From the NCBI RefSeq assembly GCF_024169245.1, contig NZ_JALJWP010000001.1:5147501-5211500 (forward strand): DNA of 64,000 nt, written 5' to 3'. The notes below the pieces were generated by a model. The model worked only from the letters and a program-made list of their open reading frames with translations. It did not search any database and was not told the origin of the DNA. Position 1 is the first letter of the stretch. The number at the start of each line of letters is the position of its first letter. The position numbers and the translations under genes were made by a program. Below are positions 1 through 64,000 of this stretch, in pieces. Source of the stretch: Pseudomonas koreensis (GTDB taxonomy: Bacteria; Pseudomonadota; Gammaproteobacteria; Pseudomonadales; Pseudomonadaceae).

Positions 1-501
1 CTGCTGCACTGGCGCGGTCAGTACCCGCTGGAGGAAACCGTCGAAGCCTTCGAACGCCTGCGCGAGGACGGCAAGATCGGCCGTTGGGGCGTGTCCAATT
101 TCGATGTTGATGATCTCGAAGAACTGTCCAGCTCGGCCTGCGCGACCAATCAAGTGCTGTACAACCTCGAAGAGCGCGGCATCGAATTCGATCTGCTGCC
201 GTGGTGCCAGCATCAGCGCCTGCCGCTGATGGCTTACTGTCCGATCGGCCAGGGCGGCGCGATGCTTGCCGAGCCGGTGCTGCAAGACATTGCCAGTCGT
301 CACAACGCCACCCCGGCGCAGGTTTCGCTGGCGTGGATCCTGCGCCAGGATGGCGTGATTGCGATTCCCAAGGCTGTGCGCCCTGAACATCTGCAACTCA
401 ATGCCGAGGCCGCGCAGCTGCAACTGGACGCCGGGGATCTGGCGGCGCTGGACAAGGTGTTCCCGGCGCCACAACGCAAGCAGCGGCTGGCCATGGTCTG
501 A
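1..501 (+). CDS. Aldo/keto reductase, C-terminal part (cut by window start)
   Basis: The frame is open from base 1, so the gene begins outside the window and only about 166 C-terminal residues are seen. Family features visible are the barrel strand with GRWGVSNF near residue 30, the NQVLYNL segment where aldo/keto reductases have their conserved Asn/Gln-rich strand, the MAYCPIGQGG loop, and the NADPH-binding tail AIPKAVRPEHLQLNAEA. Aldo/keto reductases reduce aldehydes and ketones with NADPH in the cytosol. The catalytic Asp/Tyr/Lys/His lie in the missing N-terminal half, so activity and substrate cannot be judged. It is followed after 24 bases by the DUF1810 gene on the same strand. Confidence 0.88.
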   Translation: MLHWRGQYPLEETVEAFERLREDGKIGRWGVSNFDVDDLEELSSSACATNQVLYNLEERGIEFDLLPWCQHQRLPLMAYCPIGQGGAMLAEPVLQDIASRHNATPAQVSLAWILRQDGVIAIPKAVRPEHLQLNAEAAQLQLDAGDLAALDKVFPAPQRKQRLAMV

Positions 502-525
502 GCCGCCGACTGCGAGGACTTGGCG

Positions 526-996
526 ATGAGAAGCACAGATCTGCACGACCCGTTCGACCTGCAACGTTTTGTCCAGGCACAGGACCCGGTGTTCGAACGG
601 GTCCAGCGTGAACTTGAAGAGGGCCGCAAGCGCAGCCACTGGATGTGGTTTGTCTTTCCGCAATTCGCCGGGTTGGGCGGCAGCGAAATGGCCCGGCGCT
701 TTGCCATTGGTTCGGCCGAGGAAGCGCAGGCCTATCTGGCCCACGAACTGCTTGGCGCGCGACTGCGCACCTGCACCCAATTGGTGCTCAACGTGCCGCA
801 GCGTTCGATTGCAGAGATTTTTGGCCATCCCGATGACCTGAAATTTCATTCTTCGATGACCCTGTTCGCCCAGTTCAGCGCCGAGGACAGCCTGTTCCAT
901 CAGGCGCTGGACCGTTACTTCCACGGCATTCTCGATGAATGGACGCTGCAGCTGCTCGACTCAAAACAGGCCCAGTTGCCCACCGATCAGGGTTGA
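526..996 (+). CDS. DUF1810 family protein
   Basis: 156 residues. It is recognised as DUF1810 by the N-terminal [19 protein letters not shown], the [12 protein letters not shown] motif and the conserved KFHSSMTLF segment. The biochemical role of the family is unknown. The ATG at 526 is preferred over the TTG at 520 because GAGG at 514-517 is then spaced 8 bases from the start. The last 36 bases overlap the 3' end of the convergent polB gene, so both stop codons lie inside the other gene. Confidence 0.85.
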
Positions 997-3324
997 GAAG
1001 TCGTCGTCGACAAACGGCAGAATCGCATCCGCCACCGGTTGCAGCTGGCGGGTGATGTAGTGGTCGTAATCGATGGCGGCGCGGCGTACCTCCAACGGCT
1101 CCGGGCCGGCCAGGGTGATGACGTAGCTGATCCAGCCGCCGTTCTGATACTGCCGGGGCCGACCCTGCTCGGCGTTGTAGTCGTCGGCCAGCCGCGCCGC
1201 ACGGACATGCGGCGGCACGTTGCGTTCATAATCGTCGAGGGTGCGGCGCAGACGCTTGCGATACACCAGCCGATCATCGAACTCTCCGGCGAGGGTCTTG
1301 CGCACGTAGTCGCGCACGTAATCCTGATACGGCTTGCGCTGGAAAATCCGCTCATACAGTTCCTGCTGAAATTGCCGGGCCAGCAGTGACCAGTCGGTGC
1401 GCACGGTTTCCAGGCCCTTGTAGACCATTTCCTCGCTGCCATCGCCACGGGTGACCAGACCGGCATAGCGCTTCTTGCTGCCCTCCTCCGCGCCGCGAAT
1501 CGTCGGCATCAGAAAGCGCTTGTAGTGAATCTCGAACTGCAATTCCAGCGCGCTTTCCAGCCCGTACTCGTCGCGCACATGCGCGCGCCACCAATCGTTG
1601 ACGTGCTTGACCAGCGCATGGCCGATCTGCGCGGCTTCTTCCTGACCGTGCAGGCGGCGCAGCCAGACGAAGGTGGAGTCGGTGTCGCCATAAATCACCG
1701 CGTGGCCCTGTTCCTCGATCAACTGGCGGGTACGCAGCATGATTTCGTGGCCGCGCAAGGTGATCGACGAGGCCAGCCGGGTATCGAAAAAACGGCAGCC
1801 GCTGGAGCCAAGCACGCCGTAGAAGGCGTTCATGATGATTTTCAACGCCTGGGACAGCGGCGCGTTGTGCTCGCGCTTGGCGGTCTCACGCCCTTCGGCC
1901 ACCCGCGCCACGATCGACGGCAGGCAATGCCGGGTGCGCGAAAAACGGGCGCCACGGAAACCCGGCACCGAGTCAGCGTCGTCGGGATGTTGCAGGCCTT
2001 CGATCAGGCCCACCGGGTCGATCAGAAACGTGCGAATGATCGACGGGTACAGGCTTTTGTAATCGAGGACCAGCACCGACTCGTACAACCCCGGCCGCGA
2101 ATCCATGACAAACCCGCCGGGGCTGGCCTGCGGCGGGTTGGTGCCGAGGTTCGGCGCAACAAAGCCCTGACGATGCATCAACGGCATGTACAAATGGGTG
2201 AACGCGGCAACCGAACCGCCGCTACGGTCGGCGGGCAGTCCGGTAACGCTGGCGCGTTCAAGCAAGAACGTCAGCAGTTCGGTCTTGGCGAAGATCCGCG
2301 TGACCAGTTCACAGTCCTTGAGGTTGTATTTGGCCAGCGCCGGTTTGTCTTCGGCGAACATGCGGTTGATCTCGTCCATGCGCTGGTACGGGTTGTTGAT
2401 GGCCTTGCCTTCGCCGAGCAGGGTCTGCGCGACGTTTTCTAGGCTGAACGAAGGAAAACTCCAGGTCGCCGACCGCAACGACTCGATGCCATCGATGATC
2501 AGCCGCCCAGCCGCCGAGGCGAAGTAATGATTACGGCTGCCGTGCTCGCGCCACTGCATTTCTTCGCCGCCACGGCCGATTTTCAGCGGCACGCCGAGAC
2601 GCCGGGCGTGTTCGTGAAGGATGCGCAGATCGAACTGCACAACGTTCCAGCCGATGATTGCGTCGGGATCGTGGCGAGCAAACCAGTCGTTGAGCTTCTT
2701 CAGGATCAGCGTGCGCGAATCGCAGTATTCGAGGTCGAAATCGACAATGCTGGCGTCGCCGTTCGGCGCGCCAAGCATGTACACCTGCCGCTCGCCGCAA
2801 CCTTCCAGAGCAATCGAATACAGCTCACCGTTTTCCGTGGTTTCGATATCCAGCGAGACCAGACGCAGTTTCGGCCGGTAGCCGGGGTCGGGTTTCAGCT
2901 GGGCGTTGAGCAGAACGCCCTCAGCATCAGGCGTGCCGCCGAACAGCACGGGCGCGGTGATGAAGCGCTCCATCAGATAGCGTTCCGGGGGGCGCACGTC
3001 GGCTTCGAAAACATCGACGCCGGCGCGGTTCAGCGCGGTTTCCAGGCGCATCAACTGGCCGTGTTGCTGGCAATACAGACCGAGCACCGGCCGGTGTTGA
3101 AAATCCTGCAGTGCGAGCGGGCGCAGTTCGACATTGTTTTCATCGTGCAGCAGACGCTCGGCCGCTTCACGCTGGGCGGCGGGAATGAACGCTACCGACG
3201 GCTGATGCGCCAGGCGCACACGGCGTGGCCCGGCGTCCGTCGCCAGCCAGAACTCGACTTCGGTGCCGGCCGGCGTATCGCGCCAATGCCGGGTCAGGAC
3301 GAAGCCCTGCTGTAAATCCACCAC
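961..3324 (-). CDS. polB: DNA polymerase II (family B)
   Basis: 787 residues, the usual length for bacterial DNA polymerase II, which acts in SOS-associated repair and replication restart. The 3'-5' exonuclease motifs are intact: ExoI DIE (Asp159, Glu161), ExoII NVVQFD (227-232) and ExoIII YNLKD (333-337). The polymerase motifs are intact too: motif [11 protein letters not shown] (421-430), motif B with Lys495 and NAFYG (499-503), and motif C YGDTDS (545-550). The predicted start is GTG at 3324, with GAGG five bases upstream. It is convergent with the DUF1810 gene and divergent from the CBS-domain gene. No LexA box could be identified by eye. Confidence 0.96.
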
Positions 3325-3519
3325 TGCGACCTCGAAAAATCAGACTGACCGGCATTCTACGCGGCATTGCCACGCCTGACCTTGGCAAAAAATACCGCGA
3401 ATCTGCGGAAAAACCCGGCGAATGGCGTTTTTTGCACGCTAACTGCCGCTTTGCCACCTTGCTCTGCGCGGCTGCGTCTACGATGCTTGATAAACAACGA
3501 CAACACCTGAGTAACCGCC

Positions 3520-3960
3520 ATGAAGACCGTCGCCCAACTGCTCAAGCTCAAAGATCAGAAAAATCAGGAAGTGCACCAGATCAAACCCGATCACATGGTG
3601 CTCGAGGCGCTGATGAAGATGGCCGAGAAAAACGTCGGCGCCTTGCTGGTGGTAGAAGATGACAAGGTGGTCGGCATCATCAGCGAACGTGACTACGCGC
3701 GCAAACTGGTGCTGAAAGGTCGCTCTTCGGTGGGGACGCCGGTCAGCGACATAATGGTCAGGGACGTGATCACCGTGGACACCCGCCAAACCGTCGACAC
3801 CTGCCTGGGCATCATGTCCGACAAACGCCTGCGCCACCTCCCGGTAGTCGAGGACGGCCAGTTGATCGGCCTGCTGTCGATCGGCGACCTGGTGAAAGAA
3901 GCGATTGCCGAACAGGCTGAACTGATCAAACAGCTGGAGCAGTACATTCGCGGCGAATGA
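3520..3960 (+). CDS. Protein with two CBS domains
   Basis: 146 residues made almost entirely of a CBS pair: the first domain is roughly residues 15-72 (VLEALMKMAEKNVGALLVV, GIISERDYARKLVL) and the second 80-138 (VDTCLGIMSDKRLRHLPVV, GLLSIGDLVKEAI). CBS pairs bind adenine nucleotides and act as energy or redox sensors. The stand-alone form lacks any catalytic partner domain, so its target is unknown. The gene is monocistronic, with a REP pair directly after the stop. Confidence 0.9.
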   Translation: MKTVAQLLKLKDQKNQEVHQIKPDHMVLEALMKMAEKNVGALLVVEDDKVVGIISERDYARKLVLKGRSSVGTPVSDIMVRDVITVDTRQTVDTCLGIMSDKRLRHLPVVEDGQLIGLLSIGDLVKEAIAEQAELIKQLEQYIRGE

Positions 3961-3983
3961 GCCTCGGACACCACCGCCGCCCC

Positions 3984-4073
3984 TGTAGGAGTGAGCCTGC
4001 TCGCGATAGCGGTTTGTCAGCCGAGAACAAAGGTGACTGATACACCGCTATCGCGAGCAGGCTCACTCCTACA
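3984..4073. repeat. Inverted REP pair, GAGCCTGCTCGCGA type
   Basis: The left arm begins TGTAGGAGTGAGCCTGCTCG and the right arm is its reverse complement, about 28 bases each, separated by about 30 bases containing TGTCAG and TGACTGATACA. It lies between the convergent CBS and glutathione transferase genes and is typical of REPIN elements of fluorescent pseudomonads. Confidence 0.85.
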
Positions 4074-4090
4074 TTGGTTTTGCGGTGAGC

Positions 4091-4714
4091 TCAGGTCGGC
4101 CAATGCCGCTCGAACACCGGTGCCAGCACCGGGTGTCGGTCAATCCTTTGCAGCCACGCATAAAAGCCCGGGCGGGTCTGGCGCAGATGTTCGCGGCTGC
4201 CGGCCCAGCGGCTCACCACGGCCGCCAGCACATCCAGTGCGCCGGGCGTTTCGTCGTCCAGGTACAGCTCGCCGGAAAACTGATCGGCAAATACCTCCCA
4301 ACTGAAGTGCAGACGCTGGCGCGTGCCAGCGATCAGGTTCTGCCGTGCGCTCTCGTCAGGCGTGAGCAACCAGCGCTCGGGATAATCGATGATGCCGACC
4401 GCCGCGTAGCAATTGCCGATGATATAGGCGAGGCCGCGGATCGCCTGATCGCGATCAGCCGCCTCGCTCGGCAACAGGCCGGACTTGGGAAACGTCAGGC
4501 CCAGGTGAATCAGGATCGCCGCACTTTCGGTCAGGGCGCTGCCGTCCGGCAGTTGCAAGGTCGGGATCTGCTTCAGCGGATTGAGTTTTCCCAGTGCCTC
4601 GGCAGCCTCGGCGCTGGCTTCGGTGTCAATGAAACGATAGGCGATCTGGCACAACTCCAGCGCCGCCTCGATGGCAGCCGCGCCGGAATTCTTGTGCCCG
4701 TAGAGCTGGTACAT
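4091..4714 (-). CDS. Glutathione S-transferase family protein
   Basis: 207 residues. The thioredoxin-like N-terminal domain runs from MYQLYGHKNSGAA through the KQIPTLQLPDGSALTESAAI segment, where Pro and the following Glu-Ser dipeptide bind the glutathione gamma-glutamyl group. The all-alpha C-terminal domain follows. The start at 4714 is chosen because GGGGGA precedes it by six to seven bases and it begins the thioredoxin fold directly; a longer in-frame reading to 4846 adds unrelated residues. The catalytic Ser/Cys is not certain (Ser10 is a candidate). Substrate unknown. Confidence 0.87.
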   Translation of the reverse strand: MYQLYGHKNSGAAAIEAALELCQIAYRFIDTEASAEAAEALGKLNPLKQIPTLQLPDGSALTESAAILIHLGLTFPKSGLLPSEAADRDQAIRGLAYIIGNCYAAVGIIDYPERWLLTPDESARQNLIAGTRQRLHFSWEVFADQFSGELYLDDETPGALDVLAAVVSRWAGSREHLRQTRPGFYAWLQRIDRHPVLAPVFERHWPT

Positions 4715-4909
4715 GTCCGTTTCCCCCGATAAGGCCTTTGCACAGGGTAGATGGCTGGCTGGCCTGCTGTAGAAAATTCTGCAAATGTGTCGTGATTGGC
4801 ACGTTTTTCCCATGCACTGCCGACTTGCGAAATCAACCTTCGCCAATCAGCGCTGGCGGTGCCCATCCCGCACCAAGAGCATTCATCGAACGCTATCCGC
4901 GTTCTTGTA

Positions 4910-5130
4910 AGGTGCGACAGGGAACCAAAAGTTCGCCTGTCCGAGCTGGCAACAAGGAGTTCACCGCGTGAATCTTCAGATCTTCCGCCGTCCGACAGAC
5001 CCGACTCACTTGCAAATCCAGCCGAGCAAATTCGGCTTGGTGCGTTTCTACTTTATTACCTGAAACCCAACGCACACTTAACGTGCCTGGCGACCGAGCA
5101 TCGCCGGGCGCCAGGTGTTATTTATTTTTT
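4910..5130 (+). ncRNA. Possible structured small RNA ending in a hairpin and T-run
   Basis: Three hairpins follow one another on the plus strand: GACAGG/CCTGTC with an inner GAAC/GTTC and AAAA loop (4916-4941); CCAGCCGA/TCGGCTTGG (about 5018-5040); and CCTGGCG/CGCCAGG (5086-5092 with 5109-5115) followed by TGTTATTTATTTTTT. The last resembles a weak intrinsic terminator. GGA triplets occur in single-stranded parts. No promoter could be placed and no known RNA family is recognised, so this is only a candidate. Confidence 0.25.
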
Positions 5131-5435
5131 AAATACGACAATGAATAAAAGGCGGTTTAGCAAGATTGTCGAACAATGAATTGCCGCCATTGAAGTTGCA
5201 CCAAAAGCGCACGCCTGAATGTGATGCAGTTATCCAATACTCCAGAATCAAAATAAGGAACATATCCTGTGAGCCGCTGAATTACTGACCTGCACCAAAT
5301 CGATTCGCCGCGCACCGTAAGGTGCTGAGCCTGATCACCGAGCAGCCGCTCTATCTCGCCAACTCGCGCGATACGGCGTTAACGCTGACTCGCACTCGAA
5401 AAAGCCCTTCTGCGAGGACTTGAAGACCATTTCGC

Positions 5436-5452
5436 GCTGTATAAAACAGCGA
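5436..5452. promoter_or_regulatory. Palindrome upstream of the sigma-54 promoter, possible activator site
   Basis: CGCTGT-ATAAA-ACAGCG is a perfect 6-base inverted repeat with a 5-base spacer. It is centred about 108 bases upstream of the predicted transcription start, a common distance for enhancer-binding-protein sites. The cognate activator is not encoded nearby and the motif does not match a consensus I can name. Confidence 0.3.
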
Positions 5453-5525
5453 GCGAACTTGAAACTTATAGAAATGCGACATCGGCAGCACCGAGATAAT
5501 CCACTCAATGCAGTTCGGCAATAAC

Positions 5526-5541
5526 TGGCACACCTGTTGCA
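5526..5541 (+). promoter_or_regulatory. Sigma-54 (RpoN) -24/-12 promoter for the tonB operon
   Basis: TGGCACACCTGTTGCA matches the RpoN consensus TGGCACR-N4-TTGCW at every defined position, with GG (5527-5528) and GC (5539-5540) twelve bases apart. Predicted transcription starts near 5552, leaving a leader of about 225 bases before tonB. Transcription would need an enhancer-binding ATPase encoded elsewhere. Confidence 0.7.
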
Positions 5542-5575
5542 AACTGTAACAAGCAGGAGACAGCTAACGTCTCCA

Positions 5576-5586
5576 AACAACAACAA
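5576..5586 (+). promoter_or_regulatory. A-rich Hfq/Crc-type (CA) motif in the tonB leader
   Basis: AACAACAACAA contains the AANAANAA pattern bound by Hfq with Crc in pseudomonads. It sits in the predicted leader four bases before AGGGA, the ribosome-binding site of the 8-codon frame. It suggests carbon catabolite repression, but there is a single motif and it lies far from tonB itself. Confidence 0.35.
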
Positions 5587-5601
5587 GCCAGGGAATGGAT
5601 C

Positions 5602-5628
5602 ATGAGCAATCAAAAAAGATATTCCTAA
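5602..5628 (+). CDS. Possible 8-residue leader peptide (MSNQKRYS)
   Basis: ATG-AGC-AAT-CAA-AAA-AGA-TAT-TCC-TAA follows AGGGA with eight bases of spacing, inside the predicted sigma-54 leader and about 150 bases before tonB. The ribosome-binding site and spacing are good, but so short a frame can occur by chance and no regulatory codon run or attenuator hairpin is evident. Confidence 0.25.
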   Translation: MSNQKRYS

Positions 5629-5776
5629 GCCAATAAGTTTGTTCGAGGCCACTTAAACAGATAGTCCAACTATCGGCTCGCGTACATCTTGAAGAAAGTT
5701 GCACCCACTCACTCGAACATCAGCCATATGTTCGGACGGCACCTTATTGCCCTTCATCTGACCCGAGGGAGCTTTA

Positions 5777-6601
5777 ATGAACGATGCGGTAAAGCACAGA
5801 ACCCTGCCGGGGACGTTGCAGCAAGCGCCGGTTCCGCCGCCCCCGGGCAGGCCGGCGTTTACAGCCAACACGTCACGACCCGGCGGGTTGAACAAACCAC
5901 AGATGCTCTTGCTGATCGCCGTGTCGGCACTGATACACGGCGGCGCGTGGTGGTTCTTCCATCAGGCGCGACCGGAGCCACTGCCGACGCCGCCGGAAAT
6001 TCCGGAAATGACCGTCGAGCTGACCAGCCCGACACCTCCGGCCCCGCCAACACCGGAACCACCGCCGCCGCCCCCGCCTCCACCGCCGCCGGAACCCGAG
6101 CAGCCTGTGGAGGACGAGGACGCGGTCAAGCCGCCGCCAAAACCGCTGGAGAAGCCCAAACCGATCGAGAAACCGAAACCGGTCGAGAAGCCAAAACCAG
6201 TGAAGAAAGTCGAGCCGCCGAAAGCGCCGCCCGCCCCGGCGCAACCGTCCGCACCTGCGGCGCCGACCACACCGAGCGCACCACCGGCACCACCTGCTGC
6301 ACCCGCTCCGGTCAAGGAATCGGCGGCGATTTCCGGCCTGGCCAGCCTTGGCAATCCGCCGCCGGAATATCCGTCGCTGGCGCTGCGACGTAATTGGGAA
6401 GGCAGCGTGGTGCTGCGCATTCAGGTGCTGGCCAACGGCCGTGCCGGTGCGGTGACGGTGACCAAGTCCAGCGGCAAACCGCAACTGGATGAGGCGGCCG
6501 TCGCGGCGGTGAAGAACTGGAAGTTCATTCCCGCCAAGCGCGGTGACACGCCGATCGACGGCTTCGCCACCCAGACCATCGATTTCAAATTGCCGCAGTG
6601 A
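5777..6601 (+). CDS. tonB: TonB energy-transducing protein
   Basis: 274 residues. A single N-terminal membrane anchor at residues 42-60 contains the Ser-x3-His motif (Ser50, His54) needed for coupling to ExbB/ExbD. A long proline-rich periplasmic spacer follows (about 65-180, with runs of Pro and repeated Lys-Pro/Glu-Lys-Pro units). The C-terminal TonB domain (about 188-274) has PEYPSLALRRNWEGSVVLRI and the usual AVAAVKNWKFIPAKRG. TonB carries proton-motive energy from ExbBD to outer-membrane receptors. The start is supported by GAGGGA six bases upstream. It heads the tonB-exbB-exbD set and is followed by a receptor gene, so it is probably dedicated to that receptor. Confidence 0.95.
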   Translation: MNDAVKHRTLPGTLQQAPVPPPPGRPAFTANTSRPGGLNKPQMLLLIAVSALIHGGAWWFFHQARPEPLPTPPEIPEMTVELTSPTPPAPPTPEPPPPPPPPPPPEPEQPVEDEDAVKPPPKPLEKPKPIEKPKPVEKPKPVKKVEPPKAPPAPAQPSAPAAPTTPSAPPAPPAAPAPVKESAAISGLASLGNPPPEYPSLALRRNWEGSVVLRIQVLANGRAGAVTVTKSSGKPQLDEAAVAAVKNWKFIPAKRGDTPIDGFATQTIDFKLPQ

Positions 6602-6646
6602 CGGCGCAACCGACTCATTACTGATTAACGCAAGCGAGGTGTAGCC

Positions 6647-7354
6647 ATGAACGATTCACTGTCTTCGATGATTGTCCCCGGTGTGCTCTGGGGTCTGGTG
6701 CTGTTTTCCGTGGTCAGTTGGGCGATCCTGCTGGTCAAGTCGGCCCAGTACCTGCGCCAGAAAGCGCAGAACAAACAGTTCACCAAAGCCTTCTGGAGCG
6801 CGCCTGACCTGCTCACCGCCGCCGAACACGCCAGCCAGTATCCGGGCTCGCTGGCGCGCATCGCCAGCAGCGGTTTCGAAGCCCTGCTGGTGGAAGATTC
6901 GCCGCGCACCACTCAGCAACTGGCGCACACCATCAACCGTTCCGATCGTCTGGAGCGTAACCTGCGCCAGCAGATCCAGAAGGAACGTCGCTCGCTGGAA
7001 AACGGCCAGGCGATCCTCGCCAGTATCGGCAGCACCGCACCGTTCATTGGCCTGTTCGGCACGGTCTGGGGAATCATGGAAGCCCTGCAAAGCATTGGCG
7101 AAACCGGCTCGGCCAGCCTTGAAGCGGTCGCCGGGCCTATAGGCCACGCGCTGATCGCCACCGGCGTGGGCATCGCCGTCGCGGTGCCGGCAGTGCTGAT
7201 CTACAACTTCTTCCTGCGTCGGCTGAAACTCGCCTCGGCGGATATGGACGACTTCGCCCACGACTTCGACGCCCTCGCCTCGCGCAGCGCGTTTTCCATC
7301 AGCCGTCAGGCCATCGCCAGCAAAAGCACGGCCGCCGTGCGGGAGGCCAGCTGA
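6647..7354 (+). CDS. exbB: ExbB-type proton channel subunit (MotA/TolQ/ExbB family)
   Basis: 235 residues with three membrane segments in the ExbB layout: about 10-30 (VLWGLVLFSVVSWAILL), 124-146 (APFIGLFGTVWGIMEAL) and 166-190 (GHALIATGVGIAVAVPAVLIY). The conserved GLFGTVWGI and the third-helix pattern are intact. ExbB pentamers surround ExbD and use the proton gradient to energise TonB. The stop codon overlaps the exbD start by one base (TGATG), which implies translational coupling. Confidence 0.94.
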   Translation: MNDSLSSMIVPGVLWGLVLFSVVSWAILLVKSAQYLRQKAQNKQFTKAFWSAPDLLTAAEHASQYPGSLARIASSGFEALLVEDSPRTTQQLAHTINRSDRLERNLRQQIQKERRSLENGQAILASIGSTAPFIGLFGTVWGIMEALQSIGETGSASLEAVAGPIGHALIATGVGIAVAVPAVLIYNFFLRRLKLASADMDDFAHDFDALASRSAFSISRQAIASKSTAAVREAS

Positions 7355-7755
7355 TGTCGTTCTCCACTCAAGACAGCGATGAAGTGCTCAGCGAAATGAA
7401 CGTCACGCCGCTGGTCGACGTGATGCTCGTGTTGCTGGTGGTGTTCATCGTCACCGCGCCGCTGATGACCAACGCGATCAAGGTCAACCTGCCGAAAACC
7501 GACGCCGTGGCGCCCGCCGAAAAGAAAGATCCGGTGGTGGTCAGCGTCGATCAGGACGGCAAGTTCTATCTGGCCAAGACCGAACTGGCCCCGGAATCCC
7601 TCGAGGCCAGCCTCAAGGAAGTCAAGGCCAAGGACGCCGAGGTGCGCGTGCAGTTACAGGCCGATGCCGCCGTCAACTACGGCCAGGTGGCCAAGGCCAT
7701 GGCATCGATCGAACGCTCGGGCATCAGCAAGATTTCGGTGATGACCACCCACTGA
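7354..7755 (+). CDS. exbD: ExbD-type proton channel subunit
   Basis: 133 residues. It has a cytoplasmic N-terminus, one membrane helix (about 19-39, PLVDVMLVLLVVFIVTAPLM) with the essential protonatable Asp at residue 22 (Asp25 in E. coli ExbD), then a periplasmic domain ending ISKISVMTTH. It completes a full TonB-ExbB-ExbD complex. A gap of 207 bases separates it from the receptor gene; no strong terminator is seen there, so read-through is plausible. Confidence 0.94.
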   Translation: MSFSTQDSDEVLSEMNVTPLVDVMLVLLVVFIVTAPLMTNAIKVNLPKTDAVAPAEKKDPVVVSVDQDGKFYLAKTELAPESLEASLKEVKAKDAEVRVQLQADAAVNYGQVAKAMASIERSGISKISVMTTH

Positions 7756-7962
7756 GTGCGGTGTTGGCGGCCCTTGAGAGCACCCGCCGGCACCGCTGAA
7801 AAAGAATCCCGTCGCACCCGGCCGACCGAAAAAAACGCCACGCGTCTTCGGAGGGATCGGCTTGCTTGAAGAAAGTGGTTTTCCGCGCGCGGTATCACCG
7901 GAAGCGGAGCAATGAGCGGCTCACAAGGCCAATTCGATAACGTCTGAAAATCGGAAACAACC

Positions 7963-10674
7963 ATGCTGATGAACACTCCACGCTTCACGCTCAAACCTTT
8001 GGTGGCAACGATGTCTCGCCACCGTTTTGTTCCGCTGTATCTGGTGGCCATGGGGATGGGCGCCGGGACCGTGCAAGCGGCCGAGGACGACAACAGCGCC
8101 ACGCCGGCAGCCGCTGTCGTGGCCGCGCCGACCACGCAACTGCAGCGGGTCGAAGTGACCGGTTCGGCGATTCGCCGGGTCGATGCGGAAACGGCGGTAC
8201 CGATCACCATTCTCAAGGCTGACGAGCTGCGCAAACAGGGCGTGACCACCACCGCCGAACTGGTCCAGCGCATCACTGGCAGTCAGTCGATCAACAACAG
8301 CGCCGGTTCGGTCGGCGCGGCCACCGGCGGGGCGTCCTTCGCCGACATGCGCGGCATCGGCGCGAACAAAACGCTGGTGCTGCTCAACGGTCGACGCCTG
8401 GCCAACAATGCCTTGTCCGGCACCAACTCGGCCGGCGGCGCGGTGGATCTGAACATGATCCCGTTTGCCGCCATCGAACGCGTAGAAGTGCTGCGTGACG
8501 GCGCCTCGGCCCTGTACGGCACCGACGCTATCGGCGGTGTGATCAACTTCATCACCAGGAAATCCCTCACCGACGGCGCGTTGACCCTCGGCGGTGAAAC
8601 ACCGACCCACAGCGGTGGCGGTGCGACCAAGGACATGAGCGCCAGTTGGGGCTACGGCGATCTGGAAGAAGACCGCTTCAACGTCCTCGGCGTGTTCAAC
8701 TACAACAAACAGCAGAACCTCGATGCCAACGACCGCTCCTTCGCCACCGACTACGCGCCCGGTCGCGGTCTCGATCAGACCTCCGGCACCGCGTTCCCGG
8801 GCAACTACAGCCAGAACGGCAACGCCACCAACCCGTTGGCCAACAGCAATTGCAACGGCCCCAACCTGATCGCCCGCGACGGCTTGTGCCGTTTCAGCAC
8901 CCGCGAATATATCGATCTGGTGCCGCAAACCGAGAAGACCTCATTCTTCGGCAAGACCACCGCCAAGCTCGGCGATGAACACAACGCCAACCTCGAATAC
9001 TTCTGGTCGCGCAACAACAACGCCGTCGCTGTCGGCCCGGCGCCACTGACCGGACTGAGCCTGGATTCCTCGTCGCCGTACTACCCCGGCAATGGCATCA
9101 CCCCGGCACCGACCGATTTCGCCCTCGACCCGACGCAACCGGTCGACGTCAACTGGCGTGAGACCGCCGCTGGCCCGCGTGAATCGAAAGACCAGAACAC
9201 CAGCCAGCGCTTCCTGCTCAGTTTCGATGGTCTGGTCGGCGGTTGGGATTACAACGTCGGCGCCTCGTACAACCAGAACAAAATCGTTTCCAGCGTCACC
9301 AGCGGCTACGTCAGTGACCAAGCGATGATCGACGGTCTGGCCAGCGGCTTGCTCAACCCGTTCGGCCCGCAAACCGCTGCCGGTCAGCAGTACATCGACG
9401 CCGCCGCGTACCACGGCGCCTACTCCACAGCCGTGGGCCGCGTCGCCGGTTTCGACGGCCGCGTCAGCCGTGAGATCGGCGACTGGTTCGGTGCCGGTCC
9501 TGCCGGTCTGGCGCTGGGTGGCGAGTACCGCAAGGAGAAATTCCATCAGGATTTCGAGTCGTTCGCCGGCGACATCCAGAGCCTGGGCATCGACCCGGCC
9601 GGCAGCGTTGAGGGTGATCGCAGCGTGAAAGCCGCCTATGCGGAAATCAACGTGCCAGTGCTCGACAGCCTCGAACTGTCCGCCGCTGTGCGTCACGACA
9701 AATACAGCGACTTCGGCAGCACCACCAACCCGAAATACTCGTTCCGTTATCAGCCGTTGAAAGAGCTGGTGGTGCGTGGTGCCTACAGTGAAGGTTTCCG
9801 CGCGCCGTCGCTGTACGAACTGTATTCGCCGCGCAGCATCACTTTCACTCAGGGTTACTACAACGACCCGGCACTGTGTACCGGCGGCGTGGTGCAACCG
9901 GGCGGTAACGGCGGGCGCGATTGCGGTCAGCAATTTCTCAATCAGATTGGCGGCAACGAAGATCTGGCCCCGGAGAAGGCGCGCAACGTCACCTTGGGTT
10001 TCGTCTACCAGCCGATCAGCAATCTGTCGGTGGGTCTGGATTTCTGGTGGATTCACATCTCCAACCAGATCCAGCCGTTCCCGGAATCCACCGTGTTCGA
10101 TCAGGCCGGATCCTACCCGGACCGTTTCGTGCGCAACGCCGACGGCACGCTCAACTACATCGTCACCGGCAACGCCAACCTAGGCATCGTCGAAACCAAC
10201 GGTGTCGACGTGTCGCTCGACTATCGCTTCCCGAACACGTTTTACGGTCAGTTCGGCCTCGGCCTGCAAGGCACCTATGTCGACGAGTACGACTTCCAGA
10301 GCACCATCAAAGGTCCGTTCACCGACAAGGTCGGCGACTTTCAGGGTGACGGCGTGATCGCGCGCTGGAAGCACAACCTCACCGGTAGCTGGACCTTCGG
10401 CGCGGCACGGGCGGCGCTGACCAACCGCTTCACCACCGGTTACAACGATTACGATCGCGAGACGCACGCGCGGGTGGCGTCGTATTCGGTGTGGGATCTG
10501 TCGGCCGGTTACACCTTCAACAAAGTGCTCGACGTGGATGCCGGGATGAAGAACGTCTTCGACCGCAACCCGCCGTTCTCCAACCAGGCCTACAACTTCC
10601 AGAGCGGCTATGACCCGCGCTACACCGACCCGCTGGGCCGAACATTGTTTGCGCGCATGACGTATCACTTCTGA
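7963..10674 (+). CDS. TonB-dependent outer-membrane receptor, large Oar/BtuB-like type
   Basis: 903 residues. The signal peptide ends about residue 43 (GAGTVQA-AED). The TonB box and plug domain follow (QLQRVEVTGSAIRR; LRKQGVTTTAELVQR; KTLVLLNGRRL; ERVEVLRDGASALYGTDAIGGVINFI), then a 22-strand barrel ending in RMTYHF with the terminal aromatic residue. There is no STN signalling domain, so it should not act through an ECF anti-sigma pair. It lacks siderophore-receptor hallmarks that I recognise. Its place between exbD and yejABEF points to a peptide-like ligand, which is inference. The ATG at 7963 has only a weak GGAAA ribosome site. Confidence 0.9.
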   Translation: MLMNTPRFTLKPLVATMSRHRFVPLYLVAMGMGAGTVQAAEDDNSATPAAAVVAAPTTQLQRVEVTGSAIRRVDAETAVPITILKADELRKQGVTTTAELVQRITGSQSINNSAGSVGAATGGASFADMRGIGANKTLVLLNGRRLANNALSGTNSAGGAVDLNMIPFAAIERVEVLRDGASALYGTDAIGGVINFITRKSLTDGALTLGGETPTHSGGGATKDMSASWGYGDLEEDRFNVLGVFNYNKQQNLDANDRSFATDYAPGRGLDQTSGTAFPGNYSQNGNATNPLANSNCNGPNLIARDGLCRFSTREYIDLVPQTEKTSFFGKTTAKLGDEHNANLEYFWSRNNNAVAVGPAPLTGLSLDSSSPYYPGNGITPAPTDFALDPTQPVDVNWRETAAGPRESKDQNTSQRFLLSFDGLVGGWDYNVGASYNQNKIVSSVTSGYVSDQAMIDGLASGLLNPFGPQTAAGQQYIDAAAYHGAYSTAVGRVAGFDGRVSREIGDWFGAGPAGLALGGEYRKEKFHQDFESFAGDIQSLGIDPAGSVEGDRSVKAAYAEINVPVLDSLELSAAVRHDKYSDFGSTTNPKYSFRYQPLKELVVRGAYSEGFRAPSLYELYSPRSITFTQGYYNDPALCTGGVVQPGGNGGRDCGQQFLNQIGGNEDLAPEKARNVTLGFVYQPISNLSVGLDFWWIHISNQIQPFPESTVFDQAGSYPDRFVRNADGTLNYIVTGNANLGIVETNGVDVSLDYRFPNTFYGQFGLGLQGTYVDEYDFQSTIKGPFTDKVGDFQGDGVIARWKHNLTGSWTFGAARAALTNRFTTGYNDYDRETHARVASYSVWDLSAGYTFNKVLDVDAGMKNVFDRNPPFSNQAYNFQSGYDPRYTDPLGRTLFARMTYHF

Positions 10675-10693
10675 CCGCTAACACCACACCCCT

Positions 10694-10782
10694 TGTAGGA
10701 GTGAGCCTGCTCGCGATAGCGTTTTTTCAGTCAACCCAGCAGGGTCTGACTTGGCCTCATCGCGAGCAGGCTCACTCCTACA
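10694..10782. repeat. Inverted REP pair, GAGCCTGCTCGCGA type
   Basis: TGTAGGAGTGAGCCTGCTCG and its reverse complement flank a 40-base centre between the receptor and yejA. It lies inside the presumed operon, 40 bases before the yejA start, so it could reduce or stabilise downstream message. Confidence 0.85.
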
Positions 10783-10821
10783 GTTTGATCTGTGTGCATT
10801 CAGGGATTAAGGAGTGACCTC

Positions 10822-12687
10822 ATGATTTTTTTGCGCAACATGGCGGGCCTGCTGCTCGGCAGTGCGCTGCTGTGCTTCGGGGCGTCGGCGCTGGCCGCCG
10901 GCAGTCACGCGCTGACGGTGTACGGCGAGGCGCCGAAGTATCCGGCCGGCTTCAAGCATTTCGATTTCGTCAACGCCGACGCACCCAAGGGCGGGTCGCT
11001 CAGCCGTGCGTCGATGGAGATCGGTCAGTACAACTACATCACGCCATACGCCGATCAGGGCATTTCCGTGGTGCAGATCAATGACTGGGTATACGCGCCG
11101 CTGGCGTTCCGTTCGCTGGATGAGCCCTACACGGTTTACGCTCTGGTTGCGCAGCAGATCGAACGCGACCCGGAAGGTTTGTGGGTGCGCTTCACCCTCA
11201 ACCCCAAGGCACGTTTTGCCGACGGCACGCCGATCACCGCCGAAGACGTGCGCTACACCTTCAACCTGCTGATGACCAAGGGCAGCCTGAGCTATCGCCA
11301 GCAATATGCCGACGTGCAGGACGTGCTGGTCGAAGGCCCGCGACAGGTGCGTTTCACCTTCAAGAACAACCTCAATCGCACCCTCGCGCTGGATCTGGCG
11401 ACGCTGCGCGTGCTGCCCGAGCATTGGTGGAAAACCCGTGACTTCGCCAATGGCGGCGGTTTCGAGCCACCGCTGGGCAGCGGCCCGTACCGGGTGAGCA
11501 AGGTCGACGCCGGGCGCAGCATCAGTTTCCAGCGCGATCCGGACTGGTGGGGCAAGGACCTGCCGGTGAGTCGCGGCATGTACAACTTCGACAGCCTGAC
11601 GGTGAATTTCTACGGTGACACCGACGTCGCTCGCCAACTGCTGCAGGCCGGTGCGTTCGACTACAACCGCGAGTTCTCCTCGTCCGGATACGTGGTCGGC
11701 TACGACAGCCCGGCGTTGCGCGACGGTCGCTTGCAGCAGGCGATTCTGGCGCCGGACAAACCCACGGCGGCGCAGGGCTTTGTGTTCAATCTGCAAAACC
11801 CGATCTTCCAGGATCGCCGCGTGCGTCAGGCGATCAGCCTGCTGTGGGATTTCGAGTGGACCAACAAGCAGATGATGCGCGGCTTTTACGTGCGCCAGAA
11901 CAGCTTCTGGCCGAAGAGTGAAATGGCCGCCACCGCGCTACCTGATGCCGAAGAATTGAAGATCCTCGAACCGCTGCGAGGGCAAGTCCCCGACGAGGTC
12001 TTCACCACGGTGTATCAGGCGCCGAAAACCGATGGCAGCGGCTACATCCGCGACAAGCAACTGCAAGCCTTGAAGCTGCTCGCCGAGGCTGGCTGGACGG
12101 CGCAACACAATCGCCTGGTCAACGCTGCGGGCGAGCCGCTGGAATTCACCTTTCTCGACGGTCAGGGCGGCTTCGATCGCATGCTGCTGCCGTTCAAACG
12201 CACCCTCGCGCAGATCGGTATCACGCTCAATCTGCGACGGATCGATTCGGCGCAATACATCAACCGTCTCAACGCCCGCGATTACGACATGATCGTCTGC
12301 GCTTTCCCGCGCAGTGGCGATCCGATCGTCTCCCCGGGCCGCGAGTTGTACAGCCTGTATGGCTCGCAAAGTGCCACGCAAGTCGGCAGCTCGAACGCGA
12401 TGGTGCTGGCCGATTCGGCGGTCGATCAACTGCTCGACGGGTTGGTCCAGGCCAACAGCCGCGAAGCCATGGTGCATTACGCCCGCGCTCTCGACCGGGT
12501 GCTGCAATGGGGTTACTACATGATTCCCAACTACTACTCCAAAGGCACGCCGACGGTGTATCAGAACCGTTTCGGCATGCCGCCCGTACAACCGGCGTAC
12601 GACGAAGGCCTCAACACCTGGTGGGAAGTCTCGGCCAGGCCCCTGACGACTCAGCAAATGAGCGCTCAGCTAGCGGGGGGGCAGTGA
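10822..12687 (+). CDS. yejA: Periplasmic solute-binding protein of a YejABEF-type peptide ABC transporter
   Basis: 621 residues, a family 5 extracellular solute-binding protein like YejA and MppA. The signal peptide is residues 1-24 (cleavage ASALA-AGS). Mature features include [30 protein letters not shown], the family signature region with [20 protein letters not shown], and the C-terminal TWWEVS. AAGGAG seven bases upstream fixes the ATG at 10822; a longer GTG-started reading from 10792 is not needed. It delivers substrate to the YejB/YejE permease. E. coli YejA and P. aeruginosa NppA relatives bind oligopeptides and peptide-nucleotide antibiotics. Confidence 0.92.
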
Positions 12688-12688
12688 C

Positions 12689-13753
12689 ATGCTGCGTTAT
12701 CTGAGTCGCCGTTTGCTGCTGATCATCCCTACGCTGCTGTGCATTCTGGTGGTGAATTTTCTTATCGTGCAGGCCGCGCCCGGCGGGCCGGTGGAACAAG
12801 CCATCGCCCGCCTGCAAGGCTTCGGCGGGCACAGCATGGGCGGTGGCGGCGAAGTTGCGGCGGTCGGGGGTGCCGGGCGCAGCAGCCGAGGTCTGGATCC
12901 GGCGCTGATCGAAGAAATCAAACACCATTACGGCTTCGACAAACCGCTGCACGAACGTCTATGGCTGCTGCTGAAAAACTACGCGCAACTGGATCTGGGC
13001 AACAGCTTCTTTCGCGGCGCCAAGGTCACCGACCTGATCGTGCAGAAACTGCCGGTGTCGTTGTCGCTGGGCCTGTGGGCGACGTTGATCACCTACCTGA
13101 TTTCGATCCCGCTGGGCATTCGCAAGGCAATCAGAAACGGCAGCGCCTTCGATGTCTGGAGCAGCACCGCAATCATCGTCGGCTATGCGATGCCGGCGTT
13201 TCTCTTCGCCATTCTGTTGATCGTGGTGTTCGCCGGGGGCAGCTACGTCAATTGGTTTCCGGTGCAGGGGCTGGTGTCGGACAACTTCGACAGCCTCGGC
13301 ACATTGGGCAAGGTCGGCGATTATCTCTGGCACCTGGTGCTGCCGGTTACTGCGCTGGTGATCGGCGGTTTCGCCACGCTGACGATCCTGACCAAGAACA
13401 GCTTTCTCAACGAGATCAGTCGCCAGTACGTGGTCACCGCACGAGCCAAGGGCCTGACCGAGAGGCGCGTGCTTTACGGCCATGTGTTTCGCAACGCCAT
13501 GCTGCTGGTGGTGGCCGGCGTGCCGTCGGCGCTGATCGAAGTGTTTTTCGCCGGCTCCCTGCTGATCGAAACCATCTTCAATCTCGATGGCCTCGGGCGC
13601 ATGAGCTACGAAGCGGCGGTGTCACGGGATTATCCGGTGGTGTTCGGCGCGCTGTTTCTGTTCACCCTGTTCGGCCTGCTGATCAAGCTGATCGGCGACC
13701 TCTGCTACACCCTGCTCGACCCGCGCATCGATTTCTCGGCGAGGACTGCCTGA
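12689..13753 (+). CDS. yejB: ABC transporter permease YejB
   Basis: 354 residues. The DppB-type permease begins [20 protein letters not shown], followed by the long Gly-rich periplasmic loop characteristic of YejB (about 45-75, [16 protein letters not shown]). Further helices and the EAA-loop that contacts the ATPase ([25 protein letters not shown] in part) follow. It forms the inner-membrane pore with YejE. It starts one base after the yejA stop and its stop overlaps the yejE start by one base, so the four yej genes are translationally coupled. Confidence 0.94.
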
Positions 13754-14775
13754 TGTTCACACTGTCGCCTCTGGGCCAGCGCCGCGTCGCGCAATTCAAG
13801 GCCAACCGCCGTGGGCGCTGGTCAATGTGGCTGTTTATCGGCCTGTGCCTGATCTGCTTCGGTGGCGAGCTGATCGCCAACGACAAGCCGCTGGTGATTC
13901 GTTATCACGACGCTTTCTACTTTCCGATCCTCAGCGATTACCTGGAAACCGATTTCGGCGGCGAGCTGCCGTTTCAACCAGATTACGCCAGCAGCTATGT
14001 TCACAAACTGATCGAGGATCAGGGCGGCTGGATGCTGTTTCCGCCGATCCCGTTCAGCTACGACACGGTCAATTACGACCTCACCGAACCGGCGCCCAGC
14101 CCGCCGTCATCGAGCAATTGGCTGGGCACCGATGATCAGGCTCGCGATGTTCTGGCGCGGGTGATTTTCGGCACACGGATTTCCATTCTGTTCGCGCTGA
14201 TCCTCACCGCCATCAGCGCGTTGATCGGCATTCTCGCCGGGGCTTTACAGGGATATTACGGCGGCTGGGTCGACTTGCTCGGGCAGCGCGTACTGGAAAT
14301 CTGGTCGGGGTTGCCGGTGCTGTACCTGCTGATCATTCTGTCCGGCTTCGTCTCGCCGGGTTTCTGGTGGCTACTGGGGATCATGGCGCTGTTTTCCTGG
14401 CTGGCGCTGGTCGATGTGGTGCGCGCCGAGTTTCTTCGTGGACGCAATCTGGAGTACGTGAAAGCCGCGCGGGCGCTGGGCCTGACCGACAGCGAACTGA
14501 TGCGCCGGCACATTCTGCCGAACGCGATGACCTCCACCCTCACCTACCTGCCGTTCATTCTCACCGGCGCCATCGCCACTCTGACCGCGCTGGATTTTCT
14601 CGGCTTCGGCATGCCCGCCGGCACCGCGTCGCTGGGCGAGTTGATCGGCCAGGCCAAACGCAATCTGCAGGCACCGTGGCTGGGGCTGACGGCGTTTTTT
14701 GCCCTGGCGTTGATCCTGTCTTTGTTGGTTTTCATCGGTGAAGCGTGCCGAGATGCCTTTGATCCGAGGAGCTGA
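13753..14775 (+). CDS. yejE: ABC transporter permease YejE
   Basis: 340 residues. After an N-terminal helix (about 23-40, WSMWLFIGLCLICFGGELIA) there is a periplasmic domain with the YejE-specific YHDAFYFPILSDYLETDFGG-like region. A DppC-type core with GTDDQARDVLARVIFGTR and the EAA-loop EYVKAARALGLTDSELM follows. The start at 13753 is chosen because it overlaps the yejB stop (TGATG) and gives the expected N-terminus; the frame stays open far upstream only as antisense-like noise within yejB. Confidence 0.94.
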   Translation: MFTLSPLGQRRVAQFKANRRGRWSMWLFIGLCLICFGGELIANDKPLVIRYHDAFYFPILSDYLETDFGGELPFQPDYASSYVHKLIEDQGGWMLFPPIPFSYDTVNYDLTEPAPSPPSSSNWLGTDDQARDVLARVIFGTRISILFALILTAISALIGILAGALQGYYGGWVDLLGQRVLEIWSGLPVLYLLIILSGFVSPGFWWLLGIMALFSWLALVDVVRAEFLRGRNLEYVKAARALGLTDSELMRRHILPNAMTSTLTYLPFILTGAIATLTALDFLGFGMPAGTASLGELIGQAKRNLQAPWLGLTAFFALALILSLLVFIGEACRDAFDPRS

Positions 14776-14776
14776 C

Positions 14777-16411
14777 ATGCAAGACAACCTGATTGAAATT
14801 CGCGACCTGCGCGTGGCCTTCGCCGGGCAGGAAGTGGTGCACGGTGTGAACCTCGACATTCGCCGTGGCGAGTGTCTGGCGCTGGTCGGTGAATCCGGCT
14901 CGGGCAAGTCGGTGACGGCGCATTCGATCCTGCGTCTGCTCCCGGGCAAGAGCGTTAGCAGCAGCGGCGCGATTCGCTATAGCGGCGTAGATTTGCTGCA
15001 CGCCAGCGAACAGCAGATGCGCGGTCTGCGGGGCAATCGCATTGCGATGATCTTCCAGGAGCCGATGACCTCGCTGAACCCGTTGCACACGGTGGAAAAA
15101 CAGATCAGCGAAGTGCTGGAAATCCACAAGGGCCTCAAGGGCCGCGCCGCTCGTGCACGGACGCTCGAGCTGCTGGAACTGGTTGGTATTCACCAACCGT
15201 TACAGCGTCTGAAAGCCTATCCGCATCAGCTCTCCGGCGGTCAGCGGCAACGGGTGATGATCGCCATGGCGCTGGCCAACGAGCCGGAACTGCTGATTGC
15301 CGATGAGCCGACCACGGCGCTGGACGTGACCGTGCAACAGAAGATTCTCGAACTGCTGATCGAACTGCAGCAGCGCCTCGGCATGTCGTTGTTGCTGATC
15401 AGTCACGACCTCAATCTGGTACGGCGCATTGCTCAGCGGGTGTGCGTGATGCGTCAAGGCGAGATCGTTGAACAGGCCGACTGCGAAACGCTGTTTCGTG
15501 CGCCGCAGGATCCCTACAGTCGTTTGTTGATCGAAGCTGAGCCGAGCGGCGTGCCGGTGCCCAGTGAATACGAGCACAATCTGTTGGAAGTCGATGACTT
15601 GAAGGTGTGGTTTCCCCTGCCGAAAAAATTCTTCAGCCGCCAGCAGGATTACATCAAAGCGGTGGACGGGGTCAGTTTCACCCTGCAACGCGGCAAGACC
15701 CTGGGCATTGTCGGCGAGTCGGGTTCGGGCAAGTCGACGCTGGGGCAGGCGATCCTGCGACTGGTCGAATCAGAGGGCGATATCCGGTTCGGCAACAAGC
15801 AATTGAGCCTGCTCAATCAGCGCCTGATGCGCCCGTTGCGCCGGCAGATTCAAGTGGTGTTCCAGGACCCGTTCGGCAGCCTCAGCCCGCGCATGTCGGT
15901 GCAGCAGATCATTGCCGAAGGCCTGCTGACCCATGGCATCGGCAGCGAGGCCGAGCGTGAAGCAGCGGTGATCCGCGTGCTTGAGGAAGTCGGCCTCGAT
16001 CCGCAGAGCCGCCATCGTTACCCACACGAGTTTTCCGGCGGCCAGCGCCAGCGCATCTCCATCGCCCGCGCACTGGTGCTGGAACCGGCGCTGATCCTGC
16101 TCGACGAACCGACCTCGGCGCTGGATCGAACGGTGCAGAAACAGGTGGTGGAGTTGTTGCGCCAGTTGCAGATCAGGCACGGGCTGACTTATCTGTTCAT
16201 CAGCCATGATCTGGCGGTGGTGCATGCGCTGGCGCATGACTTGATGGTGATCAAGGATGGCAAGGTGGTTGAACAAGGATCGTCGCGCGAGATCTTCGCC
16301 GCGCCGCAACATCCGTACACCCAAGAGTTACTGAAAGCCTCGGGCCTCAAGCCTTACAGAGAGCCTTGTGGGAGCGAGCCTGGTCGCGAATGCGGTGCGT
16401 CAGTCACATAA
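14777..16411 (+). CDS. yejF: ABC transporter ATPase YejF (two fused nucleotide-binding domains)
   Basis: 544 residues. The first ATPase has Walker A GESGSGKS at 38-45, signature LSGGQRQ at 152-158 and Walker B LLIADEP at 172-178. The second has Walker A at 313-320, signature FSGGQRQ at 419-425 and Walker B ILLDEP at 440-445. It powers YejB/YejE. AGGAG five bases before the ATG supports the start. The stop is unusual: residues 531-544 ([14 protein letters not shown]) are read from a REP palindrome that begins at 16367, so the natural C-terminus has been extended into repeat DNA. The conserved core is complete, so the protein is probably functional. Confidence 0.95.
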
Positions 16412-16455
16412 GTGCTGACTGACCCGACGCTTTCGCGAGCAGGCTCGCTCCCACA
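16367..16455. repeat. Inverted REP pair, GCGAGCCTG type, overlapping the yejF 3' end
   Basis: The left arm TGTGGGAGCGAGCCTGGTCG (one mismatch in the core) and right arm TTCGCGAGCAGGCTCGCTCC are reverse complements around a 40-base centre. The left arm and part of the centre are translated as the last 14 residues of YejF. Confidence 0.85.
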
Positions 16456-16579
16456 GGTTTGATCTTTGTGTTTGAAATTTATTTTTCCGGCACTGCATCC
16501 AATCGCCTCCGTCACGGGTAGTCCCTGTAACAGCCCACTCTGGTGCTGTCAGCGCACTACCTTTTCGGAGAATCATCGG

Positions 16580-17101
16580 ATGAACATCACCCAGCTGATT
16601 GGCTTCACCGGTTTGCTCGCCTTCACCGCGACCACCTTCGCCCAGAGCAGTTATCCCGACGCGATCAAGGTGCCGGACGGGCACAAGATTGCCCTGGAAA
16701 CCACCGGGGTTGGCGAGATCACCTACGAATGCCGCGACAAACCCAATATGGCCGGGCAGACCGAGTGGACCTTTGTCGGCCCGAAAGCGGTGCTCAATGA
16801 TCGCAGCGGCAAACAGGTCGGCACCTATTTCGGCCCGCCTGCTACCTGGCAAGCCAAGGACGGTTCGAAAGTCACCGGCACACAACTGGCCGTGGCGCCG
16901 TCGAGCCCGCGAAACCTGCCCTATCAACTGGTCAAGGCCAATCCGGCCGAGGGCAAAGGCGCGATGACCGGGGTCAGCTACATCCAGCGTGTTGCGCTCA
17001 AGGGCGGCGTGGCGCCGGGCAGCGAATGCACGATGGCGAACAAGGGCAAGCAGGAAATGGTGAAGTACCAGGCGGATTATATTTTCTGGGCGGCGAACTG
17101 A
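16580..17101 (+). CDS. Exported DUF3455 family protein
   Basis: 173 residues. The signal peptide is residues 1-22 (TTTFAQSSY). It is recognised as DUF3455 by PDAIKVPDGHKIALETTGVGEITYECR, the TEWTFVGPKAVL strand, the GPPATWQAKDGSKVTGTQ segment and the C-terminal SGxCT-like end (PGSECTMANKGKQEMVKYQADYIFW). Function is unknown; family members are often next to ECF sigma/anti-sigma pairs, as here. GGAG precedes the ATG by nine bases. It may be a target of the adjacent sigma factor. Confidence 0.8.
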   Translation: MNITQLIGFTGLLAFTATTFAQSSYPDAIKVPDGHKIALETTGVGEITYECRDKPNMAGQTEWTFVGPKAVLNDRSGKQVGTYFGPPATWQAKDGSKVTGTQLAVAPSSPRNLPYQLVKANPAEGKGAMTGVSYIQRVALKGGVAPGSECTMANKGKQEMVKYQADYIFWAAN

Positions 17102-17124
17102 TTTCGGATGTGTCACAAATTTCC

Positions 17125-17209
17125 TGTAGGAGCTGCGGCACGCTGCGATCTTTTGATTTGTCTTCTAAAAAGCAAGATCAAAAGATCGCAGCGTGCCGCA
17201 GCTCCTACA
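17125..17209. repeat. Inverted repeat, GCTGC-GCTGCGATCTTTTGAT type
   Basis: TGTAGGAGCTGCGGCACGCT and its reverse complement, with the shared GCGATCTTTTGAT/ATCAAAAGATCGC inner arms, form an 85-base hairpin between the DUF3455 and sigma-factor genes. Confidence 0.85.
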
Positions 17210-17254
17210 AGGGGATCTGTGTGGTTCCGGGAAATGTGAGCTAGATTGCACCCC

Positions 17255-17782
17255 ATGCCTTTAGCCGAATCCGTTTTCGATTACGAAGCCCGCCTCGCTG
17301 CCTGTGCCCGGGGAGAGCGCGCGGCTCTGCGCGATCTGTATGTGCAGGAAGGCCCGCGCTTGCTCGGCGTAGCCAAGCGATTGGTGCGCGATACGGCGCT
17401 GGCAGAGGACATTGTGCATGAGGCGTTCATCAAGATCTGGAACGGCGCCGCCGGGTTCGACCCGGCGCGCGGGTCGGCGCGGGGCTGGATGTTCAGCGTG
17501 GCCCGGCATCTGGCCTTGAATCAGCTGCGCAAGCAAAGTCGGGAAACGCCGTTCAGCGAAGAACATGAGGCCGCCGCGCCTGATGAGGCGGTCGATGTTC
17601 ACTCGGCTCGCATTCATCGCTGCCTCGAACAACTGGAACCGCAGCGGCGCAGCTGCATCCTCCACGCCTACGTCGACGGTTACAGCCACGCGCAGATATC
17701 CGCGCGCCTCGACACGCCGCTGGGCACGGTCAAAGCGTGGATCAAGCGCAGCCTCAATGCTTTGCGGGAGTGCATGGGATGA
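17255..17782 (+). CDS. ECF-type RNA polymerase sigma factor
   Basis: 175 residues. Sigma region 2 (about 20-90) contains LVRDTALAEDIVHEAFIKIW and SARGWMFSVARHLALNQLRK. Region 4 (about 118-170) contains LEQLEPQRRSCILHAYVDGYS, AQISARLDTPLGTVKAWIKRSL, which is the helix-turn-helix that reads the -35 element. The ATG at 17255 is preferred to the TTG at 17246, though neither has a strong ribosome site. It overlaps the anti-sigma gene by four bases (ATGA), the standard arrangement for an inhibited ECF factor of the SigK/RskA kind. Confidence 0.92.
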   Translation: MPLAESVFDYEARLAACARGERAALRDLYVQEGPRLLGVAKRLVRDTALAEDIVHEAFIKIWNGAAGFDPARGSARGWMFSVARHLALNQLRKQSRETPFSEEHEAAAPDEAVDVHSARIHRCLEQLEPQRRSCILHAYVDGYSHAQISARLDTPLGTVKAWIKRSLNALRECMG

Positions 17783-18471
17783 CCGGCGAATCAGCGCAGG
17801 AACGGGATGAACTGGCCGGCGAATACGTGCTCGGCACGCTGTCGTTCGAGCAGCGCATCGAAGTGCAACGGCGCTTGCCCGACGAGCCCGAATTGCGTGC
17901 AGCCGTGGATGCCTGGGAGCGGCGCCTGCTGGAGCTGACCGATCTGACCGAACCTCAGCAACCGTCGGCGCAGCTGTGGCCTCGCATCGAGCGCAGTCTC
18001 GAACGGCTGACGGTGAGCAAACCGCTGACCTCCTGGTGGAACCTGCTGCCGCTGTGGCGCGGTCTGAGCGCCGCCGGGCTGGCGGCGACCTTGATGCTCG
18101 GCACGATCCTGCTGACCCAGACTGCGCCTAAACCGAGTTATCTGGTGGTGCTGGTGGCGCCGCAGGACAAGGCGCCGGGCTGGGTGATTCAGGCGAGCAA
18201 TGCACGTGAGATCCAGTTGATTCCGCTGGGCGTGGTCGACGTGCCGGCGGACAAGGCGCTGGAATTCTGGACCAAGGCTGACGGCTGGTCGGGGCCGGTG
18301 TCGTTGGGCCTGGTCAAACCGGGGCAGGCGTTGTCGGTGCCGCTGGACAAACTGCCGCCGCTGCAACCCAACCAGCTGTTTGAGCTGACGCTGGAAGGCG
18401 CCAACGGCTCGCCGATCGGCAAGCCGACCGGGCCGATTCAGGCGATCGGGCGTGCGGTGAAGGTGCTCTGA
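17779..18471 (+). CDS. Anti-sigma-K-like factor (RskA family)
   Basis: 230 residues. The cytoplasmic N-terminal anti-sigma domain (about 1-80) has DELAGEYVLGTLSFEQRIEVQRRL, the usual RskA opening. A membrane helix (about 96-114, LSAAGLAATLMLGTILLTQ) and a periplasmic RskA domain (about 118-228) with SYLVVLVAPQDKAPGWVIQA and GPIQAIGRAVKVL follow. It would hold the upstream sigma factor inactive until the periplasmic domain senses a signal. The start overlaps the sigma stop by four bases. A HxxxCxxC zinc motif is absent. Confidence 0.9.
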   Translation: MTGESAQERDELAGEYVLGTLSFEQRIEVQRRLPDEPELRAAVDAWERRLLELTDLTEPQQPSAQLWPRIERSLERLTVSKPLTSWWNLLPLWRGLSAAGLAATLMLGTILLTQTAPKPSYLVVLVAPQDKAPGWVIQASNAREIQLIPLGVVDVPADKALEFWTKADGWSGPVSLGLVKPGQALSVPLDKLPPLQPNQLFELTLEGANGSPIGKPTGPIQAIGRAVKVL

Positions 18472-18479
18472 CGTTCCTC

Positions 18480-18561
18480 TGTAAGAGCTGCCGAAGGCTG
18501 CGATCTTTTGATTGTTCTCAAAATCAAGATCAAAAGATCGCAGCCTTCGGCAGCTCCTACA
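18480..18561. repeat. Inverted repeat, GCTGCCGAAGGCTGCGATC type
   Basis: TGTAAGAGCTGCCGAAGGCT with inner GCGATCTTTTGAT and the reverse complement to 18561, directly after the anti-sigma gene. Confidence 0.85.
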
Positions 18562-18672
18562 TTAATCATCATCGCCGTCGATGTTCATCATCACGGCAAT
18601 GAAGTTCTCATAAAAAAATCCGGGCGTAACATCAGCTCCATACCAACCAACAACACCCCGGAGCACACCATC

Positions 18673-19113
18673 ATGAAACGCCAGACTCTTCTCAGCATCG
18701 CCTTCTCGGTTTTTGCAGTAAACGCTTTCGCCGCCACTCCGGCGCACACCATGATCGCCGAGGGCGGTTCGGACAAACTGATTGAAAGCCGTCTGGCTGA
18801 AGGCGGTTCGGATCGCCTGATCGAACGCCGTGTTGCTGAAGGTGGCGCTGATCGTCTGATCGAACGCCGTGTTGCCGAAGGTGGTGCTGATCGTCTGATC
18901 GAACGCCGTGTTGCTGAAGGTGGCGCTGATCGTCTGATCGAACGCCGCGTTGCCGAAGGTGGTGCTGATCGTCTGATCGAACGCCGCGTTGCTGAAGGTG
19001 GTGCTGATCGTCTGATCGAACGTCGCGTTGCTGAAGGTGGCGCTGATCGCCTGATCGAACGCCGCGTTGCCGAAGGTGGTTCGGATCGCCTGATCGAACG
19101 CCGCGTTGCCTGA
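18673..19113 (+). CDS. Exported protein of nine 13-residue repeats (AEGGADRLIERRV)
   Basis: 146 residues. A signal peptide (about 1-20, AVNAFA-ATP) and a short spacer are followed by nine consecutive 13-residue units from 18757 to 19107, then a final Ala. Units 3-8 are identical in protein; units 1, 2 and 9 have Ser for Ala, and unit 1 also has LIESRL. The DNA units are 39 bases and nearly identical. Each unit has two Arg pairs and a Glu/Asp-rich face, so a solenoid or helical rod is possible. No catalytic motif is present. Similar short Pseudomonas proteins have, as I recall without certainty, been labelled phage infection protein. GGAG lies about ten bases before the ATG and an intrinsic terminator follows. 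Confidence 0.8.
   Translation: MKRQTLLSIAFSVFAVNAFAATPAHTMIAEGGSDKLIESRLAEGGSDRLIERRVAEGGADRLIERRVAEGGADRLIERRVAEGGADRLIERRVAEGGADRLIERRVAEGGADRLIERRVAEGGADRLIERRVAEGGSDRLIERRVA
18757..19107 (+). repeat. Nine tandem 39-base repeats within the exported repeat protein
   Basis: The unit reads GCTGAAGGTGGCGCTGATCG onward; copies differ by a few synonymous changes (for example GCTGAA/GCCGAA, GGTGGC/GGTGGT). Because 39 is a multiple of three, copy-number change keeps the reading frame, and the complementary strand also shows long artefactual open frames. Confidence 0.95.
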
Positions 19114-19142
19114 TGCATGACTGCAAGCGCAACACCGCAGAG

Positions 19143-19170
19143 AAACCCGGCTCCCGCAGCCGGGTTTTTT
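19143..19170 (+). terminator. Intrinsic terminator after the repeat-protein gene
   Basis: AACCCGGCT-CCCGC-AGCCGGGTT followed by a T-run; nine-base stem with a five-base loop, thirty bases after the stop codon. Confidence 0.85.
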
Positions 19171-19183
19171 ATGTCTGCGTGTT

Positions 19184-20266
19184 TTATCCGGCCTTGGCCA
19201 TGCAGCGCTTGTAGCGCTCGTCCACGCGCTTGGCAAACCAGGCTGTGGTGAGTTTGCGGGTGATCTTCGGACTCTGCAGCACGATTCCCGGCAATAGCGC
19301 ACGCGGTAGCGCCTTGCCTTCGGCCCGCTCAGCCAGTTCGAACACACGCTGATAGAGTTTCGTCTCTTCGAATTCCAGGGTTTTGCCCTTCTCCAGTTGA
19401 TCGCGAATCGTCGGGTTGCGCATGCCCAGCGACTTGCCGAGGGTGCGCACCGCCAGTTCAGTACTGCCGGGCATGATCGAATCGTAGCGAATCAGGTCGC
19501 CGTCCAGGGTCAGCGGAATGCCGGACGCGCGGCTGACCGCGTTCTGAAACGCCGCATTGCGGCTGGCGTACCAGCCAGCATTGAAATCGGCGAAGCGATA
19601 CAGCGGCTCACGGTAGTTCACCGGGTAACCGAGCAAATGGGCGATGCCGAAATACATGCCGCCGCGCCGGCTGAACACTTCACGGCGGATCGTGCCGTCC
19701 ACCGGGTACGGATAATCCTTGGCGTGCTCCTCGGCGAATTCGATGCTGACCTGCATCGGCCCGCCGGTGTGCACCGGGTTGAAGCCGCCGAACAGCGTAC
19801 GGCCCATCGGCACCATGCCGATGAAGTCGTCGAAAATCGCGCTCAGCTCCTTTTCACTGCGCGCGGCATTCAGGCGTTCGCTGTAGGTCTTACCATTCGG
19901 CGAGCGCACCTGCAAAGCACCGCTGACCAGCAGGCCGGGGATGTGCACCTTGGCGGCGCGGCGATCGATTTCATCGCGGGCGATCTTGCCCAGCCCGGGC
20001 ACCGTCGGGTCGGCCTGGAAAGTCGACTCCTGCTCGGCCACAGCCAGTACCGAACACAGATTCTGCGTGGTGGTGCTGATGCCTTGTGCGGCAAACGCAG
20101 CGTAGATGTCCGTGGCCCAGCCCTGACGGTCGGCGGTTTTTGCCGGCAGCAGGCGGACGATTTCCGCTTTCACTTCGGCCGGCGGGCGCGGTGCCGGTTC
20201 GTTGCTGCGCTGGCTGGCGCAACCGGCGAGCAGTAGCAAGGCGCCGAGAGTAATGAGTAATCGCAT
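19184..20266 (-). CDS. DUF1615 family lipoprotein
   Basis: 360 residues. The N-terminus MRLLITLGALLLLAGC carries a lipobox (LLAGC) with the lipidated Cys at residue 16. The body matches DUF1615: LPAKTADRQGWATDIYAAFAAQGI, NLCSVLAVAEQESTFQADPTVPGLG, and GGMYFGIAHLLGYP. The EQEST segment resembles the catalytic Glu region of lysozyme-like transglycosylases, so a wall-acting role is possible but unproven. The start at 20266 is chosen because it gives a proper lipoprotein signal and has GGAG just upstream. Confidence 0.85.
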   Translation of the reverse strand: MRLLITLGALLLLAGCASQRSNEPAPRPPAEVKAEIVRLLPAKTADRQGWATDIYAAFAAQGISTTTQNLCSVLAVAEQESTFQADPTVPGLGKIARDEIDRRAAKVHIPGLLVSGALQVRSPNGKTYSERLNAARSEKELSAIFDDFIGMVPMGRTLFGGFNPVHTGGPMQVSIEFAEEHAKDYPYPVDGTIRREVFSRRGGMYFGIAHLLGYPVNYREPLYRFADFNAGWYASRNAAFQNAVSRASGIPLTLDGDLIRYDSIMPGSTELAVRTLGKSLGMRNPTIRDQLEKGKTLEFEETKLYQRVFELAERAEGKALPRALLPGIVLQSPKITRKLTTAWFAKRVDERYKRCMAKAG

Positions 20267-20311
20267 GTTGCTCCATCCAATCAAATTAGCCAGACCACCA
20301 TACACAACCCG

Positions 20312-20393
20312 TGTAGGAGCTGCCGCAGGCGGCGATCTTTTGATTTTGTTTTAAAAGAAAAATCAAAAGATCGCCGCCTGCGGCAGCTCCTAC
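20312..20393. repeat. Inverted repeat, GCTGCCGCAGGCGGCGATC type
   Basis: TGTAGGAGCTGCCGCAGGCG plus GCGATCTTTTGAT and the reverse complement, between the divergent DUF1615 and receptor genes. Confidence 0.85.
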
Positions 20394-20522
20394 GACGGAA
20401 GACAAACTGATTGCATAACGTTACTGCGAAAACCTATCATTTGCGCCTGGAGTCGTATTAGCGCAAGGAGTTCCGCGCCGCCCTTATTTTATTCATTGGC
20501 CGCTCGCCTCCAGGTATCCGAC

Positions 20523-22727
20523 ATGCCCGCTTCAGCTCGACTCGGCGCTCCGTTCCGCCCGACTTTGCTTGCCCTGCTGTGCTCCCTGACCGTCACCGCT
20601 CACGCTGCTGAACAAAACAGCAAAGCGCTGGTGCTCGACGACGTCAACGTCAATGCCCAGGCCCCTGCGCCCAACGCCCTGCCCCCGGTCTATGCTGGCG
20701 GTCAGGTTGCGCGCGGTGGCCAGTTGGGCGTGCTCGGCAATCAGGACATGATGGACGTGCCGTTCAGCGCGGCGTCCTACACCGAGCAACTGATCCAGGA
20801 TCAGCAGGCGGAAAACGTTGCCGATGTGCTGCTCAACGATTCCTCGGTGCGCCAGGCCTCGGGCTTCTCCAACCAGGCGCAGGTCTTCATGATTCGCGGC
20901 CTGCCACTCAATGGCGACGACATTTCCTATAACGGCCTGTACGGCGTGTTGCCCCGGCAGATCATTTCCACCGATGCACTGGAACGCGTGGAAGTATTCA
21001 AAGGCCCCAATGCTTTCATCAACGGCGTGACCCCGACCGGTTCCGGCATCGGCGGCGGCGTCAACCTGCAACCCAAGCGCGCTGGCGACGTACCGCTGCG
21101 CCGTTATACCACCGACATCAACAGCGAAGGCCGCATCGGTCACCACTTCGACATCGGCCAGCGCTTCGGTGAAGACAACCGCTTCGGCGCCCGGGTCAAC
21201 CTGTCGCAGCGCGAAGGCGACACCGGCATCGATCACGAAAACCAGCGTTCGAAACTGTTCGCCATTGGTCTGGATTATCGCGGCGATGCGCTGCGGATTT
21301 CCGGCGACTTTGCCTATCAGAAAGAACGTGTCAACGGTGGCCGCAGCTCGGTCAACCTCGGCACCGCCACGCACCTGCCGGACGCGCCATCGGCAGACAC
21401 CAACTACGCGCCGAAATGGGGCTACACCGATATCGAAGACACCTTCGGCATGCTCCGCGCCGAGTACGACCTCAACGACAACTGGACCGCCTACGCCGCC
21501 GGTGGCGCCAAGCACACCCGTGAAGTCGGCCGTTACAACTCGACCACGCTGGTCGGCAACAGCGGCGCCTCGTTCACCACCGGCTCGTTCGTGCCCCATG
21601 ACGAGGACAACACCAGCGTCATGGCCGGCCTCAACGGCAAATTCAACACCGGCCCGGTCAGCCACAAGCTGAATTTCGGCCTGACCGGGATCTGGGCTGA
21701 GCAGCGCAGTGCCTATGACTTCGACCTGACGCGCTACTCGAACAACATCTATCACCCGATCACCCCGCCGGCACCGGTCGGCAACTTCGCTGGCGGCGAT
21801 CTCAACGATCCGGGCATCGTCGGCAAAACCTTCAACCGCAGCGTGGCGATTTCCGACACCCTAGGTTTCTTCGACGATCGCCTGCTGGTCACCGCTGGCC
21901 TGCGTCGTCAGCAACTGGTGGTGCAGGGTTACAGCTACGCCAGCTACGGCAGCGGCCCGCGTTCCTCGAGCTACGACGAATCGATCACCACGCCGGTCTA
22001 CGGCATCGTGTTCAAGCCGTGGGAGCATGTGTCGATCTACGCCAACCACATCGAGGGCCTCGCGCAAGGACCGACCTCGCCGACCAGCTCCGGCGGTTTC
22101 CGCGTGACCAACGGCAACGAGGTTTACGCACCAAAACGCTCCAAGCAGACCGAACTCGGCGTGAAAGTCGACATGGGCACCTACGGTGCGAGCCTCGGCG
22201 TTTACCGCATCGAACAGCCAAGCGACGGCTACTGCGAAATCAACAGTCCGACCACTTGCACCTACGTACGTGAAGGCGAGCAGATCAACAAAGGCGTGGA
22301 AATGAACGTGTTCGGCGAGCCGCTCGAAGGCCTGCGCCTGATCAGCGGCCTGACGCTCATGGACACCGAACTGAAAAACACCCTCAACGGTGCCAACGAT
22401 GGCAACCACGCCATCGGCGTGCCGACCTTCCAGTTCAACGCTGGCGTGGATTGGGACGTGCCGGGTCTGCAAGGCGTCGCGCTGAATGCGCGAATGCTGC
22501 GCACCGGCGGGCAATACGCCGACGCGGCGAACAACCTCAGCCTGCCAACGTGGAACCGCTTCGACGCGGGTGCGCGTTATGCGTTCAAGGTCTCGGAGAA
22601 GGATGTAACGCTGCGTTTCGGCGTTGAGAACGTGGCGAACAAGAAGTACTGGGAATCGGCTCAGGGCGGGTACCTGACCCAGGGTGAACCGCGGGTGGCG
22701 AAGCTGTCCGGGACGATTGATTTCTAA
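20523..22727 (+). CDS. TonB-dependent siderophore receptor
   Basis: 734 residues. The signal peptide ends near residue 31 (TVTAHA-AEQ). The plug has MMDVPFSAASYTEQLIQDQQAENVADVLLNDSSVR and the receptor hallmark FMIRGLPLNGDDISYNGLYG, then ERVEVFKGPNAFINGVTPTGSGIGGGVNLQPKRA. The barrel ends GTIDF with the terminal Phe. It lacks the STN domain. It should import a ferric siderophore across the outer membrane using TonB. The start at 20523 gives a clean signal peptide; an upstream TTG at 20496 would add nine residues. No convincing full Fur box was found upstream. Confidence 0.92.
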   Translation: MPASARLGAPFRPTLLALLCSLTVTAHAAEQNSKALVLDDVNVNAQAPAPNALPPVYAGGQVARGGQLGVLGNQDMMDVPFSAASYTEQLIQDQQAENVADVLLNDSSVRQASGFSNQAQVFMIRGLPLNGDDISYNGLYGVLPRQIISTDALERVEVFKGPNAFINGVTPTGSGIGGGVNLQPKRAGDVPLRRYTTDINSEGRIGHHFDIGQRFGEDNRFGARVNLSQREGDTGIDHENQRSKLFAIGLDYRGDALRISGDFAYQKERVNGGRSSVNLGTATHLPDAPSADTNYAPKWGYTDIEDTFGMLRAEYDLNDNWTAYAAGGAKHTREVGRYNSTTLVGNSGASFTTGSFVPHDEDNTSVMAGLNGKFNTGPVSHKLNFGLTGIWAEQRSAYDFDLTRYSNNIYHPITPPAPVGNFAGGDLNDPGIVGKTFNRSVAISDTLGFFDDRLLVTAGLRRQQLVVQGYSYASYGSGPRSSSYDESITTPVYGIVFKPWEHVSIYANHIEGLAQGPTSPTSSGGFRVTNGNEVYAPKRSKQTELGVKVDMGTYGASLGVYRIEQPSDGYCEINSPTTCTYVREGEQINKGVEMNVFGEPLEGLRLISGLTLMDTELKNTLNGANDGNHAIGVPTFQFNAGVDWDVPGLQGVALNARMLRTGGQYADAANNLSLPTWNRFDAGARYAFKVSEKDVTLRFGVENVANKKYWESAQGGYLTQGEPRVAKLSGTIDF

Positions 22728-22745
22728 GCACTAAAAAGATCAAAA

Positions 22746-22896
22746 GCCCCTCACCCTAACCCTCTCCCAGAGGTAGAGGGGACTGACCGAGATGTTCTCT
22801 CGAACTACGCCGACCTGAAATATCCAGTCGAACTCAGGTCTTGAAAAGCCCCCGATCGGCTCCCTCTCCCTCGGGAGAGGGCTGGGGTGAGGGGTT
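22746..22896. repeat. Long inverted repeat, CCCCTCACCCTAACCCTCTC type
   Basis: The left end CCCCTCACCCTAACCCTCTC with a nested CCTCTCCCAGAGGTAGAGGG and the right end CCTCTCCCTCGGGAGAGGGC...GGGGTGAGGGG are complementary, about 150 bases overall. The inner part includes GACTGACCGAG and CGACCTGAAATA. Similar copies lie at 44699 and 50604. Confidence 0.75.
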
Positions 22897-23018
22897 GCAG
22901 CCGTGCAGTCCATTCCCAGGTATGCACAAAACAGCCGCCCTGTCCCGTCCGGCCGACCACACTGGCCACCCTCTCCCGCTGATCCATACTTGCTGCACAG
23001 CCAAAGGAGGACAGCCCC

Positions 23019-24548
23019 ATGAACCGCAGCGACGTGCTGATCATCGGCGCCGGCCCGACCGGTCTGGTCCTGGCGCTGTGGCTAAGCAAACTCGGCGTAC
23101 GCGTGCGGATCATCGACAAGACTACGGCGCCCGGCACTACTTCCCGCGCTCTGGCCGTGCAGGCACGCACCCTCGAGCTATATCGCCAACTCGACCTGGC
23201 CGACACCATCGTGCGTCGTGGCCATCAGGTCGCAGCGGCGAACTTCTGGGTCAACGGCAAACCGGCCGCGCAGTTGCCACTCAAGCGCATCGGCGAAGGC
23301 CTCACTCCCTACGCCTTCGTCGAGATTTTCCCGCAGGACGAGCACGAACGGCTGCTGCTCGAGCGCCTCGAAGACTACGGCGTCAGCGTCGAGCGCAATA
23401 CCGCGCTCGACAGCTTCGAGGACACCGGCGACACCATCACCGCCCATCTGCGCCTGCCCGATGGCCAGCAGGAAGTCTGTCAGGCCTGCTATCTGGCTGG
23501 TTGCGATGGCGCCCGTTCGGTGGTGCGCAAGACCCTCGACACTGACTTCCCCGGCGGCACCTATCAGCAGATCTTCTACGTCGCCGATGTCACGGCCAGC
23601 GGCCCGGCGCTCAATGGCGAGCTGCATCTGGATCTGGACGAAGCGGACTTTCTCGCGGTGTTCCCCCTGGCGGGCGAAGGCCGCGCGCGACTGATCGGCA
23701 CGGTGCGTGACGAACGCGCCGAGCGTGCCGAAACCCTGCAATTTTCCGACGTCAGCAGCCGCGCCATCGAACACCTGAAAGTGCATATCGAAGACGTGCA
23801 CTGGTTCTCCACCTACCGCGTGCATCACCGCGTGGCCGAACACTTCCGTGACGGCCGGGCATTTCTGCTCGGCGATGCCGCCCACGTACACAGCCCCGCC
23901 GGCGGCCAAGGCATGAACACCGGCATCGGCGATGCGATCAATCTGGCCTGGAAACTCGCAGCCGTGCTCAGCGGTGGTGCCGAACCGAAACTGCTCGACA
24001 CCTACGAAACCGAGCGCATCGCCTTCGCCCGCCGACTGGTCTCGACCACCGACAAGGTCTTCAGCTTCGTCACCGCCGAGGGGCGCATGGCCGACCTGCT
24101 ACGCATGCGGGTGGCGCCGTTTCTGCTTCCGAAAATGGCCGCGTTCGAAGCAAGCCGCGAATTCCTGTTTCGCACGGTGTCGCAAGTCACCCTCAACTAT
24201 CGCGGCATGCCGCTGAGTCAGGGCGAAGCCGGCCATGTGCACGGCGGCGACCGCTTGCCGTGGGCGCATGATGGCGAAGGAGATAATTTCGGGCCGCTAC
24301 GGCAACCGTGCTGGCAGGTGCATGTCTACGGCGACACCAGCGACGAGATGATCGCCTGGTGCGCCGAACATCACTTGCCTCTGCACGTCTTCGACTGGCG
24401 CCCGGCGTTTGAAACAGCCGGGTTGGGCCGAAACGGCTTTTACCTGCTGCGGCCGGATACCTATGTGGCGATTGCCGAAAACAGTGCCGATCCAAAAGTG
24501 ATCGAACGCTACTTCCGCGATCACGGCATCCGCCCGTTCTTCAACTGA
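23019..24548 (+). CDS. FAD-dependent aromatic monooxygenase (class A flavoprotein)
   Basis: 509 residues. The N-terminal FAD fingerprint is VLIIGAGPTGLVLALWLSKLG (GxGxxG at about 10-15). The DG motif CDGARSVVRK is near residue 165 and the GD motif FLLGDAAHVHSPAGGQGMN, with GIGDAINLAWKLA, near 285-315. This is the PHBH-fold family that uses NAD(P)H and oxygen to hydroxylate phenolic rings (MhpA and pentachlorophenol monooxygenase are relatives). The C-terminal thioredoxin-like domain is present. AAAGGAGG precedes the ATG. It stands alone without ring-cleavage genes, so the substrate is unknown. Confidence 0.9.
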   Translation: MNRSDVLIIGAGPTGLVLALWLSKLGVRVRIIDKTTAPGTTSRALAVQARTLELYRQLDLADTIVRRGHQVAAANFWVNGKPAAQLPLKRIGEGLTPYAFVEIFPQDEHERLLLERLEDYGVSVERNTALDSFEDTGDTITAHLRLPDGQQEVCQACYLAGCDGARSVVRKTLDTDFPGGTYQQIFYVADVTASGPALNGELHLDLDEADFLAVFPLAGEGRARLIGTVRDERAERAETLQFSDVSSRAIEHLKVHIEDVHWFSTYRVHHRVAEHFRDGRAFLLGDAAHVHSPAGGQGMNTGIGDAINLAWKLAAVLSGGAEPKLLDTYETERIAFARRLVSTTDKVFSFVTAEGRMADLLRMRVAPFLLPKMAAFEASREFLFRTVSQVTLNYRGMPLSQGEAGHVHGGDRLPWAHDGEGDNFGPLRQPCWQVHVYGDTSDEMIAWCAEHHLPLHVFDWRPAFETAGLGRNGFYLLRPDTYVAIAENSADPKVIERYFRDHGIRPFFN

Positions 24549-24563
24549 CACACCACAACTCCC

Positions 24564-24653
24564 TGTAGGAGTGAGCCTGCTCGCGATAGCGTTGTGTCAG
24601 TCGAGAAAATTCATGTCTGACACACCGCTATCGCGAGCAGGCTCACTCCTACA
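24564..24653. repeat. Inverted REP pair, GAGCCTGCTCGCGA type
   Basis: TGTAGGAGTGAGCCTGCTCG and reverse complement around a 30-base centre, between the convergent monooxygenase and hemB genes. Confidence 0.85.
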
Positions 24654-24672
24654 GTCTGGATTTGTGCTGGGC

Positions 24673-25647
24673 TTAGATCCCGGCGAGCGCCAGATCCATC
24701 GCAAAGTAGGTGAAGATCAGATCCGCCCCCGCACGCTTGATCGCGCCGAGGCTTTCGCGGACCACGCGATCTTCATCGATCGCCCCGGCCTGGGCGCCGA
24801 ACTTGATCATCGCGTATTCACCGCTGACCTGATAAGCCGCCAGTGGCAGGTTCGAGGCCTGACGAATGTCGCGGATGATATCGAGGTAGGCGCCAGCCGG
24901 TTTGACCATCAGCGCATCGGCGCCTTCCTGCTCATCGAGCAGCGATTCGCGCAGGGCTTCGCGACGATTCATCGGGTTCATCTGATAGCTCTTGCGGTCA
25001 CCCTTGAGCGCGCTGCCACCGGCCTCGCGGAACGGGCCGTACAGCGCCGAAGCGAATTTGGTCGAGTAGGCCATGATCGGAATCTGGGTGAAACCGGCCG
25101 CGTCCAGCGCTTGGCGAATCGCGCGCACCTGGCCATCCATCGCCGCCGACGGCGCAATCACGTCAGCCCCGGCACGGGCGGCGGCCACGGCTTGCTTGCC
25201 GAGATTGATCAGCGTCTGGTCGTTGTCGACTTCGTGGTTGTGCATCACGCCGCAATGGCCGTGGTCGGTGTACTCGCAAAAGCAGGTGTCGGACATCACG
25301 ATCATTTCCGGCACGGCGTCCTTGGCGATGCGCGACATGCGCGAGACCAGACCGTCTTCGCGCCAGGTGTCGCTGCCGTTGGCGTCGAGATGATGGGACA
25401 CGCCAAAGGTCATCACCGACTTGATGCCGGCGCGGGCATAGCGCTCGATTTCACTGGCCAGTTTGCGCTCGGGGATGCGCTGCACGCCGGGCATGCTGGT
25501 GATCGGCACGAAGTCGTCGATCTCTTCCTCGACGAAGATCGGCAGGACCAGATCGTTCAGGCTGAATTCGGTTTCCTGGAACAGACTGCGCAGGCTCGCA
25601 TTGCGGCGCAGACGGCGGGGACGTGCTTCGGGGAACTGACTGGACAT
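24673..25647 (-). CDS. hemB: Porphobilinogen synthase, zinc-type
   Basis: 324 residues. It joins two 5-aminolevulinate molecules into porphobilinogen in haem synthesis. Schiff-base Lys249 ([11 protein letters not shown]) and Lys197 (AYSTKFAS) are present. The active-site metal motif is [12 protein letters not shown] with Cys122, Cys124 and Cys132, the three-cysteine zinc site of the E. coli enzyme, and much of the sequence resembles E. coli HemB. The housekeeping HemB of P. aeruginosa instead has Asp/Ala in this motif and needs magnesium, so this is probably a second, zinc-dependent paralogue. AGGAAAGG lies upstream of the ATG. Confidence 0.95.
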
Positions 25648-25769
25648 AGGGCCTTTCCTGAAAACAGCGGATGAGACGAAAGTCGTAGGGGGCGCAGCTT
25701 ATGCCTTGCGGCGGGTGCGGGACAAACCTGGATCGGCCAAGAGAGCGTTACCGCAGGTGCAACAATCCC

Positions 25770-25854
25770 TGTAGGAGCTGCCGAAGGCTGCGATCTCTTG
25801 ATCTTGTTTTTTAGGATCAAAGTCAAAAGATCGCAGCCTTCGGCAGCTCCTACA
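25770..25854. repeat. Inverted repeat, GCTGCCGAAGGCTGCGATC type
   Basis: TGTAGGAGCTGCCGAAGGCT and its reverse complement, 85 bases, between hemB and the glutathione transferase gene. Confidence 0.85.
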
Positions 25855-25870
25855 GGGGGAACGCGGTGAG

Positions 25871-26578
25871 TCAGGAAGGAATAGTCAGGCCGCGGATGAC
25901 CGCCGGGCGAGCTAGAAACCGCTCCAGCACTCGCGTGACGTTGGGGAAATTCTCAATCCCGACCAGGTCCCCTGCCTCATAGAAGCCGAGCAGATTGCGC
26001 ACCCATGGGAACGTCGCGATATCGGCGATCGTGTAGCGCTCGCCCATGATCCAGTCGCGGCCTTCGAGGCGGGTGTTGAGCACGTTCAACAGGCGTTTGC
26101 TCTCCTCGACATAACGGTCACGCGGACGCTTGTCTTCGTAGTCCTTGCCAGCGAACTTGTTGAAGAAGCCGAGCTGGCCGAACATCGGGCCAACGCCGCC
26201 CATCTGCCACATCAGCCATTGAATGGTCTCGTAGCGCAGCGCGCCTTCCTGAGCGAGCAACTGGCCGCTCTTGTCGGCGAGATAAATCAGGATCGCGCCG
26301 GATTCGAACAGCGCCAGCGGCTGATCTTCAGGGCCATGCGGGTCGAGGATCGCCGGGATCTTGTTGTTCGGATTCAGCGAAAGAAACTCCGCCGAAGTCT
26401 GGTCGTTGGTGTCGAAACCGACGCGGTGCGGCTCGTACGGCAGGCCGATCTCTTCGAGCATGATCGACACTTTGACGCCGTTGGGGGTCGGCAGGGAGTA
26501 GAGCTGAATCCAGTCCGGGTACTGCGCCGGCCATTTCTGAGTAATCGGGAATGCAGACAGATCGGTCATTGGAAGCAT
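25871..26578 (-). CDS. Glutathione S-transferase, YghU/YfcG-like
   Basis: 235 residues. The thioredoxin domain has LYSLPTPNGVKVSIMLEEIGLPYE (the TPNG loop of the nu-class enzymes), NPNNKIPAILDP and FESGAILIYLADKSG, where Glu-Ser binds glutathione. The helical C-terminal domain includes WLMWQMGGVGPMFGQLGFF and the N-capping box IADIATFPWV. Nu-class enzymes act on disulfides and peroxides using bound glutathione. Two starts three codons apart (26578 and 26569) are equally weak in ribosome site; the longer is given. Confidence 0.9.
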   Translation of the reverse strand: MLPMTDLSAFPITQKWPAQYPDWIQLYSLPTPNGVKVSIMLEEIGLPYEPHRVGFDTNDQTSAEFLSLNPNNKIPAILDPHGPEDQPLALFESGAILIYLADKSGQLLAQEGALRYETIQWLMWQMGGVGPMFGQLGFFNKFAGKDYEDKRPRDRYVEESKRLLNVLNTRLEGRDWIMGERYTIADIATFPWVRNLLGFYEAGDLVGIENFPNVTRVLERFLARPAVIRGLTIPS

Positions 26579-26852
26579 CCAGTCACAAATTGAGAGCCGA
26601 TCATAATGTAGGCCCGGGTTGGCGCCTACACGAACGGTAACATCCTGTCGCTAACCTGCCTGCATGCCCGCAAAGGTTGCCGTTAGAGTGCTGCGCACGG
26701 GCCCGGATCGAACCAAACGGGCATTACAGGACTCTGAGCTATGCCTTTCTCGCAGAGGAAGCTGTTCACGACAGGGAAACACCCGGTGCTGGGAGCCCGC
26801 GGTGCCAAGGTTTGTCAGCCTTAACCGATTTTGCTGAAGAATCTTCGAATTG

Positions 26853-27527
26853 ATGACGAACCTGATGAGTTTCGCCAAACGTTTCAAACATCGCGCGTAC
26901 GTGGCCCTGCCCTCCCTGCTGGCAGTCAGCGCGCTTTTTCTGTCCCTCGAATCCAGTGAAAGCCGCGCACAACCGGCGGACGGCACGCAGACCCTGGTGT
27001 TCCTGCGTCATGCGGAAAAACCCGAGGGCGGCCTCGGCCAGCTCAACTGCCAAGGCCTGAACCGGGCCATCGATCTGTCGACGCTGCTGCCGGAAAAATT
27101 CGGCAAGGCCGATTACGTGTTCGCCGCCAACCCGACGCGCAACGTTGAGGAAGGCGAACTGGACAACTCCTACAGCTACATTCGCCCGCTGATGACCATC
27201 AGCCCGGCCGCGATCAAGCTTGGCCTGCCGGTGAACATCGAGTTCTCCGCCAACGACACCAGCGATCTGGCCCGCGAGCTGCTGGACGAGAAGTATCACA
27301 ACTCGACGATCTACACCGCCTGGTCCCATGGCTATCTGCCGGAGCTGATCAACAAGGTCGCCGGCAATGCGGTCGGCAAAAAACAGAACATTACCGAAGA
27401 CTGGGCGGGCAACGACTTCGATTCGCTGTATGTGTTGACCCTGAAGTGGCACAACGGCAAAGCGAGTTTGCAAAGCCATAGCTACAAGCAGGGGCTGGAT
27501 AACGGCAAGGCAACCTGCCCGACCTGA
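26853..27527 (+). CDS. Exported histidine phosphatase family protein
   Basis: 224 residues. A hydrophobic N-terminal segment (about 17-33) acts as signal peptide or anchor. The catalytic phospho-histidine motif is LRHAEKP (His near residue 53), and the second His is in AWSHGYLPEL. The third-strand Arg pattern is less clear. Members remove phosphate from small or protein substrates; here probably in the periplasm. ATG at 26853 is favoured over the preceding TTG. The 270 bases upstream contain no gene. Confidence 0.8.
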   Translation: MTNLMSFAKRFKHRAYVALPSLLAVSALFLSLESSESRAQPADGTQTLVFLRHAEKPEGGLGQLNCQGLNRAIDLSTLLPEKFGKADYVFAANPTRNVEEGELDNSYSYIRPLMTISPAAIKLGLPVNIEFSANDTSDLARELLDEKYHNSTIYTAWSHGYLPELINKVAGNAVGKKQNITEDWAGNDFDSLYVLTLKWHNGKASLQSHSYKQGLDNGKATCPT

Positions 27528-27550
27528 GATTTGTAGTGCCTGACCTTGCG

Positions 27551-27619
27551 TCTTCGCGAGCAGGCTCGCTCCCACAGGGGAACGCATTTCAACTGTGGGA
27601 GCGAGCCTGCTCGCGAAGA
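27551..27619. repeat. REP pair, outward arrangement
   Basis: TTCGCGAGCAGGCTCGCTCC then TGTGGGAGCGAGCCTGCTCG and its tail, arranged in the opposite order to the other pairs, between the phosphatase and selU. Confidence 0.8.
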
Positions 27620-27636
27620 GGCCAGTTGCTTGCACC

Positions 27637-28740
27637 TCAAGCCTTCTGGCTCACCCGCTCGCGCAAATACTCGAGCACCGCCCCACGCTCCCCGGCGAAC
27701 TCGATCCGCCCACCCTTCTTTTCGCGCTGGAACACATACATCGGGTCGTAATATTCGCGCAGCAATACGGCGATCCACTCACGGAACAGCTCGACCGAAC
27801 CGCTACGGGCCTGTTCGGCCAGTGCCGCCTCCATCTGCAAATACATTCGCTGATAGCGCTCGCCACCCAGTCGCCGCTGAATATTGTTCAGGCTGGAAAT
27901 CAAGCGCTCGGCATACAGCGCAAAGCCCTGCTCGCCATGCACGGCGACGAACTCGGCGTGCAGGTCAATCACATAATCCTGCAGGATTCGCTCGACCCGA
28001 TTGTCGAGGCTGTCTTCGAGCCAGACCAGCGGTGCCGCTTGCATGCCTCGGTACAGCGGCAACGGCAAGGCACAGCTACCGACCACGCGACTCTCGTCTT
28101 CCAGGACAAATTGCCTGATCCCGCCGGCGCGTTTTTTCAGCACATCGACCGCCAGGCGATTTTCGAAATCGATGTTGCTCGGTTGCCCGGTGGCGCGCTT
28201 GCCGAAACTCGAACCGCGATGATTGGCATGGCCTTCCAGATCCAGACCATTGCGCAACTGCACCAGCACTTCAGTCTTGCCAGTACCGGTCATGCCACCG
28301 AGCAGAACCAGATCGCACTCGGCCACAGCCTGATCAACCGTCTCCAGGAGGAATGTGCGCATGGCCTTGTAGCCACCGCCCACACGCGGGTAATCGATGC
28401 CGCCCTCGTCCTTGATCCATTGCTGGACGAGCTGTGAACGCAGGCCACCGCGGAAACAATAGAGATAGCCATCGGGATGGTTACGGGCAAATTCGACCCA
28501 GCCCTGAATGCGCTCCTCCCGAACCTCGGCCGACACCAGCCGCTCACCCAATGCAATCGCCGCTTGCTGGCCGTGCTGTTTGTAACAGGTGCCGACCTGT
28601 TCGCGCTCACGGTCATTCATCAGCGGCAGATTGATCACACCCGGGAACGCGCCGTGGGAGAATTCGATCGGCGCACGGACATCCATCATTGGCCGGTCGT
28701 TGAGGAAAATGTCGCGGTAGTCGGTGCAGTCGCGGAGCAT
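27637..28740 (-). CDS. selU: tRNA 2-selenouridine synthase
   Basis: 367 residues (also called MnmH or YbbB). The N-terminal rhodanese domain has the catalytic Cys95 in [10 protein letters not shown]. The P-loop domain has [10 protein letters not shown] at 148-157. The enzyme replaces sulfur with selenium in the wobble uridine of certain tRNAs, through a geranylated intermediate, using selenophosphate. Its ATG overlaps the selD stop by one base, so selD-selU is a coupled operon. Confidence 0.95.
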
Positions 28741-29774
28741 CAGATCACCTCGACTGCGTTCGTCTGTCGCTCGACCAGTTCGCCGATCGGCTCAAGGTTC
28801 AGGCCCAGCTCGGCAGCAACGCCGAGGAACTCGTCATTGCCCTCAGGCGTGACCGCAATCAGCAGACCGCCGCTGGTTTGCGGGTCGCACAGCACGCGCT
28901 TGTGCAGCTCCTGTACGCGGCCGACCTTGCTCGAATAGCTGTCGAAATTGCGCAGCGTACCGCCCGGCACACAGCCCTGATCGAGGTAGTACTCGACGCT
29001 GTCCAGACGCGGCACGCGGTCGTAGGCGATGCGCGCGGTCAACTGGCTGCCATCGGCCATTTCCACCAGATGCCCGAGCAGGCCGAAACCGGTGACGTCG
29101 GTCATCGCGGTGACGCCGGCGAGTTTGCCGAAACGGCTGCCGGGCTTGTTCAGAGTGCACATCCAGTCACGGGCGACACCGACGTCGGCAACGCGCAATT
29201 TGCCCTTCTTTTCGGCAGTGGTGAGGATGCCGATGCCCAGCGGTTTGGTCAGGTACAACAGGCAACCGGCGGTAGCGGTGTCGTTGCGTTTCATGTGGCG
29301 TTTTTCCACCAGACCGGTGACGGCGAGGCCGAAGATCGGCTCCGGCGCATCGATCGAATGCCCGCCCGCCAACGGAATGCCCGCCGCGTCGCACACCGAG
29401 CGACCGCCACGAATCACCTCGCGCGCCACTTCCGGCGCCAGCACGTTCACCGGCCAGCCGAGGATCGCAATCGCCATCAACGGATCGCCACCCATCGCGT
29501 AGATGTCGCTGATCGCGTTGGTCGCGGCAATGCGGCCGAAGTCGAACGGATCATCGACGATCGGCATGAAGAAATCGGTGGTCGAGACCACACCGCGCTC
29601 GGCATCAATCTCATACACCGCCGCGTCATCGCGCGACGCGTTGCCGACCCAGAGTTTTGGATCGAGGTTCTGTGCGCCGCTGCCGGCGAGGATCACTTCC
29701 AGCACCTGCGGGGAAATCTTGCAGCCACAACCGGCGCCATGGCTGTATTGGGTCAGACGAATCGGCTCGCTCAT
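28740..29774 (-). CDS. selD: Selenophosphate synthetase
   Basis: 344 residues. It makes selenophosphate from selenide and ATP. The glycine-rich catalytic loop [10 protein letters not shown] supplies Cys16 and Lys19 (Cys17/Lys20 in E. coli); the active-site residue is Cys, not selenocysteine. Further conserved parts are [21 protein letters not shown] and [18 protein letters not shown]. No selA, selB or selenocysteine tRNA is in the window, so the visible use of selenophosphate is the downstream selU. Confidence 0.96.
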
Positions 29775-29853
29775 GGGAGAGTCTCTGGCAATGAATGGGG
29801 CGGATTCTAGCAGAGCGCGAGAGCGCAGATTTCAGTGCTGATCGAGCGGCCCT

Positions 29854-29919
29854 TTCGCGAGCAGGCTCGCTCCCACATTTGTACCGTGGTCTCCTGTGAG
29901 AGCGAGCCCGCTCGCGAAG
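29854..29919. repeat. REP pair, outward arrangement
   Basis: TCGCGAGCAGGCTCGCTCCC followed 20 bases later by TGTGAGAGCGAGCCCGCTCG, between selD and the end of the type VI effector island. Confidence 0.75.
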
Positions 29920-29946
29920 GCAATCGACCCTGCCCGCACCGCCCCG

Positions 29947-31056
29947 TCAACCCCGTCTGCAAACCTCAGCGAAAATCTGCGTAATCGGCCGATGCGGCTG
30001 GCGCTTGTGCATCCGCCGCACTTGTTCGCTCAGCCACAACAGCTCTTCACTGGGCTTGGCCCATTGCTCTTTCGGCAATGGCTCGGACCATTCGCGCATG
30101 ACTTCCGGCAGCGCCTGCTTGCCGATTGTTTCGAGTCGGCGCACTTCCCATTCGACCAGACGGTTGGGAATCGTCCATAAAGTCATGACGTGATACAGGT
30201 ACCAAAAGAACCCCGACAGCCGCGAGCGGCGGCCTTCACGTATCTGCTGATGCATCCGCGCCCGGGCGTTACGGAAAGTGTGCAGGCCTTCGTGGGGCGG
30301 GTCGTCCGGGCCTTGAAGGTCTTGCAGGTCCTGAATCGATTTGAGGTCGTTGACCTCGTACTCCATGTAACCGCGAATCGCTTCCCAGTGGCTGATCGCA
30401 AGCTCCAGGCCGGCACATTGGAATTCGAGGCTGGTGAGGGTTTCGCCGTGACGAAAACCGATGCCCATGCCGTATTGGCGATGGATGCCGAATTGGGTGG
30501 CGCCTTTGGCTTCGATAATCCAGGCGCTGAGCGATTCCCACGGGACGAAAACTGGTTCGGTGGCCCCTTCGGGCATAAAGCAGACTTCGCGGCGTTGGCG
30601 GTTGAAGCGGGTTGGAATGAGGGAGAGGCGTTTTTTATGGAAGTGGTGCCAGACGCCCAGGCCGATCAGTAGAATCAAAGGCTCGGTCAGTAACGCGCTT
30701 TCATATCCTGCTTGGAATATACCCACTATTGATTCCCAAATGAGTGTTGGACCATAGCCGAATACGACACCCAGCATTCCCGTAATCAAGGGGAATATGA
30801 AAATGACCATAACCGCTAAACTGACCGGCCCCCCCAACGTCATTTGCCACATAAAAACTTGCGGCTGGCCTAATCCGAAGTCCATGTAAACATCATTGAG
30901 CTCACCGATATGTGGACCATAAGGGGGCATCGGTGTGGGCAGTGGCAACGGTGCGAGATAGGTGATCTTTCCGCTTGGAAAAGGCTCTACATCGCCCGGT
31001 CGTCTAATCACCTTACATTGAGCATCAACAAGAGGCTCATCGTGATCATTCAGCAT
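29947..31056 (-). CDS. Second putative type VI immunity protein (DUF6708-like, duplicate copy)
   Basis: 369 residues. It is a close paralogue of the gene at 31285. Residues about 25-60 and 130-366 are almost identical between the two, while residues 66-125, which contain two or three membrane segments (for example LAVMVIFIFPLITGMLGVVFG), are different. It follows a 3' remnant of the effector gene and overlaps it by 11 bases, exactly as the other copy overlaps the intact effector. This makes it look like an immunity gene against a lost or variant effector. I recall such proteins as DUF6708, without certainty. The immunity role is inferred from position only. Confidence 0.7.
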   Translation of the reverse strand: MLNDHDEPLVDAQCKVIRRPGDVEPFPSGKITYLAPLPLPTPMPPYGPHIGELNDVYMDFGLGQPQVFMWQMTLGGPVSLAVMVIFIFPLITGMLGVVFGYGPTLIWESIVGIFQAGYESALLTEPLILLIGLGVWHHFHKKRLSLIPTRFNRQRREVCFMPEGATEPVFVPWESLSAWIIEAKGATQFGIHRQYGMGIGFRHGETLTSLEFQCAGLELAISHWEAIRGYMEYEVNDLKSIQDLQDLQGPDDPPHEGLHTFRNARARMHQQIREGRRSRLSGFFWYLYHVMTLWTIPNRLVEWEVRRLETIGKQALPEVMREWSEPLPKEQWAKPSEELLWLSEQVRRMHKRQPHRPITQIFAEVCRRG

Positions 31057-31195
31057 GGTCAGCCCATTCGAGGTATTGAGTTTCTACCAGCAAAACCGGA
31101 GGGTTTTCCTCGACCGACCCGGTAGCAACAACCGAAGAATGGCCGGCCCGAGGGTCTCCCACCTCGGCCAAGTTCAACCGAAACATCCGCATCCA
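31046..31195 (-). pseudogene. 3' remnant of a second VasX-like effector gene
   Basis: The minus-strand frame ends NPPVLLVETQYLEWADHAE, matching the C-terminus of the intact effector (KPPVLLVDAQLLERADHAE); upstream GDPRAGHSSVVAT matches LDPRGEGHFGVVT. About 40-45 residues of homology remain, also visible in the DNA. A REP unit at 31206 lies just beyond the point where similarity is lost. The rest of the effector is absent. The stop overlaps the next start by 11 bases, as in the intact pair. Confidence 0.8.
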
Positions 31196-31205
31196 ACGCG
31201 GTCCC

Positions 31206-31231
31206 CTGTGGGAGCGAGCCTGCTCGCGAAG
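31206..31231. repeat. Single REP unit, GAGCGAGCCTGCTCGCGA type
   Basis: TGTGGGAGCGAGCCTGCTCG plus CGAAGG, without a nearby inverted partner. It abuts the effector remnant. Confidence 0.8.
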
Positions 31232-31284
31232 GCGCTCAAACAGGCAAAAAACCTTCCTCCCTCTGGTCAAAAAACTGCTCTGCA

Positions 31285-32400
31285 TCAGTCCACAGCCCGC
31301 CTGCAAACCTCAGCGAAAATCTGCGTAATCGGCCGATGCGGCTGGCGCTTGTTCATCCGCCGCACCTGTTCACTCAGCCGCAACAGCTCTTCGCTGGGCT
31401 TGGCCCATTGCTCTTTTGGCAATGGCTCGGACCATTCGCGCATGACTTCCGGCAGCGCCTGTTTGCCGATTGTTTCGAGTCGGCGCACTTCCCATTCGAC
31501 CAAACGGTTTGGAATCGTCCATAAAGTCATGACGTGATACAGGTACCAAAAAAATCCCGACAGCCGCGAGCGGCGGCCTTCACGGATCTGCTGATGCATC
31601 CGCGCGCGGGCGTTACGAAAAGTGTGCAGGCCTTCGTGGGGTGGGTCGTCCGGGCCTTGCAGATCCTGCAAGGCCTGAATCGATTTGAGGTCGTTGACTT
31701 CGTACTCCATGTAACCGCGAATCGCTTCCCAATGACTGATCGCAAGCTCCAGGCCGGCGCATTGGAATTCCTGGCTTATGAGATTTTCACCTTGGTAGAA
31801 ACCGATGCCCATGCCGTATTGGCGGTGGATGCCAAACTGGGTGGCGCCTTTGGCTTCGATGATCCAGGCGGACAGCGATTCCCATGGGACGAAGACTGGT
31901 TCGGTGGCGCCTTCGGGCATGAAGCAGACTTCGCGGCGTTGGCGGTTGAAGCGGGTTGGAATTAGGGATAGACGTTTTTTGTGGACGTGGTGCCAGACGC
32001 CTAGGCCAATAAACAAGGCAATCAAACCCGTTGAGAACGCCAATTTGTAAATGGCAAAAAAAATACCTTCAATGACTTCTTTAATGAACTCCCAGCTATC
32101 ACCGAACAGAAGTCCTATAAACCCTCCCATCAGTGGATATAGAAAGGCGATCATTAATGTGCCGCTGAATGGTCCGCCTAAAATGACTTGCCAAGAAAAA
32201 ACCTCCAGTGTCCCTAAACCGAAATCCATATAAACGTCATTCAGTTCACCGTTATGCGGACCGTAAGCTGGCATTGATGTTGGTAATGGCAAGGGCGCGA
32301 GATAGGTAATTTTTCCGCTCGGAAACGCCTCAGTGTCACCGGTCTTTCTAGGCTGTCGAAGCGGGTGAGTTGCTAATGGATCATCGTGATTATTCAGCAT
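31285..32400 (-). CDS. Putative immunity protein for the VasX-like effector (DUF6708-like)
   Basis: 371 residues. A soluble N-terminal stretch with FPSGKITYLAPLPLPT is followed by membrane segments at about 74-105 and 118-140 (TLMIAFLYPLMGGFIGLLFG; LAFSTGLIALFIGLGVWHH), and a cytosolic C-terminal domain with RFNRQRREVCFMPEGATEPV. The start overlaps the effector stop by 11 bases, so the two are translationally coupled. Membrane proteins encoded right after pore-forming type VI effectors, such as TsiV2 after VasX, are typically immunity proteins. The membrane region is poorer in GC than the rest. Function is inferred from context. Confidence 0.72.
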   Translation of the reverse strand: MLNNHDDPLATHPLRQPRKTGDTEAFPSGKITYLAPLPLPTSMPAYGPHNGELNDVYMDFGLGTLEVFSWQVILGGPFSGTLMIAFLYPLMGGFIGLLFGDSWEFIKEVIEGIFFAIYKLAFSTGLIALFIGLGVWHHVHKKRLSLIPTRFNRQRREVCFMPEGATEPVFVPWESLSAWIIEAKGATQFGIHRQYGMGIGFYQGENLISQEFQCAGLELAISHWEAIRGYMEYEVNDLKSIQALQDLQGPDDPPHEGLHTFRNARARMHQQIREGRRSRLSGFFWYLYHVMTLWTIPNRLVEWEVRRLETIGKQALPEVMREWSEPLPKEQWAKPSEELLRLSEQVRRMNKRQPHRPITQIFAEVCRRAVD

Positions 32401-35400
32401 GGTCAGCTCTTTCTAACAGTTGAGCGTCAACCAGCAAAACTGGAGGTTTTTCTTTGGCCTGTTGGGGAGTAACAACCCCAAAATGACCCTCACCACGCGG
32501 ATCTAGGTGAATGACGCGAGTTCGAGATGCCCATTCACCTTTTTCATTCAATGTCTGAACGCACACAGCCAATTCCAGCGTTTCTTTCGCGGGAACAAAT
32601 TCCGACCCGAGGCCCGCTGGATACTGGAGACAAAGTATCAGTCCTTCTGGGCTGGACTTCACGATGCGCAGGCTGCTTAAAATCTCGTCACTAATGACAT
32701 CTCGCTGCTCTCGTGGTGCTCCTCGACTGTGCAGCGGAATTGAAATGCGGTGCGCGCCGATACCTAAACGGGAGGTTGGGTTCCCGCCAAACGGAGACAG
32801 CAGATCATTCAGCGTTAGGGTCGGCAATGCTAAGTGAATATCGCTGGGTTTGGCTTTGAATAACAGATCCTTCAGCCAAGAGTCGTACAGATTTGGGCCA
32901 AGCTGCGCGTAAGGTGCGTGAATTAAAAAAGCCAGATAACTTTGATAGTCATCAAGTGAGTGGTCGCCACGCATCTCGCTATCCCTACTCCACGGTGTGA
33001 TTTTCAACCATTTATCGTGAGCACTGATGTTGTAGCGGCTGTACAGCCAGCTGCCCCCCAGCTCTAGAACAGTAAAAAGTGCTCCAGCGAGATTGAAGCG
33101 GAAAAAGACGGTGGATAAACGTGTGCCAGCAGCGGCCCAAGCAGCTCTTCGAGCGGCATTACTTGACGCCTTCAATACCTTGAATGTGGAGTGGACAGTG
33201 TTGGTCAAACCATAGCCACTAGCTGATGTCATGCCACCAGCTCCCATCGTCGCCAATGCAGCTGCGCTTTGCGCCGAATGATTTCCACTGCGAACCGCCT
33301 GTTCCCAGTTTTTGCGCTGCGTGACAAAACTGTTCGTAGAAGAAGCCAACCCTGACAAATATGTAAAAAAACCCAATCCCACATGCAATTTCCCCATCTG
33401 CACGTGCACGGTCTGCAACGCATGGAGCTGAACGCTTGCCACTAGAGAAGCGCAGCGAACTTTTAACGCCGTATCAGCAAGACTTTGTGCGGCACTAAAT
33501 CCCGCCGCTCCCGTTGCAACGACTGAATTCATCAACGAGGTCCACACTCTTTCATTTACAGCCTGCCTGCGCAGCTCCCGATAAACCCCCACCAAATTCA
33601 CCACCTGCACCAACACCACCAACAATCCCATCCCCTCCGTCCGCACCAGACTCGCCTTCGAAACCCCCGCCACCCCTGCACGAATATTTTCCAGCAACCC
33701 ACGCAATTCCCCTTGCTGCGCCGGCGGAAACACCACCGTCACGCCCGCTTTCGCCGGGGTGGCGCCATACAGCCGTGCCGAGCGATCAGGCAACTCATCA
33801 ATCGGGCTCAACGCCGCCGCCAGCCTTCCTTCGAACAAGGCCAGTTGCGTACGCACGCGGACGATTTCCTGCTGCAATTCCACCGCCCGGGCGGTTTTGT
33901 GGCCCTGGCGATTTTTGTTGTGGGTGAGCTGGTTGCGTTCGCGGTTGAGGGTTTTCAGGTAGTCGCGTTCGCGCAGCACTTCCTTGATCGTGGCTTGCAG
34001 CGCCGCTTGTTCCGCCGGGGTGGACACGGTGAAGGTCACGCCGCTGGTTCGCGCGGCGTCGAATACGCGCAGGCGCAGGGCTTTGGGCAAGCGCTGGAAC
34101 AGCTCGTCGAGGTCGGGGATTTTCTCGCCGGCGAGGTCGAAGCCTTCCAGCGCCCGGTTCAGGCCGAGGTTCAGCGCCGGGCTGTAGGTGTCTTGCACCG
34201 CATCGGCGAGGACGCGGCTGTGTGCGGGCAGATCGTCGAGGGCCGGCAGCTGCGGCTGCTCGATGCTCTGCAATTTGGCCAGCCAGTCCGGCAGGTTGTT
34301 GAACATCGCCATGCCGGCGTTGAACAGCGTTGAATATTGCCCGGCGTGCTCGGTCTGCAGGCGCAGCGGCAAGGTGTAAAACAACGGGCGGGTCAGTTGC
34401 GGATGTTGCTCGAGGTAACCGAGCATTTGTTCGTTGGCCGTGTCGCTGCGACCGATGTCCTTCAGGCAGGCGTATTCGCTGGCGAAGGCCTGATCGATCT
34501 GCGCCGGCAGTTGCCCGTCGAAATACCACGCCGAGCGATGGAAACGCCCGGCGCACAGCAGTTGCGCGCGATCGGCGGTGATGCGTTCGAGCAGGCGATT
34601 CCAGCGTCCGAGGTTGTCGCGATGATTGTTCAGCACCTCGTCCATGGCCGGGCGGTCGATCAGGTCGTTGATGCCGCGCTTGCCGCTGAGCAGCGGGCCG
34701 TCGAGCACGTCTTTCATGCGCCGGCTCTGATCCTTGCCGAGCTCGACCAGTGTGCTCAGGTGACGCTCGACGAAGTCGGCCGGGGCGACTTCAACAAAAT
34801 ATTCACGGGTGTAAAAGCGCCGATCCGCCTCGGCCGTGACGCGAGCATGTGCGGTGAAATCCGGGGCGACGCCGTCGAAACGGTTCAGCGTCAGCGACTG
34901 ATCGAGTGCCTTTTCGCGAAGCTGTTGCAACTCAGGCGTGGCTTCGACTGCAACTGGCTCGACCTCACCACCCTTGTTCAAATACTCGAGCAGCGCCTGC
35001 CGGGTGTTTTCCCGATCCGGCTCGGGCAATTGCTCCAGTTCAGCGAACAATGCCTGGGCGCGCGGATCGTCGCTGGCCTTGGCCAGGGTGTCGAAATCCT
35101 GAGCGCCGAGCTGGCTCAGCGACTCGATGTAGCTGGCCAGCAGATAGTCGCGCTCGTTGTTATCGGTGTTGCTCCACTGCTCGATCCAGCCGACCACCAG
35201 GTCCTGATAACCGGCCAGGTCGCGCATTACCCCAAGGTCGTCGTTGATCAACAGAAACAGCGTGTCGTCCTGATAAGGTCCGCGCACCCGACCAAGAAAT
35301 TCGCCGATATGCGCCTCGCGAAAACGTCGCGGGTTTTCCCACAGATAGGGTTCACGCTCGTGCTCCGGCGCGTCGCTGACCTGCACCACCGGCATCCGCG

Positions 35401-35980
35401 TGGCGTCCGCCTCGGCCAGCGGTTTCGCTGTGCAGGCCACTTCCGCCAGCCACTGTTTGGCCTGGGCCACGGTGAGCAGATGCTCGCCGCCGATCAGACA
35501 ATGCACGGGGCCAAGATCGACCGCCTGCATGAAGTGCTCGCGCTCCTCCGCGCTGTCCAGCACCTGTCGGCATTTCGCCGCGCTCAACTGCACGTCGGCG
35601 AAGGTCACGTAGAGGGTGCTTTTGCGCGAAAAGATCAACGCCGGACGTTCTTCAATGGCGCTGCGCTGATCCTCGCTGACGCTTTTGCCGCGATGCAGCA
35701 ATGCGCTGATGACGCCGTCCAGCACGCGATATTCGTAGAGCTCGCCGCTGAGGTTGTCGACGATGTACAGCCAGCCATCGCGCAGGCGGCGGATGCCCAT
35801 GGGTCGCGTGGTCAGGGTGTACGGCAGCGTGAGTTCGGTGCTGGGGTCGAGGGGTTTTTCCACCAGGCCGTAAGCGAGGGGCAGCAGTTGCACGTGGGTG
35901 TTGCGCAAGGGGCAGGCGGCTGGCGCACCAATGGGCGCTTTCGACGCGGCTAACGCATCGAGGTTGGCGGGGTGATTCAT
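32390..35980 (-). CDS. VasX-like type VI secretion effector, membrane-acting
   Basis: 1196 residues. The N-terminal part (about 1-330) begins with a region typical of VasX/BTH_I2691-type effectors (CPLRNTHVQLLPLAYGLVEK, then LPYTLTTRPMGIRRLRDGWLYI). A long helical middle follows. Hydrophobic segments suited to membrane insertion lie at about 780-800, 865-885 and 955-978 (FNLAGALFTVLELGGSWLYS). The last 220 residues are soluble. VasX-type proteins disrupt the inner membrane of target cells. The part encoding roughly residues 800-1196 is visibly lower in GC than the first two thirds. It overlaps the DUF4123 gene by four bases (ATGA) and the immunity gene by eleven. Confidence 0.85.
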   Translation of the reverse strand: MNHPANLDALAASKAPIGAPAACPLRNTHVQLLPLAYGLVEKPLDPSTELTLPYTLTTRPMGIRRLRDGWLYIVDNLSGELYEYRVLDGVISALLHRGKSVSEDQRSAIEERPALIFSRKSTLYVTFADVQLSAAKCRQVLDSAEEREHFMQAVDLGPVHCLIGGEHLLTVAQAKQWLAEVACTAKPLAEADATRMPVVQVSDAPEHEREPYLWENPRRFREAHIGEFLGRVRGPYQDDTLFLLINDDLGVMRDLAGYQDLVVGWIEQWSNTDNNERDYLLASYIESLSQLGAQDFDTLAKASDDPRAQALFAELEQLPEPDRENTRQALLEYLNKGGEVEPVAVEATPELQQLREKALDQSLTLNRFDGVAPDFTAHARVTAEADRRFYTREYFVEVAPADFVERHLSTLVELGKDQSRRMKDVLDGPLLSGKRGINDLIDRPAMDEVLNNHRDNLGRWNRLLERITADRAQLLCAGRFHRSAWYFDGQLPAQIDQAFASEYACLKDIGRSDTANEQMLGYLEQHPQLTRPLFYTLPLRLQTEHAGQYSTLFNAGMAMFNNLPDWLAKLQSIEQPQLPALDDLPAHSRVLADAVQDTYSPALNLGLNRALEGFDLAGEKIPDLDELFQRLPKALRLRVFDAARTSGVTFTVSTPAEQAALQATIKEVLRERDYLKTLNRERNQLTHNKNRQGHKTARAVELQQEIVRVRTQLALFEGRLAAALSPIDELPDRSARLYGATPAKAGVTVVFPPAQQGELRGLLENIRAGVAGVSKASLVRTEGMGLLVVLVQVVNLVGVYRELRRQAVNERVWTSLMNSVVATGAAGFSAAQSLADTALKVRCASLVASVQLHALQTVHVQMGKLHVGLGFFTYLSGLASSTNSFVTQRKNWEQAVRSGNHSAQSAAALATMGAGGMTSASGYGLTNTVHSTFKVLKASSNAARRAAWAAAGTRLSTVFFRFNLAGALFTVLELGGSWLYSRYNISAHDKWLKITPWSRDSEMRGDHSLDDYQSYLAFLIHAPYAQLGPNLYDSWLKDLLFKAKPSDIHLALPTLTLNDLLSPFGGNPTSRLGIGAHRISIPLHSRGAPREQRDVISDEILSSLRIVKSSPEGLILCLQYPAGLGSEFVPAKETLELAVCVQTLNEKGEWASRTRVIHLDPRGEGHFGVVTPQQAKEKPPVLLVDAQLLERADHAE

Positions 35981-36843
35981 GATTGATTTCTCTCAGAGAC
36001 CCATCGGAAGGCCATTGCAGCGGCAATCGCAACGCGCTCGCCGGGGGATTGCAGCGAAGGTGTGTGCATCAGCTGATGGATCTGCGGATGCCGATTGCAC
36101 GCTGCATCGTCCAGCCATGCCACCACGTTGGCGTACAGCAGAATCTCGGACGGGCTGCTCAAGGCAAGCTCGCTGGCATGGGCGTGGATGCGTTCCAGCA
36201 GTTGCCAGCGTTCAACTGCCGTGTCCCCGGCATGAAAATCAGGAAAGTGCTTGAGCAGGTGCGTATCGATGTCGAGCAACACCCGCCGCCGATCCACCCG
36301 ATCCAGCGCGGCATCCTGCTCGGCACTCAACCGATACGGCGCCACCAACGCCCCAACCTGCCCGTGCTGAGGTCGCTGACAGTGCCAGACTCCCCCCGCA
36401 CCATCCGCCGTGACCACACACCCCAGCGGCCCGAACAGACTCGCATCGCCGCTGGCAAACAGCGCCTGCGTCACGGCGGCATCCGCCAGCCGCAACAACA
36501 CCGGCGAGCCGACCGGCAGCTCGACGATCAGCAGCTGGCGCAAGTGCTCGACGATTTCATGCGCCGGCGCGGCGCTGAACAACAGCACGCCCCACTCCTG
36601 TTGGGCATGCTGCAGATAAAACCGCGCCACCGGATCGTCAGCGTCAGCGAGCGCCACCAGCAGCGGCGAGATGTCGCGCAGGGCCGAAAACGGTGGCTGG
36701 TCGAACAGCGCAAAAGCGTTGGCGGCGGGATCGAGCCTTCGCAGTTGCGCTGGCAAATCCGCGATCGTCGCACCGTCGAGCAGCACAAACGCCTGCTGCT
36801 CAGCCCACGGCAAACCTTCAGGCCAATCCGTCAGAAGGCTCAT
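35977..36843 (-). CDS. DUF4123 type VI effector adaptor
   Basis: 288 residues. The DUF4123 domain (about 18-135) has AFVLLDGATIADLPAQL and ANAFALFDQPPFSALRDISPLLVAL, and DASLFGPLGCVV. DUF4123 proteins (also Tap or TEC) load a specific effector onto the VgrG spike and are not secreted. The gene lies between vgrG and the effector, overlapping each by four bases, so all three are translated together. A longer upstream reading inside vgrG is not used because ATG at 36843 gives the standard N-terminus and overlap. Confidence 0.9.
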   Translation of the reverse strand: MSLLTDWPEGLPWAEQQAFVLLDGATIADLPAQLRRLDPAANAFALFDQPPFSALRDISPLLVALADADDPVARFYLQHAQQEWGVLLFSAAPAHEIVEHLRQLLIVELPVGSPVLLRLADAAVTQALFASGDASLFGPLGCVVTADGAGGVWHCQRPQHGQVGALVAPYRLSAEQDAALDRVDRRRVLLDIDTHLLKHFPDFHAGDTAVERWQLLERIHAHASELALSSPSEILLYANVVAWLDDAACNRHPQIHQLMHTPSLQSPGERVAIAAAMAFRWVSERNQS

Positions 36844-38843
36844 GCCTGAGCCGCCTCGCAGATCAGGCAACGCGAGGTCCGCGTGGTCAGTAGCGCATGA
36901 CGTTGCTGCACCGCATCGAATGTCGCTTTGAGCAGCGGCGTGGCGCCCGGCAGCAACGGTTCGGCTGGCAGAGACACCGCTGGCACCCCGCCCTGCACAA
37001 TCGGCGTACTGCTGAAGATCCCCGCCGCCCCCACCGTCAGCCAGTGTCCGCCGGCCGCCAGGGTTATTTGCATGCCGCTGTTGAAAACCACCTGCTCGCC
37101 CGCGCCGAAATGCAGCTGCTGCGCGGCACTGACGCGTTGGCTGGAGACCCGTACATGCTGTTCGCCCTGCACCCACAGATGATCGTCCTGCTTGAGTTCA
37201 GTCAGGCGATTGCCGTGGGTCAGGTGATGTTCTTCATCGCGCAACTCAAGGCTGGAGACGCCGCCAATCACCTGGCTGTGCAGGTTGTCGACCTGCACAC
37301 GCAAGTCGTTGAGCACGTGCTGAACGAAGTCGCGCTGCGCCCGGATGGAGATTTCTTCCGCGCCTTGCCGGTCCTCGATGCGCAGTTCGTTGTAACCACC
37401 GCCACCGGGGCTGCTCTGGCTGCGCCAGATACTGCGCGTCTGTTGCGCCGGCAGGTCCAGCGGCACCGGGGTTTCGGCGTTGGGCAGGCAGGCGAGCAAA
37501 TGCGGTTTGTCCGGATCACCCTCGGTGAACCCCACCAACACTTCCATGCCGACCCGTGGAATCTGCACGCTGCCGTAGCGGTCATGTGCCCAGGCGGTGG
37601 CCACGCGCAGCCAGCAACTTGACTGTTCATCGCGCTGGCCGTCGCGATCCCAGAGCATTTGCACTTTCACGCGGCCGTAGGCATCGCTGTAGATTTCTTC
37701 GCCGGGCGGGCCGGTCACCACCGCCAGCTGACTGCCGCTGACGCGCGGTTTGACATGCTTGAGCTGCGGGCGAAACACCACGTCCCACGGTGTGGCGACG
37801 AAATGGTTGCGATAGCCCTGACTGAAACCATCTGCGTCAGCCTGCTCGGTGAACGCTTCCTTGAGCACTTGCGGCTGTTTGCCGATGTGCTCGACCTCGG
37901 TCAGCAACCATAAATCGTTGCAGTCGGCGCGCGAGTAATCGGCCATGGTCATGAAACTGCCGCCGCGCATCAGCGCCTGATTGCTACGCCCGTTAGCCAG
38001 ACGATAGTCGGCACCATGGCGCTCCAGCACACGCTGGCTGAGGTGTTTGCCTCGCTCGCGATGGGTGAACTGCCCGGGAAACTCATAATCTTCCAGCAGC
38101 GGAACCCGCGCTGCACTGGCCTTGGCATCCAACTGCACCGCAGGCTTTTCGAAGTGATAGTCGCGGCGCTCGACGAGGTTGCAGCGTGGTTCAAGGCGCA
38201 CAGTGAACTGGTCGATAACCGGCGCGTCGGCAACCAGGCCATTGCCCTGCAGATAACGGGTCGTCACATCGTGTTTGAGAAACGCCGTCTGATCGTCGCC
38301 GAACACCAACAGGTGCGCCTCACGGCGGTGGCGAAAGTGAAAGTGCACGCCCTCCTCCTCGCACAGCCTCTGGATGAAGTGCAGATCGGATTCCTGGTAT
38401 TGCACGCAATACACCCGCGCCGGGTACTCGGTGCTGAGCTGAAAATGCCAGGCATCGGCCTGCATGCCGTGATCGCCCAACACATTGGCGATGATCTGCG
38501 GCACGCTCAGGTTCTGGAAAATCCGCTGATTGCGCCGATGCGCGAGGTAGGCAAGATGCGGTGCCAGGGTGATCTGGTAACGGCTCAGCCGAACACCGCA
38601 ATCACCCTGGCCGACCCGATAGACCAACCCGTGCATGCCGCCACCGTCGGCACCGAAACAGAGAAAGGCCGGCCGGTGCAGCAAGCCTTCCAGATCCAGA
38701 TCGTGGCGCTCGCTGACCAGCTCGATATCAAGTTCGTAGGCCTGGTTGAGCATTTCCCGGGTTCGAAAGCCGAACACTTGAAGATCGTGGGAAACGCCTT
38801 CTATCTCGAGGGTGAAAACAACTGGCTTGCCAGCAATGCGCAT
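36840..38843 (-). CDS. vgrG: Type VI secretion spike protein VgrG
   Basis: 667 residues. The N-terminal gp27-like part has FTLEIEGVSHDLQVFGFRTREMLNQAYELDIEL, and the YQESDLHFIQRLCEEEGVHFHF motif near 165. The gp5-like OB domain has GEEIYSDAYGRVKVQM, SCWLRVATAWA and GMEVLVGFTEGDPDKPHL. A beta-helix (DUF2345-type) tail follows from about 490 with RIEDRQGAEEISIRAQRDF. Start at 38843 is preferred because it begins at the domain; 18 residues upstream are unlike the family. No baseplate, sheath or ATPase genes are nearby, so this is an orphan vgrG island served by a type VI system elsewhere. Confidence 0.95.
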   Translation of the reverse strand: MRIAGKPVVFTLEIEGVSHDLQVFGFRTREMLNQAYELDIELVSERHDLDLEGLLHRPAFLCFGADGGGMHGLVYRVGQGDCGVRLSRYQITLAPHLAYLAHRRNQRIFQNLSVPQIIANVLGDHGMQADAWHFQLSTEYPARVYCVQYQESDLHFIQRLCEEEGVHFHFRHRREAHLLVFGDDQTAFLKHDVTTRYLQGNGLVADAPVIDQFTVRLEPRCNLVERRDYHFEKPAVQLDAKASAARVPLLEDYEFPGQFTHRERGKHLSQRVLERHGADYRLANGRSNQALMRGGSFMTMADYSRADCNDLWLLTEVEHIGKQPQVLKEAFTEQADADGFSQGYRNHFVATPWDVVFRPQLKHVKPRVSGSQLAVVTGPPGEEIYSDAYGRVKVQMLWDRDGQRDEQSSCWLRVATAWAHDRYGSVQIPRVGMEVLVGFTEGDPDKPHLLACLPNAETPVPLDLPAQQTRSIWRSQSSPGGGGYNELRIEDRQGAEEISIRAQRDFVQHVLNDLRVQVDNLHSQVIGGVSSLELRDEEHHLTHGNRLTELKQDDHLWVQGEQHVRVSSQRVSAAQQLHFGAGEQVVFNSGMQITLAAGGHWLTVGAAGIFSSTPIVQGGVPAVSLPAEPLLPGATPLLKATFDAVQQRHALLTTRTSRCLICEAAQA

Positions 38844-39010
38844 CCACTTGTCCCTGTGTCTGACTGAAAGACGGGACTGTGCAGCGGCGCGCTGCAATGG
38901 GTGAAGTCAGACGTTTCCCTGTTTTGCCAGTCTGCGAGCGAAAAGGACGTGGCTCACAGAGAAACGGACAGATTCCTACGGAAATGATCCCGGACCGCCT
39001 GCAATTTCAA

Positions 39011-39099
39011 TGTGGGAGCGAGCCTGCTCGCGATGGCGGTGTGTCAGTCGCCGACTGCTTAACTGATACACCGCCATCGCGAGCAGGCTCACTCCTACA
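39011..39099. repeat. Inverted REP pair, GAGCCTGCTCGCGA type
   Basis: TGTGGGAGCGAGCCTGCTCG and GAGCAGGCTCACTCCTACA around a GTGTCAGTCG...ACTGATACAC centre, between vgrG and the oxidoreductase gene. Confidence 0.85.
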
Positions 39100-39126
39100 T
39101 GGGTTCCATGTGTCTGGGAATGAGGG

Positions 39127-40083
39127 TCAGGGAAGCAAAATGATCTTGTCCCCGCCACCCTGATTGACCTCTGCATAACGCGCCAGCCCTTCCGCCAGCG
39201 GCACTTGCACCAGGCCCTGCGGCAGCGGCAAGCGATCCTCATCGAAGAACCGCCCGAACCGCTCAAGCATCGCCGCGCATGCCTCGACGCCGTACAACAA
39301 GGAGTTGATGCCGACTACCGAGCCGCCCTTGCGATACAGCGCCAGCGCCGGCAATTGCACGTGGCCATCGACCGGCGCGGCGATGATGGCGATGCGGCCG
39401 AAAGTGGCCAGTGCTGCCACCGAGGCGGGCAGCCAGAAACCGGTGGTGTCGAAGATCACATCGGCGCCGCCGCGATATACCGCGTTGACCTGCGCACCGA
39501 GGTCTTCTGGCTTATCCAGTTGAACCGTCTGATAGCCCTGCCTCTGCAAATCCGCCACCTGCTCGGGCCGGCGCGCCGCGGCCAGCAATTGCGCGCCGCG
39601 CACTTTCGCCAAGGCCAATGCCGCCGTCGCCACCGCTCCGCCGCCGATCACCAGCAAGCGCGTGTCGGCGCTGACCAGGCTGCGTTCCAGCGCATCCCAC
39701 GCCGTGGTGTACGGCACGCCGAGGCTGGCGGCCTGAGCGAAACTCAGATGCGCCGGTTTGTGCGCTACGCCGCTGGCCGGCAGTTTGACGAATTGCGCAT
39801 GGGCACCGTCGGCGAAGAAGCCCAGCTCGCGCCCGGTGCCCCAGACTTCCTGACCGATCATCGCCTGCGGCCCCTCGACCACCACCCCGGCAAAATCCCG
39901 CCCCGGAATCCGTGGCAGAGTGGTGTAGGGAAAACGACCGAGGACGTTTTTCACATCGCTGGGGTTGAGGCCGGCAGCCTTGATCTGCACCAGCACTTCA
40001 TCGACGCCGGGCACCGGGGTCGGGACGTCGACGAAACGCAGGGAAGACAGGTCGCCGGTCTGATCGAATTGCAACGCTTTCAT
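39127..40083 (-). CDS. Zinc-independent alcohol dehydrogenase/quinone oxidoreductase
   Basis: 318 residues. A medium-chain reductase: GroES-like N-terminal half with EVLVQIKAAGLNPSDVKN and IPGRDFAGVVVEG, Rossmann half with LLVIGGGAVATAALALAKVRGAQLLAAARRPEQ. Cys ligands for zinc are absent, as in quinone oxidoreductases, which reduce quinones or enones with NADPH. The nucleotide loop reads GGGAVA rather than GAxGGVG, a variation. Start at 40083 is at the family N-terminus MKALQFDQTG. It follows the XapX gene after 29 bases on the same strand. Confidence 0.88.
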   Translation of the reverse strand: MKALQFDQTGDLSSLRFVDVPTPVPGVDEVLVQIKAAGLNPSDVKNVLGRFPYTTLPRIPGRDFAGVVVEGPQAMIGQEVWGTGRELGFFADGAHAQFVKLPASGVAHKPAHLSFAQAASLGVPYTTAWDALERSLVSADTRLLVIGGGAVATAALALAKVRGAQLLAAARRPEQVADLQRQGYQTVQLDKPEDLGAQVNAVYRGGADVIFDTTGFWLPASVAALATFGRIAIIAAPVDGHVQLPALALYRKGGSVVGINSLLYGVEACAAMLERFGRFFDEDRLPLPQGLVQVPLAEGLARYAEVNQGGGDKIILLP

Positions 40084-40112
40084 GGGCACATCCACCGTGA
40101 AAAAAGGGAAAT

Positions 40113-40286
40113 TCAGGACAACCAGCCAGCGACCAGTTGCCGGCCCAGCGGCCACAACTGCTCACCGGCCAACATGCCGAGCAGACCAACCAGCGCGATG
40201 GCCGGTGGTGCAGGAGAACGGAAATCGAGCGCGCCATAGAGCAGGCCGACGCCCAGGCCAATGGCCAGAGAAATGAGGTAGTTCAT
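40113..40286 (-). CDS. XapX domain small membrane protein
   Basis: 57 residues. Two membrane helices (about 3-20, YLISLAIGLGVGLLYGAL, and 28-45, PAIALVGLLGMLAGEQL) with the family motif RSPAPPAIALVGLLGMLAGE. The start at 40286 has GGAG seven bases upstream; the longer frame to 40373 is not needed. XapX proteins are of unknown function. It probably forms a two-gene operon with the downstream oxidoreductase. Confidence 0.85.
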   Translation of the reverse strand: MNYLISLAIGLGVGLLYGALDFRSPAPPAIALVGLLGMLAGEQLWPLGRQLVAGWLS

Positions 40287-40397
40287 GAGGGAACTCCGCC
40301 GTGGTAAGTGATGGGCAGAGTCTAGGGAATGAGACAGAACGCTATCGGCCAAGGACTTCGGAATTTCGGACAAATCGAAAAGGTCACCACAGTTCCC

Positions 40398-40486
40398 TGT
40401 AGGAGTGAGCCTGCTCGCGATAGCGGTCTTCCAGATGTTGCTGAGCTGACTGACACTCCGCTATCGCGAGCAGGCTCACTCCTACA
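40398..40486. repeat. Inverted REP pair, GAGCCTGCTCGCGA type
   Basis: TGTAGGAGTGAGCCTGCTCG and its reverse complement, between the AraC-type regulator and XapX. Confidence 0.85.
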
Positions 40487-40497
40487 GGGGGTAGCGT

Positions 40498-41265
40498 TCA
40501 GGCCGGGATAAATTGCGAAGGCGCGACGCCAAGCTCTCGGCGAAACATGTCGCTGAAGCTGCTCGGTGAATAGCCCAGTTCACGAGCGATGACGCTCACC
40601 GCCACGCCCTGAATCAATGCCGCCACCGCCGTCGCCAGCTGCACTTGGCGCCGCCATTCGGCGAAGCCCATGCCGAGGCTGTCCTTGAACAAACGCGCCA
40701 ATGTGCGCACGCTGGCCCCGGCGTTTTCCGCATGCTGCTCGAACGGTATCTCCAGCGACGGCGCGGCCATCACGGCCTGACACAGATTCATCAGACGCCG
40801 GTCGGACTCATCCGGCAGCGGAATCTTCAACTGCGAACGCCTTGCCCGCCGCAGCTCTAGTAACGCCAGCCCGACAAGTGCCTCGTAATATTCAGGCTCG
40901 CCGTCATCACCCTGCGCCACCAGCCCGACGATCAACTCGCGCAGCAAACCACCGACTTCGATCACCTGCACCGTCGCATCCAGCGTCGCCGCCAGCGCTG
41001 GACGCAGGTAGATATTGCGCATCTGCAGGTCCGACACCACGCGAATCCCGTGCGGCACTCCCGGCGGCAACCACACCGCCCGCTGCGGCGGCACCACCAG
41101 CGCTTCGTGCGGGGTTTCGACCCACATCACCCCGCTCATCGCATACAGCAACTGCCCCCAGACATGCTCGTGCGGCTCGATGAACAAACCGCGCGGATAG
41201 GTCCGCGCCAGCGGTTGCACGGGCACATCGGTGTCGGTCAGATCAGGGGGCGCGGCGAGGGCCAT
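40498..41265 (-). CDS. AraC-family transcriptional regulator with cupin sensor domain
   Basis: 255 residues. The N-terminal cupin (about 25-95) has FIEPHEHVWGQLLYAMSGVMWVET, and AVWLPPGVPHGIRV. The C-terminal double helix-turn-helix (about 155-253) has ENAGASVRTLARLFKDSLGMGFAEWRRQVQL and VIARELGYSPSSFSDMFRRELG. It lies upstream of XapX and the quinone reductase on the same strand, so it may regulate them, though a REP pair intervenes. Ligand unknown. Confidence 0.92.
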   Translation of the reverse strand: MALAAPPDLTDTDVPVQPLARTYPRGLFIEPHEHVWGQLLYAMSGVMWVETPHEALVVPPQRAVWLPPGVPHGIRVVSDLQMRNIYLRPALAATLDATVQVIEVGGLLRELIVGLVAQGDDGEPEYYEALVGLALLELRRARRSQLKIPLPDESDRRLMNLCQAVMAAPSLEIPFEQHAENAGASVRTLARLFKDSLGMGFAEWRRQVQLATAVAALIQGVAVSVIARELGYSPSSFSDMFRRELGVAPSQFIPA

Positions 41266-41412
41266 GGCGAGCGTTCACAGGGGGGTTGGCGTAGCCGCCA
41301 TGGTAACCAGCACGCCCCGCCCTCGCCAACGATAGATACCGTCGGACAATCCAACTGAATTTTCTCGGCACAGCGCGATCCGTTTATTACCACAGGGAGG
41401 AATACGGGCTTT

Positions 41413-41640
41413 ATGAACAACGCAAAACTTTACGTCATCGACTACACACTGCATGGCACCCCCAAGTCGTTCATTATCCGCTCGGACAAAATGGACAACG
41501 CCGAAGCCTGGCACTGGGCAAGCTGCGACGCGGGCGTGGGTCGCATCCCGCGCTTCGGCCGCGAGAAAGTACAAAAGACCAGCAAACCGATGGCAGAAAA
41601 ATTCGGCCTGGAAAACGTCACCTGGCGCCAGACCAACTGA
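41413..41640 (+). CDS. Small conserved hypothetical protein (75 residues)
   Basis: The protein begins MNNAKLYVIDYTLHGTPKSF and contains AWHWASCDAGVGRIPRFGRE. It has no signal peptide or membrane segment. I recall a Pseudomonas-specific family of this size (possibly DUF6555) but cannot confirm it. AGGGAGG lies at 41394-41400, 12 bases before the ATG. Another small gene follows after 48 bases, so the two may be co-transcribed. Confidence 0.7.
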   Translation: MNNAKLYVIDYTLHGTPKSFIIRSDKMDNAEAWHWASCDAGVGRIPRFGREKVQKTSKPMAEKFGLENVTWRQTN

Positions 41641-41688
41641 CCCCATCGCCTTCACTGCAGGCTTGGCATTCGAAAGGGGAAGCGACCG

Positions 41689-41961
41689 ATGACCGACACT
41701 TATCACCCGGCCCGACTGGATTACGGCCTGACCACCTTCTTCGGCCAGATCACCAAAACGGTGGATTGCGAGGTCGCACTGGAAACGGTGGCGGATGACC
41801 CTTACCGCTTTACCTTGTGTGTCCAGGCACCGGTGCCGGAAGACCTCGACCAGGCCAGGATCGTGGTGATCAAGGTCGAAGGGCGAACATTGCAAGGCAC
41901 GGTGAGGCACTTTGAGCGAAGGGATGACGACAGTCTGAAAATGGAAGTGGAGCCTGATTAG
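41689..41961 (+). CDS. Small hypothetical protein (90 residues)
   Basis: Acidic, soluble, rich in predicted beta strands (VDCEVALETVADDPYRFTLCV; ARIVVIKVEGRTLQGTV). No family recognised. AGGGGAAG precedes the ATG by six bases, which supports translation. The TAG stop falls in the loop of an intrinsic terminator (41946-41976), so coding sequence forms half of the hairpin stem. Confidence 0.65.
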   Translation: MTDTYHPARLDYGLTTFFGQITKTVDCEVALETVADDPYRFTLCVQAPVPEDLDQARIVVIKVEGRTLQGTVRHFERRDDDSLKMEVEPD

Positions 41962-41976
41962 GCTCCACTTTTTTTG
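41946..41976 (+). terminator. Intrinsic terminator overlapping a stop codon
   Basis: AGTGGAGCC-TGATTA-GGCTCCACT followed by seven or more T; nine-base perfect stem. The stop codon of the 41689 gene is in the loop. Confidence 0.9.
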
Positions 41977-41982
41977 CCCTGA

Positions 41983-42150
41983 TTATTTCGGATGGGCGCA
42001 ACCGCAGCCCTTCATCGCACATTCTTCACCGTCCTTGTGGTGATGAGCGCAGGCCTCGCAGCAATAGTGTTTACCGTGCACAGCGTAGGAATGCTCACCC
42101 TCTTTGAGGGTGCAGTTGCAGCCGGGGCAGTCGCATTTTTTATCGGACAT
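41983..42150 (-). CDS. Bacterial metallothionein
   Basis: 55 residues with ten cysteines (6, 8, 11, 13, 30, 31, 34, 44, 49, 51) and seven histidines, beginning MSDKKCDCPGCNC and containing YCCEACAHHH, the bacterial SmtA/BmtA pattern. It binds zinc, cadmium or copper in the cytosol. The ATG at 42150 has AAGGAG nine bases upstream. No metal-responsive operator is recognised upstream. Confidence 0.92.
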   Translation of the reverse strand: MSDKKCDCPGCNCTLKEGEHSYAVHGKHYCCEACAHHHKDGEECAMKGCGCAHPK

Positions 42151-42269
42151 GGGACAGACTCCTTGCGTGGTGGTTGTCTGAGGCTTGAGTGGTAAGCCGT
42201 AAGAGACAGTGTAGGAGGTGGTTTTGCAGGCTGGACAAGTGTTGAGAGATTGGGCGACGCAGAGATGGC

Positions 42270-42295
42270 TTTCGCGAGCAGGCTCGCTCCCACAG
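42270..42295. repeat. Single REP unit
   Basis: TTTCGCGAGCAGGCTCGCTC plus CCACAG, without an inverted partner nearby. Confidence 0.8.
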
Positions 42296-42334
42296 AAAAG
42301 CAAAAGCAAAGCAAAGCAAAGCAAAGCAAAGCAA
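42296..42334 (+). repeat. GCAAA pentanucleotide tandem array
   Basis: After two imperfect units, GCAAA is repeated about six times without interruption, ending at GCAAG. It joins a REP unit directly to the half-palindrome at 42335. Such arrays change length by slippage. Confidence 0.85.
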
Positions 42335-42368
42335 GATCAAAAGATCGCAGCCTTCGGCAGCTCCTACA
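42335..42368. repeat. Single arm of the GCTGCCGAAGGCTGCGATC family
   Basis: GATCAAAAGATCGCAGCCTT followed by CGGCAGCTCCTACA; the left arm usually paired with it is missing. Confidence 0.8.
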
Positions 42369-42419
42369 CACGATGAGCGTTAGCTCGAGTACCGCTTTTG
42401 ATCTTGATCTCAGAGCCCG

Positions 42420-42665
42420 TCGGCAGGCTGAGTGGAGGGATTGATCCGGGCGTGGGAGCGCAGCGACCGTCTGGCGCAGCCAGACACAGCGGAAGGAGGT
42501 GCAGCGAAGCAAACCGGAGCCGCTGCGCCAGGATCGGTCCCGGAACGAAGGAACCCCGAGCCCCAGCGAGCGGGCCGAACGTCAGGGCGAAGCCTTTTTG
42601 GGTACTTTTTCGGCGTCTGGAAAAAGTGCCTCGCCGTAAGGGCGAAACCGTAATCAGCAACACCC
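42420..42665. repeat. Probable Pseudomonas interspersed element
   Basis: A stretch containing CGTGGGAGCGCAGCGACCGT and CAGGATCGGTCCCGGAACGA and ending near CTTTTTCGGCGTCTGG. Its reverse-strand translation (GARGSFVPGPILAQRLRFAS) is one I recall as a recurrent spurious protein in Pseudomonas genomes, which points to a dispersed repeat. This rests on memory; only one copy is in the window. Confidence 0.4.
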
Positions 42666-42701
42666 GCAGCAACGGATATGTACACAATCAAACAAATAAA
42701 A

Positions 42702-43157
42702 TCACCGCGCCTGCCGCGAACTCCGATACATGAAAACCAACGCCACCGCCAAACACACCATCGCCAACATCCGACTCGAAGACAACCCGATCGCCGGATT
42801 CCCCAACCAGCCAAAATTGTCGATCAACATCCCCATCCCCAGCTGCCCGACAATCACCGCCACAGTCGCCACAGCCGTCCCCACCACCGGCACCGCGCCG
42901 ACCATCACCATCATGTACACCACGCCGAACAGCGCCCCGGTCAACTGCCACTTCGGCACCTCCAGCAGACTCACCGCCTGCGCCGGCTCGAAAAACAGGA
43001 TCAACAACCCGGTCACCACCGCACCCACCGCAAAGGTCAGCAGACTGCTACGCAGTACCCCCACCGTCTCGCCCAAGCGACCATTGATCGCCGCCTGAAC
43101 ACTCAACACCGCGCCGGCCAACACCACCACCGTCAACAAAATCACCAGAACCATCAT
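42702..43157 (-). CDS. DMT-type membrane protein, YdcZ (DUF606) family
   Basis: 151 residues with five predicted helices; MVLVILLTVVVLAGAVLSVQAAINGRLGE is the family opening, with SSLLTFAVGAVVTGL and GQLGMGMLIDNFGWLG. YdcZ-type proteins resemble half of a drug/metabolite transporter and often occur as adjacent pairs. The start directly follows the stop of the partner gene at 43158, so both are one operon and may form a heterodimer. Substrate unknown. Confidence 0.88.
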   Translation of the reverse strand: MMVLVILLTVVVLAGAVLSVQAAINGRLGETVGVLRSSLLTFAVGAVVTGLLILFFEPAQAVSLLEVPKWQLTGALFGVVYMMVMVGAVPVVGTAVATVAVIVGQLGMGMLIDNFGWLGNPAIGLSSSRMLAMVCLAVALVFMYRSSRQAR

Positions 43158-43643
43158 TCACCCCCGCGCAATCAGAACCAAAGCCACCACAATCAAACCC
43201 AACGCCAGCCAGCGCTCGCCGTTGACCTGCTTGCGCGTCGCGCCGAACCAGCCGAAATGGTCGATCAACACACTCTTGCCGACCTGACCGGACAAAATCG
43301 CGATCATCGTCATGGCAATGCCGATGTGCGGCGTCGCCAGCGTCAGCACCACCACGTAGATCGGCCCTAGAAATCCGCCAATCAACTGCCAGCGCGGCAG
43401 CTCGGTCAGGGCCGGACCTTTTCGCGGACCGGCGAACAGCAGGAGCAAAAACAGAATCGCCGAACCCACGCCGAAGATGCTCAACGTCGCCCACAAATGC
43501 CCGACCTGCTCGCCCAACGGCCCGAGCAACCCCGCCTCCACCGACAAGCCCATGCCGGCGAGAATCACCAGCGGCAGCAACAGCAGACGCAACACCGAAC
43601 GCTTCACCGGTGCCGCGACCAACCCCTCATCCAACGTCTGCAT
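43158..43643 (-). CDS. DMT-type membrane protein, YdcZ (DUF606) family, partner
   Basis: 161 residues, paralogous to the next gene: SVEAGLLGPLGEQVGHLWATLSIFGVGSAILFL, LPRWQLIGGFLGPIYVV and GQVGKSVLIDHFGWFG. ATG at 43643 is chosen; upstream in-frame codons to 43739 look unrelated. It faces a divergent LysR gene with about 110 bases between, which suggests regulation by that LysR protein. Confidence 0.87.
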   Translation of the reverse strand: MQTLDEGLVAAPVKRSVLRLLLLPLVILAGMGLSVEAGLLGPLGEQVGHLWATLSIFGVGSAILFLLLLFAGPRKGPALTELPRWQLIGGFLGPIYVVVLTLATPHIGIAMTMIAILSGQVGKSVLIDHFGWFGATRKQVNGERWLALGLIVVALVLIARG

Positions 43644-43756
43644 ACACAACCTTCCACGCTCATAAACAATGGCGCGGATTATCGGCTGGCGCCGCTGTGC
43701 GATAAATGGGAGCATCCGGACAACACTTTTGCGCATCACGCACAGCGAGACATTGC

Positions 43757-44692
43757 ATGAATGGGCTCAACGAACTCGGATTCAAGGCGTTACGGCTGTT
43801 CGTGGCGGTCCTCGACCACGGCAGTTTTTCCGAAGTCGCCCGCCGCGAAGGCGTGGCGCCCTCCTCTATCTCGCGGCAGATCCAGCTGATGGAGCAGGCG
43901 CTGAACCAGCAATTGCTCTACCGCCATACCCGCGCCGTGACCCCGACCGAAGCCGGACGCACGCTCGGCCACCATGCACGCCTGCTGTTGGTGCACCTGG
44001 AAGAAGCCGAGCAGGCGTTGCAGGAACAGCAAAGCGAACCCACCGGCCTGGTGCGGATCAACGCGCCAGTGGTGTTCGGCCAGCGCCATCTGACGCCCTG
44101 GCTGGGCCAGCTCTGCGCGCGCTATCCGAAGCTGCAACTGGACATCCAGCAAACCGACCATTACGTCGACCCGCTACAGGAAGGCGCGGACCTGCTGTTT
44201 CGCATCGGCGCGCTGCACGACTCGAGCATGCAGGCACGGATTCTGGCACCGCACCGCTTTCAGGTCGCCGCCAGCCCGGCCTATCTCAAACGCCACGGCA
44301 CTCCACAGCATCCCGACGAACTCGCGCAACATCAGTGCCTGGCCTACAAAGGCGCGGCCGGTCAGCAGCGCTGGTTTTTCCGCCGCGATGGCGACGACTG
44401 GACCCCCTACACCGTCAGAGGCCCGATCACCGGCAACCACGCCGACACCCTGACCCAGGCTGCTCAGCAAGGGCTGGGGCTGGTGATGTTTCCGTCGTGG
44501 CTGATTGGCGAAGCGGTGCGCGAAGGCACACTAGTGCCGGTGCTCGGGGAGTATCAGGTGTCGAACAGTCTGGAGCCGCAGCAGATCGCGGTGCTGTGGC
44601 CGGGGAGCCGACGGTTGTCGGTGAAGGTGAGGACGGTGATTGATTTTTTTGTCGAATGCTTTGGCGAGATTCCCTATTGGGACAGAGCCTGA
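43757..44692 (+). CDS. LysR-family transcriptional regulator
   Basis: 311 residues. The winged helix-turn-helix (about 9-66) has ALRLFVAVLDHGSFSEVARREGVAPSSISRQIQLMEQ; the effector-binding domain (about 95-300) has the two-lobe LysR pattern with FRIGALHDSSM and GLGLVMFPSWL. The protein is of the group that acts on a divergent target, here the YdcZ pair. No operator is identified, though T-N11-A sites could be in the 113-base gap. Confidence 0.92.
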   Translation: MNGLNELGFKALRLFVAVLDHGSFSEVARREGVAPSSISRQIQLMEQALNQQLLYRHTRAVTPTEAGRTLGHHARLLLVHLEEAEQALQEQQSEPTGLVRINAPVVFGQRHLTPWLGQLCARYPKLQLDIQQTDHYVDPLQEGADLLFRIGALHDSSMQARILAPHRFQVAASPAYLKRHGTPQHPDELAQHQCLAYKGAAGQQRWFFRRDGDDWTPYTVRGPITGNHADTLTQAAQQGLGLVMFPSWLIGEAVREGTLVPVLGEYQVSNSLEPQQIAVLWPGSRRLSVKVRTVIDFFVECFGEIPYWDRA

Positions 44693-44698
44693 AGATCA

Positions 44699-44885
44699 AG
44701 AGCCCCTCACCCTAGCCCTCTCCCGGAGGGAGAGGGGACTGACCGAGGTGTACCACCTCCTGCATCGACCTGAAAAACCGCGTCGATTATGGATTCAAAG
44801 CAGGACTTTCAGGTCGGCGTAATCCCGCAATATCCCCCAATCGGTCCCCTCTCCCTCTGGGAGAGGGCTAGGGTGAGGGGCTTTT
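44699..44885. repeat. Long inverted repeat, CCCCTCACCCTAGCCCTCTC type
   Basis: The left CCCCTCACCCTAGCCCTCTC with nested TCCCGGAGGGAGAGGGGA and the right TCCCTCTGGGAGAGGGCTAG plus GGTGAGGGG are complementary over the ends of a 187-base segment. It lies between convergent LysR and chemoreceptor genes. Confidence 0.75.
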
Positions 44886-44892
44886 CAGGCGA

Positions 44893-46575
44893 TCAGATAC
44901 GGAACTGACCAACCAGCTTGCCCAACCGCTGCCCCAGCTCTGCCAGGCTGCGCGAGGTCTGCGCGCCCAACTGCGTTTCATCGGCGACGCTGTCCACCGC
45001 CACGGCAATCTGATGCACGCTGCGGTTGATCTCTTCGGCCACCGCTGTCTGCTCTTCCGCTGCGCTGGCGATCTGCGCGTTCATCGAGTTGATCGTCGCG
45101 ATCAACTGCGCCATCGCGTCCAGCGAGGCGCCGGCCTGATTGGCTTGCTGGGAAGTGCCGTCGCCGGCCTCGCTGGAGCGGCGCATCGCCTCGACCGCCT
45201 GCTGCGTGCCCGCTTGCAAGCGGTCGATCATGCCCTGGATTTCCTGGGTGCTGATTTGCGTGCGGCTGGCCAGCGCGCGCACTTCGTCGGCGACCACCGC
45301 AAACCCGCGCCCGGCCTCACCGGCCCGTGCCGCCTCGATCGCGGCGTTGAGCGCCAAGAGGTTGGTCTGCTCGGCAATCGAGCGGATCACCCCGAGTACG
45401 CCGACAATCGAACTGACGTCCTGCTGCAGGCTGTCCAGCGACACGCCGCTGCTGCGAATGTCATCGACCAGCGCATGAATCTGTTTGATGCTGCCCGCCA
45501 CCACGCGCTTGGCGCTCTGGCCTTCTTCGTCGGTCTGCTGGGCGGCGACGGCGGCGTTCTGCGCGCTCTTGGCGACTTCCTGGGCGGCGGCGGACATCTC
45601 GTTGATCGCGGTGGCGACCTGATCGGTTTCGTGACGCTGACGCTCCATGGCCTGATCGGAACGCTGCGCCTGTTCCGAAACTTGGGTGACCAGCCCGGTC
45701 AGTTGGCTGGTCATCTCGGTGATCTGCCGCACCAGGCCGTGGATCTTGTCGACGAAACGGTTGAACGAGCCGGCCAGTTCACCGAGTTCGTCCTGGCTGG
45801 TGATGTTCAGGCGCCGGGTCAGGTCGCCCTCGCCCGCCGCGATATCGTCGAGGCTGGCTTTCATTTGCGTCAGCGGGCGCAGAATGGTGTTGGCCAGCAG
45901 CATGCCCGCCGCCGCGATCACCAGCAGCACCAACACGGCAACGCCGACGATGCTCAGCACCACGCCTTGCACGCGCTCCTGCACTTGCGCTTCGACCTGC
46001 GCGACTTGCGCTTCGATGCCGTCGAGGTTGACCGAAGTACCGACCGCCATGTCCCACTTCGGCAGGTATTCGGTGTAGCCGAGTTTCGGCACCAGCACCT
46101 TGGCGTTGCCCGGCAGCGGCGAGCTGTATTGCAGATAGTGGGTGCCGTCCTTGGCCACTTTGACCAGGCCAAGATTGACGTAGACGCCGTTCGGATCGCG
46201 GTTGTCCTTGAAGCTTTTGCCCACGCCGTCGGGGTCGTTGGCCTTGAACAGGCGCACGGTCTCGGAGTCGTAGCCGAAGAAGTAGCCGTCCTTGCCGTAG
46301 CGGATGCCCGAGAGCAGTTTGATCGCCTGCGCCCGCGCCGCGTCGTCGCCCGGTGCGGCGGCGTCATACAGCGGCTTGATCGTGGTCATGGCCACGGCGA
46401 CGTAACTTTGCAGGGTGGCCTTGGCGTCGCCGAGCAGCCGCTCGCGGGTCTGTTCGACTTCCTTGCGCGCCTGTTCCTGGAGGATGAACAGCGTGGTCAC
46501 GCTGATGACCAGCGCAAAGAGCAGCACCGGCAGAACGGCAAGGGACAGGACTTTAGCCTTCAGACTCAGGCGCAT
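44893..46575 (-). CDS. Methyl-accepting chemotaxis protein with single Cache domain
   Basis: 560 residues. A membrane helix at about 8-32 is followed by a periplasmic sCache_2 domain (about 40-190) with [19 protein letters not shown] and [11 protein letters not shown], a second helix (about 198-220), a HAMP domain (about 221-275, [25 protein letters not shown]), and a signalling domain whose hairpin tip is [20 protein letters not shown]. Single-Cache receptors of this type commonly sense small carboxylates. Start at 46575 gives the standard N-terminus; the upstream residues to 46638 look non-native. Confidence 0.93.
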
Positions 46576-46667
46576 CGGGGGACTCACTCTTTTGATTTTG
46601 TTGGCGTGGTTAAAGGCTTTAACGGCACGCCGAGGCAAAAGTTGAGTCTGCGAAATACCCAGTCCCC

Positions 46668-46756
46668 TGTGGGAGCGAGCTTGCTCGCGAAAGCGTCGTG
46701 TCAGTCGCTACAACTGTGACTGATCCAAAGCGTTCGCGAGCAAGCTCGCTCCCACA
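46668..46756. repeat. Inverted REP pair, GAGCGAGCTTGCTCGCGA variant
   Basis: TGTGGGAGCGAGCTTGCTCG and its reverse complement around GTGTCAGTCG...GTGACTGATC; the core has TT for CT relative to most copies. Confidence 0.85.
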
Positions 46757-46773
46757 GGGGACTGGTGGGGCGT

Positions 46774-48090
46774 TTAGAGAACCATCGCCGCCACCCACCC
46801 AAACGCCAGCAGCGGCAAATTGTAGTGCAGGAAGGTCGGTACGACGGTGTCCCAGATATGGTGATGCTGGCCGTCGATGTTCAGGCCCGAGGTCGGGCCG
46901 AGGGTCGAGTCCGAGGCCGGCGATCCTGCGTCACCCAGCGCACCGGCAGTGCCGACGATGCAGACGATGGCGATCGGACTGAAGCCCAGTTGCACGCACA
47001 GCGGCACGAAAATCACCGCGAGAATCGGCACGGTGGAAAACGACGAGCCGATGCCCATGGTCACCAGCAGCCCGACCAGCAACATCATCAGGGCTCCGAC
47101 GCCCTTGCTGTGATCGATCCACGCCGCCGAGGCTTCTACCAGCGTCTGCACTTCGCCGGTAGCCTTGATCACTTCGCCGAAACCCGACGAGGCGATCATG
47201 ATGAAGCCGATCATCGCCATCATCTTCATGCCTTCGGTGAACAGATCATCGGTCTCGCGCCATTTGACGATGCCCGACGCCGAGAAGATCAGGAACCCGG
47301 CCAGCGCACCGATAATCATCGAGTCCAGCAGCAGTTGAATGACGAACGCTGCGGCGATCGCCACACCGGCAATCATCAGGCTCAGCGGGTTGTACTGCAC
47401 CGCTGTCTGCTCGACCTGTTCGATCTTCGCCAGGTCGTAGACGCGCTTCTTGCGATAGCTGATAAACGCGATGCCGAGGCCGACCAGCATGCCCAGCGCC
47501 GGAATGCCCATGGCGTGGGTGACATTGATACCGCTGATGTCGACACCACTGCGCGCGACGTTGGCCAGCAGGATTTCATTCAGGAAGATGTTGCCGAAGC
47601 CCACCGGCAGAAACATGTACGGGGTGATCAGGCCGAAGGTCATGACGCAGGCGATCAAACGGCGATCGAGTTGCAGCTTGGTCAGTACATAGAGAAGCGG
47701 CGGTACCAGCAGCGGAATGAACGCGATGTGGATCGGCAGAATGTTCTGTGAAGCAATCGCCACCACCCAGAGCAGGCCGATCAGCAGCCACTTGACATTA
47801 CCGCCGCCGGTCGCATGTTGCCGGTCGACCATGGCCAGGGCCTTGTCGGCCAACGCATGGGCCAGGCCGGACTTGGCGATCGCCACGGCGAAAGCGCCGA
47901 GCAAGGCGTAGGACAACGCCACCGTCGCGCCGCCGCCCAGGCCGCTGTTGAACGCTTTGAGCGTCGCTTCGATGCCCAGGCCACCGGTCAGGCCACCGAC
48001 CAGCGCTCCGACGATCAGCGCGATCACCACATGCACGCGCGACAGGCTGAGAATCAGCATGACGCCGACGGCTGCTATGACTGCATTCAT
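46774..48090 (-). CDS. Na+/H+ antiporter family permease (YuiF-like)
   Basis: 438 residues, about eleven helices. Recognised by [30 protein letters not shown] at the N-terminus, the acidic [12 protein letters not shown], the re-entrant [17 protein letters not shown], and [35 protein letters not shown] near the C-terminus. Members are annotated as sodium/proton antiporters or short-chain substrate permeases; the exact ion or substrate cannot be told. It stands alone, and ends 17 bases from the REP pair. Confidence 0.87.
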
Positions 48091-48428
48091 TTCACTACCT
48101 CAAAAAACACTGCGGGTGAAAACACACCGCCAGACAGGATGAGTCCGCCCGGAATTGGCCGGCGGATTTGCAAAGAGGGTCTTATTAGAGGGCGCGCACT
48201 GTGCCGCAGCGAACAGTCCTTGTCAAAGTCGCACGGCCCTGTAGGAGCTGCCGAAGGCTGCGATCTATTGATCTTGTTCCAGAGCAAAAGCGCAAGATCG
48301 CAGCCTTCGGCAGCTCCTACATGGACCGCATGCGCAATTGGTCATATTGCGCTTGAGGGATAAAGAAAGCCCAAACACGGCCGCTACAGTGCAAAGTCTC
48401 AGATATTTATCGGATAAGGATGTTCTCC
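48091..48428. other. 338-base intergenic region between antiporter and chemoreceptor genes
   Basis: The two genes are divergent. The region holds an inverted repeat at 48240-48321 and the chemoreceptor ribosome site; no other feature could be supported. A flagellar-type (sigma-28) promoter resemblance near the chemoreceptor start was judged too close to the start codon. Confidence 0.55.
48240..48321. repeat. Inverted repeat, GCTGCCGAAGGCTGCGATC type
   Basis: TGTAGGAGCTGCCGAAGGCT with GCGATCTATTGATC and the reverse complement, 82 bases. Confidence 0.85.
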
Positions 48429-50576
48429 ATGTCGCTCAGACAACTTTCCATCCAATGGAAAATCACCCTGCTCGCCGGCCTCTGCCTGGCCGGTATCGTG
48501 ACCCTGTTGGTCGGTCTTTCGCTGTATCGCATGGAACACAGCTCGGCGCTGGTCAAGGCGTCGAGCATGGAGATGCTCACCGAATCGGCGCAGGCGCGGA
48601 TCGAATCACAAGGTGAAGTGCAGGCCGCCGGCATCCGTCAACAGTTCATGGACGCCTATCAGTACGGCCACGGTTTCTCGCGTCAGGTGCTGTTTTTGCG
48701 CGAGCAGGCCGAGAAGCGTTTTCTCGATGCCTTCGACCTGCGCGAGGACATGACCCGTCAGGTCAAATCCGCGCTGCAAGCCAACCCGGAGCTGCTCGGC
48801 CTGTCGCTGGTGTTCGAAGCCAATGCGCTGGACGGCAAGGACGAACTGTTCGCCGATCAGGCTGAACTGGGCAGCAACGACAAGGGCCGCTTCGCCCTGT
48901 ACTGGTCGCAGCCGACGCCGGGCAAAGTCACTTCGATGGCGCTGCCGGAAAGCGACATGAGCGACACCAGCACCGGCCCCAGCGGTCAGGCCGCCAACGC
49001 CTGGTTCACCTGCCCGCGCACCACCCTCAAACCCTGCGTGATCGAGCCGTACTTCTATGTCATCGACGGCCAGAAAGTGCTGATGACCAGCATCGTTTTT
49101 CCGCTGCAGGTCAACGGCAAAGTCATCGCCTCGCTGTCGGTCGACATCAACCTCAACAGCCTGCAAGCGATCAGCCAGAACGCCAGTCGCAAGCTGTATG
49201 ACGGTCAGACCGCCGTGAGTATCGTCAGCCCCGCTGGCCTGCTCGCCGGTTACAGCCCGGATGCCGGCAAACTCAGCCAACGGCTGGATGCAGTGGATCA
49301 GGCCAGCGGCAGCGAGCTGCTGCGCCTGCTCGCCGCAAGCACTGGCGTGAGCAGCCTGCACAGCAACGGCCAGTTGAAAGTGCTGTCGCCGTTCCAGCCG
49401 ATTCCCGGTGGTCCGGCGTGGGGCGTGTTGCTGGACGTGCCGGAAAAAGTCCTGGTCAGCCGCGCCGAAGCGCTCAAGCAACAACTGGATGCGAGCAATA
49501 CCTCGGGCACGCTGATCGAACTGAGCCTCGGCCTGCTCGCCGCGCTGATCGGTCTGCTGCTGGTGTGGCTGATGGCACGCAGCGTGACCAAACCGATCCT
49601 CGGCGTGGCGCACATGCTCGAAGACATCGCCAGCGGCGAAGGCGATCTGACCCGGCGCCTGGCCTATGACAAGCAGGACGAACTCGGGCAACTGGCCGGC
49701 TGGTTCAACCGTTTCCTCGACAAGCTGCAACCGATCATCGCCGAGGTGAAACGCTCGGTGCAGGACGCGCGCAATACCGCCGACCAGTCCTCGGCCATCG
49801 CGACCCAGACCAGCGCCGGCATGGAGCAGCAATACCGCCAGGTCGATCAGGTCGCCACCGCTTCCCACGAGATGAGCGCCACCGCCCAGGACGTCGCACG
49901 CAGCGCCGCACAAGCGGCCGAAGCCGCCAAGGACGCCGACCGCGCCACCCGCCAAGGCCTGACGGTGATCGATCGCACCACCGCGAGCATCGACACCCTC
50001 GCCGCCGACATGAGCGCAGCGATGGTGCAGGTCGAGGGCCTGGCCGCCAATAGCGAGAAGATCGGCACGGTGCTGGAAACCATTCGCGCCATCGCCGAGC
50101 AGACCAACCTTCTCGCACTCAACGCCGCCATCGAAGCCGCCCGCGCCGGTGAAGCCGGACGCGGTTTCGCCGTGGTTGCGGATGAGGTGCGCAACCTCGC
50201 CCGCCGCACTCAGGAGTCGGTGGAAGAAACCCGTCAGGTCATCGAGCAATTGCAGAACGGCACGCAGGAAGTGGTCGGCTCGATGGGCAACAGCCATCGT
50301 CAGGCCCAGGGCAGTGTCGAGCAGGTGGGCCAGGCCGTGACCGCTCTGCGGCAGATCGGCGATGCGGTGACGGTGATCAGCGACATGAACCTGCAGATCG
50401 CCAGCGCCGCCGAAGAGCAGAGCGCGGTGGCCGAGGAGATCAACAACAATGTGGCGACGATTCGCGATGTGACCGAATCGCTGTCTGGACAGGCGAATGA
50501 ATCGGCGCGGGTCAGCCAGTCGCTCAACAGCCTGGCGAATCAGCAGCAGCGGTTGATGGATCAGTTTCGCGTTTGA
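48429..50576 (+). CDS. Methyl-accepting chemotaxis protein with double Cache domain
   Basis: 715 residues. Helix one at about 10-32, a periplasmic dCache_1 domain of about 300 residues (with [20 protein letters not shown] and [18 protein letters not shown]), helix two near 360-382, HAMP ([24 protein letters not shown]), and a signalling domain with [20 protein letters not shown]. The amino-acid-binding consensus of PctA-type receptors is not evident. Length and layout resemble polyamine/histamine receptors TlpQ/McpU, a tentative idea. Start at 48429 is preferred because AAGGA lies eight bases before it; ATG at 48420 lies inside that site. Confidence 0.92.
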
Positions 50577-50603
50577 TGCGCGAGTGCGGGGTGTCAGTTG
50601 CAA

Positions 50604-50775
50604 TCCCCCCTCAACCCAACCCTCTCCCCCCAAGGGGGGCGAGGGGGAAAGGGAGCCGATCTTCGTGCCATCCGAATCCTGAGTTCGACTCGGTATTTCA
50701 GGTCGACGTATCTCGTCCCATCACCACGGTCAGTCCCCTCTCCCTCTGGGAGAGGGTTAGGGTGAGGGGCTTTTC
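50604..50775. repeat. Long inverted repeat, CCCCTCAACCCAACCCTCTC type
   Basis: The left CCCCTCAACCCAACCCTCTC with CCCCCAAGGGGGG and the right CCTCTCCCTCTGGGAGAGGG with TTAGGGTGAGGGG are complementary at the ends; the left side has extra bases relative to the other copies. Located between convergent genes. Confidence 0.72.
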
Positions 50776-50781
50776 AAGGGT

Positions 50782-52095
50782 TCACCGCCGAGGCAGTTCA
50801 ATCACCACTTTCAACCCGCCCCATTCGCTCTCGCCCAGCACCATCAAGCCGCCCCAGGTATCGACGATATCGCGCACGATCCCGAGGCCCAGCCCATGGC
50901 CATGGGTCTGCTCATCCAGCCGCGTACCACGGCTGAACACCTGAGCACGTTGTTCCTCGGGGATTCCCGGCCCGTCATCTTCCACGCTCAGGGCAAAGCC
51001 GTCAGTGCGCTCGATGACGCTGAGGCGCACCTCGGCATCGGCCCACTTGCAAGCGTTGTCGAGCAGGTTGCCGAGCAGTTCCAGCAAGTCCTCACGGTCC
51101 CACGGCAGTTGCAGCCCGGGCGGTGCGACGTAGCTCAAAGCCAGATGCTCGCCATGAATCATGTTCAAGGTCGCCAGCAACCCCGGCAGCTCGGCATCGC
51201 AATCGAACAACGCTCCCGGCAGTGCATCACCGGATAACCGCGCGCGGTTGAGCTCGCGATTAAGGCGCTGCTGCACCTGTTCCAGTTGTTCCTTGAGAAT
51301 CTTGCGCAGCTCCGGATGGTCATCGAGCTTGTCATTGGAGGCCAAACTGAGCAGCACCGCCAACGGTGTTTTCAATGCGTGGCCGAGGTTGCCCAAAGCG
51401 TTGCGCGAGCGCTTGAGGCTGTCTTCGGTGTGGGCGAGCAAATGGTTGATCTGCGCCACCAGCGGTTCCAGTTCCACCGGCACCTGATCGTCGAGTTGCG
51501 AGCGCTGGCCCTGCTGCAACTGAGCGATCTGCTCGCGCGCGCGTTCCAGCGGTTTCAGCGCGCGGCGCACAGTCAGGCGTTGCAGGAACAGGATCAGCAG
51601 CAACGCCGCCAGCCCGAGGCCGAGGCCGATCTGACGCATGCGCTGGAAACTGTCGCTGACCGGCGTGTAGTCCTGGGCGACGCTGATCGAGATCGACTGG
51701 CCCAGGCGCCGATAGTCCGAGCGCAGAATCAGCAAGCGTTGCCCGCCCGGGCCCAGTTGCAGGTTGCTGTGGAGCCCCGGGTGGGGCAGCAGCGGCAGTT
51801 CCTGATCCCACAGCGAGCGCGAGCGCCAGTGGCTGTCGGAGAAATCGATGCGAAAGTAGTGCCCGGAAAATGGCCGCTGATAGGCAGGCGACAGATGCCG
51901 CTCATCCAGTTGCAGACCCTGCGGGCCGCGCACCAGTGCCACCAGCAGGCTTTCACTGTCGTTGCGCAGGCCGGCTTCGAGATAGCGCTGCAAACCGACT
52001 TCGAACAACCACAGGCTGGTTTGCGCCAGGACCAGACCGACGATCACCATCACGCTGATCAAACCCAGGCTCAACCGGCGCTGGATTGATCTCAT
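50782..52095 (-). CDS. Sensor histidine kinase (PhoQ-like)
   Basis: 437 residues. Helix one (about 8-30), a periplasmic sensor of about 120 residues, helix two (about 155-172), HAMP, then the dimerisation domain with phosphorylated His239 ([13 protein letters not shown]). The ATPase has the N box [11 protein letters not shown]1 DDGPGIPEE and G2 [11 protein letters not shown]. It overlaps the response-regulator gene by four bases. The periplasmic domain is neither highly acidic nor clearly metal binding, so the signal is unknown. Confidence 0.93.
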
Positions 52096-52760
52096 GAAGC
52101 TTGCCCGCCGAACAGGTATCCCTGACCGCGACGGGTTTCGATCACGCTTTTGCCGAGCTTGCGCCGCAGGTGGTTGACGTGGACTTCGAGGACGTTGGAG
52201 TCACGCTCGGTCTCACCGTCGTAGAGGTGTTCGGCGAGGTGGCTTTTCGAGAGGATCTGTTCGGGGTGCAGCATGAAATAGCGCAGCAGGCGGAATTCAG
52301 CGGCGGTCAGCTGGATGTCGGCGCCGTCGCGAACCACGCACTGGCGGCCTTCGTCCAGATGCAGGCCGGCGGCTTGCAGGGTCGGCTGATTGGACTGGCC
52401 CTTGGAGCGGCGCAACAGCGACTGAATGCGCAGGTACAGCTCTTCCGGGTGGAACGGTTTGGTCAGGTAATCGTCGGCGCCGGCCTTCAGGCCTTCGATG
52501 CGCTCGGCCCAGGAATCGCGTGCGGTGAGGATCAGCACCGGAATCGCCAGGCCGGCCGCGCGCCACTGCGCCAGCACATCAAGCCCCGGTACGCCGGGCA
52601 GGCCGAGGTCGAGGATGATCAGGTCATAGGGCTCGCTGCCGCCCTGATACACCGCGTCACGGCCATCGGCCAGCCAATCCACTGCGTAGCCTTGGCGTTG
52701 CAGACCGGCGAGCAACTCGTCGGCCAGCGGTACATGGTCTTCCACCAGAAGCAAACGCAT
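52092..52760 (-). CDS. OmpR-family response regulator
   Basis: 222 residues. The receiver domain has acidic pocket Glu7-Asp8 and phospho-acceptor Asp51 in [15 protein letters not shown], with conserved Thr79/Lys101-type positions ([21 protein letters not shown]). The C-terminal winged helix (about 125-220) has [35 protein letters not shown]. It is close to PhoP/QseB/PmrA regulators. Four-base overlap with the kinase and three-base gap after the PepSY gene show one operon of four genes. Confidence 0.95.
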
Positions 52761-52763
52761 CGA

Positions 52764-53075
52764 TCAATCTTCCTTGTCTTTGACTAACTCGCCGGTATCG
52801 GCCTTCAAGTGCAGCTCGCGCGCCACGCCTTCGACTGTCAGCAACTCGACTTCGTAAACGTACACGTCGTGTTTTTCTTCCAGCTCGACTTCCAGCAGTT
52901 TGGCGCCGGGGTAGCGATCCATAGCCTGCTGCAGCACTTGCTCGAGCGGCAGGATCACACCTTGACGACGCAGATCCAGCGCCTCGTCCTGGTCGAGGTC
53001 GCGAGCCATGGCACTGCTGCAGAACAACACCAGCGCCAGCGCCGTCAGGCGGGTGACGCGAATATTCAGCTTCAT
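52764..53075 (-). CDS. Exported PepSY-domain protein (second of pair)
   Basis: 103 residues. The signal peptide ends about residue 24 (CSSAMA-RDL). The PepSY fold has VILPLEQVLQQAMDRYPGAKLLEVELEEKHDVYVYEVELLT and LHLKADTGELVK. It is similar to the upstream 102-residue protein. PepSY proteins beside two-component systems may modulate the kinase in the periplasm. It begins where the upstream gene ends (one-base overlap). Confidence 0.88.
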   Translation of the reverse strand: MKLNIRVTRLTALALVLFCSSAMARDLDQDEALDLRRQGVILPLEQVLQQAMDRYPGAKLLEVELEEKHDVYVYEVELLTVEGVARELHLKADTGELVKDKED

Positions 53076-53383
53076 TACGTATCCTGATGATCCTTGAGAA
53101 CCTGCCCAGTCACCGCATCCAGTTCCAGATCCCAGTTGAGGCCCTGCGGATCACGCAACTCGATCTGGTAGATGTACTTGCCGTACTCCTCCTCCAGCTC
53201 GGTTTCAGTGATCTTCGAACCAGGGTGCTTACTGAGCGCGATGGCGTTGAGCTTCTCGAAGGAGACGATAGTACCAGCGTCGCGCAAACGAAGCGCTTCG
53301 TCAGGTCCGAGATCGCGCGCCTGCGCGGTGTTGGCAAAGAGGCCGATGATCGAGGCAGTGGTCAGGGCAGTCAGGGTTTTCAT
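53075..53383 (-). CDS. Exported PepSY-domain protein (first of pair)
   Basis: 102 residues. Signal peptide about 1-22 (NTAQA-RDL). PepSY fold with TIVSFEKLNAIALSKHPGSKITETELEEEYGKYIYQIEL and LDAVTGQVLKDH. It opens the operon PepSY-PepSY-regulator-kinase. In pseudomonads similar operons respond to envelope stress or metal and cationic-peptide conditions. The region upstream (53384-53484) must hold the promoter; none could be assigned. Confidence 0.88.
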   Translation of the reverse strand: MKTLTALTTASIIGLFANTAQARDLGPDEALRLRDAGTIVSFEKLNAIALSKHPGSKITETELEEEYGKYIYQIELRDPQGLNWDLELDAVTGQVLKDHQDT

Positions 53384-53484
53384 GGTGTCTCCGAATTCTT
53401 ATAGGTTGCTTACGGTGGGCACCTTAGCGGGGTCAACTTAACTGAAACTGAATGGCCATCATTGCTCAGCTTCCACGTTTCCAA

Positions 53485-53593
53485 TGTAGGAGCTGCCGAG
53501 GGCTGCGATCTTTTGATCTTGATCTTTTTCCCCCTCCGCATAGAAACGGTTAAACCCGAGATCAAAAGATCGCAGCCTGCGGCAGCTCCTACA
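53485..53593. repeat. Inverted repeat, GCTGCCGAGGGCTGCGATC type
   Basis: TGTAGGAGCTGCCGAGGGCT and the right arm ATCAAAAGATCGCAGCCTGC, with a longer centre (about 40 bases) than other copies, between divergent genes. Confidence 0.82.
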
Positions 53594-53646
53594 GGATGTC
53601 GCAACATCGGCTTATAATTCCCAGCTTGCTAACGATCGAGACCGGT

Positions 53647-54726
53647 ATGACCGCCATCCACATCAAGTTCCCTGCCCTCACCCTCAAGGCCGGCCCGCGG
53701 GCCATGGCGCGCATTCGTGCGCAAGGGCTGCACGCCGCTGACGTCGGCACCCTGCCCGGCGCGGCCGGTGGGCCGAAGGCGCTGGGCATTCAGGGGCTCG
53801 ATCTGGCGCTGTTCGGCGAGTGGTTGCCGAGTGCGCCGCGCGAGCGTTCGCTGATCGGTGCATCGGTGGGTTCCTGGCGCTTCGCCAGCGCCTGCCTGCC
53901 GGACGCCGCCGAAGGCATTCGCCGCCTCGGTCAGCTATACGCCGAGCAGAATTTCAACAAAGGCGTGACCATGGCCGAGATCAGTCAGAGCTCGCAGCGC
54001 ATGCTTAATGATCTGCTCGACGGCCGCGATGCGAGCATCCTAGAGAACGCCGATTACCGCTTGAACATCATGGTGGTGAAAAGCCAGGGCCGCCTCGCTG
54101 AAGACCATCGCGGGCGCCTCGGTCTGGCGTTGGGCTCGGTGATCGCCGACAACCTGCGCGGCCGTGCACGGCTGTCGCGGCATTTCGAGCGCCTGATCAT
54201 CCACGATCCACGCTTGGCACCACCGCTCGACACGTTGACCGATTTCCCCTCGCGTTTCGTTGCCCTCAATGCCGGCAACCTGCGTCAGGCCCTGCTCGCT
54301 TCCGGGTCGATTCCGATGGTCATGGAAGGCGTGCGCGACTTGCCCGGCGCCGGTGCCGGTACGTTCCGTGACGGCGGCCTGCTCGACTATCACCTCGACC
54401 TGCCCTACAGCGGCGACGGCATCGTGCTCTATCCGCATTTCACCGATCGGGTGATCCCCGGCTGGTTCGACAAGACCCTGCCATGGCGCCGCGCCTCGGT
54501 GCAGCGTTTGCAGGACGTGGTGCTGGTCGCGCCGTCGAAGGAATATCTGGCACGCCTGCCCTACGGCAAACTGCCCGACCGTAACGACTTCAAACGCTTC
54601 ATGGGCGATGCGCCGAGCCGGCAGAGATACTGGCACGCGGCGATGGACGAGAGCCGCCGACTGGGCGACGAATTCCTCGAGCTGACGGCCAGCGGTCGCC
54701 TCGCCGACCGCTTGCTGACCCTTTAG
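53647..54726 (+). CDS. Patatin-like phospholipase family protein
   Basis: 359 residues. The oxyanion loop [10 protein letters not shown] is at 38-47, the nucleophile elbow GASVGS gives Ser73, and the second catalytic residue Asp242 is in [10 protein letters not shown]. These form the Ser-Asp dyad of patatin-type lipid acyl hydrolases. No signal peptide or membrane segment is seen, so it is probably cytosolic. ATG at 53647 is the first in the frame with family-like sequence. No partner genes are evident. Confidence 0.82.
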
Positions 54727-54811
54727 TCAGCACGGCCAAAGACAAGCTGATAAACTCGCCGCCTGCCCGAATCGCTGCGGCGAACGCCATCTGAACAGAG
54801 CCGAAAATACC

Positions 54812-55168
54812 GTGGAAATCTTCAAAGAGTTTACTTTCGAATCCGCCCACCGCCTGCCGCACGTCCCGGACGGCCACAAGTGCGGTCGCCTGCACGGTCA
54901 TTCGTTCAAGGTCGCGCTGCACCTGAGCGGCGACCTCGATCCGCACACCGGCTGGATTCGCGATTTCTCCGAGATCAAAGCGATTTTCAAGCCGCTGTAC
55001 GAACGTCTCGATCACAACTACCTGAACGACATTCCCGGCCTGGAAAACCCGACCAGCGAAGTGCTGGCCAAATTCATCTGGAACGAGATGAAGCCATTGC
55101 TGCCGGAACTCAGCGCGATCCGCATTCATGAGACGTGCACCAGCGGCTGCATTTATCGCGGGGAATAA
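54812..55168 (+). CDS. queD: 6-carboxy-tetrahydropterin synthase QueD
   Basis: 118 residues. Zinc ligands His13, His28 and His30 (FESAHRL; RLHGHS), catalytic Cys24 and the DFSEIKAIF and LDHNYLN segments are all present. QueD converts dihydroneopterin triphosphate to carboxy-tetrahydropterin on the way to queuosine. The predicted start is GTG at 54812 ([11 protein letters not shown]). Length matches E. coli QueD. Confidence 0.95.
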
Positions 55169-55184
55169 GCCACACAGACACCTC

Positions 55185-55269
55185 TGTAGGAGCTGCCGAA
55201 GGCTGCGATCTTTTGATCTTTGTTTTTACAATCAAAATCAAAAGATCGCAGCCTTCGGCAGCTCCTACA
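55185..55269. repeat. Inverted repeat, GCTGCCGAAGGCTGCGATC type
   Basis: TGTAGGAGCTGCCGAAGGCT and its full reverse complement, 85 bases, after queD. Confidence 0.87.
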
Positions 55270-55289
55270 GGGACCGCGTTCTTTCAAAT

Positions 55290-55312
55290 ACAGCCTTTAC
55301 GGCTGTTTTTTT
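55290..55312 (+). terminator. Intrinsic terminator after queD
   Basis: ACAGCC-TTTAC-GGCTGT followed by TTTTTTT; six-base perfect stem, downstream of the inverted repeat and upstream of the hydrolase gene. Confidence 0.8.
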
Positions 55313-55352
55313 ATGCCTATGCTTTTCGTTCTCCCGCCAAGAGGACAGACCC

Positions 55353-56165
55353 ATGACGGACTGGCTGCTGGATCAGGTCTTTGACTTCAACGGGCATCAA
55401 GTGCGTTATGCCGTGCGCGGTGACGGTTCGCCGCTGGTGTTCGTGCATGGCACGCCATTTTCGTCTTATGTCTGGCACCGCATCGCCCCGCACTTTTTCG
55501 CCACCCACCGTGTGCACTACTTCGATCTGCTCGGTTACGGACAGTCCGCACAGCCAGACGCGGACGTCTCCCTTGGCGTACAGAATGAACTCCTGGCGCA
55601 GCTGCTCGATCATTGGAACCTGCAAAATCCGGACATGGTCGCCCATGATTTTGGCGGCGCTACGGTGTTGCGTGCGCACCTGCTCAACGGCAAGGATTAT
55701 CGCAGCCTGACCCTGATCGACCCGGTCGCATTGACACCGTGGGGCTCGCCGTTTGTGCAGCATGTGCGTCAAGACGAGGCGGCCTTCAGTGGCTTGCCCG
55801 ATTACATCCAGCGCGCCATCGTGCCGACCTATATTCGTGGTGCAATTCACCGTCGAATTGCCGATGACGAACTGGCGGCGTATGTAAATCCGTGGCTGGG
55901 CGATCCGGGGCAAGCGGCGTTCTACCGGCAGATCGCGCAGATGGATGAACGCTATACCCGCGAAGCCGAAAGTCTGTACCCGACGATCCGCTGCCCGGTG
56001 CAGATTCTTTGGGGCGAAGAGGATCAATGGATCCCCATCGAACGTGGCCGCGCGTTGCAGCAGATGATTCCCGGGGCGCAATTTCACGCCATCGCCAATG
56101 CCGGCCACCTTGTCCAGGAAGATGCCCCCGAAGCCATCGTCGCCGCCCTGCTGCGCTTTCTCTGA
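55353..56165 (+). CDS. Alpha/beta hydrolase with Asp nucleophile (haloalkane dehalogenase-like)
   Basis: 270 residues. The oxyanion motif is VHGTPFSS (31-38). The nucleophile elbow VAHDFGG gives Asp99 instead of Ser, as in haloalkane dehalogenases and epoxide hydrolases. A charge-relay acid is likely near WGEEDQWIP, and the catalytic His is His252 (NAGHLVQE). The cap region lies at about 130-195. Substrate is unknown. GAGGA eight bases upstream supports the start at 55353. Confidence 0.87.
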   Translation: MTDWLLDQVFDFNGHQVRYAVRGDGSPLVFVHGTPFSSYVWHRIAPHFFATHRVHYFDLLGYGQSAQPDADVSLGVQNELLAQLLDHWNLQNPDMVAHDFGGATVLRAHLLNGKDYRSLTLIDPVALTPWGSPFVQHVRQDEAAFSGLPDYIQRAIVPTYIRGAIHRRIADDELAAYVNPWLGDPGQAAFYRQIAQMDERYTREAESLYPTIRCPVQILWGEEDQWIPIERGRALQQMIPGAQFHAIANAGHLVQEDAPEAIVAALLRFL

Positions 56166-56181
56166 ATCACACACCTGCACC

Positions 56182-56252
56182 TGTAGGAGCTGCCGCAGGC
56201 TGCGATCTTTTGATTTGGTTTCAAAAGATCGCAGCCTTCGGCAGCTCCTACA
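56182..56252. repeat. Inverted repeat, GCTGCCGCAGGCTGCGATC type, short centre
   Basis: TGTAGGAGCTGCCGCAGGCT and the reverse-complement arm, with a centre of only about 10 bases, 71 bases overall. Confidence 0.85.
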
Positions 56253-56387
56253 TTGGGCTTCGGTGCGTTCAGCTGCACCGTTTTCGCGCCTGACTTCGCC
56301 GTGTCGTCTATACATACCCGGCCCGACCGCGTTTGGCACGACCGCTGCAACCCTTGCTCGTCTTCCCCTTCCAGCAAGGACTGCCCC

Positions 56388-57659
56388 ATGACGCAGAACG
56401 CCTCCGGCAACGATTACCCGCTCAGTGAAGTGCCGATGCACGCGCGCAAAGGCCTGGCCTCGACGGCGATGGTGTTACTGGGTTTCACGTTTTTCACCGC
56501 GACCTTGTTTGCCGGCGGCAAGCTGGGGGTCGCTTTCGGTTTTGCCGAGATGATGGCGGTGATCATTGTCGGCAACCTGTTGCTCGGTCTGTACGCCGCG
56601 GGCCTGGGTTACATCGCCTTCAAGAGCGGCCTCAATTCGGTACTGATGGGCCGTTTCTGTTTTGGCGAAGTCGGCAGCAAGCTCAGCGACCTGATCCTCG
56701 GTTTCACCCAGATCGGCTGGTACGCCTGGGGCACGGCGACGGCGGCGGTGGTGATCGGCAAATACTTCGGTCTGAATGAGGCCACGGTGCTCGGCCTGAT
56801 GGTGCTGTTCGGTCTGGGCTTTTGCGCCACCGCATACATCGGTTATCGCGGGCTGGAAATTCTTTCGTACATCGCGGTGCCGGCGATGATGTTGCTGCTG
56901 ATGCTGTCGATGTGGGTGGCGACGGTGAAAGTCGGCGGCTTCGAAGGTTTGCTCAGCGTAATACCGACGGGTTCGCTGGACTGGTCGACAGCGATCACCC
57001 TGGTGTTCGGCACCTTCGTCAGCGGTGCGACGCAGGCGACCAACTGGACTCGTTTCTCGCGTTCGGCGCGGGTCGCAGTGCTGGCTAGCCTGATCGGTTT
57101 TTTCATCGGCAACGGCCTGATGGTGCTGATCGGCGCATACGGCGCGATCGTCTATCAGCAACCCGATGTGGTTGAAGTGCTGCTGTTGCAAGGCTTTGCC
57201 ATGGCCGCGATGGCCATGCTCTTGCTGAACATCTGGAGCACGCAGGACAACACCATCTACAACTTCGCCGTGGCCGGCTGCAACCTGCTGCGTACCGGGC
57301 GGCGCAAAACCGTGACCCTCGGTGGCGCGGTGATCGGCACTCTGCTCGCCCTGCTGGGCATGTACGACATGCTGGTGCCGTATCTGATCCTGCTCGGCAC
57401 GGTGATTCCGCCGATTGGCGGGGTGATCATGGCTGACTTCTTCTACCGTTGGCGCGGGCACTATCCGCGTCTGGCCGACGCACGGTTGCCGGCGTTCAAC
57501 TGGCCGGGGCTCGGGGCCTACGGGGTGGGCACCGTCGCTGCGTTCAGTTCGCCTTGGGTCGCGCCGCTGGTAGGGATCGCCGCTGCCGCGCTAACGTATG
57601 TCATCGTCACCGGTGTGCTCGGCGCCCGTCGCCTCAGTGCACCACTACAAGACTTATAA
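56388..57659 (+). CDS. codB: Cytosine permease
   Basis: 423 residues, twelve helices, NCS1 family. Family features include PLSEVPMHARKGLASTAMVLLGFTFFTATLFAGG at the N-terminus, SGATQATNWTRFSR and NIWSTQDNTIYNF, and IPPIGGVIMADFF. It imports cytosine. AAGGA is about eight bases before the ATG at 56388. The codA gene begins 14 bases after the stop, forming the codBA operon. Confidence 0.94.
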   Translation: MTQNASGNDYPLSEVPMHARKGLASTAMVLLGFTFFTATLFAGGKLGVAFGFAEMMAVIIVGNLLLGLYAAGLGYIAFKSGLNSVLMGRFCFGEVGSKLSDLILGFTQIGWYAWGTATAAVVIGKYFGLNEATVLGLMVLFGLGFCATAYIGYRGLEILSYIAVPAMMLLLMLSMWVATVKVGGFEGLLSVIPTGSLDWSTAITLVFGTFVSGATQATNWTRFSRSARVAVLASLIGFFIGNGLMVLIGAYGAIVYQQPDVVEVLLLQGFAMAAMAMLLLNIWSTQDNTIYNFAVAGCNLLRTGRRKTVTLGGAVIGTLLALLGMYDMLVPYLILLGTVIPPIGGVIMADFFYRWRGHYPRLADARLPAFNWPGLGAYGVGTVAAFSSPWVAPLVGIAAAALTYVIVTGVLGARRLSAPLQDL

Positions 57660-57673
57660 AAAGGATTCGCCTG

Positions 57674-58921
57674 ATGCACATCATCAACGCCCGCCTGCGC
57701 AACCAGGAAGGCCTGCACGAATTGCACCTTGAAGACGGCCTGATCCACAGCATCGCCCGCCAGACCGAAGCGCCGAGCCTCGGCCCGGATGACCTCGATG
57801 CCGGCGGCAATCTGGTGGTGCCGCCCTTCGTCGAGCCGCACATTCACCTCGACGCCACCCTTACCGCCGGCGAGCCGCGCTGGAACATGAGCGGCACGCT
57901 GTTCGAAGGCATCGAGTGCTGGGGCGAGCGCAAAGTCACGATCACCGAAGAAGACACCAAGACCCGCGCCAAGAAGACCATTCAGGCGCTGGCCGCCCAC
58001 GGCATTCAGCACGTGCGCACCCACGTTGACGTCACCGACCCGCAACTCACCGCGCTCAAAGCCATGCTCGAAGTGCGCGAGGAAAGCCGTCACCTGATCG
58101 ATCTGCAAATCGTCGCGTTCCCGCAGGAAGGCATCGAGTCGTTCCGCAACGGCCGCGAGCTGATGGAGGAAGCGATCCGCATGGGCGCCGATGTGGTCGG
58201 GGGCATTCCGCATTTCGAGTACACCCGTGATCAGGGCGTCAGTTCGGTGAAGTTTCTGATGGACCTGGCCGAGCGCACCGGATGTCTGGTCGACGTGCAT
58301 TGCGACGAGACCGACGACCCGCATTCGCGCTTCCTGGAAGTGCTCGCAGAAGAGGCGCGCAGCCGCGACATGGGCGCCCGCGTCACCGCCAGCCACACCA
58401 CGGCGATGGGCTCTTACGACAACGCCTACTGCGCCAAACTGTTCCGCCTGCTCGGCCATTCCGGGATCAGTTTCGTCTCCTGCCCGACCGAGAGCATTCA
58501 CCTGCAAGGACGCTTCGACAACTTCCCGAAACGCCGCGGCGTCACCCGCGTCAACGAACTGCTCGAAGCCGGAATGAACGTGTGTTTCGGCCAGGATTCC
58601 ATCGTCGATCCGTGGTACCCGCTGGGCAATGGCAACATCCTGCGCGTGCTCGAAGCGGGTCTGCACATCTGCCACATGCTCGGCTACCGCAACCTGCAAA
58701 GTGCGCTGGACCTGGTTACCGACAACAGTGCCAAAGCCATGCATCTGGGCGAGCGTTACGGCCTGGAACAGGGCCGCCCGGCGAACCTGCTGATTCTGTC
58801 GGCGGACAGCGATTACGAGGTGATCCGCAGCCAGGGCCTGCCGCTGTATTCGATTCGTGGCGGCAAGGTGTTGATGAAGCGGCAGATGCCGGTGGTGGAG
58901 TTCAGCAGAGAATTGCGCTGA
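57674..58921 (+). CDS. codA: Cytosine deaminase
   Basis: 415 residues. It converts cytosine to uracil and ammonia. Metal ligands His56 and His58 (PHIHLD), His209 and Glu212 (VHCDET), His241 (ASHTTAM) and Asp308 (GQDSIVDPWYPLG) are all present, as in E. coli CodA. AAGGA lies eight bases before the ATG at 57674. With codB it lets the cell use cytosine as nitrogen or pyrimidine source. Confidence 0.95.
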   Translation: MHIINARLRNQEGLHELHLEDGLIHSIARQTEAPSLGPDDLDAGGNLVVPPFVEPHIHLDATLTAGEPRWNMSGTLFEGIECWGERKVTITEEDTKTRAKKTIQALAAHGIQHVRTHVDVTDPQLTALKAMLEVREESRHLIDLQIVAFPQEGIESFRNGRELMEEAIRMGADVVGGIPHFEYTRDQGVSSVKFLMDLAERTGCLVDVHCDETDDPHSRFLEVLAEEARSRDMGARVTASHTTAMGSYDNAYCAKLFRLLGHSGISFVSCPTESIHLQGRFDNFPKRRGVTRVNELLEAGMNVCFGQDSIVDPWYPLGNGNILRVLEAGLHICHMLGYRNLQSALDLVTDNSAKAMHLGERYGLEQGRPANLLILSADSDYEVIRSQGLPLYSIRGGKVLMKRQMPVVEFSRELR

Positions 58922-58954
58922 GTCGAATGCAAATATTCCATTCGCCACAAACCC

Positions 58955-59043
58955 TGTAGGAGTGAGCCTGCTCGCGATAGCGTTCTTTCAGTCGATAGAA
59001 ATGTGGCTGACACACCGCCATCGCGAGCAGGCTCACTCCTACA
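58955..59043. repeat. Inverted REP pair, GAGCCTGCTCGCGA type
   Basis: TGTAGGAGTGAGCCTGCTCG and its reverse complement around a 30-base centre, between convergent codA and the DapF-like gene. Confidence 0.85.
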
Positions 59044-59064
59044 AAAGCATCGCTAGTGGCCGAA

Positions 59065-60045
59065 TCAATCCATCAACCGCCCAGCGCCAAACAATTTCAC
59101 CCGCAGCAATGCTCCTTCTGAAACCTCCAGCAAAACCGGTGCAGTGCCGCCGGGCATGATCACCCGCACCTCCCCCGCCTCAACCCAACCCACCCGCCAC
59201 GCCGCACATGCCACCGCACTGGCGCTGGTGCCGGACGATGCGGTTGGCCCCTCGCCGCGTTCGAATACCCGGGCGAATATTTTCTGCGGCGACGCCAGCA
59301 CGGCCCATTGCAGATTGACGCCGGCCGGACAGGGTTTGCCAGCACCGATGGGCATGGCATAGGCAATGGCGGTCAGCCTTTCGTTCAGGGGCGATTCACG
59401 CATCTGCTCGTTGCTCGGCAAAGCGCCTGCATCGCCGAGTAGCGTCACGCAGTGCGGATTGCCGATGCGCACGAACTGGCTGTAGCTCCAGTCGGGATCG
59501 AGTTGTGCGAGGGGCTGGACATGACTGACGTCACGGTGATTGAAGTGAGCGCTCTCAACTGACTGCGCTCCCACGGCTTGCGGGCCGAATCCGGGCTGAC
59601 CGAGATCAAGCCAGAAGCCGCGCACGCCTTCAACTTCGGCCGGTTTAACCGAGGTTTCCAGCGCTTCATCCTTGTCATGATGAACGCGCAATACCGCGCC
59701 CTCTTCCCGCATCAAGCCTTGCTCGGACAATGCCTGAGAGAAAATCGTCAGACCGTTACCGCTGCGTTCGGCGAGGCTGCCGTCGGTATTCACGATGAGC
59801 ACATCGAACGGTGCCGACGTCTGAAACGGGCCGATCAGCAGACCATCGCTGCGGTGCGGTTTGCTGTTGGCCGGGCGCTGGCCTTCGGGCCAATGGCAGC
59901 ACAGAGCGATGGCGGCTTCGCTCCATTGCTGCCGAGACTCCGCGCACTCGGCGGCGCTGACCGGCAAAGCAATTCCGGCCTCGCGCAAGGCTTGGGGCGA
60001 AACCACAGCGTAGATATTGCCGCGTGCGTCGTAGAACCTTGTCAT
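59065..60045 (-). CDS. Diaminopimelate epimerase-fold protein lacking both catalytic cysteines
   Basis: 326 residues with the two-lobe DapF fold: VNTDGSLAERSGNGLTIF (residues 85-102), the conserved GNPHCVTL (195-202) and FERGEGPTASSGTSASA (261-277). In active DapF these loops read CGNG and ACGSG with paired Cys73 and Cys217; here both are Ser (Ser95, codon 59761-59763; Ser271, codon 59233-59235). The rest of the fold is retained. It is longer than DapF (about 274 residues), with an N-terminal extension. DapF cannot work without the Cys pair, so another substrate or chemistry (as in PhzF-type proteins) is likely. Product unknown. Confidence 0.85.
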   Translation of the reverse strand: MTRFYDARGNIYAVVSPQALREAGIALPVSAAECAESRQQWSEAAIALCCHWPEGQRPANSKPHRSDGLLIGPFQTSAPFDVLIVNTDGSLAERSGNGLTIFSQALSEQGLMREEGAVLRVHHDKDEALETSVKPAEVEGVRGFWLDLGQPGFGPQAVGAQSVESAHFNHRDVSHVQPLAQLDPDWSYSQFVRIGNPHCVTLLGDAGALPSNEQMRESPLNERLTAIAYAMPIGAGKPCPAGVNLQWAVLASPQKIFARVFERGEGPTASSGTSASAVACAAWRVGWVEAGEVRVIMPGGTAPVLLEVSEGALLRVKLFGAGRLMD

Positions 60046-60099
60046 GCCCTATTCCCGTATTCCATGCTGGCTTAAACCCAACTGTAAACCGCAATCCCC

Positions 60100-60187
60100 T
60101 GTAGGAGTGAGCCTGCTCGCGATAGCGGTGTGTCAGTCGACATTTTTTTAACTGACACACCGCCATCGCGAGCAGGCTCACTCCTAC
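60100..60187. repeat. Inverted REP pair, GAGCCTGCTCGCGA type
   Basis: TGTAGGAGTGAGCCTGCTCG and its reverse complement around GTGTCAGTCG...CTGACACACC, between divergent genes. Confidence 0.85.
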
Positions 60188-60290
60188 AGGTTACGATGTC
60201 GGCTGCCCGCCCTCGAACAGACCGTGATCGAACCTCAATGCGGTATGAGTGTCCTTCGGGGGATGTGATTGTTTTTTGCCAAGGATCGAT

Positions 60291-61442
60291 ATGACCAGCC
60301 TCAACCCCCAAGACACGTTCGTCCCCGGACGCCTGGAACAGATGTCCACGCGCGTCGCTTTTTTCATCGCCGGCCTCGGCATCGCCGCGTGGGCGCCGCT
60401 GGTACCGTATGCCAAGGCGCGGGCCGGGCTGGATGAGGGCACGCTGGGGTTATTGCTGCTGTGTCTGGGCGTCGGCTCGATTCTGGCCATGCCGCTGGCG
60501 GGAATTCTCGCCACGCGTTTTGGTTGCCGACGCGTGGCCACCGGCGGCACGCTGCTGATCTGCGCGGCGCTGCCGTTGCTGGCGACGGTGTCGTCGATCC
60601 CGGCGTTGATCGCCACGCTGTTCATGTTCGGCGCCGGCCTCGGCACGGTGGATTCGACGGTGAACCTGCAAGCGGTGATCGTCGAGCGCGCCAGCGGCAA
60701 GCACATGATGTCGGGTTTCCACGGCTTGTTCAGCCTCGGCGGCATTGTCGGTGCGGCGGGCGTCAGCGCCCTGCTCGGCCTCGGCCTGACGCCGCTGGCG
60801 GCCATGCTGGTGGTAGTGGTTTTGCTGATCGGCGCCTTGCTCAAGTGCGTGCCGCACATGTTGCCCTATGGCAGCGAAAGCTCCGGTCCGGCCTTCGCCA
60901 TTCCCCACGGCATCGTGCTGTTTATCGGCGGCATGTGCTTCATCGTGTTCCTCACCGAAGGCGCGGCGCTGGACTGGAGCGCGGTGTTCCTCGCCCAGGA
61001 ACGCGGAATCGACACGGCGTATGCGGGTATGGGTTACGCAGCGTTCGCCCTGACCATGACCGTGGGTCGTCTGCTCGGTGACCGCATCGTGCGCAAGCTC
61101 GGCGCGACGCGGATCATTCTGTTTGGCGGTCTGTTGGCGGCGGCGGGGTTGTTTCTCGCCACCTTCGCGCCGAGCTGGCAAGCGGCGCTGGTTGGGTATG
61201 CGCTGGTCGGCGCCGGGTGCTCGAACATCGTGCCGGTGCTGTACACGGCGGTGGGCAAGCAGACGGTGATGCCCGAAAGCATCGCGGTGCCGGCGATTAC
61301 CACACTGGGTTACGCAGGGATTCTCGCCGGGCCGGCAGTGATCGGTTTTGTCGCCCATGCCAGCAGCCTGAGTTTTGCCTTTGGACTGATGGCGGTGTTG
61401 CTGGTGGCTGTGGCGATCGGCGGCAAAGTCCTGAAGGTCTGA
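60291..61442 (+). CDS. MFS transporter (YbjJ-like)
   Basis: 383 residues with twelve helices. Family features: RVAFFIAGLGIAAWAPLVPYAKARAGLDEGTLGLLLLCLGVG at the start, the loop RFGCRRVATGG, FGAGLGTVDSTVNLQAVIVE, and the second half GRLLGDRIVRKLG. Related members are sugar or drug carriers of unknown substrate. AAGGA lies upstream of the ATG at 60291. It stands alone. Confidence 0.9.
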   Translation: MTSLNPQDTFVPGRLEQMSTRVAFFIAGLGIAAWAPLVPYAKARAGLDEGTLGLLLLCLGVGSILAMPLAGILATRFGCRRVATGGTLLICAALPLLATVSSIPALIATLFMFGAGLGTVDSTVNLQAVIVERASGKHMMSGFHGLFSLGGIVGAAGVSALLGLGLTPLAAMLVVVVLLIGALLKCVPHMLPYGSESSGPAFAIPHGIVLFIGGMCFIVFLTEGAALDWSAVFLAQERGIDTAYAGMGYAAFALTMTVGRLLGDRIVRKLGATRIILFGGLLAAAGLFLATFAPSWQAALVGYALVGAGCSNIVPVLYTAVGKQTVMPESIAVPAITTLGYAGILAGPAVIGFVAHASSLSFAFGLMAVLLVAVAIGGKVLKV

Positions 61443-61446
61443 AAGC

Positions 61447-61465
61447 TTCGCGAGCAGGCTCGCAG
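61447..61465. repeat. Fragment of a REP unit
   Basis: CGCGAGCAGGCTCGCAGG with no TCCCACA tail, adjoining the long palindrome that follows. Truncated on the right. Confidence 0.5.
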
Positions 61466-61475
61466 GACGTAGCCA

Positions 61476-61588
61476 GATCGTTCCCCACGCTCTGCGTGGG
61501 AATGCCTCAACGGACGCTCCGCGTTCGGCTTTTGCAAGGGACGCGGAGCGTCCCGGGCTGCATTCCCACGCAGAGCGTGGGAACGATC
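61476..61588. repeat. Long inverted repeat with TGCGTGGGAATGC arms
   Basis: GATCGTTCCCCACGCTCTGC...GCATTCCCACGCAGAGCGTG plus GGAACGATC: outer arms of about 30 bases. A second pair of inner arms reads GGACGCTCCGCG and CGCGGAGCGTCC. Lies between convergent MFS and receptor genes. I recall similar elements in other pseudomonads. Confidence 0.75.
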
Positions 61589-61593
61589 AAGCC

Positions 61594-64000
61594 TTAGAAG
61601 CCGACGCTGGCCTGCACGAAGAACGTGCGCGGCGCGCCGACATACATCCCCGAGTTGTTGTCGCTGGAGCGGGTGAAGTACTGCTTGTCGAAGACGTTTT
61701 TCACCCCGGCGCCGAGCTTGAGATTCGACACCTGCGGGCCGAAGTCGTAGCCGCCGCGCACGTTCCAGGTCACGTAACCCGGAATGTCGCCGTACTGCCC
61801 GTCCGCCGTACCTTCGGTGATGTAGTTGCCATTGAAGCTGCCATCCGCATTCACACCGGTGCCCGGCGAACGCTGTTTCGACTGGGCAAAGCCATCAATG
61901 TTGTAAGTCCAGCGATTGATGTCGTAACGCAAACCGACCGTCGCAACCTGCCGCGAATAGAACGGCAGATCGCGGCCCTTGAAGCCGGGAATCTCGCCTT
62001 CATAGGTGGCGCGGGTGTAGGTGAAGCCGGCATTGGCGGTCAGGCCATCGAGGCGCGGGTCGAGTGCGGCCATGTCGTAGTGCACCGACGCCTCAATGCC
62101 CTGATGCTTGGTCGCGCCGAGGTTGGTCCAGCCGATATCGTTGCTGATGTATTGCAGCTCGTCGTCGAAGTCGATGTAGAACAGCGTCACCTCGCCACCC
62201 CACACATCATCGTTGTAGCGCGTACCGATCTCGTAGGTTTTGGCTTTTTCCGGCTCCAGGCCGTTGGCGGTGCTGTCACCCGAGCCGCCCTGACCGAGCT
62301 GGAAATATTGCAGGCTGCCGAACGAGGTTTCGTAGTTGGCAAACAGCTTCCAGGCATCGGACAAGTGATACATCACACTCAGCGCCGGTAGCGGTTCGTT
62401 GCTTTCGATGCTACGGTTTTTCTCCGGCACTGGCCGGCCGGCAGTGTCGAGCACGGCGCGGTCATGCCAGTCAGTGCTGATGTGTTCGAAGCGAATCCCC
62501 GGGGTGACGGTCCAGTTGCCGACGTCGATCTTGTTGTCGACATACACCGAGTTGGCCTCGGTGCCGCCGGTGCGATCCTGGAATACATGGCCATCCGAGG
62601 TCGGTGTGACCACCGGCTGGTTGTTGACCAGCGCCAGACGGCTGGATTCTTCGTGCATTGCTTCTTTCAGATAGCGATAACCAACGCTGACTTCCTGGGT
62701 GGTCGGGCCGACATCGAACACCCGCGACACACGCGGCTCGATGCCGAGGGTGTAATAGGAACGCGGGTACGAGCTGAGGGTGCGCTGATCGCGCGCGGCG
62801 ATGGTACTGCCGCGAAAGCTGTCGGTGTAATAGGTGAGAATTTCTGCCTGGGTGCGCTCATCGATCTGGCGGATCCACTTGAACGACACGTCTTTGCGCC
62901 GGCCACTGAACTGATCGTAGTCACGCACCGATTCGTAAGGCTTGTCGTCGTACTGACGCTGGGTCAGGCCGCCGGGCATGTCGGCGCTGGCGTCGTAGTA
63001 GTGAAAGTTGAGGCTGAAATCGTCCTGATCGGTCGGCGCCCAGTGCGTCTTGAGCAGCACGTCGTCGATGTCATTACCGTTGTTGCGCTCGCGATAGCCG
63101 TGACCGTTGACGCCGGAGTACAGCAGCGCCACACCCATGCCGTTGTCGGCGGTGCCGCCGAGGAACGCGGTGTCGATGTGTTTCCAGCCGCCGTACTGAG
63201 TCGTTTCCAGGGTGGTGCCGATTTCGCCGGTGGTTTTTTCCGGGATCGCGCGGGTCACGAAATTGATCACGCCGCCGACGTTCTGCGGCCCGTAACGCAC
63301 AGAACCGGCGCCGCGTACCACATCGATGCTGTCGAGGTTGCCCGAGGAAATCGGCGCCATCGACAGTTGCGGCTGGCCGTACGGGGCAAACGCCGCAGGC
63401 ACGCCATCGATCAGCACGGTCGAGCGTGGCGACAGGCGCGAAGTCAGACCGCGTACGCCAACGTTAAGGGAGATATCACTGCCGCCGGTGCCGTTGGAGT
63501 CCTGCACCTGCACGCCGGGCACGCGTTTGAGCACGTCGCTGACGTTCATCGCACCTTGCTCGAGCATCGCTTCGCGGCGAATCACCGTCCGCGCGCCGGG
63601 GTGGTTCTGCACCACCGCCGCGTCGGCGTCACCGAGCCAGTCGCCGACTACTTTGATGTCGGTCACGCCGAGCTCCAGCGGGCCGTTGCTGGTAGTTGAA
63701 GTCGCGGCTGGTGCGAGCGTCACCGAGCCCTCATTGATCTGATAATCCAGACCGCTGCCTTGCAACAACTGGCGCAGCGCCTGCTCCGGCGAGATGTCGC
63801 CGTCGACCGCTGGCGCCTGTTTGCCGGCCACCAGCTCAGGGCTGAAGAACACCTGCAGCGAGGTTTGCTGGCCCAGCTCACTCAAGGCCTGACCCAGCGG
63901 CTGCGCGCGGATGTGAATGGCTTCGGCGGCAAACGCCAACGGCATCGCTGCGCTGACCGCGAGCGCCAGCGCCAGTGGCAACCAAGGGGATTTTTTATTG
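61594..64000 (-). CDS. FecA-like TonB-dependent receptor with STN signalling domain (5' end outside window)
   Basis: At least 801 residues; the frame continues past the window edge, so the first codons are missing. After the signal peptide (about SAAMPLAFAA) an STN domain follows (HIRAQPLGQALSELGQQTSLQVFFSPEL through QALRQLLQGSGLDYQIN), then the plug (GVRGLTSRLSPRSTVLIDGVP; YGPQNVGGVINFVTRAIP) and barrel ending FFVQASVGF. STN receptors signal through an inner-membrane anti-sigma partner to an ECF sigma factor of FecI type. Similarity to FecA (iron citrate) is a suggestion. The fecI/fecR partners, if any, would lie beyond base 64000. Confidence 0.9.
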   Translation of the reverse strand, partial: NKKSPWLPLALALAVSAAMPLAFAAEAIHIRAQPLGQALSELGQQTSLQVFFSPELVAGKQAPAVDGDISPEQALRQLLQGSGLDYQINEGSVTLAPAATSTTSNGPLELGVTDIKVVGDWLGDADAAVVQNHPGARTVIRREAMLEQGAMNVSDVLKRVPGVQVQDSNGTGGSDISLNVGVRGLTSRLSPRSTVLIDGVPAAFAPYGQPQLSMAPISSGNLDSIDVVRGAGSVRYGPQNVGGVINFVTRAIPEKTTGEIGTTLETTQYGGWKHIDTAFLGGTADNGMGVALLYSGVNGHGYRERNNGNDIDDVLLKTHWAPTDQDDFSLNFHYYDASADMPGGLTQRQYDDKPYESVRDYDQFSGRRKDVSFKWIRQIDERTQAEILTYYTDSFRGSTIAARDQRTLSSYPRSYYTLGIEPRVSRVFDVGPTTQEVSVGYRYLKEAMHEESSRLALVNNQPVVTPTSDGHVFQDRTGGTEANSVYVDNKIDVGNWTVTPGIRFEHISTDWHDRAVLDTAGRPVPEKNRSIESNEPLPALSVMYHLSDAWKLFANYETSFGSLQYFQLGQGGSGDSTANGLEPEKAKTYEIGTRYNDDVWGGEVTLFYIDFDDELQYISNDIGWTNLGATKHQGIEASVHYDMAALDPRLDGLTANAGFTYTRATYEGEIPGFKGRDLPFYSRQVATVGLRYDINRWTYNIDGFAQSKQRSPGTGVNADGSFNGNYITEGTADGQYGDIPGYVTWNVRGGYDFGPQVSNLKLGAGVKNVFDKQYFTRSSDNNSGMYVGAPRTFFVQASVGF

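Follow-up and report, generated by a model that had tools for sequence, protein, structure and literature searches.

ABC importers of the Yej type, such as YejABEF of E. coli and Sinorhizobium and NppA1A2BCD of P. aeruginosa, are composed of a YejA-type periplasmic substrate-binding protein (SBP), the permeases YejB and YejE, and a single two-domain ATPase. The YejA family binds peptides, and an excerpt of PMC10924461 states that it needs peptides already in the periplasm or an unknown route across the outer membrane. The window analysed here, a 64,000-nucleotide stretch of Pseudomonas koreensis DNA, encodes an importer of the same composition within an operon that points to a possible way for large peptides to cross the outer membrane and reach a Yej importer. 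A survey of the open-access literature on this gene combination returned no title naming the operon. We consider it likely, from the sequence features described below, that the locus is a TonB-driven oligopeptide import system transcribed by RpoN as one operon and controlled by an activator and an mRNA leader.

Eight genes are present on the plus strand in the order tonB-exbB-exbD-receptor-yejABEF (5777-16411), in agreement with the preliminary description of this DNA. The first three are tonB (5777-6601; PF03544, 1.7e-20), an exbB-type gene of the MotA/TolQ/ExbB family (6647-7354; PF01618, 4.5e-34) and an exbD-type gene of the ExbD/TolR family (7354-7755; PF02472, 6e-31), and the TonB_C, MotA_ExbB and ExbD domains are thereby present together as one set. 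The ExbB-type protein scored below the NCBIfam cut-offs for both exbB (138.6 bits versus 206.2) and tolQ (172.6 versus 221), as did the ExbD-type protein for ExbD_1 (95.5 versus 152.95) and tolR (117.7 versus 127.3); both are of a divergent kind. The TonB-dependent outer-membrane receptor (7963-10674) contains a Plug domain (PF07715) and a barrel (PF00593), and its AlphaFold2 model, made with 20 similar sequences, had a mean pLDDT of only 32.4. The YejA-type binding protein (about 10822-12687; SBP_bac_5, PF00496, 9.2e-62) is followed by the permease genes yejB (12689-13753; NF011712, 520.7 bits versus a cut-off of 445) and yejE (13753-14775; NF011596, 470.5 versus 439), and by the two-domain ATPase gene yejF (about 14780-16411), which has two ABC_tran stretches. 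The reading frames of the binding protein and of yejF are also open from GTG codons at 10792 and 14738, respectively. The best match of the ATPase, NF011713, reached 738.9 bits, under its cut-off of 834; it is a Yej-type ATPase and not a YejF equivalog.

Of 80 named Pseudomonas loci, 68 have the eight genes in this order, as do 24 of 36 loci in a genus set that overlaps with the named set and all three P. aeruginosa megaplasmids that were found. The search across Pseudomonas that the preliminary description had proposed thus recovered the same order, and the receptor is conserved beside yej in relatives. The earlier view that the joining of a receptor and motor to a Yej importer is unusual was borne out within this genome, as the 18-20 kb examined around its two further Yej-type systems gave no match to the receptor or the motor described here.

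Upstream of tonB, a sigma-54 (-24/-12) promoter, TGGCACACCTGTTGCA, is located at 5526-5541 on the plus strand and is the sole exact match to TGGCAC-N5-TTGCA within 64 kb. At least one exact match was also obtained in 12 of 100 shuffles, and the site is therefore not strong from the window alone. The site fits GG-N10-GC with TGGCAC-N5-TTGCW and is conserved in position: 82 of the 83 loci that were testable, which comprise 73 distinct contexts, have a site here (the exception is locus L161), whereas 4.93 Mb counted on both strands gave 7 matches elsewhere. Because of this conservation the site is accepted, and the near-perfect RpoN promoter noted in the preliminary description stands. A sigma-54 site also precedes tonB in two receptor relatives beyond core Pseudomonas, L093 and L283. 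As regards the separate RpoN-independent promoters considered in the preliminary description, no sigma-70-type match was detected on either strand between 5200 and 16800, where shuffled sequence would give 2.4, and no plus-strand terminator-like site was detected between genes in that interval; its three plus-strand terminator-like matches lie within yejB (two) and past yejF (one).

An inverted repeat, TGCACCAA...GGTGCT (5291-5326, plus strand), is a putative enhancer-binding-protein element with NtrC-like half-sites. Of 76 distinct upstream regions, 66 have the GCACY...RGTGY pair, placed at -210 to -244 relative to the -24 element; its half-sites are 24-26 apart in core Pseudomonas. The consensus of the NtrC operator is GCACC-N5-GGTGC, and this full operator is absent from the repeat in the window; GCAC-N7-GTGC in L193 and L283 was noticed after the fact. 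When eight genomes were searched with the upstream-repeat pattern, each gave 6-14 matches (1-10 for a reversed control pattern), and the operon's own repeat was recovered in six; two genomes carry GCACT at this repeat, a form outside the search pattern. The P. koreensis genome contains 49 GCACC-N4/5-GGTGC places versus 21 for the reversed pattern, and at eleven further regions of this kind sigma-54 sites were weak at best, three of the eleven having a match at 9 of 10 bases, glnA/ntrB, which was named by eye, excepted. A PF00158 search of the same genome gave 22 matches, 18 of them strong, and 16 strong ones were extracted as tblastn queries (1e-25); no linked activator gene was found at 123 loci with these 16 of the 22 proteins. 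The activator is possibly NtrC. The nitrogen control proposed earlier is plausible given the NtrC-like half-sites, but the abnormal spacing of those half-sites leaves it unproven.

The leader between promoter and tonB contains a short upstream open reading frame (uORF), MSNQKRYS-stop (5602-5628, plus strand), preceded by AGGGA at 5590-5594. A ribosome site, ATG and stop within 4-9 codons were present in 76 of 83 leaders, encoding 40 distinct peptides that often end in Pro immediately 5' of the stop, and under a stricter rule the uORF was retained in 31 of 39 diverged representatives versus 1.5 expected. Precursors of the microcin C type are short ORFs ending in Asn; this identity was considered for the uORF and rejected, none of the 40 peptides having a C-terminal Asn. 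Downstream, a conserved RNA hairpin, UCGAACAU...AUGUUCGG (5713-5735, plus strand), displayed covariation in 46 sequences. Whole-leader folding energies of 16 leaders gave z values from +0.1 to -3.3 (60 shuffles each), mostly above -2, and structure is for this reason claimed for the covarying hairpin only. The alignment also delimits UUAUUGCCCUU together with the tonB Shine-Dalgarno GAGGGAG (5744-5771, plus strand), in which CCCUU (5750-5754) is able to pair with GAGGG (5765-5769) and could mask the Shine-Dalgarno; this helix is nearly invariant and hence without covariation support. A covariance model of the leader matched 25 of 149 Pseudomonas genomes, once apiece, and these are the same 25 that carry this operon type. 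Rfam returned no match at E ≤ 1 in window positions 4900-8000, and the leader, without an Rfam family, accompanies a single operon type in the genomes searched. Translational control by the leader is probable. A more tentative proposal, which we hold to be somewhat less likely than not, is that the leader is a new operon-specific translation-attenuation device in which pausing of terminating ribosomes at the uORF stop alters the hairpin and the masked tonB Shine-Dalgarno, such that the cell might sense the state of its translation or peptide supply before it makes the TonB motor for peptide import under RpoN.

The nature of the substrate was approached through neighbouring genes. Peptidase genes adjoin the receptor in all three opened relatives of 40-53% identity: an Opp-type ABC system with M3 and M13 peptidases in L283, an M3 peptidase and a POT transporter in L093, and an M3 peptidase with two SBP_5 proteins and permeases in L039. 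The peptide substrate suggested in the preliminary description is supported by these peptidases; its suggestion of a peptide-conjugate antibiotic found no specific support. Receptor relatives of about 30% identity occur in mixed contexts, and the sole neighbour of theirs scanned with Pfam, in L094, is an M14 carboxypeptidase.

A specific bioactive peptide (an antibiotic, RiPP or peptide-nucleotide) could instead be imported by the receptor and Yej, processed or destroyed by TldD/TldE, and removed by an ABC exporter and RND pump. Excerpts of PMC10128002 and PMC10924461 report import of phazolicin by Yej systems and a tie between Yej and microcin C, respectively, and the operon is flanked by TldD/TldE, an MsbA-like exporter and RND genes on plasmid L038, whose TldD carries HExxxH; in P. 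luteola and P. asuensis the flanking genes are TldD/TldE, the exporter and an RND adaptor. Three of the 36 genus-set loci have TldD/TldE upstream of the operon, and these genes were seen near 8 of the 80 named loci; L175 and L185 have these genes likewise, and L173 retains TldE remnants only. However, the ABC exporter and TldD/TldE accompany a minority of Pseudomonas copies, most copies, including that in the window, have no TldDE and no exporter in the stretch examined, the peptidases of the relatives are of a generic digestive type, and no conserved precursor-like small ORF was found between TldDE/ABC exporter and tonB in ten intergenic regions. We regard this explanation as unlikely. A 35-codon ORF in these regions was common to two close species only. 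Where ABC exporter and RND genes adjoin the operon, they are as compatible with detoxification as with nutrition.

Recapture of a methanobactin-like peptidic metallophore by the receptor and SBP is more doubtful still: the SBP matched methanobactin-binding MbnE (5icq, 2e-107) nearly as well as the solved YejA chains (8fsr, 1.5e-112; 7atr, 2.5e-112), but control is by sigma-54 and not by a metal regulator, and the neighbours identified include peptidases rather than metallophore biosynthesis genes. Muropeptide recycling is very improbable, since cell-wall peptides are released in the periplasm and their recycling would call for no receptor and dedicated motor at the outer membrane, even though YejBEF-YepA of Agrobacterium, to which such recycling is ascribed, belongs to the same ABC family (PMC9790009).

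For oligopeptide import, the gene content, its conserved order, the promoter, the upstream repeat, the uORF and the hairpin are established as sequence features. The upstream repeat, the leader elements and the neighbouring peptidase, TldD/TldE and exporter genes go beyond what the preliminary description had noted. A single RpoN transcript would span the operon and provide a complete import route, in which the receptor would take peptide at the cell surface, its own TonB-ExbB-ExbD would power release into the periplasm, the YejA-type protein would bind the peptide there, and YejBEF would carry it into the cytoplasm for digestion by general peptidases or by ones encoded alongside, as TldD/TldE are in some relatives. 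An activator about 235 bp upstream, possibly NtrC, would switch the promoter on under nitrogen shortage, and the leader, through its tiny ORF, hairpin and maskable Shine-Dalgarno, may tune the amount of motor protein. The role of the system is probably nitrogen scavenging. Taken together, the operon is a concrete candidate for a route from surface to cytoplasm; its genes have been kept together in many Pseudomonas and on megaplasmids from clinical isolates, and if it is such a route, antibacterials based on peptides might enter through its receptor.

Among known systems, methanobactin import by MbnT/MbnE pairs a TonB-dependent transporter with a YejA-like SBP, and the SBP of the window matched the solved MbnE chain 5icq; to our knowledge, mbn operons have neither a private TonB-ExbBD nor YejBEF, and their control differs. 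RagAB/SusCD of Bacteroidota also take up oligopeptides across the outer membrane in a TonB-dependent manner and need a SusD-type lid lipoprotein, which Pfam did not detect among the eight genes of the window. A clade-2 paralogue in Pseudomonas (e.g., L083 and L090) has a receptor 64-68% identical that adjoins yejABEF; no tonB-exbBD and no sigma-54 site at 10 or more of 11 bases were seen there, a FecR gene lies upstream in both loci scanned, and an STN domain is precomputed for some database relatives but was not detected in two proteins translated from the loci. Finally, excerpts of the literature on YejABEF and NppA1A2BCD describe no adjacent receptor or motor for those systems, whereas the importer of the window has both beside it.

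The window (positions 5147501-5211500 in a genome of 5.97 Mb on a single contig) encodes, on the + strand at 5777-16411, TonB, an ExbB/TolQ-type protein, an ExbD/TolR-type protein, a TonB-dependent receptor of 903 residues (7963-10674), a YejA-type binding protein, YejB, YejE and a two-domain YejF; the eight co-directional genes of the preliminary description, comprising receptor, motor and Yej-type importer, are thus present. Because the ExbB and ExbD scores fall under every listed equivalog cut-off, with no curated cut-off reached among all those listed, the motor is of a divergent kind. Further downstream, two overlapping ORFs at 17246-18471 resemble, by eye, an ECF sigma factor and its anti-sigma partner, and a 39-bp tandem repeat (18778-19109; 8.5 copies, 91% matches) lies inside the ORF 18508-19113, the product of which would be a small protein built of AEGGADRLIERRV repeats.

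Forty stretches of up to 20 kb were compared, 35 from the genus and 5 from elsewhere in the class, together with the best 80 of 165 named database loci; some genomes are common to both sets. When the suggested search across Pseudomonas was carried out, the complete eight-gene order was found in 24 of 36 genus-level loci (the 35 plus a P. aeruginosa plasmid, with its tonB taken from annotation) and in 68 of the best 80 named loci. Of the genus-level loci, those lacking it were one locus truncated by its contig (L072) and 11 paralogues that have no tonB-exbBD. Of the best 80 named loci, it was lacking in seven paralogues (one of them cut), in four loci truncated at contig ends and in L185, the sequence of which starts 0.6 kb before the receptor. 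The named records with 99% receptor identity include P. siliginis and Pseudomonas sp. CFBP13508, and to judge by its relatives the source is a Pseudomonas. The genus-level search found the receptor in 29 of 149 genomes, 25 with the operon type of the window and 4 with the paralogue only. Beyond the genus the receptor is rare, being present in 15 of 369 genomes class-wide (E up to 1e-60, mostly 30-35% identity) and in 2 of 390 order-wide at 1e-120, own genome counted.

Several loci had peculiarities of their own. In L082, from position 10501, the receptor gene is broken across two frames in that genome (G098) and the seven other genes match full-length, and P. asuensis (L193) and P. luteola (L196) carry, between their first receptor gene and yejA, another one whose product is about 31% identical. 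In three P. aeruginosa megaplasmids (L038, L290 and L291, each about 480-530 kb), the operon adjoins mercury-resistance genes and has a TldE-type gene and an ABC exporter upstream; of these, only L038 has an annotated TldD, and the gene table is incomplete. Mislabelled or mixed genome records are suggested by the entries named P. viridiflava, of which L127 and L128 hold a 97% copy and L152, L154 and L187 an 80% copy.

The sigma-54 site before the operon (TGGCAC-N5-TTGCA, 5526-5541), taken alone, is not rare enough to exceed chance, as an exact site was seen in 12 of 100 shuffles of the sequence. The pattern TGGCA[CT]N5TTGC[AT] was, however, found 1.0-1.3 kb before exbB in 82 of the 83 loci with sufficient upstream sequence (73 distinct contexts; L161 was the sole exception), against 7 matches elsewhere in 4.93 Mb, both strands counted, and this conservation bears out the proposed RpoN promoter. 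No sigma-70-type promoter was matched within 5200-16800. An inverted repeat (5291-5326; clearest form YGCACCAA-N-TTGGTGCR) lies some 235 bp ahead of the promoter. With a loose pattern it was found in 66 of the 76 upstream regions that are distinct, where chance by our estimate is about 0.03 per region; the ten without it were L038, L064, L068, L093, L142, L145, L190, L192, L193 and L196. Its half-sites resemble those of NtrC, and the region of the glnA promoter in the same genome (gene named by eye) contains GCACCAAAACAGGT. Control by nitrogen state, as had been proposed, would accordingly be plausible only, because the half-sites are NtrC-like but their spacing is 24-26 rather than 5, about two helical turns longer. 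The arrangement GCAC-N7-GTGC, noticed after the fact, is present in L193 and in L283, a receptor relative's locus.

Between promoter and tonB, a unit of ribosome site, ATG and stop with 4-9 codons (5602-5628 in the window) was present in 76 of 83 leaders, encoding 40 distinct peptides, 15 of these with Pro as last residue. Under a stricter ribosome-site rule, 31 of 39 diverged representatives had it, compared to 1.5 expected from dinucleotide shuffles; the eight without it include the plasmid and P. asuensis, and P. asuensis and P. luteola have an identical 35-codon ORF in its place. The hairpin shortly before tonB (5713-5735) is preserved by compensatory change. Among 46 sequences, our selection from 66 distinct segments (one of the 66, L174, being a false match), 94.8% of cells were paired, double-change cells numbered 30 (shuffle mean 6.7) and covariation scored 0.247 (0.123 in shuffles); both values were unmatched in 500 shuffles, though kinship among sequences inflates scores of this kind. 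Slid registers reached at most 58% paired and a score of 0.091, although the structure is favoured over them, having been derived from the consensus of the same sequences. The number of pairs with double change (6) was not exceptional: 53 of the 500 shuffles reached it, as did the +3 slide. The helix that CCCUU (5750-5754) can form with GAGGG (5765-5769), covering the Shine-Dalgarno, hardly varies, and covariation support is therefore lacking. A covariance model of the leader region, which includes some of the matched sequences and was searched with stricter Infernal filters, matched 25 of 149 genomes once each (E up to 0.001), exactly the 25 carrying the operon type of the window; Rfam gave no match within 4900-8000. 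Translational control through the leader is a tentative proposal, somewhat on the doubtful side.

The preliminary description had suggested a large or scarce substrate such as a peptide or a peptide-conjugate antibiotic, and the neighbours of the three closest receptor relatives opened outside the core were examined. In L283 (receptor 51-53% identical), genes for an SBP_5 protein and permeases are followed by those for a YejF relative (59%) and an M3 oligopeptidase; next come a sigma-54 site, about 90 nt ahead of the likely tonB start, then tonB-exbB-exbD-receptor and an M13 peptidase. In L093 (40%), which also has a sigma-54 site, an M3 peptidase and a POT transporter adjoin tonB-exbBD-receptor, and in L039 (41%), which is from A. 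baumannii and one of three records of this sort, receptor-tonB-exbB-exbD-exbD diverges from genes for an M3 peptidase, for permeases and for two binding proteins. A minority of Pseudomonas loci carry TldD/TldE (3 of 36 genus-level and 8 of the best 80 of 165 named) or an MsbA-like exporter (4 of 36 and 9 of those 80), counts in which some loci belong to both sets and L175 and L185 are overlapping parts of a single contig with the same genes; only TldE pieces remain in L173. Taken together, these neighbours point to peptides as cargo. The operon is probably a peptide importer, and general peptide scavenging fits best as its role, given the recurrence of peptidases from different families and the lack of processing genes next to the copy in the window.

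The same genome has two further Yej-type systems, with no match to the receptor or motor of the operon in the 18-20 kb covered for each. Next to one of them is an enhancer-binding-protein gene, after which come genes that by eye look like a permease and a short-chain dehydrogenase; the other has two binding proteins and is Npp-like. The TonB of the operon, part of a motor described previously as private, is dedicated by position but not by necessity, because the genome holds five TonB C-terminal domains in all. Paralogous receptor-yejABEF clusters without tonB-exbBD were seen at L081 and L083-L092, with FecR genes upstream in the two that were scanned; among database relatives, some have an STN domain. 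The cargo machine is the same as that of the operon and the control is different. Altogether, the operon combines known kinds, joining a receptor, a motor and a Yej importer behind a conserved sigma-54 promoter and a leader RNA undescribed so far.
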